Translations under genes and position numbers: made by a program
In this document: positions 1-23,583 of the stretch, piece by piece
Layout of the letters: each line of letters begins with the position of its first letter
How positions within the stretch are numbered: position 1 is the stretch's first letter
Notes under the pieces: model-generated
Database searches by the model: none
What the model was told of the DNA's origin: nothing
What the model saw: the letters and a program-made list of their open reading frames with translations, nothing else
IMG/VR virus record: IMGVR_UViG_3300006802_000589
Span: 1 to 23,583 of that record
Reading direction: 5' to 3' (one strand)
From: a virus
DNA length: 23,583 nt

Positions 1-3000
1 GATGTAAGCGGCACCTACAATGCCATAGTCGTTGCTGACGACAGCCACAATCACATCATAGCCAACGTGGACGGCTTGCAGACCGCACTGGATGGCAAGT
101 CGGCAACTAGCCACAACCACACGCTTGACGGCCTCTCCAACACGACCATCACCAGCAATACCTCTGGCGAAATTCTCAAGTGGAACGGTTCTGCGTGGGT
201 CAACAACACGCTGGCCGAGGCTGGCATACAGCCCACTGGTAGCTACCTGACAGGCAACCAAACAATTACCCTGTCTGGTGACGCCACTGGCTCTGGAACT
301 ACATCTATTGTTGTTACTGTTGCAGATGACAGCCACAACCACATCATCAGCAACGTCGATGGCCTACAGACTGCACTGGACGCCAAGCTGAACCTGTCCG
401 GCGGTACTATGACTGGCTCCCTTACAATGGGTGCTAATAATATTTATATGTCGAACTCAAATATTAGTGGCGTCAATAATCTCTATATTAACGACCCCGG
501 AGAAGGTATTACTTTCCAAGGTACAACTAATGTAACTTTGGCAGCGATTGATGATGCTACTGATAGTATTATGGACTTTGCTGGTGCAACAGAATTACGC
601 CGTAATAATAATAAAGTCTGGGACGCTGGTAATGATGGTGCAGATAGTGGCCTTGATGCTGATCTGCTGGACGGTCAGCAGGGTTCCTACTATGCGCCCA
701 AAACAATAGGTGTTTATTATGTAACTGGCACAGGCACTGTAGCTGGAACGTGGACAGGCTCAAACTCCGACATTGATTCCTACTACGAAGGTCTTGTAGT
801 AAAATTCAAGATCAACATTGCAGGTGCCTCTACCACCACCTTAAACATTAACGGTTTAGGTGCCAAAACGGTTTATCTTTATGGCACCACTAAGCTGACC
901 ACACATTATCCGGTAGGCACTGTTCTTGACCTAACCTACACGAATGACAATGGTGGCTCGTTCTATGCTACGATGTGGTATGACACCACGGACGACTATC
1001 GTATTCGCTGGCAGAACAACATTACTGCGGGGGCATACATCCACGGCTATCAGCTTCTGCTAGAAGGCATGGATGGCAAGTTCTACCCGGTTACTGAAGG
1101 CGGGGCAAATAGCACTACGAATACGGTATCGACTGCTTCATTTAAGCCGCAGGGCACTATGCTGTATTACGATACCAGCACAGACATTGCGGCTAATGCC
1201 ACGGCAGGCGGATACTCCCTCTATGAAGGCCTTTACACAGGCACAATGGAGTATTGGTCAAACCGCTCCACGACAGCATGGGCTACTACTGGACTGCCTG
1301 TATATCTCGTAGGGTCTATCAACTCCAGCGGTGCGTTCATCCTTGACAATAGCACCACGACAGCGTTCTTGACTCAAGACCTGCCCACCTCCGCTGATGG
1401 CAAGGTCTATATGCAGGTTGGTGTTATGAACAACACGACCGACGCTATACGTCTGGCCGTGAATCACCCAATCTTTGAATATATAGATGGGGCCATTCGT
1501 CCGTATGCGTATGATAGCGGCAACCAGACCATCACACTGTCTGGCGACCTTACTGGCTCAGGCACAACTTCTATAAACGCACAGATTGCTGCAAATGTTG
1601 TTGGCGCTAACGAGTTGAATGTGACCGGAAATGGTACAACGGCCCAATACTTGCGTTCTGACGGTGATGGCTCTTTCTCATGGGCTACTCCAACAGACAC
1701 TAATACTACTTATAGTGCGGGTAGTGGTATCAGCCTTTCTGGCACTACTTTCAGTGTAGCTGCCGGGACTGGGCTTACACAAGACGCAGGTGGATTGTCA
1801 GTAACCGCAAACGGCATTAGTGCCGCCCAGCTTAATGTCACAGGTAATGGTACTACTACACAATACCTCCGCTCTGATGGCGATGGCTCCTTTACTTGGG
1901 CTACACCGACTGACACAAACACGACCTACAGTGCTGGCTCTGGATTAACTCTATCAGGCACTACATTCAGTCATTCTGATACTTCTAGTCAAACGTCTGT
2001 GAATAACTCTAACGGTGTTGTTATACAAGACGTATCTCTGGATACATATGGTCACGTTACTGGATTAATATCTGCTGATCTTGATGGTCGTTATTACACT
2101 GAGTCAGAATCTGACGCACGATATCTTCGCAAAAACACCAACGACACATCGGTCGGCTATATCGCTGCTGAAGGGTTTGTAAACACAGGGGCTGGCTCCC
2201 TGTCGATCTTCAACCCGCACAATGCTAACTATGCGACCACGACCTCAACAGTGACTGGTGCAATTAAGATCACGTTGCCAGTGTCTTGGACGAACACCAT
2301 GATGCGGATGACTATCCGTATTTATGAGTATGCGACCAACGAGGGCTTCGATGTTGTTTGTGGCGGCTATAACTACAGTCCGAGTTCATCTTGGAGCAAC
2401 CCGTTTGCCTACATCCTTGGCAACCCCAACGTAAACCGGAACTTCAACATCCGTTTCGGTCACGATGGCACCAATTGCTGCATCTACATTGGTGAAACTA
2501 CGTCAACGTGGTCTTACCCGCAGGTGGCGGTGACGCAATTTGTGGCTGGATACAGCAACTATTCGGCTGAAACTTGGAATGACGGATGGGATATTGGCTT
2601 TGTCACAACGCTCGGCACGATAACCCAAACCATCTCCAACTCGGAAGTTGGTCGTTATGTGGACAACCAGCTTGTATTCCATGATGGCTATCACCCAAAT
2701 GCTGATAAGCTAACTACAGCCCGCAGCATTGCCCTTACAGGTGATGTAACTGGTAGTGCTAGTTTCGATGGCGCTGCTAATATAAGCATCACTGCTACCG
2801 TTGCTGACGATAGCCACAACCACATCATCAGCAACGTCGATGGTTTGCAGACTGCGCTTGATGGTAAGTCAGCAACGAGCCACAACCACACGCTCGACAG
2901 CCTTTCCAACACGACCATCACCAGCAACACATCTGGTGAAATCCTTAAATGGAATGGCACAGCTTGGGTGAATAACACGCTGGCAGAGGCTGGCATTCAG

Positions 3001-3840
3001 CCTTCTGGCAGCTATCTGACGGGCAACCAGACCATCACGCTGTCCGGTGACGCCACTGGTTCTGGCACTACGTCTATTGTCGTTACTGTAGCAGATGACA
3101 GCCACAACCACATCATCGGCAATGTTGATGGCTTGCAGACTGCTTTGGATGGGAAGCTGAACCTGTCGGGCGGCACGATGACTGGGGTTATTACCAGTAC
3201 TGGCGGTAGTACTACGGCAGGCGTCATAGAAACTGACGACACAGATCAATGGTGGATAAAGCTCTCTTCATATGATGTAGGTATATATTGGAACACTACC
3301 AACAACCATATAAACCTACGAAACACATATGGTAACTTGCAGTATAACGGCAACAATGTCTGGCATTCAGGCAACGATGGATCAGGCTCTGGCTTAGATG
3401 CTGACTTGCTGGATGGCCTTCAGGCCGCTTCGTTCCTACGCAAAGACACCAGTGATACATCCACTGGAACAATCAGCGCAGCCACCTTCAACGCCACCAG
3501 CACTACCAACGGCGGCTTCCAAGGTATTGATGCTGACACGGCAGCTTCTCCGTCCTTTACTTGGAGTGCTGACCTTAACACGGGCATCTGGCGTCCCGGT
3601 GCTGACCAAGTTGGTATTACTACTGGCGGCTCAAATAGGGTTACAGTGAGCACTACTGCTGTAACCTCGACGCTTCCGCATCGCATAACTGGAGGACAAC
3701 CGTTCTGGGAAAATTCTCAAGCGGTTACATCTAGCTACACAATAACGGATGGATACAATGCCATGTCGGCTGGCCCGATCACGATCAACTCCGGTGTCAC
3801 TGTTACGGTTGGCGCAGGCGAAACATGGACGGTGGTATAA
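1..3840 (+). CDS. Large modular tail fibre protein, 5' end outside window
   Basis: The frame is open from base 1, so the gene begins upstream; the GTG at 67 lies inside a repeat unit and is not the start. At least 1279 residues are visible. They are low in Cys and rich in Thr, Ser, Gly and Asn, as in trimeric fibre shafts. Known fibre motifs include DARYLRK (near 2116), DADLLDG (twice, near 655 and 3400) and SGGTMTG (near 396 and 3165). Four copies of a SHNHII...LQT-LD unit occur at 31-99, 319-387, 2800-2868 and 3088-3156. A non-repetitive beta-type domain lies at about 2170-2680. The C-terminus (near 3730-3837) ends in a hydrophobic-alternating strand finishing TWTVV, common at fibre ends. 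It probably reaches from the tail towards the host surface. Base composition is mosaic, with AT-rich patches (about 421-640) in a GC-richer frame. The next gene starts directly after the stop. Confidence 0.9.
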   Translation, partial: DVSGTYNAIVVADDSHNHIIANVDGLQTALDGKSATSHNHTLDGLSNTTITSNTSGEILKWNGSAWVNNTLAEAGIQPTGSYLTGNQTITLSGDATGSGTTSIVVTVADDSHNHIISNVDGLQTALDAKLNLSGGTMTGSLTMGANNIYMSNSNISGVNNLYINDPGEGITFQGTTNVTLAAIDDATDSIMDFAGATELRRNNNKVWDAGNDGADSGLDADLLDGQQGSYYAPKTIGVYYVTGTGTVAGTWTGSNSDIDSYYEGLVVKFKINIAGASTTTLNINGLGAKTVYLYGTTKLTTHYPVGTVLDLTYTNDNGGSFYATMWYDTTDDYRIRWQNNITAGAYIHGYQLLLEGMDGKFYPVTEGGANSTTNTVSTASFKPQGTMLYYDTSTDIAANATAGGYSLYEGLYTGTMEYWSNRSTTAWATTGLPVYLVGSINSSGAFILDNSTTTAFLTQDLPTSADGKVYMQVGVMNNTTDAIRLAVNHPIFEYIDGAIRPYAYDSGNQTITLSGDLTGSGTTSINAQIAANVVGANELNVTGNGTTAQYLRSDGDGSFSWATPTDTNTTYSAGSGISLSGTTFSVAAGTGLTQDAGGLSVTANGISAAQLNVTGNGTTTQYLRSDGDGSFTWATPTDTNTTYSAGSGLTLSGTTFSHSDTSSQTSVNNSNGVVIQDVSLDTYGHVTGLISADLDGRYYTESESDARYLRKNTNDTSVGYIAAEGFVNTGAGSLSIFNPHNANYATTTSTVTGAIKITLPVSWTNTMMRMTIRIYEYATNEGFDVVCGGYNYSPSSSWSNPFAYILGNPNVNRNFNIRFGHDGTNCCIYIGETTSTWSYPQVAVTQFVAGYSNYSAETWNDGWDIGFVTTLGTITQTISNSEVGRYVDNQLVFHDGYHPNADKLTTARSIALTGDVTGSASFDGAANISITATVADDSHNHIISNVDGLQTALDGKSATSHNHTLDSLSNTTITSNTSGEILKWNGTAWVNNTLAEAGIQPSGSYLTGNQTITLSGDATGSGTTSIVVTVADDSHNHIIGNVDGLQTALDGKLNLSGGTMTGVITSTGGSTTAGVIETDDTDQWWIKLSSYDVGIYWNTTNNHINLRNTYGNLQYNGNNVWHSGNDGSGSGLDADLLDGLQAASFLRKDTSDTSTGTISAATFNATSTTNGGFQGIDADTAASPSFTWSADLNTGIWRPGADQVGITTGGSNRVTVSTTAVTSTLPHRITGGQPFWENSQAVTSSYTITDGYNAMSAGPITINSGVTVTVGAGETWTVV
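31..416 (+). repeat. Duplicated 129-codon fibre module, copy 1
   Basis: This stretch corresponds to 2800-3185 at a constant offset of 2769 bases. The 129 encoded residues differ at only six conservative positions between copies, while many third codon positions differ. Each copy begins and ends with a SHNHII...LQT-LD unit. Confidence 0.9.
2800..3185 (+). repeat. Duplicated 129-codon fibre module, copy 2
   Basis: This is the partner of 31-416 within the same fibre gene. The block contains TLD(G/S)LSNTTITSNTSGE, WVNNTLAEAGIQP and GNQTITLSGDATGSGTTS in the same order in both copies. Confidence 0.9.
3732..3764 (+). repeat. 33-base exact direct repeat, copy 1
   Basis: Identical to 14243-14275. 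It lies near the 3' end of the fibre gene and encodes SYTITDGYNA plus one Met codon. Both copies are read in the same codon phase. Confidence 0.9.
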
Positions 3841-4197
3841 ATGAGCACACTCAAGGTAAACAGTATTGTCCCAGCCAACGCAGGCTCTGAGGACTATTCC
3901 CTAGTGAGGGCTTGGGCTGCTAAATTCTACGATTTCGGCATTGAGGGCGACGATTTTAATGTAAGCTCATACACCGATTTGGGAACAGATGTTGGAGTCA
4001 CATTCAGCGCATCATTTGCAACCGCAGGCTATGCCGTTGTCTGCAATGCAGATAGAGTTGGTTTATCTGGGACAATCGCTAGATTTGCTATGGCGGCAGA
4101 TCACACGACCTCTGGATTTACTGCGGCCTGCTGGACTACAACCCCTGCAACTAGCACTGTTGGTATGAGCTTTTCGGCACATGGGAGTATGGCATGA
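3841..4197 (+). CDS. Small fibre-tip-like protein (tip 1)
   Basis: This 118-aa protein opens MSTLKVNSIVPANAGSE and has an Ala/Thr/Ser-rich beta-type body. The opening and the later A-Y-A-V-V segment match the pattern of the 4583 gene (MSVIKVDTIQTASGTE, N-Y-A-V-G), so the two appear to be paralogues. Domains of this kind commonly form the C-terminus of phage tail fibres; here it is a separate protein. The ATG follows the fibre stop with no gap, and its own stop overlaps the next gene in ATGA (4194-4197). The context suggests that it binds the fibre end or recognises the host surface. This is inferred from position and resemblance; no catalytic motif is visible. Confidence 0.7.
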   Translation: MSTLKVNSIVPANAGSEDYSLVRAWAAKFYDFGIEGDDFNVSSYTDLGTDVGVTFSASFATAGYAVVCNADRVGLSGTIARFAMAADHTTSGFTAACWTTTPATSTVGMSFSAHGSMA

Positions 4198-4586
4198 CCA
4201 ACTACCGTGTGATCTATGAAGACCCTGATGATCTGGATGCACCAGCCAAGGTGCTTGTCCCGTCTGACAACTGGATGGCTGACGCTATGGCTGGCAAGCT
4301 GCCACCGATCTGGGTCTACTGGCAACTACAGGACGACGAGGCTCAGGCCATCGCTGAAGGGCGTCACAGCACCTTTAGGCACAACCCTGAGAAGCTGGCC
4401 CTGCAATACACTGCGCCCCGCATTGGCCCTCTCACTGAGGAAGAGGCCATTGAGTATCTGATTATGAAGGACATCCCCCGCCGAGTGTGGGGCAAGGAGC
4501 ACAACCGGCCTATGTTCAAGATTGTGACCAAGGATCAGGTGCCGAGTGATCGGTCGTTCCGCAACGCATGGAGGCTCGCAGCATGA
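4194..4586 (+). CDS. Putative tail fibre chaperone, N-terminal-type half
   Basis: This is a 130-aa acidic, soluble protein beginning MTNYRVIYEDPDDLDAPAKV, without signal peptide or membrane segment. Its last residues contain PSDRSFRNAW (4542-4571). The same ten-residue phrase, eight positions identical, occurs near the start of the 4927 product. In phage proteins of this kind, from memory, that phrase joins an N-terminal domain to a C-terminal helical domain containing an A-K-x-I-x-x-x-K-I-R-x-A-R pattern. Here the protein stops five residues after the phrase, so it looks like the front half of a chaperone whose back half is the 4927 gene. It is coupled by ATGA at both ends. A fibre-assembly role is inferred from neighbours and from this family resemblance. 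Confidence 0.6.
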   Translation: MTNYRVIYEDPDDLDAPAKVLVPSDNWMADAMAGKLPPIWVYWQLQDDEAQAIAEGRHSTFRHNPEKLALQYTAPRIGPLTEEEAIEYLIMKDIPRRVWGKEHNRPMFKIVTKDQVPSDRSFRNAWRLAA

Positions 4587-4915
4587 GTGTCATCAAGGTT
4601 GATACAATCCAGACTGCTTCTGGCACAGAGGTATACACGGCAAAGGCTTGGGTGAGGTTCAACGGCTCAAGCATTACAATCTATGGAAGCGGTAATGTCT
4701 CAAGCATTACGGACAATGGTGTTGGCATTTTCACAACAAATTTCAGCTCTAATCTTGCGTCCAGCAACTACGCTGTGGGCGCTTGCTCTGGAACCAGTAA
4801 TGTCCGAATTCCTGCAATCCAGACTTGGACGACTAGCAGTAGCCAATGTGAGTGGACGAACCATTCTGTCGTTTATTGTGATGTGAGCAGTGCCGATATG
4901 CTTTACACTCTTTAG
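4583..4915 (+). CDS. Small fibre-tip-like protein (tip 2)
   Basis: The product is 110 aa from the ATG at 4583. I chose this start over the in-frame ATG at 4568 because it makes the ATGA overlap with the preceding stop, has GGAGG eight bases upstream (4570-4574), and gives the N-terminus MSVIKVDTIQTASGTE, which aligns with tip 1. The body (AKAWVRFNGS, then SGNVSSITDNGVG) is the pattern of a beta-rich domain often found at the distal end of phage tail fibres. It has several cysteines, unlike the fibre shaft. The likely role is a fibre tip or receptor-contacting subunit. It lies between the two apparent halves of a chaperone (4194 and 4927 genes), which suggests it was inserted there. Confidence 0.7.
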   Translation: MSVIKVDTIQTASGTEVYTAKAWVRFNGSSITIYGSGNVSSITDNGVGIFTTNFSSNLASSNYAVGACSGTSNVRIPAIQTWTTSSSQCEWTNHSVVYCDVSSADMLYTL

Positions 4916-4926
4916 AGGAGCTACAC

Positions 4927-5280
4927 ATGACTAAAACATTCACGAAAATTGGGGCAATCCTCTACGACAACTCTCTCTGGCAGGCTCCCTCCGACCGGAC
5001 CTTTCGAGATGCGTGGGCATCTGCTGGTGCAGACAGCGGTGTCATCACCGTTGACATGGACAGAGCCAAGGACATCTGGCGGGAGAAAATCCGTCAAGCC
5101 CGTGACTTTGCTCCTCTGGATGCAGCCTTTATGAAGGCACTGGAGACTGGCGCTGATGCCTCTTCCGTTACTGCCCAGAAGCAAGCCCTGCGAGATGCAC
5201 CTGCTGATCCTGCCATTGATGCAGCCACCACGCCGGAGGAACTCAAGGCGGTCCAACCCGCTGGACTGAAGGTGGACTAA
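4927..5280 (+). CDS. Putative tail fibre assembly chaperone, C-terminal-type half
   Basis: This 117-aa protein follows a strong GAGGAG site directly after the previous stop. After a short N-terminus comes PSDRTFRDAW (4987-5016), then a helical part with VDMDRAKDIWREKIRQAR, a conserved-looking KQALRDAPADPAI stretch, and TPEELKAV near the end. This series is familiar from small proteins encoded just after tail fibre genes and thought to act in fibre assembly. It lacks the N-terminal domain usual in longer members; that part resembles the separate 4194 product. The function is inferred from family and position; the family recognition is from memory, with no search run. Confidence 0.65.
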   Translation: MTKTFTKIGAILYDNSLWQAPSDRTFRDAWASAGADSGVITVDMDRAKDIWREKIRQARDFAPLDAAFMKALETGADASSVTAQKQALRDAPADPAIDAATTPEELKAVQPAGLKVD

Positions 5281-5281
5281 G

Positions 5282-5632
5282 ATGCCAAGCTATATCAGAG
5301 GCGACGACAACTTTGACAGCGCAAATTTCGGGCCTAATGTAACTGTAGGGGCCGTTGGGACTTACGCTTGGCTCATGCGGACCGACTCAACTGCAAACGT
5401 GACTGCTGGAGACACAGTGGCAGGGTCCGGTCTTTTTTACGCTGCATTTTCGGCGGCAGCTTGGTCAATAAGCACCACCAATCACGCATTTGATGACGAG
5501 GCTGGCGACTTGGGCATGGGTCCGGGGACAGATTATAGGGTTAATCCATCTGGAACGTGGAGAGCTTGCGGGACCAGCTCCTCTGCTTCGTCGTATGGCT
5601 ACTCTACAACTCTTTGGGTGAGGATTTCGTGA
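5282..5632 (+). CDS. Small fibre-tip-like protein (tip 3)
   Basis: This 116-aa protein starts one base after the previous stop, with GAAGGTGG upstream, and ends in TGATG overlapping the next ATG. The sequence VGAVGTYAWLMR, then GDTVAGSGL, PSGTWRACG and the ending TLWVRIS follow the pattern of a C-terminal tail-fibre domain found in many phages (VG-x-Y, GxTVxGS-x-L, SGTWRxxG, LWVRIS). As a free-standing protein it would be an interchangeable fibre tip. It is not obviously related to tips 1 and 2, so the cassette carries at least two tip types. Its partner is the chaperone at 5632. Confidence 0.7.
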   Translation: MPSYIRGDDNFDSANFGPNVTVGAVGTYAWLMRTDSTANVTAGDTVAGSGLFYAAFSAAAWSISTTNHAFDDEAGDLGMGPGTDYRVNPSGTWRACGTSSSASSYGYSTTLWVRIS

Positions 5633-6039
5633 TGCAATATCGCAATGCAAAATATATCGACGAAAGTTCGGTGCTGATTGACTGCGAGATTGAGCATCCA
5701 GTCTACGGCTGGATACCATATACGATTGACCCAGCCGACACTGACATGACGATTGACAACAGCGTCCTTCTCGCTGCGATACACGAAGCTGGTGATGTCG
5801 AGCCATACGTTCCGCCAACGCAGGAAGAGCTTGATGCAGAGGCGGCAAAACAAGCCCGTGCAGCTCGGAACAGGATTTTGTCGAAGCAGGTTGACCCAAT
5901 CGTCACTAACCCCCTGCGCTGGGCCGAGATGACCGCAGAGCAACAGCGGGCTTGGACGGACTACCGCCGTGCATTGCTCGACATCACAGATCAGTCCGGC
6001 TTCCCAACAGACATTGCTTGGCCGACTAAACCGGAGTAG
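5632..6039 (+). CDS. Phage tail assembly chaperone-like protein
   Basis: The product is 135 aa from the ATG at 5632, which shares TGATG with the stop of the tip gene; the more upstream in-frame start at 5557 would lie deep inside that gene. The C-terminal third is diagnostic: a helix with AARNRILSKQVDPI, then LRWAEMTAEQQRAWTDYRRA, then LDITDQSGFP...WPTKP. This matches the phage tail assembly chaperone domain (Pfam Phage_tail_APC type) usually encoded just downstream of fibre or tip genes. The N-terminal part is a small acidic beta-type region. It probably helps the adjacent tip or fibre fold and trimerise, and is not expected in the mature virion. It is the last gene of the GC-rich block. Confidence 0.8.
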   Translation: MQYRNAKYIDESSVLIDCEIEHPVYGWIPYTIDPADTDMTIDNSVLLAAIHEAGDVEPYVPPTQEELDAEAAKQARAARNRILSKQVDPIVTNPLRWAEMTAEQQRAWTDYRRALLDITDQSGFPTDIAWPTKPE

Positions 6040-6044
6040 CTTAA

Positions 6045-7373
6045 GTGTTAGGCTTTAGCGCACTATCCCAAACAGCATTTTCAGAAGCAACAACATCTCT
6101 TGATGCTATTGTAACTATTACTGCTACAGTAGCTTCTGCTGTTAATTCTGCTGTAGAAGTAGACGCTAAAGCCCATATAGCCTGTGACTCCGTAAGTTCT
6201 TCTACTACTGCATCTTCTCTTGACTATGTAGCTATTGCAAGTATAACTACAGGAACTGTTTCTTCTCAAGTAGTAGCCTCTGACTTTGCTGATGTAGATG
6301 CACAGGCTAACATTACAGCTACCGCAATTACTGCTGTTATTGCTGCGTATGACTTTTCAGATGTTGATGCTCAGTCTAATATTACACTAAACTCTGTTGC
6401 ATCAACTATTACAGTTTACGGGCTATCTGATGTAGATGCTCAGGCCAATATTACAGCAGACGTAGTTACTGTAGTTACAGCAATAGAGGCTCTTGATAGC
6501 GTAGACGCACAGGCTAACTACGTTGTTACAGGCGTTGCATCTTCATTTGCCATAGACAATCTTGCTGATGTTGATGCACGAGCATCTATTGTTGTTTCTG
6601 CCAACAATGTTATGCAGCTTAGCTTTGGTAAAGCTGTTGATGCATTTGACGCTGATGCTAACGTCACACTTGAAGCAGCTACTGCTGTTGCATCTGTTAC
6701 TGCGATAGAAGATGTGCACCTAACAGCTAATCCAGTTGTTAGCTCTACTACAGCAAGCATTGTAAATAATGCCTTTACAGATGTAGATGCAAAAGCTACA
6801 ATAGTAGTAACTGCTAATAACTTGATGCAGCTTAGCTTTGGTAAAGCTGTTGATGCTTATGACGCTGACGCTAATGTTACTTTACAAGCTGTTACTGCTG
6901 TTGCATCTGTTACCGCCATAGATGTCCATATAACAGCTAATCCAGTTGTTAGCTCTACTACAGCAAGCATTGTAAATAGTGTCTTTACAGATGTAGTAGC
7001 AAGAGCTACAATAGCTGTAACTGCTAATAACTTGATGCGGCTTAGCTTTGGTAAAGCCGTTGATGCTTATGACGCAGATGCTAATGTTACTATACAATCT
7101 GTTACAGCAATAGGTGAGATAGAACTCTTTACGTATAAGATAGATGTTAAGACAACTGCCTCGTCAGTTTCTGCTTCTATTGTTGATAGTGCAGTTACAA
7201 CAAATGTCATCAACACTTTCCCATATGGTAACTTTGCAGAAGACTATAGCAGAAACAGACTTATTTATGTATCTGCCTTTGATAAGAATAAGCAGGTATA
7301 TGTAACTCCAATGAACTTCTCTGTTGTAATTCAGCCAGACCACAGAGATAACTTTGTGTATATTGCAGCATAA
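6045..7373 (+). CDS. Repeat-rich putative virion surface/fibre protein
   Basis: The product is 442 aa from a GTG at 6045 with GGAG eight bases upstream. After MLGFSALSQTAFSEA, an opening I recognise from phage virion proteins in similar positions, almost the whole protein is Val/Ala/Thr/Asp repeats. Short DVDAQANI-type units come first, then three longer units of about 70 residues with NNLMQLSFGKAVDAYDADAN (6561-7110). The last 40 residues are not repetitive (NRLIYVSAFDKNKQVYV, PDHRDNFVYIAA) and look like a small folded cap. No catalytic motif, signal or membrane segment is seen. Composition and position between fibre genes and the adaptor suggest a structural or decorating fibre-like protein; its exact role is unknown. 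AT-rich codon use begins here. Confidence 0.65.
   Translation: MLGFSALSQTAFSEATTSLDAIVTITATVASAVNSAVEVDAKAHIACDSVSSSTTASSLDYVAIASITTGTVSSQVVASDFADVDAQANITATAITAVIAAYDFSDVDAQSNITLNSVASTITVYGLSDVDAQANITADVVTVVTAIEALDSVDAQANYVVTGVASSFAIDNLADVDARASIVVSANNVMQLSFGKAVDAFDADANVTLEAATAVASVTAIEDVHLTANPVVSSTTASIVNNAFTDVDAKATIVVTANNLMQLSFGKAVDAYDADANVTLQAVTAVASVTAIDVHITANPVVSSTTASIVNSVFTDVVARATIAVTANNLMRLSFGKAVDAYDADANVTIQSVTAIGEIELFTYKIDVKTTASSVSASIVDSAVTTNVINTFPYGNFAEDYSRNRLIYVSAFDKNKQVYVTPMNFSVVIQPDHRDNFVYIAA
6561..7110 (+). repeat. Three tandem ~70-residue coding repeats
   Basis: Units start at about 6561, 6774 and 6984, 213 and 210 bases apart. Forty-eight bases are identical between 6721-6768 and 6931-6978, and 32 bases between 6612-6643 and 6825-6856. 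The second unit lacks one Glu codon relative to the first, and the third is incomplete. Such near-identity suggests recent expansion or ongoing homogenisation. Confidence 0.85.
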
Positions 7374-7382
7374 GGAAATAAA

Positions 7383-7700
7383 ATGTCCTACAAGTGGCCC
7401 GACAAAGATAAAGATGAAATCGTAGACTACAGTGTTGACTGGTCACGCTTTCTTGAAAACGATACTATTGCTGCTCTTGCGTGGTTCATTGATGACGCAG
7501 ACGGGAACAAGGTCCGTGTCTACGCTGCAGACGTTGTAAACGGTTTGCAGTTTGTGTATCAGACGTTTACAACTACTATTGCTACTATTCGTGTTAGCCT
7601 TGGCACAAACAATGTGCGTTATAAGATTACTTGTCAAATCAGTACTGCTGAAGGTTTGCAGTATGAAAGAAGTATCTTCCTGAGAGTCAAGGAGAAGTAA
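7383..7700 (+). CDS. Small beta-rich phage structural protein
   Basis: This 105-aa protein has AAGGA upstream. It begins MSYKWPDKDKDEIVDYSVDW, then FLENDTIAALAWFI, with later strands ending in SIFLRVKEK. The order W-P-x-K-D-x-D-E, DY-x-x-DW, DTI, T-I-x-V-x-L-G, Y-K-I-T and a final alternating strand is common in small Ig-like beta-sandwich proteins encoded near the head-tail adaptor in many phages. I know no assigned function; a virion decoration or joining role is likely from position. The stop is one base before the adaptor's start. Confidence 0.6.
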   Translation: MSYKWPDKDKDEIVDYSVDWSRFLENDTIAALAWFIDDADGNKVRVYAADVVNGLQFVYQTFTTTIATIRVSLGTNNVRYKITCQISTAEGLQYERSIFLRVKEK

Positions 7701-7701
7701 T

Positions 7702-8391
7702 ATGGCTTATAACTACCTTAGCCTTGTTAACGATATTAACAGAAGACTCAATGAAGTAGAGCTTACAACAGGTACATTTGTTAAAGGTGTAGGCTTCTAT
7801 AGCTTTGCTAAGGATGCAGTCAATGCTTCTATTAGGCATATCAATCAGGAAGAGTTTGAGTGGCCGTGGAACCATGTAGAGGAGACAGAGGTACTTCTTC
7901 CGGGTGTTGTTCGCTATAGCTACCCTTACGATGCCAAGACTATCAACTTCAATACGTTTAGGATCAAGCACAATGCTACTTTTGGTGTAGAAACTGTGCA
8001 CTTGAAGCCTCTAAACTATGAAGAATATCTTGACAAATACGTTGATTACGAGTACAACTCTAGTACAAATAACAGAGGTGTACCTAAGTACGTTGTCAGG
8101 ACGCCCAGTAGAGAAATCCTTTTTGTACCCTCGCCTGATAAAGCTTACGAAGTAGTGTATGAATACTACGCTGTTGGCTACGATCTTTCTAATTATTCTG
8201 ATGTTCCTCGTCTACCAGAACAGTACAGGCATGTCATTGTTGATGGTGCTATGTTCTACTTACATCAATTTAGGGGCGACTATCAGGCATCTGCTTTGGC
8301 AGAACAGAAGTTTACACAAGGTTTGAAGAACCTGAGAAGCCTTCACATTAATAGAACAGAATACCTTAGAGACACTAGAGTACACTTCTAA
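7702..8391 (+). CDS. Head-tail adaptor protein (tail-tubular-A/SU10-adaptor-like)
   Basis: This 229-aa protein has an AAGGAG site inside the end of the preceding gene. It opens with helices (YLSLVNDINRRLNEVEL, then FAKDAVNASIRHINQEEFEWPW), continues with beta strands, and returns to helices (RLPEQYRHVIVDGAMFYLHQFRGDY, AEQKFTQGLKNLR). This helical bundle with a beta insert is typical of adaptor proteins that ring the portal in short-tailed phages (T7 gp11-like, SU10 adaptor-like). The next gene, overlapping by one base (TAATG), encodes the nozzle that docks onto this ring, which supports the call. Length fits the family. Assignment is from pattern and order. Confidence 0.75.
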   Translation: MAYNYLSLVNDINRRLNEVELTTGTFVKGVGFYSFAKDAVNASIRHINQEEFEWPWNHVEETEVLLPGVVRYSYPYDAKTINFNTFRIKHNATFGVETVHLKPLNYEEYLDKYVDYEYNSSTNNRGVPKYVVRTPSREILFVPSPDKAYEVVYEYYAVGYDLSNYSDVPRLPEQYRHVIVDGAMFYLHQFRGDYQASALAEQKFTQGLKNLRSLHINRTEYLRDTRVHF

Positions 8392-9956
8392 TGGCAACAG
8401 AATGGCAAACATATGCTCTAGAACTTAGAGGTGGCTTGAGGTCAAACTTAAGCCCCCTACAACAAGGCATTAACTTCCCCGGAAGTGCCATCTCTTTGCA
8501 GAACTTTGAGCCAAGCAAAGAGGGTGGCTATAGTAAAATCAGTGGCTTTACTAAGTATGACCCAGATGTTGTACCCGGAAGCGGTGCTATTAAGGGGCTT
8601 AGAGTAATTGACGACACACAAATCTTGGCTGTCAGGTCAAGCGATGACGTTACCCCTGTAACTAAAGTCTATACGGGTAATGGTTCGGGCTGGACTTTAC
8701 TGCAGACTGCTTCACTCAATGGTAGTAAAGTTAGATTTGCTGACTTTAACTTTGGTGCGGGTGACAATATTGTATTTGTTGACGGTGTAAATAAGCCTGC
8801 TTTTTTTGATGGTACTACTGACACAGTAACATATCTAACAGGAGCACCTTCTGACTTAGAAGGAGCAGACCATGTAGCTGTATTTAAGACTACTGTCTTT
8901 TATGCAAATGGTACTAAGCTTATTTTTACGGCTCCAAGCACGTATGACGACTTTAGTGCAGCTAATGGTAGTGGCGTTATAAGTATAGGTCAACCTATTA
9001 CGGGACTTGCTGTATTTAGGGATAATCTTTTTGTCTTTTCACGTAATAGCATTAAGAGAATTACGGGGTCTAGTTATGCCGACTTTACTATGGCTCCCGT
9101 TACAGATAAGATAGGCTGCGTAGACCCTGACACAATTCAAGAAGTAGGCGGAGACATTATGTATGTCTCGTCTGATGGCATTAGACTTCTGAGTGCTACT
9201 GATCGTATTGGTGATTTTGGCCTTAATATTCCTTCAGACCTTATTGCTAAAGACGCCTCAGACTTTCTTAACTCGTCTACATCTTTTTGCTCTGTTGTTA
9301 TAAGACAAAAGGCTCAGTACAGAATATTCTCTTACATTGTTTCTGAACAAAAAGATTCTGCAGAAGGTCTTGTTGCTACCATAGCGTCAAATCAAAACGA
9401 TCAAAACGTAGCATGGTCTAAGCTAAAAGGCATAAAAGCACATGTAGCAGACAGTAAATATACAGAAGGCTACAAAGAAACAGTAATATTCGGCAACGAA
9501 GATGGCTACGTATATAAGATGGAATCAGGGTCTAGCTTTGATGAAGCGCCCATTCCTGCTATCTTTCAGACTCCGTACTTTTATATTACTGACCCGCAGA
9601 TTAGAAAAACATTCTACCGTATGGTAGTGTTTGCAAAGCCTCAAGGAAGTATGGATGTAGATGTAACACTTAGTTATGACTTTGATACACCTACAGATAT
9701 GGGCTTTGTAAGACCTACACAATTTACAATCTCAAGTTTTGGTCAAGAGATTTTTCTATACGGTCAAACTAATTCTGTGTATGGAAATGACCCTACAGTA
9801 GATGCTACATATGGCGGTGAATTATATCAAGTGTACTCTACTAATATTACAGGCTCAGGCAAAACTGTCTCTATAAAGATAGAAGACAATACAACGAACC
9901 CATCATTTACTCTTGATGCTGTCTTGCTAGAGTATAGGCAAAACGATAGAAAGTAA
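8391..9956 (+). CDS. Tail nozzle protein (tail-tubular-B-like)
   Basis: This 521-aa protein opens with ELRGGLRSNLSPLQQG and NFEPSKEGGYSKISGFTKYD, a beginning characteristic of podoviral nozzle proteins, which build the tapering tail tube below the adaptor. A series of short blade-like repeats follows: VYTGNGSGWTLL, NIVFVDGVNKPAFFDG, VFYANGTKLIFTAPS, NLFVFSRNSIKRITGSS and IMYVSSDGIRLLS. This pattern fits a beta-propeller-like platform. The C-terminal part (TFYRMVVFAKPQGSMDVDVT, DAVLLEYRQND) resembles the closing beta domain of nozzles. It starts by TAATG overlap with the adaptor. The assembled nozzle conducts DNA out of the capsid and anchors fibres. Confidence 0.78.
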   Translation: MATEWQTYALELRGGLRSNLSPLQQGINFPGSAISLQNFEPSKEGGYSKISGFTKYDPDVVPGSGAIKGLRVIDDTQILAVRSSDDVTPVTKVYTGNGSGWTLLQTASLNGSKVRFADFNFGAGDNIVFVDGVNKPAFFDGTTDTVTYLTGAPSDLEGADHVAVFKTTVFYANGTKLIFTAPSTYDDFSAANGSGVISIGQPITGLAVFRDNLFVFSRNSIKRITGSSYADFTMAPVTDKIGCVDPDTIQEVGGDIMYVSSDGIRLLSATDRIGDFGLNIPSDLIAKDASDFLNSSTSFCSVVIRQKAQYRIFSYIVSEQKDSAEGLVATIASNQNDQNVAWSKLKGIKAHVADSKYTEGYKETVIFGNEDGYVYKMESGSSFDEAPIPAIFQTPYFYITDPQIRKTFYRMVVFAKPQGSMDVDVTLSYDFDTPTDMGFVRPTQFTISSFGQEIFLYGQTNSVYGNDPTVDATYGGELYQVYSTNITGSGKTVSIKIEDNTTNPSFTLDAVLLEYRQNDRK

Positions 9957-9965
9957 GGACTTAAA

Positions 9966-12947
9966 ATGGCAGGATATACACGGCAAGACACACCAGACCA
10001 CATCTCCAATGGTAGTGTTATTAACGCAGATGATTTAGATGGAGAGTTTAACGCCATTGAATCAGCCTTTGATTCTGTAAATGGCCATACGCATGATGGC
10101 ACCGCTGCTAGTGGTGCACCTATTACTAAGGTAGGTCCGGGTCAAGACATTACGGTAACTACAGCTACTGTAATTCCAAAGCTTACAAATACACTTAGCT
10201 TAGGCACAGCTGACATCCAGTTTCAGGATGGCTACTTTGATGGGCTTGTTCGTACTGACGAACTCATTGTAGACGAAACATCTACACTAACAGGTGCTGT
10301 CACTGCTTCTGGCGGTATCACAGGCGACTTGACGGGGGCTGTTACAGGCAACGTAACGGGCAACTTGACAGGTAATGTCACTGGTAACGTTACTGGAGAT
10401 GTTGTAGGTAACGTAACGGGTGATCTTACTGGTAACGTAACTGGTGATGTTATGGGTGCGCTGACAGGCAATGTCACAGGAGATGTGACAGGTAATGTTG
10501 TTGGCGATGTTACTGGCGACCTTACTGGTAACGTTAGTGGTAATGTCACAGGTAATGTTACAGGAAATCTAACAGGTAGTGTAACTGGTCCTTTTACTGG
10601 TAACTTGACTGGTAATGTCACAGGCAATGTAACAGGTAACGTTACAGGAAACGTTACTGGTACTGTGTCTAGTCTGTCAAATCATACGACAGACACTTTG
10701 ACACAAGGTGCTACTAATAAGTACTTCTCTAACACCTTGGCTAGAGGTGCTATCAGTGTAAGTGATACTGGTGGAGATGGCTCCATTACCTACAATAGCA
10801 CTTCTGGTGTTATTACTTACAGTGGCCCTACAGCTACAGAGGTACGTTCTCACTTTACTGCTGGTGGTGGTATTGCCATTAGCAATGGTATTATCTCTGT
10901 TGCAGACGCAACTAATACAGAAGCAGGTATCGCTACCTTTGCTAGTACAGACTTTATTGTAGCAGATGGAAACGTCACCATTCAGCCAGAACGTATTCAA
11001 GATATCGTAGGTGCTATGGTATCCAGCAATACTGAAACTGGTCTTGCTGTAACATATGATGACGCTGATGGTACGCTTGACTTTGTTCTGAGTGCTGATC
11101 CTACTATTACTCTTACTGGTGATGTTGTAGGCTCTGGGACTATGACAAACCTTGGTAGCGTTAGCATTGCTACAACTGTGCAGCCAAACTCTGTTGCTCT
11201 TGGTGCGGACACTACAGGCAATTACGTAGCTGGTGCTGTCGCTGGTACTGGTGTTACTATCACAGGTACTGCTGGTGAGGGCTGGTCGCCCACTATTTCT
11301 ATTGGTCAGCCAGTAGCTACAACTTCTAACGTACAGTTTGCTAACATTACAGGGACAGGTAATCTATCCGTTGGCGGTGATGCAACTATCACAGGCGACC
11401 TGACTGTTACTGGCACCTTTACCACAACTAACACAGAAACTCTTACTGTTACTTCACAGTATGTTACTGTTAACAATGGTCAAACAGGTACACCTGCTCT
11501 TGATGGTGGTCTTGAGATTGAACGTGGCACTGAAACTAATAAGCTCCTGTCGTGGAATGAAACTACAGACAAGTGGACTGTAGGCACTGAGACTTTTGTT
11601 GCAGGTACATTTGAAGGCGATCTTACGGGTGATGTTACTGGTGATGTAACAGGTAACTTGACAGGCAACGTAACTGGAAATGTCACAGGAAACGTGTCAG
11701 GCTCTTCTGGCTCTACTACAGGCAACGCTGCTACGGCATCTAAGCTTCTAACCTCTCGTACGATTGCCCTTACAGGTGACGTTACTGGCAGTACTACATT
11801 TGATGGTACTACTAATGTAACAATCACTGCTGTTGTAGCAGATGATTCGCACAATCACATCATTGCAAACATTGACAATCTTCAAACTACACTAGACGCT
11901 AAAGCTCTTGGTACTACCAACTTTAGTGCTGGTAACGGTTTGACTGGCGGCGGTACTCTTGCCGCTGATAGAGCATTTAATGTTGGTGCTGGTGCTGGTA
12001 TTACTGTTACTGCTGATGCAGTGGCACACTCAGATACATCTACACAGGCGTCTGTTGCTAATACTGGGCGTACGTATATTCAGAGTATTACTCTTGATGA
12101 CTTCGGCCATATTACAGCTATCACATCTGGAACAGAAACTGTAGTCAACACAGACACAGATACAACATACAGTGCTGGTACTGGCCTTAATCTTACTGGT
12201 ACTACCTTTAGCACTAAGCAAGATATTGCTACCACTGCAAGCCCAAGCTTTGTAGCTGTAACTGCTAACCTTACAGGCAATGTCACTGGTAATGCTAGTA
12301 CAGCAACTAAACTTGCTACAGCAAGAACTATTGCTGGTAAATCTTTTGATGGTACTGCAAATATTACTATTGCACCAACAGACCTTACAGGGGTAACTTC
12401 TACTGCTGCAGAAATTAATACTCTTGATGGGTTCACTGGCACTGTAACTGACCTTAACTACGCAAAAGATTTACGTGCTACTGGCGTAACTTCGACCGAG
12501 TTTGATTACTTAGATGGCGTTACTAGCAATATCCAAACTCAGTTCAATACACTGACAAGCAACGTAAGTGGTAAAGAGCCTGCTGATGCAGACATCCTAA
12601 AAGCTGATGTTTCTAAGAACCTAACTGTAGGTTATACTAGCACGGCTGACGATGATGGGAACCAGTCTCCTAGTGTCAATGCGGGTTCATATACACCCTC
12701 TCCAGCAGAAGGCAACCTAAAGCGTATTGTTAATGCAGGTGCGTTTACGCTTAATGCTCCTACAGCATCTGGAGATTACACAATGATAATCCAGATGACC
12801 AATGCAAGTACGGCTGGAACTGTTACTGTTTCTGGTTTCACTAGAACAACTGGTGATGTTCTTACTACAACCAGCGACGACGACTTCTTCTTGTACATCA
12901 CTAAGATTAACAACTTTAAAACTCTACATATAACGGCGCTTCAATAA
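9966..12947 (+). CDS. Second large tail fibre with TGxV repeat shaft
   Basis: This is a 993-aa protein with AAGGA upstream. The N-terminus (YTRQDTPDHISNGSVINADD, GEFNAIESAFDSVNGHTHDG) is a typical virion-anchoring start of marine phage fibres. A shaft follows: 29 four-residue T-G-x-hydrophobic units at 10320-10667, with shorter arrays near 11617-11700 and 12264-12290. Middle modules include ALTGDVTGS plus a SHNHII...LQT unit (11835-11903) like those of the fibre at 1-3840, two TTYSAG-type modules, and TSTAAEINTLDG / TSTEFDYLDGVTSN near 12400-12530. The last 80 residues (RIVNAGAFTLNAPT, FFLYITKINNFKTLHI) are a familiar fibre C-terminal domain. It is translationally coupled to the 252-aa protein at 12947. 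Confidence 0.9.
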   Translation: MAGYTRQDTPDHISNGSVINADDLDGEFNAIESAFDSVNGHTHDGTAASGAPITKVGPGQDITVTTATVIPKLTNTLSLGTADIQFQDGYFDGLVRTDELIVDETSTLTGAVTASGGITGDLTGAVTGNVTGNLTGNVTGNVTGDVVGNVTGDLTGNVTGDVMGALTGNVTGDVTGNVVGDVTGDLTGNVSGNVTGNVTGNLTGSVTGPFTGNLTGNVTGNVTGNVTGNVTGTVSSLSNHTTDTLTQGATNKYFSNTLARGAISVSDTGGDGSITYNSTSGVITYSGPTATEVRSHFTAGGGIAISNGIISVADATNTEAGIATFASTDFIVADGNVTIQPERIQDIVGAMVSSNTETGLAVTYDDADGTLDFVLSADPTITLTGDVVGSGTMTNLGSVSIATTVQPNSVALGADTTGNYVAGAVAGTGVTITGTAGEGWSPTISIGQPVATTSNVQFANITGTGNLSVGGDATITGDLTVTGTFTTTNTETLTVTSQYVTVNNGQTGTPALDGGLEIERGTETNKLLSWNETTDKWTVGTETFVAGTFEGDLTGDVTGDVTGNLTGNVTGNVTGNVSGSSGSTTGNAATASKLLTSRTIALTGDVTGSTTFDGTTNVTITAVVADDSHNHIIANIDNLQTTLDAKALGTTNFSAGNGLTGGGTLAADRAFNVGAGAGITVTADAVAHSDTSTQASVANTGRTYIQSITLDDFGHITAITSGTETVVNTDTDTTYSAGTGLNLTGTTFSTKQDIATTASPSFVAVTANLTGNVTGNASTATKLATARTIAGKSFDGTANITIAPTDLTGVTSTAAEINTLDGFTGTVTDLNYAKDLRATGVTSTEFDYLDGVTSNIQTQFNTLTSNVSGKEPADADILKADVSKNLTVGYTSTADDDGNQSPSVNAGSYTPSPAEGNLKRIVNAGAFTLNAPTASGDYTMIIQMTNASTAGTVTVSGFTRTTGDVLTTTSDDDFFLYITKINNFKTLHITALQ
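10320..10667 (+). repeat. Array of 29 four-residue (12-base) TGxV coding repeats
   Basis: The unit is Thr-Gly-(Asn/Asp)-(Val/Leu); most positions vary only between Asn and Asp or Val and Leu. Val, Met or Ser replaces Thr in four units. The DNA copies differ at wobble positions. A beta-helix or beta-prism shaft is the likely fold. Confidence 0.9.
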
Positions 12948-13705
12948 TGTTTTCATCTCCTAATCCTGTAACTGTAACAGAACAAGCCAAGCTGAACGCA
13001 ACTTATGTTGGTCAAGCCACAGCTATGGGTAGTGCTATTTCTGTTACCATGAATCCCTCTGCAGGTACAGCTAAAGGCTATAGACATTTAATTGTGATTG
13101 TAGCTGGTAATAGTGCAAGAGGGGGGTCTGCTACCGCTGTCACTAATACTGTAACTATTAATGGCAGTCTAGCTACAGAAATAGCCGGGTATCGTACAGC
13201 AGATACTAACCCTTCATCTCAAGTACAAGCTCACTTTCAAGTTTTTTATACAAATGCTGTAGTAACAGGCACAACAGTTGAAGTTGGTATGACTGGAATT
13301 CTTTCTGGTGGATATTACTACAGTAAGCATTGTGCAGTATATGAAGTCCATCGTAAACCACAGCTTGTCGGGGAAGTTAAATGGAAAGGTAATGCTTTAG
13401 ATGCCGCTCAGACACTAAGTCCTACCTATGCTCCCGGCTGTATGCTTATTGGGTGGGGTTCAGTGTTAGAAAATCACGGGGCTTTTGATATCAGTGGCTA
13501 TGAGTACTTAGCATCTTCTATTGGAGTGTATTTTCCTGCATCTTCTACAGAGTGTGAGATTATTAATCCAACCTATTTTAATGGCGCTAGTGGGTGGAGA
13601 GTAAAAGATTATGCAGGAAATTACATTTCTACGTCCTATGGTAGATCATATGCTGGCCTAAATTATCCTGCAGGGCGGCAAGGCTATGCGGTAACATTAA
13701 ACTAA
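12947..13705 (+). CDS. Uncharacterised fibre-coupled protein, possible tip or adhesin
   Basis: This 252-aa protein starts in a TAATG overlap with the second fibre gene, so the two are probably made together. It is beta-rich and Tyr/Gly-rich, with YRHLIVIVAGNSARGG, then a strand series ending HCAVYEVHRKP, then TYAPGCMLIGWGSV, and a Tyr/Gly-rich end (SYGRSYAGLNYPAGRQGY). The strand order loosely resembles a beta-sandwich domain found in some phage surface proteins, but I do not recognise the family. No signal peptide, membrane helix or enzyme motif is visible. Location suggests that it caps or decorates the fibre and may contact the receptor; that is inference. Confidence 0.5.
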   Translation: MFSSPNPVTVTEQAKLNATYVGQATAMGSAISVTMNPSAGTAKGYRHLIVIVAGNSARGGSATAVTNTVTINGSLATEIAGYRTADTNPSSQVQAHFQVFYTNAVVTGTTVEVGMTGILSGGYYYSKHCAVYEVHRKPQLVGEVKWKGNALDAAQTLSPTYAPGCMLIGWGSVLENHGAFDISGYEYLASSIGVYFPASSTECEIINPTYFNGASGWRVKDYAGNYISTSYGRSYAGLNYPAGRQGYAVTLN

Positions 13706-13720
13706 ACAGGAAAACCCCAC

Positions 13721-13978
13721 ATGTCTGATATTTCATTGACACCAGAGCAACTTGAAGCTATGCTTGATCGTGCTGCAAGGCGTGGTGCTAGGGAAGCTTT
13801 ATTGGCTATTGGCTTACACGATGAAACTGCAGGTAAAGACATTAGTGACATGCGTAGTCTGTTAGCTGCTTGGAGAGACACCAAGAAAAGCATTTGGTCT
13901 ACCTTTATTAAGATTACAACAGTAGCTATACTCAGCTTTATTGCTACGGCTGTGTATATGCAATTAGGGAACAAATAA
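13721..13978 (+). CDS. Small membrane protein, DUF6127-like
   Basis: This is an 85-aa protein with AGGA upstream. The N-terminal helix has the pattern L-x-x-M-L-D-R-A-A-R-R-G-A-R-E-A-L, followed by GLHD, a D-I-x-x-M-R-x-L-L-x-A-W-R segment, and one hydrophobic helix at residues 60-81 near the C-terminus. This matches my recollection of the DUF6127 family of phage and prophage proteins. It should be a tail-anchored inner-membrane protein with its N-terminus in the cytoplasm. A holin-like or membrane-docking role is possible, because no other lysis gene is visible in the window; the sequence does not establish it. Confidence 0.55.
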   Translation: MSDISLTPEQLEAMLDRAARRGAREALLAIGLHDETAGKDISDMRSLLAAWRDTKKSIWSTFIKITTVAILSFIATAVYMQLGNK

Positions 13979-13979
13979 T

Positions 13980-15998
13980 ATGGCACAAAACTTTGGTATG
14001 AACACAGCACCGTATGCTCAGCCTATTAATCAGGGTAATATGTTTGGTGGATTTAAACCAGACGCAATGCAGCGTATTGCTGGTTCGTTAGGTTATACTG
14101 GCGACATGTCAGGTTTTGAACAGTATTTGCAACATAACCCAGATAAGCAACAACGAATGAATTACTATAACCAGATGGGTATGCAAATGGCTGCTGGTGG
14201 TTATGTTAAGAAGATGGCTGATGGGGGTACAACTTCTACTGATAGCTACACAATAACGGATGGATACAATGCCATTTCTACTGAAGTTCTTCCTCAACAA
14301 TATATTCCTACACAAGATGTTGCAGAAGATGCAACGCTTACAGGTATTACAAAAGATTTAATTAAAACTCCTGCACTTCCTGTTGGCGCTGTTACGGTTC
14401 CAGTTGGTACTGTTGCTACAGAAGAGCAGTTTATTCCAACTACATCTGGTCAAGTTACTGGTGATTTAGCTGCTACTACTACAGCTGCTACAGCTGCTAA
14501 AGCTACTATGCCAAAACAGTTTGCTGCTCCTACAGTTGAAGCAAAAACTGTGACATCTGATGTAGAAAAAACACTAGAAGGTACACAAGCTGCTCAAGGT
14601 GAAGTTGGCCCAAATGCTGTTGTTCAAGCACAAGCATTGAATGAAAGTTCCGTGTCTAAGTTAGAAGCTGCTCAAGGCACAGGTATCATGATGGATAATC
14701 CCGTACAACGGGAAATTCAATCTGGTGAATTAATTGATGCTGCTGCTAATGCTGAAAAAGCTTCTGCATTTACAGAGCAAGTTCAAGCTGCTACTGCAAC
14801 TCCTTCCCAGAAGGCTACTGTTCAAGGACAGATGCAAGGTCTTATGGATCAGTTTGAAGGTGGCAATACTCCTCCGTGGGCTGCAGGTGCTATGAGGGCA
14901 GCTACTGCAGCTATGGCTGCTAGAGGTTTAGGTGCTTCGTCTTTAGCAGGTCAAGCCTTGATTCAGGCTGCTATGGAAAGTGCTCTGCCTATTGCACAAG
15001 CTGATGCACAAACCACTGCTACATTTGAAATGCAGAACTTGTCAAACAGACAGCAACGTGCTATGCTTGCTGCAGAACAACGTGCTGCTTTCATTGGTCA
15101 GGAGTTTGATCAGAAGTTCCAAGCTAGAGTTTTAAATGCTGCTAAGATTGCAGATGCAGCTAACATGAACTTCACAGCTGAACAACAGATTGCACTTGAG
15201 AATAGCCGTATTGCTAATACCATGAACCTGACTAATCTTAACAACAAGCAGGCTATGGTTATGGCTGAAGCTGCTGCATTAGCTCAACTGGATATGGCTA
15301 ACTTAGACAACAGACAGCAAGCTGCAGTTTTAAATGCTCAGTCATTCTTGCAGATGGACATGGCTAACTTAAGCAACAGACAGTCTATGGCTATGTTTAA
15401 GTCACAGCAACAGATTCAAGCTTTGTTTACTGACCAAGCTGCAGTTAATGCTGCTGAACAATTCAATGCTGCAAATGAAACACAAGTTAAGCAATTCTTT
15501 GCATCGCTTGCATCATCTACATCTCAGTTTAATACATCACAGAAAAATGCTATCTCTCAGTTTAACGCTGGTGAAGCTAACGCAATGAGCAAGTTTAACA
15601 CTGAGGTTAGAAATCAGCGTGAGCAGTTTAATGCACAGAATAGACTTATCATTGACCAGTCGAATGCACAGTGGAGAAGAGAGATTGCTACTGCTGACAC
15701 TGCCGCTATTAATAGAGCAAATGAAATTAACGCTTCTGCCTTGCTAGGAGTACAGCAAACAGCGTATAATAACATGTGGCAACAGTATCGTGACACTATG
15801 GAGTTTGCTTGGAATGCCAGTGATAATCAGCTTGAGCGTATGAATAAGATTGCTATGGCGCAAATGCAGATTGATGCTTCCACTAAGTCAGCGGATAAAG
15901 CTGCAAACGCTTCTATGTGGGGTTCTCTTGGTAGCTTTGCTGGAACACTATTTACTACAGACTTATCAAATACCTTTATCGGTAGCTTATTTAACTAG
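13980..15998 (+). CDS. Putative internal/ejected virion protein, Gln/Asn/Ala-rich
   Basis: This 672-aa protein begins one base after the previous stop. It has a Met/Gln/Gly-rich N-terminus, a MAAGGYVKKMADGG motif (near 14186-14230) that I associate with marine phage virion proteins, and an Ala/Thr/Val-rich low-complexity middle. A long helical C-terminal half shows recurring phrases: NLSNRQQRAML, NLNNKQAMVM, NLDNRQQAAVLNAQ, NLSNRQSMAM, then QFN / KFN phrases at about 15470-15640. Repeated amphipathic helices of this kind suggest a rod- or channel-forming virion protein, perhaps part of an internal core released with DNA. The SYTITDGYNA segment (14244-14273) is shared with the fibre at 1-3840. 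There is no catalytic motif. The role is inferred from composition and location. Confidence 0.55.
   Translation: MAQNFGMNTAPYAQPINQGNMFGGFKPDAMQRIAGSLGYTGDMSGFEQYLQHNPDKQQRMNYYNQMGMQMAAGGYVKKMADGGTTSTDSYTITDGYNAISTEVLPQQYIPTQDVAEDATLTGITKDLIKTPALPVGAVTVPVGTVATEEQFIPTTSGQVTGDLAATTTAATAAKATMPKQFAAPTVEAKTVTSDVEKTLEGTQAAQGEVGPNAVVQAQALNESSVSKLEAAQGTGIMMDNPVQREIQSGELIDAAANAEKASAFTEQVQAATATPSQKATVQGQMQGLMDQFEGGNTPPWAAGAMRAATAAMAARGLGASSLAGQALIQAAMESALPIAQADAQTTATFEMQNLSNRQQRAMLAAEQRAAFIGQEFDQKFQARVLNAAKIADAANMNFTAEQQIALENSRIANTMNLTNLNNKQAMVMAEAAALAQLDMANLDNRQQAAVLNAQSFLQMDMANLSNRQSMAMFKSQQQIQALFTDQAAVNAAEQFNAANETQVKQFFASLASSTSQFNTSQKNAISQFNAGEANAMSKFNTEVRNQREQFNAQNRLIIDQSNAQWRREIATADTAAINRANEINASALLGVQQTAYNNMWQQYRDTMEFAWNASDNQLERMNKIAMAQMQIDASTKSADKAANASMWGSLGSFAGTLFTTDLSNTFIGSLFN
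14243..14275 (+). repeat. 33-base exact direct repeat, copy 2
   Basis: Identical to 3732-3764. It lies inside the 672-aa virion protein gene, just after MADGG, encodes SYTITDGYNA plus one Ile codon, and flanking bases do not match copy 1. Confidence 0.9.
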
Positions 15999-16008
15999 GA
16001 TGTAATAG

Positions 16009-16227
16009 ATGACAAATATTGCAAGAACAGCATACAATAGAGTTAGGGTAGTTCCTGAAACTAAAACTGCTATTAAGGATCAGGCTAAATCAGCTGGATT
16101 ACTTGGTCGTATAACAGCACCTAAGAAAACACAAAAGCAGGTTGAGAAATCTCCACAAGAACGTATTGCAGAGTATGTTTCTCAAATCCGGGCTGAACGG
16201 GAGAAGTTTAAAAATGCCTATAAATAG
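16009..16227 (+). CDS. Small basic phage protein, unknown
   Basis: This is a 72-aa Lys/Arg-rich protein, mainly helical, with AGGA upstream. It starts MTNIARTAYNRVRVVPETKT, and its C-terminal half (SPQERIAEYVSQIRAEREKF) looks like an amphipathic or coiled-coil helix. The stop lies inside the next gene, overlapping by 14 bases. I do not recognise it. Its basic charge contrasts with the very acidic tail of the next product, so the two may pair. Confidence 0.6.
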   Translation: MTNIARTAYNRVRVVPETKTAIKDQAKSAGLLGRITAPKKTQKQVEKSPQERIAEYVSQIRAEREKFKNAYK

Positions 16228-16756
16228 AGCTAACGTAGCACTTGAGGCTCCTATTCCCGGTATGTCATTGACTACTGAGCCGGGTAATCGTCCTTGGGAA
16301 CAACCTCCGCAATATGCTACTGTAGAAGAAGCATTGGAGTATTACGTTCCTAGAATCATGGAACCTAAACTACGGGATGGGTTACTTGATACTATGGAAC
16401 TTGGTATTCCTCTAACGACTATTGCTAATACTCTTCAGACAGGCGGTGTCATGGAGGGTAAGCACTCTGTTGATGTAGGCATTCTTATTCTTCCTGTTCT
16501 TATGGAGACACTCGCTTTCGTAGCTGACTCGGCTAATATTGAATATGACATGGGTATTGAAGATGAAGAGGAAGAACTCTTTACTCCTGCACGTGTAGCC
16601 CTTGCTCTTAAGAAGATGGACAAGTGGAAAGTAAATGACAGCCAAAAGAAAGAGGCTGTTGAAACTGAAGAAGAAGATGAAATGCACGAAGCAGAAGAGG
16701 GTGCTGAAGAAGAAGCAGCTGAAGAAATGCTTAGCGGACTTATGGCAAGGAGATAA
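16214..16756 (+). CDS. Conserved-type phage virion-associated protein with acidic tail
   Basis: The product is 180 aa from the ATG at 16214, chosen because a GGGAGAAG site precedes it and MPINRANVALEAPIPGMSLT is a familiar N-terminus for a marine phage protein of unknown function; the in-frame ATG at 16142 would overlap the upstream gene by 86 bases. The sequence continues with a PW-x-x-PPQYATVEEALEYY region, a helical domain with LLDTMELGIPL and GILILPVLMETLAFVADSA, and ends in a stretch of Glu/Asp (roughly residues 150-175, over half acidic). It lies among putative internal virion proteins and ends two bases before the next gene. No enzymatic motif is seen. Confidence 0.6.
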   Translation: MPINRANVALEAPIPGMSLTTEPGNRPWEQPPQYATVEEALEYYVPRIMEPKLRDGLLDTMELGIPLTTIANTLQTGGVMEGKHSVDVGILILPVLMETLAFVADSANIEYDMGIEDEEEELFTPARVALALKKMDKWKVNDSQKKEAVETEEEDEMHEAEEGAEEEAAEEMLSGLMARR

Positions 16757-16758
16757 CA

Positions 16759-17961
16759 ATGGCTTTTAATTTTGGTGCCTTTGCAGCAGGGTTTGCTCAG
16801 TCAGCTGAGAGAAGTATCTTACAGCAAACACAGCGTAGAGATGAAGAAGAAGACTATAAAAAGAAACTTGCGCTTCAGTTTGAGTATGACCAGAAGGCTG
16901 CTGATGCTGCTGCTGGAAGAAGTGCCGCTGCTAGCAGAAGAGCTAAACAAGAAGAGTTAGATGCGTTAGCGCAGTCATTAAGTTTTTATGGCTTAACGTC
17001 TGAACAAGTTCAGGCCGCTCTTGCTGGTGGTAAGTTTGCTGCTGAGCAGGCAATTAATATGGCTGCTAATTTAAGAACTGCAGGTAAAAATCCATCTGAC
17101 TATTTTAGAGTAGCTGCTGCTGCAACATCTGCTGAAGATTATAGCAATTCAGACTTTACGGAAACAGTTAATGGTATGACTTTATCGTTGGGCAGACCTG
17201 AGGTTTCTGAGATTACTACAGGTCAAGGCTTATTTGATTGGGAAAAGTATACTGCAGATATGTCTCCCACTACTATCTATGATAGTTATGCAGATGGGTT
17301 AGCCTCAATTTCGTCTAGGCAGTTGCGCCTTGATCCAGATAGTGCTGAGTATGCTGAATTGCAAAGGCAGAAAGCTTTTTTGCTTGACGATTTAGCTGCT
17401 TTTAAAGACGCTGAAAGAGAAAAGGGTAATGATACAACAGGTAGTATTTGGACTACACCTAATCTTATTTCTGAGCAACAAAACGCATATAAATTAGCTG
17501 CTCAAACTTTACAGGTTCCTGTAGATATTGAGACGAATATGATGCAGCTTATTGAGGGAAAAGAAGGCGTATTTTATTCTGCGGAATTAGAAGCTGCGAG
17601 AATTTTAGAAAGTAATTGGAAAAACACAGGCGAAGAAACTGATACAAGACTTCAGAATACTATTAATACTATGCGAGATAACGCAACAAGAAATATCGAA
17701 AACTATGCAAGAAGTACATACTATGGAGAAACTGATACATCTTATAGAAAAAATGTTAATACTATCGAAGAACTAGATCGCAATATAAGTAGGGGTGCCT
17801 ATAACGTGGGGGATGTTGTCGTTGTAACATCTCCGCTTGATAGTGGAGAAATTTTTATTGTAGCTATTACTAATACTCCAAACTATTCAGCCGCTGCTAC
17901 TGGTATGGGATTACAAGGAAAGAATGTTATGCCAATAAGAACTGAGCCACGTGAGTATTAA
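16759..17961 (+). CDS. Putative internal virion protein, 400 aa
   Basis: The start follows a strong AAGGAG (16748-16753) in the tail of the previous gene. The N-terminus (MAFNFGAFAAGFAQSAERSI) is a short Gly/Ala/Phe amphipathic helix, followed by a charged coiled-coil stretch (QRRDEEEDYKKKLALQFEYD) and an Ala-rich helical region to about residue 115. The rest is mixed, with a small beta-type domain near the end (YNVGDVVVVTSPLDSGEIFI). The Gly/Phe-rich start and coiled coil are common in phage internal or ejected proteins. Its place before the 1141-aa protein suggests a joint ejection apparatus. I do not recognise a named family. Confidence 0.5.
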   Translation: MAFNFGAFAAGFAQSAERSILQQTQRRDEEEDYKKKLALQFEYDQKAADAAAGRSAAASRRAKQEELDALAQSLSFYGLTSEQVQAALAGGKFAAEQAINMAANLRTAGKNPSDYFRVAAAATSAEDYSNSDFTETVNGMTLSLGRPEVSEITTGQGLFDWEKYTADMSPTTIYDSYADGLASISSRQLRLDPDSAEYAELQRQKAFLLDDLAAFKDAEREKGNDTTGSIWTTPNLISEQQNAYKLAAQTLQVPVDIETNMMQLIEGKEGVFYSAELEAARILESNWKNTGEETDTRLQNTINTMRDNATRNIENYARSTYYGETDTSYRKNVNTIEELDRNISRGAYNVGDVVVVTSPLDSGEIFIVAITNTPNYSAAATGMGLQGKNVMPIRTEPREY

Positions 17962-17981
17962 TGCAGAAAGATGTGTGCTAA

Positions 17982-20900
17982 ATGGCAAATCCTGTAACAC
18001 CTATTAATAAAGAATACGACTATAGTGCAGTACCAAGTTATTCTGGTGCTGGTGTTGCTGTGTCTGATCCTAAAGAATATGACTACAGTGCTGTTCCTAG
18101 TTTTTCTGGTACTGGTTTTTCTGAATCTAAAGCATACGACTATAGTGCTGTTCCTAGTTTTTCATATAATACAACTACCGCACCACAAGCCAGAGATACT
18201 GATGACACAGAGTATGTTGAAATTGATCCTAGAATTTTAGATCGCTTTGAAAAGGAATTGCCGGATTACATTCAAACAAATCTTGATAGGTTAAATACAT
18301 CTTTAGCTACAGCCAAACAATACGAAACTCGTTCACCCCTTGAAGGTTTTAGAATTGGTGGTGTTGATCCAATAGAAACTGTTCTAGCTGGTGCTGGTTT
18401 AATGGATGTATCTGAAGACGAGCTTGTTTCTCAGTACGAAGAGAAAGCATTTGCGTTAGACTACTTGTTAAACCAAGATGAGAATCCTGTAAGGCGTACT
18501 TTAGCAAATGAACTTTTTGATAAGGGCTTAAGTATTGACCAAATCTTAATAGACGTTAACGCTGCTGGTTTCGCTCCGGTATACGGCGGAATTGAGTTTG
18601 CATATGACATACCAGAACTAACACGTACTACCGCTGAACTTGCTGAGCAAGGAGAGTATGGTAAGGCTGCTCTTATCGGAGGTATTTCAACTGTTGGTGC
18701 ACTTGCAAGTTTGGCTGGTGCTACTGCTATTGGTAAAGGTGCATTAAGACTAGCACGTAACGGTAGAAATGCCAGACTTAACCGCTCCTTTACTCCATTA
18801 GTTGAGCAGGCTAGACTGGCTGAGATAACAGCATCTGAAACTGCAAGAGTAGATGCAGCTGCAGTTGCTGCACAAAACGTTGACTTAAGAAATAGATTCA
18901 TTTCTGAATACGAACAGCGCACAGGTCAAACAGTTTCTGTTCAAGACGCTGATGGCAACCTTAAGATTGATCCTGATTTAGTTAGGCTCTCTGCAAAAGA
19001 ACGGTTAGCAGATTTAAACCAAGAAGAACTTGTTGATCTGTTTGGTGAAGATAGGCTATTACAGCCTGTTTTAAATCCTGAAAAGATGGATGCTTTAGTA
19101 GCTATGGCATCTGATCTTAGAGCAAAGTTTCCAGATAAATTTCCAGACAACAAGCCTCTTATTGATTCCATATTTGACGTTACGACCACAGAAGAACTCG
19201 TTTCTTCTACAGACTTTTTAGAAACGATAACTAAGTATGGTCTTTCAGTTGACGAATATCTATTAGCAGCTATAGGATCAGGTAGTGAAGCGGGTAAGCT
19301 TTTGAATAGGCTTTCTCAAATTTCTAGAAAGGCTAAGGGGAAGACACTGGCAGGGCAGGATGCTGCTGACGAGGAGAGAAGAAGCATACAGAGGCAACAC
19401 GATTTCTGGAAAGCTGTTCAGCGTGTAGAAAGCTTGCGCCGTGGTGGCATGGTTTCTCAAGTAGCTACAGCTGCCCGTAACCTTTCGTCTGCCGCTATAA
19501 GAATGCCAGCTGAAAGCCTTGGTAATCTTATGGATGAAGTAATCTACAGAGCTAGTGTTGCTAGAAACGTAGAAGGTAAGGGCATTGTTTCTGCTTCTGC
19601 GGAAGGGTTAGGTGCACTGACAGATAGAAATACGTGGGTTGGAGCCTTTAACTCACACAAGTATCTATACAGCAGAAGAGACTTAGCACGTGATTACACA
19701 GAGTATATGCTTAATAGACCTGAACTTAGAAAACAATACGACAGAATGTTTAACAATTTAAATGAGATACAAGAAGCTCAGGGCAAGGGTTCTAATACTG
19801 TATTAGACAAAGTGCTTACTCCTCTTGAGGACACAGTTGATATTTTAAATACACCGAACCGTTGGCAGGAACACACTGTAAGAAGAGCAGTATACTGGTC
19901 TGAAATGGAGAGGCTTTTAAAGAGAGAGTGGAACATTGATTTAAGGGACGCACTCAAAGATGGTAAGATGCGTGAGCTTTTAAACAATGCTCCTTCTGTA
20001 AAGCCTGCAAGAGCTAGGAACTTCGAAGAAATAGTAGACGAATCTATTAACTCAGCTTTGGATGTGACATATGCAAAGCAACCGGATAACATAATGTTTA
20101 GAGAAGTTACTAGCTTTTTGACTAGGTATGGGTTTACTGCGCTTATTCCCTTTCCAAGATTTATGTTTAGCTCAATGGAGTTATTCGGTCAGTATGCTGG
20201 TGGCGGATTTGGTGTTGCTGGCAAAAGAATGACAAATAAAATCTTAGGAAAAGAAAATGTACCACTGTATCAGAGTTCCTATGATAGAAAGCGCATTCAA
20301 AGAAACATCATGGGTTGGTCATTGGCTGGTGCAGCCTATGCATACAGATCGTCTGACGATGCACCAGCAGACTATAAAATGATTAACATTGATGACGAAA
20401 CTAAAATGGACACAAGCGCACAGTATCCTATGCGTCAGTTTTTGTACATTGGAGAAGCTGCAAAGAGACTTACAAACGGAACATTTGATGATTGGTTTGA
20501 TCCTGTAGAATTTATCTCAACGTTCTCAGGTATAAACACTAGAAGTAGTGTTGGAAGTGATCTTTTAAAAGACATAGTAGATATAGCTACCTCAAATGAA
20601 GACTTGGGTAAGGGTCAAAAAACATGGGGGTCTGTAGGTAAAATTGTTGGAAACTATCTAAGTACTTACATAGTACCATTTACTCAATACATGGACGCAC
20701 AAAGAGCACTTGGTTTAAAACCAACAGAGTATAAAGAACTTTCAGGTGATCCTGTTTTTGATAGTGCACAAGCGTTCTTTAGTGAAGTAAAGAAGCCTTT
20801 TAAACAGCGTGGCTTTGCTACAGATGAAGAGATGCTTCCAGCAAAACAGTATTTGTTTAGTGAAAACGGGACTAAAGAGAGAGTTGGTTTATGGTCTAAG

Positions 20901-21407
20901 GTTATTTTCGGCCTTAGCTTAAGCGAGCGTGATGCTGAATACGGTGAGTATCTTACAGAACTAGGCTTAAACGAGTGGGATGTTGGAAGCAGAAGTATCT
21001 CCCCTACACTTAGGAATTGGGAGACACAGCAACTAAGACACTTCCTTCCTATTATTGTAGATGCTGCAAAAGCACGTGAGAATAGACTTAGATTTGACTA
21101 CCAAAATAGGTCTGATTTTTACAAGCAGAATGTTACGGAACAGGAACACGTAAATAACGGCGTGATCCCACTCATAACTTCTCAAGTTACAAACTTTAGA
21201 AGTAAGATACAAGAAGCTAGCCCTGCTAGAGTAGATGCTTATACACGTGCTGTTATAGAGTATAGAAGGCTTGGAAATACTTGGACTAAAATTGCTACGG
21301 ATGAATTTTTTAAGCGATATGATAGGAACCCAGACCCACTAAATACTGATGATCTACAAAGATTGACAGTAATAGCCAAGGCGCTTAGGTCTGCATACCA
21401 AAGATAG
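17982..21407 (+). CDS. Very large putative internal/DNA-ejection virion protein
   Basis: This is a 1141-aa protein. The N-terminal 62 residues hold three copies of K(E/A)YDYSAVPS(F/Y)S. A hydrophobic Gly/Ala segment at about residues 229-255 (ALIGGISTVGALASLAGATA) could enter a membrane. The middle is helical and charged; later come PNRWQEHTVRRAVYWSEMER and LIPFPRFMFSSMELFGQYAG, the latter a motif I associate with large marine phage virion proteins. Size, single membrane-type segment and position at the end of the late block fit an internal protein ejected into the host envelope, as with T7 gp15/gp16, but homology is not claimed. No lysozyme or transglycosylase motif was found. The upstream ribosome site is weak (GAAAGATG). 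A terminator follows four bases after the stop. Confidence 0.6.
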   Translation: MANPVTPINKEYDYSAVPSYSGAGVAVSDPKEYDYSAVPSFSGTGFSESKAYDYSAVPSFSYNTTTAPQARDTDDTEYVEIDPRILDRFEKELPDYIQTNLDRLNTSLATAKQYETRSPLEGFRIGGVDPIETVLAGAGLMDVSEDELVSQYEEKAFALDYLLNQDENPVRRTLANELFDKGLSIDQILIDVNAAGFAPVYGGIEFAYDIPELTRTTAELAEQGEYGKAALIGGISTVGALASLAGATAIGKGALRLARNGRNARLNRSFTPLVEQARLAEITASETARVDAAAVAAQNVDLRNRFISEYEQRTGQTVSVQDADGNLKIDPDLVRLSAKERLADLNQEELVDLFGEDRLLQPVLNPEKMDALVAMASDLRAKFPDKFPDNKPLIDSIFDVTTTEELVSSTDFLETITKYGLSVDEYLLAAIGSGSEAGKLLNRLSQISRKAKGKTLAGQDAADEERRSIQRQHDFWKAVQRVESLRRGGMVSQVATAARNLSSAAIRMPAESLGNLMDEVIYRASVARNVEGKGIVSASAEGLGALTDRNTWVGAFNSHKYLYSRRDLARDYTEYMLNRPELRKQYDRMFNNLNEIQEAQGKGSNTVLDKVLTPLEDTVDILNTPNRWQEHTVRRAVYWSEMERLLKREWNIDLRDALKDGKMRELLNNAPSVKPARARNFEEIVDESINSALDVTYAKQPDNIMFREVTSFLTRYGFTALIPFPRFMFSSMELFGQYAGGGFGVAGKRMTNKILGKENVPLYQSSYDRKRIQRNIMGWSLAGAAYAYRSSDDAPADYKMINIDDETKMDTSAQYPMRQFLYIGEAAKRLTNGTFDDWFDPVEFISTFSGINTRSSVGSDLLKDIVDIATSNEDLGKGQKTWGSVGKIVGNYLSTYIVPFTQYMDAQRALGLKPTEYKELSGDPVFDSAQAFFSEVKKPFKQRGFATDEEMLPAKQYLFSENGTKERVGLWSKVIFGLSLSERDAEYGEYLTELGLNEWDVGSRSISPTLRNWETQQLRHFLPIIVDAAKARENRLRFDYQNRSDFYKQNVTEQEHVNNGVIPLITSQVTNFRSKIQEASPARVDAYTRAVIEYRRLGNTWTKIATDEFFKRYDRNPDPLNTDDLQRLTVIAKALRSAYQR
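18009..18167 (+). repeat. Three YDYSAVPS coding repeats
   Basis: Copies lie at about 18009-18053, 18072-18116 and 18129-18167, near the N-terminus of the 1141-aa protein. The core YDYSAVPS is invariant in protein, while the DNA varies at third positions (for example gactatagt and gactacagt). Confidence 0.9.
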
Positions 21408-21410
21408 AGT

Positions 21411-21445
21411 AAAAAATTAGGGGGCTTAACGGCCCCCTTTTTTAT
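21411..21445. terminator. Bidirectional rho-independent terminator
   Basis: A six-base GC stem (GGGGGC at 21420-21425, GCCCCC at 21432-21437) with a six-base loop is followed by six T. Six A precede it (21411-21416), so the minus strand also reads as hairpin plus T run. It lies exactly between the convergent ends of the 1141-aa gene and the MazG-like gene. Confidence 0.9.
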
Positions 21446-21447
21446 TG

Positions 21448-21777
21448 CTATCGTTTGTCTCCACTGCCACCTAGTGTACCAGCTTGTAATCGTGCTGACA
21501 GTTTCTGTTCATTCTGTCCTGCGATCATACCCAATGTCAGGTTAAGATCAGTAGCTAGTGCAGCACAGTACCATAGTACGTCACCAATCTCACTGGCAAT
21601 CTGTTCTCGCCAATCCTTTGGTGCATTCTCAAAGCCATCACGAATAAGCTTCTTCACCTTGTTGGCTACCTCACCTGCCTCACCTGCTAGTCCAAGTGCC
21701 GGATACAAAATCTTATGCTCCGGTGGGTAGATTGCAGTACGTGAAGCTGATCGTTGGTATGCGTTAAAGTCAGACAT
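21448..21777 (-). CDS. mazG: MazG-like nucleotide pyrophosphohydrolase
   Basis: The product is 109 aa from the ATG at 21777; the in-frame ATG at 21828 would give 126 aa. I prefer 21777 because GGAGAAG lies seven bases upstream and MSDFNAYQRSASRTAIYP is the usual N-terminus of phage MazG proteins, though the longer start also has an AAGGAAG. Metal-binding motifs are visible: GLAGEAGEVANKVKK (E-x-x-E) and EIGDVLWY (E-x-x-D), and the end has G-x-x-x-GSGDKR. The family cleaves nucleoside triphosphates or related nucleotides to monophosphate and pyrophosphate; phage members are thought to reshape nucleotide pools or alarmones, but which substrate applies here cannot be read. It overlaps the RMF-like gene by eight bases (ATGTCTGA). 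Confidence 0.9.
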   Translation of the reverse strand: MSDFNAYQRSASRTAIYPPEHKILYPALGLAGEAGEVANKVKKLIRDGFENAPKDWREQIASEIGDVLWYCAALATDLNLTLGMIAGQNEQKLSARLQAGTLGGSGDKR

Positions 21778-22030
21778 ACTGTACTTCTCCTTCAGAAATT
21801 GCTCTGCCTCTTTTTGTAGTTTGTTCATTGCGCTTTACTTCCTTCAAGTTCTCAAAGTAAGCAGCGTTGAATCCTCTTTCCCACTCTCTGTATAACATCG
21901 TATCATCGCTGAAGGGATTAACTGTCCTGCCTTTTTTGAAATCTGTAACACCTCTAGTATACTGCACTGATAGAGGTGCATCGTGCTTACCAAGTCCACG
22001 TTCTTTTCTTGAGTTGTTAAGTTTGTTCAT
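21770..22030 (-). CDS. Small protein resembling ribosome modulation factor
   Basis: The product is 86 aa from the ATG at 22030, which forms ATGA with the PhoH stop and is preceded by GAGGAG; a more upstream start at 22066 is less likely. The centre reads YTRGVTDFKKGRTVNPF, then a spacer and EWERGFNAAYFENL. This follows the layout of ribosome modulation factor (RMF): R-G-x-x-x-G/F-x-x-G, N-P-Y/F, then W-x-x-G-W/F-x-x-A. RMF drives dimerisation of 70S ribosomes into inactive 100S particles in stationary phase. The flanks here are longer than in E. coli RMF, and the end is basic and unlike RMF. Activity on ribosomes is inferred from the motif only. It lies between phoH and mazG-like genes. Confidence 0.6.
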   Translation of the reverse strand: MNKLNNSRKERGLGKHDAPLSVQYTRGVTDFKKGRTVNPFSDDTMLYREWERGFNAAYFENLKEVKRNEQTTKRGRAISEGEVQYV

Positions 22031-22728
22031 ACTCGCTTCTCCTCTTGCATAAATGCAGCTATCCATTGTTTACACAGACTTGATCGAACAATGTCTTCCA
22101 TGCCAAACTCAACGATAGGTACTGGAAGCATATACTTTTTCACCATGTGAATAGCTTTTGCTAGGCCGCTAGTCTCGTTTAAGTCTGACTGAAAAATGTC
22201 ACCATTCAGGATCACCTTACAGTTTTCACCAACTCTAGTCAAGAACATTTTAATCTCATGCGGAGTTACGTTCTGTGCTTCATCAAGAATTACGAAGGCA
22301 TCTTGAAATGATCTGCCTCTCATAGTTTCGAATGGCGCAATCTCAATGTTACCATTCTTTATGCCAGTATCTACTGCACCCTTACCTAAGTTCCAGTGCA
22401 GAACCTCTAGCACTGGCATAACCCACGGCATCATCTTCTCTTCAAGTGTACCGGGAAAGTATCCAATGCTTTTACCTGCAGCGATATTAGGTCTAGTCAC
22501 GATAATCTTATCAATAGACTTTGTGATGTACTGATTAGCTGCATATGTAGCTGCAATGTAAGTCTTACCTGTACCTGCTGGGCCCAACACGATAACCTGA
22601 TTATACTCACTGATAGCCTTGATATATTCAGCCTGTTTATCCGTCTTAGGTAGCAGCTGTGCTGTTTCTTTCTTAGCTGCATTCTTGTACGTAGTCTTGC
22701 GCTTGCTTCTAGTGGATTCTTCCTGCAC
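22027..22728 (-). CDS. phoH: PhoH-like ATPase
   Basis: The product is 233 aa from a GTG at 22728, with GGAG six bases upstream inside the end of the glutaredoxin gene; there is no ATG before residue 99. Walker A is GPAGTGKT (residues 49-56) and Walker B VILDEAQN (residues 146-153). Between them lies IIVTRPNIAAGKSIGYFPG, and NGDIFQSDL follows; all are PhoH hallmarks. The N-terminal 25 residues are basic. PhoH-like proteins are common in marine phages; bacterial relatives are linked to RNA and ribosome metabolism, but the role in phages is unsettled. The stop overlaps the RMF-like gene's start in ATGA, so the two are translationally coupled. Confidence 0.95.
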   Translation of the reverse strand: MQEESTRSKRKTTYKNAAKKETAQLLPKTDKQAEYIKAISEYNQVIVLGPAGTGKTYIAATYAANQYITKSIDKIIVTRPNIAAGKSIGYFPGTLEEKMMPWVMPVLEVLHWNLGKGAVDTGIKNGNIEIAPFETMRGRSFQDAFVILDEAQNVTPHEIKMFLTRVGENCKVILNGDIFQSDLNETSGLAKAIHMVKKYMLPVPIVEFGMEDIVRSSLCKQWIAAFMQEEKRV

Positions 22729-22731
22729 CGC

Positions 22732-22962
22732 TTACTCCAGATTAAGGTGTTTAATTAGGTCTGAGTAACCACCAATGTAGTTACCCCCATCATCAAAGAT
22801 TTGTGGAACGCTTCTGTGGTTTGCCTGTCGAATGAGTGTAAGTAACCACCTACTGCTTGGGCTATCAACGTGATATTCTGTGTATTGAATATTCATGCCC
22901 TTTAGTACAGACTTAGCCGAGTCACAAAAATTGCACTGTGTTCTGCCTACGATGACCCACAT
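22732..22962 (-). CDS. Glutaredoxin
   Basis: This is a compact 76-aa thioredoxin-fold protein. The active site CNFC is at residues 10-13 after a first strand (WVIVGRTQ), the cis-proline motif SVPQIF is near residue 51, and GGYSDL closes the glutathione-binding side. In phages such proteins usually supply electrons to ribonucleotide reductase or keep phage proteins reduced; no reductase gene is in the window. It starts in TAATG with the 51-aa gene and ends three bases before the PhoH GTG. Length is normal for phage glutaredoxins. Confidence 0.92.
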   Translation of the reverse strand: MWVIVGRTQCNFCDSAKSVLKGMNIQYTEYHVDSPSSRWLLTLIRQANHRSVPQIFDDGGNYIGGYSDLIKHLNLE

Positions 22963-23117
22963 TAGCCTTGCCCTCTATTCTTTTTATAGCTGCGCTTCTT
23001 GCTCTTGTTCATAGAAGATAACTTAACTGAACTGTTGGAATTGCCCTGAGAGGTTTTCTTTCTGTGAGGCTGTGGCTTCCAAGTCGTATTACCAATTACT
23101 CCTTTAGGCTTTGCCAT
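22962..23117 (-). CDS. Small highly basic protein, no acidic residues
   Basis: A 51-aa frame runs from the ATG at 23117 (GGAG six bases upstream) to a TAA sharing TAATG with glutaredoxin. It reads MAKPKGVIGNTTWKPQPHRK, then a Ser/Asn-rich linker, then MNKSKKRSYKKNRGQG. It has 11 Lys, 3 Arg and no Asp or Glu, so it probably binds nucleic acid or ribosomes. A similar KK-R-S-x-KK-x-RGQG ending is familiar to me from other marine phage proteins of unknown function. Its start overlaps the 62-aa gene by 14 bases. The tight coupling on both sides argues that it is real. Confidence 0.75.
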   Translation of the reverse strand: MAKPKGVIGNTTWKPQPHRKKTSQGNSNSSVKLSSMNKSKKRSYKKNRGQG

Positions 23118-23292
23118 TCATATCTCCGTTTACATCGCTCCGACCAGTGTGCTTTTTATTCCGTCCCAAGGAAATGCGTTCTTTAAGTTCTCTGCTTCTA
23201 TCAACAAGCTTTCTCAGCTTATCGTCTGTGTCTGAGATTGCCCACTGCACTCTCCAGTATTCGTCTTTAAGTTCTTCCATAGTCATCTCCAT
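23104..23292 (-). CDS. Small coiled-coil protein, unknown
   Basis: This 62-aa protein starts at 23292 after AAGGAGAAG, a strong ribosome site. Most of it is one amphipathic helix (MEELKDEYWRVQWAISDTDD, then KLRKLVDRSRELKERI), probably a coiled coil; the end is short and polar. It overlaps the 51-aa gene by 14 bases. It lies just downstream of the tRNA and heads this small-gene cluster. I do not recognise the family, and no function is proposed. Confidence 0.7.
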   Translation of the reverse strand: MEMTMEELKDEYWRVQWAISDTDDKLRKLVDRSRELKERISLGRNKKHTGRSDVNGDMNGKA

Positions 23293-23308
23293 TTACTTCT
23301 CCTTTGTT

Positions 23309-23395
23309 TGGTGCCAACTGTCGGACTCGAACCGACACGCCCATAAGAGCAAGAGATTTTAAGTCTCTGGTGTCTACCTATTCCACCAAGTTGGC
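23309..23395 (-). tRNA. tRNA-Leu(UAA)
   Basis: On the minus strand, acceptor GCCAACT (from 23395) pairs with AGTTGGC, followed by A and an encoded CCA (23311-23309). The anticodon stem AGAGA/TCTCT holds the loop CTTAAAA, giving anticodon TAA. A long variable arm (class II), a D-arm segment GGTGGAATAGGTAGAC, and a T-arm with GGTTCGAGTCC are all present, as in bacterial tRNA-Leu. It reads UUA and UUG codons, which are frequent in the AT-rich genes here. It lies between two minus-strand genes. Confidence 0.95.
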
Positions 23396-23402
23396 TAATA
23401 GG

Positions 23403-23583
23403 TTACATATTAATAGTCTCAACTTCAGCATAGGGAATGTGATAGAACAATTCCCCCTTGAGAATGTTACGACCACTAGCTTCTTTCAATCGTTCAGGCT
23501 TAAGTGCGCTGTCCTTGATGCGGAAACACTGCTTAAAGTCTTTACGGAAGATGTAGAAGTTTAGAAACCCAGAGCCATACTTA
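23403..23583 (-). CDS. 3' end of an unidentified gene
   Basis: On the minus strand a frame is open from the right window edge to TAA at 23405-23403, giving 59 C-terminal residues. They include YGSGFLNFYIFRKDFKQCFR, then LKPERLKEASGRN and LFYHIPYAEVETINM. It is mixed basic and aromatic with no recognisable motif. It ends seven bases before the tRNA. The composition is protein-like and the frame matches its neighbours' strand; other frames are interrupted. Function unknown. Confidence 0.6.
   Translation of the reverse strand, partial: KYGSGFLNFYIFRKDFKQCFRIKDSALKPERLKEASGRNILKGELFYHIPYAEVETINM

Follow-up and report, generated by a model that had tools for sequence, protein, structure and literature searches.

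Three detached fibre-tip proteins with putative slot-specific N-terminal tags in a marine phage locus

Introduction

In the branched receptor-binding protein systems of phages K1-5, K1E, SP6, KP32 and the Menlow-type phages, a second binding protein is attached via a short conserved N-terminal peptide of at least 7 residues, according to the portions of PMC6872550 drawn on here. Among chaperones, Pam3 gp25 combines a variable client-binding N-terminal part with a conserved trimerising C-terminal part (PMC9608196, in part). Host-recognition islands, at which near-identical genomes differ in their tail fibre and C1q-like genes, have been described in marine and cryoconite phages; this variability is similar to that described here, but no tag, slot or chaperone rule is given in the portions of PMC3909814 and PMC7468147 used. 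Small tip genes also go undiscussed in the corresponding portions of two HMO-2011-type genome papers (PMC6918029, PMC9038755). Secondary receptor-binding proteins that attach by a short N-terminal peptide are thus already known, as are variable marine host-recognition islands, and the new point here concerns the N-termini of the tips. In the literature, mainly outside subscription papers, we recognised no description of the layout or the tags, and literal motif searches returned no paper.

Here we analyse a locus from a marine virus of bacteria in which one fibre gene is followed by three small tip genes (T1, T2 and tip 3, or T3) interleaved with three helper genes (C1, C2 and C3). It resembles the branched systems, as far as PMC6872550 was drawn on, in a putative N-terminal attachment peptide, probably several binding proteins per particle, and modular exchange; here too, a separate protein begins with a short conserved peptide, and that protein presumably binds a receptor. 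The systems in those portions of PMC6872550 involve tailspikes or depolymerases with an anchor or T4gp10-like domain as socket, whereas the tip bodies here comprise about 90 aa. Pfam gave no match to either domain in the part of the fibre present, the fibre N-terminus lying beyond the analysed DNA. Unlike those systems, this one also has three slots with different tags, tip genes interleaved with constant helper genes, and one tag class that precedes 16 distal sequence clusters. C3 is reminiscent of Pam3 gp25 and Mu Tfa (PMC9608196, in part) in that its co-variation suggests a variable N-terminal client part and a conserved helical C-terminal part; however, those systems pair one chaperone with one fibre, whereas C1 and C2 do not track the adjoining tips.

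Results

The window, the whole stretch of DNA analysed (23,583 nucleotides), comprises positions 1-23,583 of virus record IMGVR_UViG_3300006802_000589 and is a fragment. A protein of 1141 aa encoded at 17982-21407 matches Puniceispirillum phage HMO-2011 (42% identity over 74%) and Roseobacter phage CRP-345 (41% over 87%), and the product of 7383-7700 is a podophage fibre-tail adaptor (PF23148, 2e-17). These two features make an HMO-2011-like podovirus probable; the gene on which typing is based, DNA polymerase, falls beyond the stretch. The fibre gene (1-3840, + strand), whose 5' end also lies beyond the stretch, contains tail repeats (PF12789, 1.5e-15) and terminates in a C-terminal cap motif, FIBC (approximately 3463-3837), that ends in GPITINSGVTVTVGAGETWTVV. 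It is followed on the same strand by T1 (3841-4197, 118 aa), C1 (4194-4586, 130 aa), T2 (4583-4915, 110 aa), C2 (4927-5280, 117 aa), T3 (5282-5632, 116 aa) and C3 (5632-6039, 135 aa). Sequence inspection confirmed both this order and the three overlaps originally predicted with it, namely ATGA at 4194, ATGA at 4583 and TGATG at 5630-5634. The fibre TAA and the T1 ATG adjoin with zero gap in one reading frame, and a ribosome-binding-like sequence, tggagg, lies in the final C1 codons ahead of T2. In relatives, fibre-T junctions are zero-gap and in-frame (33/75), ATGA overlaps (18/75) or 1-nt gaps (11/75), and ATGA overlaps occur at 42 of 54 C1-T junctions. Because the fibre-T junctions are mixed in this way, with ATGA and 1-nt-gap forms that favour translational coupling, coupling is a simpler reading than programmed readthrough of the fibre stop into T1.

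Comparison with relatives placed T2 within a conserved gene pair. The loci compared are phylogenetically related and were selected by C2, IRG-tag or LKV-tag sequence, so that their counts are not natural frequencies; dropping those with both C2 protein and gene order duplicated left 190 non-redundant loci, and some contigs were retrieved twice by separate scans (e.g. L007 and L094). The order fibre-T-C1-T-C2-tip 3-C3 was found exactly in 20 of the 190, more than expected by chance, and in close variants in many more. Other arrangements included a fibre with fused T followed by C1-C2 (24/190), the order of the window minus C3 (15/190), a tip-3/C3 cassette between T2 and C2 (7/190), tip 3 flanked by C1 and C2 (7/190) and tip 3 ahead of C1 (5/190). 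Tip number varies among relatives, with 1, 2, 3, 4, 5 or 6 tips beside one C1 and one C2 in 43, 46, 75, 2, 1 and 1 loci, respectively. In HMO-2011, Nostoc phage Nsp-JY18, Microcystis phage Mel-JY33 and Dunaliella virus SI2, no tip separates the C1 homologue from the gene that occupies the C2 position after it; a search matched C2 itself in the first three of these viruses, and a profile did so in SI2. Since C1 and C2 are adjacent in other loci and remain single beside 1 to 6 tips, these comparisons indicate that C1-C2 is one conserved pair and T2 a tip located at its junction.

T1 and T2 share one common profile and are 26-30% identical to each other, bearing out their predicted relatedness, and the strongest slot signal lies at their N-termini. 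The tags comprise residues 1-20 (3841-3900 in T1 and 4583-4642 in T2). In interleaved loci, slot-1 tips often start with MSTLKVNDIEEATSGGGK and some with MATIKLQGNASGSG, and slot-2 tips often carry MSTIKVDNLQTTGGAGLYPAR at the start; slot-1 and slot-2 tags share a mean of 34% identity over 12 residues. A second lineage uses MASN[LI].VDTL in slot 1, VVSDNFETS in slot 2 and MASEIRG in slot 3, and the T1 and T2 tags of the window resemble those of locus L116, slot for slot. With tips at least 95% identical within one slot removed, the nearest neighbour lay in the same slot for 75 of 79 interleaved tips when residues 1-20 were compared and for 51 of 79 when bodies were compared (adjacent layout, 98/104 and 73/104). 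Along the T protein, the slot signal in interleaved loci starts at 97% at the N-terminus and has dropped to 48% by the last 20 residues; it is still 82-85% at residues 21-50, so the tags are not its sole carrier, and the adjacent layout keeps 71% in the last 20 residues, which argues against a pure N-terminal code there. Seven cross-slot pairs had bodies 73-99% identical and tags only 40-50% identical: L018 slot 1/L115 slot 2 (body 94%, tag 50%), L021/L011 (89%, 50%), L094/L011 (83%, 50%), L114/L145 (74%, 50%), the adjacent-layout pair L213/L284 (99%, 40%) and two further adjacent-layout pairs with bodies 73% identical. These pairs indicate that bodies occurring in both slots carry the tag of their slot. 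The LKV tag class, MSxLKV[DN]TIQ, was found in at least 91 proteins with at least 17 distal clusters, and the N-terminal part of the T profile is present in 256 of 286 detached T proteins versus 7 of 39 fused ones.

Tip 3 has a different distal part, as originally predicted, consisting of a GTWR-type body behind a 13-residue N-terminal tag, MPSYIRGDDNFDS (5282-5320). This tag has the form MxSxIRGxDNFD[ST], and the first 13 residues are the only invariant core common to all T3 homologues. A DNA pattern encoding the tag core, from which the start codon was excluded, matched 111 IMG/VR stretches, each of the 80 stretches listed having a single match. In all 116 instances, which represent 85 distinct proteins and include the source stretch and contigs retrieved repeatedly, the distance from the nearest start codon to the conserved I was exactly 4 codons, versus 0 of the 13 pattern matches in a cellular control of 257 Gb of genomes. 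Synonymous codons differ between instances while the residues stay fixed, suggesting that the constraint acts on the protein. Among the 81 tagged proteins of at least 70 aa, shorter ones being left out of the clustering, the tag is followed by 16 distal sequence clusters, some singletons of which may be remote relatives of bigger clusters. Searches of T3 against phage isolates gave weak matches only (best E about 1); in an uncultured Manatee Spring phage, the gene immediately after a 'T7-like tail fiber' gene matches an IRG-tag tip, with the match starting at residue 1.

The gene upstream of the tips points to a possible attachment site. Of the 56 IRG-tag tips with enough upstream sequence, 54 have FIBC no more than 4.2 kb upstream; the two exceptions are L156, whose fibre end looks similar but escaped the profile, and L132, which has a fused tip. 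A FIBC gene precedes the fused first tip in 0 of 34 loci. Among 155 detached-tip loci, a FIBC gene lies before the tips in 82 and another gene in 41, and the upstream region is cut off in 32. FIBC is not a universal socket, because a gene without detected FIBC precedes the tips in those 41 loci, although a few of these gene ends resemble FIBC; for this lineage it is a good candidate socket, onto which tags may dock. The cultured phage HMO-2011 (GU557055) likewise has several detached T-type tips, LKV-like tags, adjacent C1-C2 genes, C3-like genes and two short FIBC-ended proteins, but its gene order differs, with no tip between C1 and C2, and its translated genes include no IRG-tag protein.

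Slot-by-slot replacement of bodies between near-identical flanks supported the predicted exchangeability of the tips, which also held up as detached proteins. After loci at least 98% identical in all shared slots were removed (169 to 160), 49 locus pairs from 24 loci had C1 and C2 each at least 90% identical. In this set, identity was below 60% for T1 in 34 of 40 pairs, T2 in 41 of 49 and T3 in 43 of 46, and median identity was 98% for C1, 96% for C2, 45% for T1, 49% for T2 and 36% for T3. One slot was kept while the others diverged in a few cases (only T1 in 3 pairs, only T2 in 2 and only T3 in 1). At the DNA level, the exchanged tips of seven pairs mostly showed high identity over the first 60 nt and low identity thereafter. 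A single metagenome, 3300025869, contained near-identical flanks with different tip sets (L099 versus L138: C1 97%, C2 94%; T1 28%, T2 36%, T3 33%). Comparison with the adjacent layout did not demonstrate that interleaving aids independent exchange; one tip was kept with the other below 60% in 11 of 110 interleaved and 0 of 149 adjacent pairs, an uninformative comparison. No + strand promoter-like site was found inside the tip region, and inverted repeats in the fragment were limited to weak pairs, none convincingly flanking the tips. The fragment gave no sign of an invertible tail-fibre switch, and the ORFs scanned in it included no reverse transcriptase of a diversity-generating retroelement. 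The originally suggested store of alternative tips therefore appears to be in the virus population, with no within-genome switch seen here.

The helper genes differed in their relation to the tips. C3 matched Phage_tail_APC (PF16778; E 2.1e-10, 40.7 bits, above the gathering cut-off of 26.6) and lies directly 3' of 23 of 27 GTW-type tip-3 genes versus 0 of 18 T-type tip-3 genes. Over 457 non-independent locus pairs, with pairs of tip bodies at least 97% identical removed, the tip-3 body correlated with the N-terminal part of C3 (Spearman 0.73) and hardly with the last 65 aa of C3 (0.20), C1 (-0.03) or C2 (-0.05). T1 and T2 bodies hardly correlated with C1 or C2 (0.02 to 0.19; pairs with C1 below 60% removed). 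No P values are given because the locus pairs overlap in loci. By family match, position and co-variation, C3 is a genuine dedicated chaperone of tip 3, and the expected one chaperone per tip holds for T3/C3; it fails for C1 and C2, which show no co-variation, stay single beside varying tip numbers and are adjacent behind fused fibres.

The chaperone label itself, predicted for all three helpers, is borne out for C3 and probable for C2. C2 of the window has no PF16778 match. Of 48 aligned members of its family, however, 17 match PF16778 at E <= 0.01 (best 2.1e-6), and phrog_4912 'tail fiber assembly' is matched by 16, suggesting that C2 is probably a distant relative of Phage_tail_APC and a divergent tail fibre assembly chaperone. 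Profile comparison of C2 with C3 gave a probability of 50% only, and the best match of the C2 alignment against PDB sequences had E 0.15. A further profile comparison (A1 versus A5) was discarded, A5 including three tip-3 proteins with T-type bodies. For C1, a conserved helper, the label is unproven because no Pfam family was matched at E <= 0.01 by any of 48 aligned members. Helices predominate in its predicted model (pLDDT 86.7), which in fold searches had no PDB match at E <= 1e-3 and reached at most Z 2.7 by VIA. C1 and C2 have in common a 24-column PSDRxFRxAW segment.

The predicted T2 model is all beta (pLDDT 78.8). In BFVD, 13 viral entries matched it at E <= 1e-3, of which one is a named tail fibre and most are unnamed, and matches of weaker E include more named tail fibres (Syn5, ACG-2014f). 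The model had no PDB match at E <= 1e-3, its best VIA result, a Z of 4.7 shared by SadB, BclA and the phiAB6 tailspike, is not distinctive, and a search of the T alignment against PDB sequences found no match. As the PDB matches are weak, we infer from position, variability and family that the tips bind receptors.

Discussion

We propose that the tags, their slot specificity, the slot-wise exchange and the C3-tip co-variation, all evident from comparison of sequences, reflect a three-position exchangeable tip cassette with a conserved fibre cap, slot-addressing N-terminal tags and exchangeable bodies, a reading to which we assign a probability of about 0.62. The fibre would terminate in the conserved cap, with FIBC as the presumed socket, and the three separate tip proteins would be translated by coupling within one operon. 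A short N-terminal tag on each tip would dock it at a single site, either at the fibre end or on the tail, and the remaining ~90 residues would form an exchangeable receptor-binding body. C1 and C2 would act as a constant helper pair for T-type tips, common to phages with a tip fused to the fibre, and the N-terminal part of C3 would recognise the tip-3 body and travel with it. Homologous recombination in the fibre end, tags, C1 and C2 would then replace single tips. Slot-specific tags make it probable that the tips are displayed simultaneously, together in the virion.

The tags could instead lack a docking role and serve only as a 5' homology arm for recombination, owing their persistence to translational coupling and to linkage with the conserved gene before them. 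The genes upstream of the tags are indeed conserved and meet them at ATGA or zero-gap junctions, and DNA breakpoints directly follow the tags. We nevertheless regard this explanation as rather unlikely, given tag residues that stay fixed while synonymous codons vary, interleaved 3' ends that are equally near conserved C1 and C2 and yet carry no slot signal (48%), an IRG tag that precedes its 16 clusters in diverse contigs, and a tag region missing from most fused T domains. Slot specificity of the tags also argues against one tip being assembled per particle, or extra tips being decoys or spares, such that the tips form a store and not a co-displayed set, as do coupled translation and the lack in the fragment of a + strand promoter-like site or a convincing flanking inverted repeat; this second alternative is unlikely, even though the related slot-1 and slot-2 tags might permit cross-binding and tip number ranges from 1 to 6. 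Three independent tip/chaperone pairs, the reading of the original prediction, would fit the dedicated C3 of tip 3 but conflict with C1 and C2 being adjacent behind fused fibres, single beside 1-6 tips and without co-variation with T1 or T2, and we consider this reading very improbable.

The exchangeable tip cassette would address the open question of how abundant marine phages change host despite a nearly constant genome. A tag fixed to its slot and a mobile body would be a concrete, testable rule and a simple natural route to host change, and since tips are replaced one at a time, host range could change by parts. Many small 'hypothetical' phage genes might be recognised as tips and assigned a predicted position, tip repertoires might be read directly from metagenomes, and C3 co-variation would offer a sequence-only way of pairing tips with chaperones. 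More tentatively, at somewhat less than even odds, abundant aquatic phages may use a position code in which three or sometimes more short N-terminal addresses specify separate sockets on one fibre end and any receptor-binding body joined to the matching address can be plugged in by recombination, with its own chaperone where needed, so that host range would evolve combinatorially.

Fibre–tip junction and related tip arrays

The TAA stop codon of the fibre gene abuts, in the same frame, the ATG of T1, the detached T-type tip in the first slot of the locus (3838-3843). Because this zero-gap in-frame arrangement recurs in 33 of the 75 fibre-T junctions in related loci, a fibre-T1 readthrough product is conceivable.

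HMO-2011, a cultured SAR116 phage, carries approximately seven detached tips (L082 4125-10814), together with two short proteins ending in FIBC, the C-terminal cap motif of the fibre. Many of its T-type tips terminate in GDLA immediately ahead of the next gene, possibly reflecting a translational-coupling constraint. Another locus, L054, encodes two tandem T domains in a single ORF (3854-4606) and contains the conserved C1-C2 helper pair twice. A third tag, VVSDNFETS, similar to the N-terminal IRG tag of tip 3, was seen in L111, L125, L143, L182, L184 and others; it occupies slot 2, while slot 1 of the same lineage carries MASN[LI].VDTL.

Other features of the window

The fibre end also shares 30 of 30 nt (3733-3762) with a segment 10.5 kb away (14244-14273), inside an unrelated 672-aa ORF. 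Identity breaks off abruptly at either flank, and the expectation for such a pair, estimated by shuffling, is 0; a single further exact copy was found in IMG/VR, in L327.

Following the tip locus is a 442-aa ORF with a GTG start (6045-7373), which contains a 210-nt tandem repeat (6612-7105) and gave no convincing match in family searches. MazG-like and PhoH genes lie on the minus strand (21448-22728). A second fibre-like gene (9966-12947) contains a 12-nt-based GGTAATGTTACT repeat array (10368-10666), and the 252-aa protein encoded directly downstream (12947-13705), for which family searches returned no match, is possibly a further adhesin.

Follow-up and report, generated by a model that had tools for sequence, protein, structure and literature searches.

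Genes and features at the locus

The window, meaning the whole 23,583-base viral record analysed here, covers part of the genome of a marine podophage of the HMO-2011 type. Its 1141-aa structural protein, which is encoded convergently to the gene block of interest, has matches in CRP-345, HMO-2011 and CRP-1, phages whose hosts are Rhodobacteraceae and SAR116 bacteria (Alphaproteobacteria). On the minus strand, the block runs from an Hjc-like protein through a tRNA-Leu, two small ORFs, glutaredoxin, PhoH, an 86-aa protein here called RMFl, and MazG to a candidate terminator:

23406..23582, minus strand: Hjc-like "hyp28", C-terminal part only, the gene being cut by the contig end; assigned from the predicted fold of its relatives
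23309..23395, minus strand: tRNA-Leu (TAA) separating the Hjc-like gene from the two small ORFs (ARAGORN)
23104..23292, minus strand: 62-aa ORF with no assigned function, same block (ORF list)
22962..23117, minus strand: 51-aa ORF with no assigned function, same block (phrog_17967, E 1.3e-5)
22732..22962, minus strand: glutaredoxin, upstream in the same block (PF00462, E 2.8e-9)
22027..22728, minus strand: PhoH-like P-loop ATPase with a GTG start and an ATGA overlap with RMFl (PF02562, E 2.9e-67)
21770..22030, minus strand: RMFl, 86-aa basic protein of predicted Rmf/CrpP fold; core helical hairpin at residues 20-73
21448..21828, minus strand: MazG-like NTP pyrophosphohydrolase, 126 aa from the likely start ATG 21828 (PF03819, E 2.3e-6)
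21419..21438, no strand assigned: hairpin carrying T tracts on each strand, a putative bidirectional terminator where MazG and the convergent structural gene meet, called by consensus match only

The nucleotide-metabolism block includes a tRNA-Leu (TAA). The ribonucleotide reductase (RNR) that accompanies these genes in relatives is expected past the contig end, beyond hyp28.

The first-pass annotation of this DNA had described PhoH, RMFl and MazG as one coupled unit. Much of its description of the individual genes holds. PhoH starts at a GTG (22728-22027, minus strand), an ATGA at 22030-22027 joins the PhoH stop to the RMFl start, and the RMF-layout motif quoted in that annotation is present in the 86-aa ORF (22030-21770). 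The identities of the two enzymes are confirmed by Pfam matches together with catalytic motifs: PhoH matches PF02562 and carries a Walker A GPAGTGKT at 49 and DEAQ at 149; MazG matches PF03819 with 28.2 bits against a cut-off of 22 and carries EAGE at 50 and EIGD at 80, an EXXE-EXXD motif.

The reported eight-base overlap between RMFl and MazG has to be revised. It depends on an inner ATG at 21777, and ATG 21828 is better supported because the N-terminal stretch that it adds (MNKLQ-EAEQFLKEKY) is kept in MazG relatives even where the inner ATG is missing, as in L036, L041, L133, L074 and L075. Comparison of the sequences suggests that the overlap is probably 59 bases. The MazG of CRP-1 is annotated from the inner start; comparison among relatives favours the upstream one. 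According to the ORF list, genes in both blocks of the window repeatedly overlap by 1-4 bases or more, so that the tight spacing of PhoH, RMFl and MazG is not special.

Relatives in hundreds of viral contigs and purifying selection show that the 86-aa ORF is a genuine gene. The RMFl family query matched 577 viral stretches, and omega was 0.01-0.22, indicating strong purifying selection, in pairs with unsaturated dS; pairs that include the window's own RMFl are saturated, and the range comes from the others. The GenBank records of CRP-3 (L078, 5986-6168) and CRP-235 (L079, 5962-6147) contain RMFl ORFs that are unannotated.

RMFl as a remote relative of RMF

The likeness to RMF proposed in the first-pass annotation depends on the level at which it is assessed. 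Taken alone, the window protein has no significant match to PF04957 (13.1 bits, E 0.1; curated cut-off 27.9 bits). Single-sequence searches of NCBIfam, PHROGs and the PDB likewise gave no convincing match, and the window's own RMFl has no NCBIfam match at all. A significant RMF match is therefore not confirmed for the single protein. The layout itself stands at the level of family and fold, through the profiles and the Foldseek ranking. PF04957 is matched by 15 of 18 RMFl family members (best E 1.3e-5), and the NCBIfam profile Rmf_CrpP_fam (NF041886) is matched weakly by 10 of the 18 (best E 0.0026). When the RMFl family profile was run against 177,635 PDB sequences, E. coli RMF ranked first at a marginal E of 0.016.

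The predicted structure is consistent with this assignment. The AlphaFold model consists of two helices, H20-33 and H45-73, joined by a loop, with core pLDDT above 90. Foldseek against the PDB returned as its top match RMF in the hibernating E. coli ribosome (9iot_y), with a TM score of 0.69 by target length and an E-value of 3.3; so weak an E-value is expected, as the hairpin comprises only 50 residues. In a viral structure library, many small phage proteins have the RMFl shape, and two among those listed are named "Ribosome modulation factor".

RMFl shares with RMF (PF04957) the two-helix hairpin, the spacing of G, G, xP(F/Y), W, G(F/W) and A, and a basic charge (median pI 10.2 for the RMFl family, 10.3 for RMF). 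It differs in its median length (85 versus 58 aa) and in being phage-borne, beside RNR. The MKRQKRD N-terminus, present in 33 of 33 RMFs, occurs in 0 of 25 RMFl members, and the CP motif of RMF is missing, with NP(F/Y) in its place. Profile-profile comparison points in the same direction: with hhalign, RMFl scored 34.7 (P 92%) against a divergent Rmf/CrpP-fold set and 23.8 (P 40%) against RMF orthologues, where the best of 200 column shuffles, made on core columns only, reached 18.5 and 18.0, respectively. By these comparisons RMFl appears nearer to divergent Rmf/CrpP-fold proteins, of the kind covered by NF041886, NF041887 ("Rmf_like_phage") and NF041856, than to RMF orthologues. Phage members of this fold are already annotated, for example the BFVD entry "Ribosome modulation factor" of Caulobacter phage CcrBL9. 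The sampled cellular Rmf/CrpP relatives, in contrast to basic RMFl, are mostly acidic (median pI 4.8), and a profile search of genome contigs with the RMFl family profile found no cellular relative. A literature search found no paper treating CrpP and RMF together, and the titles and abstracts listed for phage-encoded RMF contained no description of RMFl.

If short helical hairpins had instead converged on this resemblance without common ancestry, the shortness of the protein, the non-significant single-sequence PF04957 match and the weak Foldseek E-value would all be accounted for. This reading is nevertheless quite improbable. In independent methods, G, G, NP(F/Y), W, G(F/W) and A fall in the same register as in RMF, the profile score lies above 200 of 200 shuffles, and PF04957 scans of the whole records of seven related phages picked RMFl alone in five of the seven, all below the cut-off. 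Profile and model evidence thus supports the RMFl family as a remote relative within the Rmf/CrpP fold and not as an RMF orthologue.

Gene order in related phages

Searches that used either RMFl or PhoH as query supplied the RMFl loci, which fell into 34 clusters at a threshold of 90% nucleotide identity. The order PhoH-RMFl-MazG occurs in 7 of the 34 (that of the window and six others), a proportion more likely to overstate the trio than to understate it, because the sample is biased towards window-like sequences. RNR-RMFl-MazG without PhoH is found in 16 clusters, RNR-RMFl with no MazG downstream in 9, RMFl-MazG with RNR off-contig in 1, and RMFl without PhoH, RNR or MazG in 1. RNR is thus a neighbour of RMFl in 31/34 clusters, and contig ends cut two of the remaining three. 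The gene immediately upstream of RMFl varies between hyp28, RNR and PhoH.

Searches of whole relatives give the same picture. In 21 relatives lacking PhoH at the locus, PhoH was found elsewhere in none (0/21), and MazG was found in 17; MazG was missing from four contigs searched whole. The four larger contigs of the L001-L031 set that were searched whole (L014, L015, L016 and L018) contain neither MazG nor PhoH. In CRP-212, CRP-3, CRP-235 and ctYwJ313, MazG is placed upstream of RNR, and in many phages PhoH follows RNR and RMFl is absent. On the tree, the distribution of PhoH needs three changes, and a single origin of PhoH is also compatible with it. RMFl follows RNR immediately in the viral contigs L001-L031, often at a distance of one base.

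A survey of phage genomes, proposed in the first-pass annotation as a check on the trio, therefore shows that PhoH-RMFl-MazG is not conserved beyond close relatives, and the proposal of one conserved system does not survive it: PhoH is present in 7/34 clusters and 0/21 PhoH-less relatives, and MazG is absent or moved. The sequence comparisons support a different description, in which the three genes form no dedicated system and are part of a shuffled nucleotide-metabolism cassette. HMO-2011-type phages have a nucleotide-metabolism module of RNR, GRX, MazG, PhoH and ThyX (PMC9038755, PMC6918029). Gene content and order are shared with this module, and the window matches its members; RMFl differs in being a "hypothetical protein" or lacking annotation in HMO-2011-type records. 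The word "ribosome" is missing from the main text of both papers, which mention no ribosome factor.

The protein encoded by hyp28 is conserved, nameless so far, and adjoins RNR in these phages. Full copies are present in L073 (5528-5971) and L091 (5528-5971), with D44, E57, E59 and K61 invariant. The predicted structure of hyp28 relatives, which has good confidence, matches archaeal Holliday-junction resolvases in Foldseek (E 1.8e-5, probability 1.0). Judged by this model, hyp28 looks like an Hjc-type resolvase of the PD-(D/E)XK fold.

Hibernation factors of the presumed hosts

The first-pass annotation had proposed that RMFl could act as a mimic of host RMF. The distribution of RMF was examined in 299 genomes from the phylum of E. 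coli, an RMF orthologue being defined as a near-full-length match above 60 bits, with lists cross-tabulated by hand. By that criterion, 47 of the 299 genomes have RMF. The GcrA-positive genomes (n=81) were taken as Alphaproteobacteria, the class inferred for the host from the nearest isolates and not from the window's own host. None of these 81 has an RMF orthologue, and 79 have the C-terminal domain of long HPF. As the sampled Alphaproteobacteria lack an RMF orthologue and nearly all have long HPF, a mimic of host RMF has no template there. Shorter, weaker Rmf-fold matches occur in 13/81 GcrA-positive genomes. In G154, G146, G274 and other GcrA-positive genomes, there are multiple short Rmf/CrpP-fold genes each.

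The suggested alarmone link of MazG is also weakened. One cyanophage MazG, whose preferred substrates are dGTP and dCTP, leaves (p)ppGpp unhydrolysed (PMC6850273). By analogy, the MazG of the window, likewise a phage MazG-domain enzyme, most likely hydrolyses (d)NTPs.

These results bear on the model in which PhoH, RMFl and MazG work as one dedicated system by which ribosome hibernation in starved hosts is either blocked or imposed. In its favour, the genes lie side by side with overlaps in the window, they are neighbours in six further clusters, and RMFl has an Rmf-type fold. Set against this are the routine overlaps in the window genome, the lack of PhoH in all 21 PhoH-less relatives, the absence of MazG or its position upstream of RNR elsewhere, the host survey (0/81 with RMF, 79/81 with long HPF), and the inactivity of a cyanophage MazG on (p)ppGpp (PMC6850273). 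A dedicated hibernation system is thus very improbable.

A mosaic cassette and the possible roles of RMFl

Both the mosaic nature of the cassette and the fold of RMFl have support in the present evidence. The explanation that best accommodates them is that the trio would form the last part of the nucleotide-metabolism cassette carried by HMO-2011-type marine podophages, with the general order class II ribonucleotide reductase, glutaredoxin (variably), Hjc-like nuclease (variably), PhoH (optional), RMFl and MazG. Small genes would be exchanged in and out of this cassette, and its clustered genes are presumably co-expressed. MazG and RNR would adjust dNTP supply; PhoH would be a passenger in its slot and no obligate partner of the others; and the basic hairpin of RMFl would most likely attach to RNA or to the small subunit of the ribosome during cassette expression, independently of PhoH and MazG. 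The probability of this explanation as a whole is estimated at roughly 0.55. Its molecular component, binding of RNA or the small subunit through the basic hairpin, is a tentative assignment at somewhat less than even odds, and a protein-partner role of RMFl in the RNR/MazG module is doubtful.

A narrower possibility is that RMFl, acting solo, occupies the RMF site (mRNA exit channel/anti-Shine-Dalgarno) and lowers host translation or protects ribosomes. Consistent with this are the Rmf-type hairpin, the RMF-like basic charge, the strong purifying selection, and a conserved basic stretch, SRKERGLGK, immediately N-terminal to the hairpin. The profile of RMFl is, however, nearer to non-RMF proteins of the Rmf/CrpP fold than to RMF, MKRQKRD and CP(Y/F) are lacking, and its neighbour is RNR, not translation genes. 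Occupation of the RMF site is therefore unlikely. That the phage RMF-fold protein binds the ribosomes of alphaproteobacterial hosts, adding an RMF-like control to bacteria that, in the genomes sampled, lack RMF orthologues and would otherwise hibernate by long HPF, is distinctly unlikely.

Alternatively, RMFl could bind proteins and serve as an adaptor or regulator, either for the nucleotide module (RNR, MazG) or for phage DNA. The constancy of RNR as a neighbour and the usual presence of MazG would fit such a role. The argument is one of gene proximity alone, though; the basic charge points to nucleic acid, and some RMFl lineages exist without MazG on the contig. An adaptor is accordingly an unlikely reading as well, and the cassette explanation with an RNA- or ribosome-binding RMFl is preferred.

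Implications

A fold can now be given to a small protein that is conserved across an abundant group of marine phages and has so far been hypothetical or uncalled in them. Its steady neighbours are RNR and usually MazG, PhoH being optional, and PhoH-RMFl-MazG is not to be regarded as a system. If RMFl does bind ribosomes, these phages would supply an RMF-type factor to hosts that are without one.
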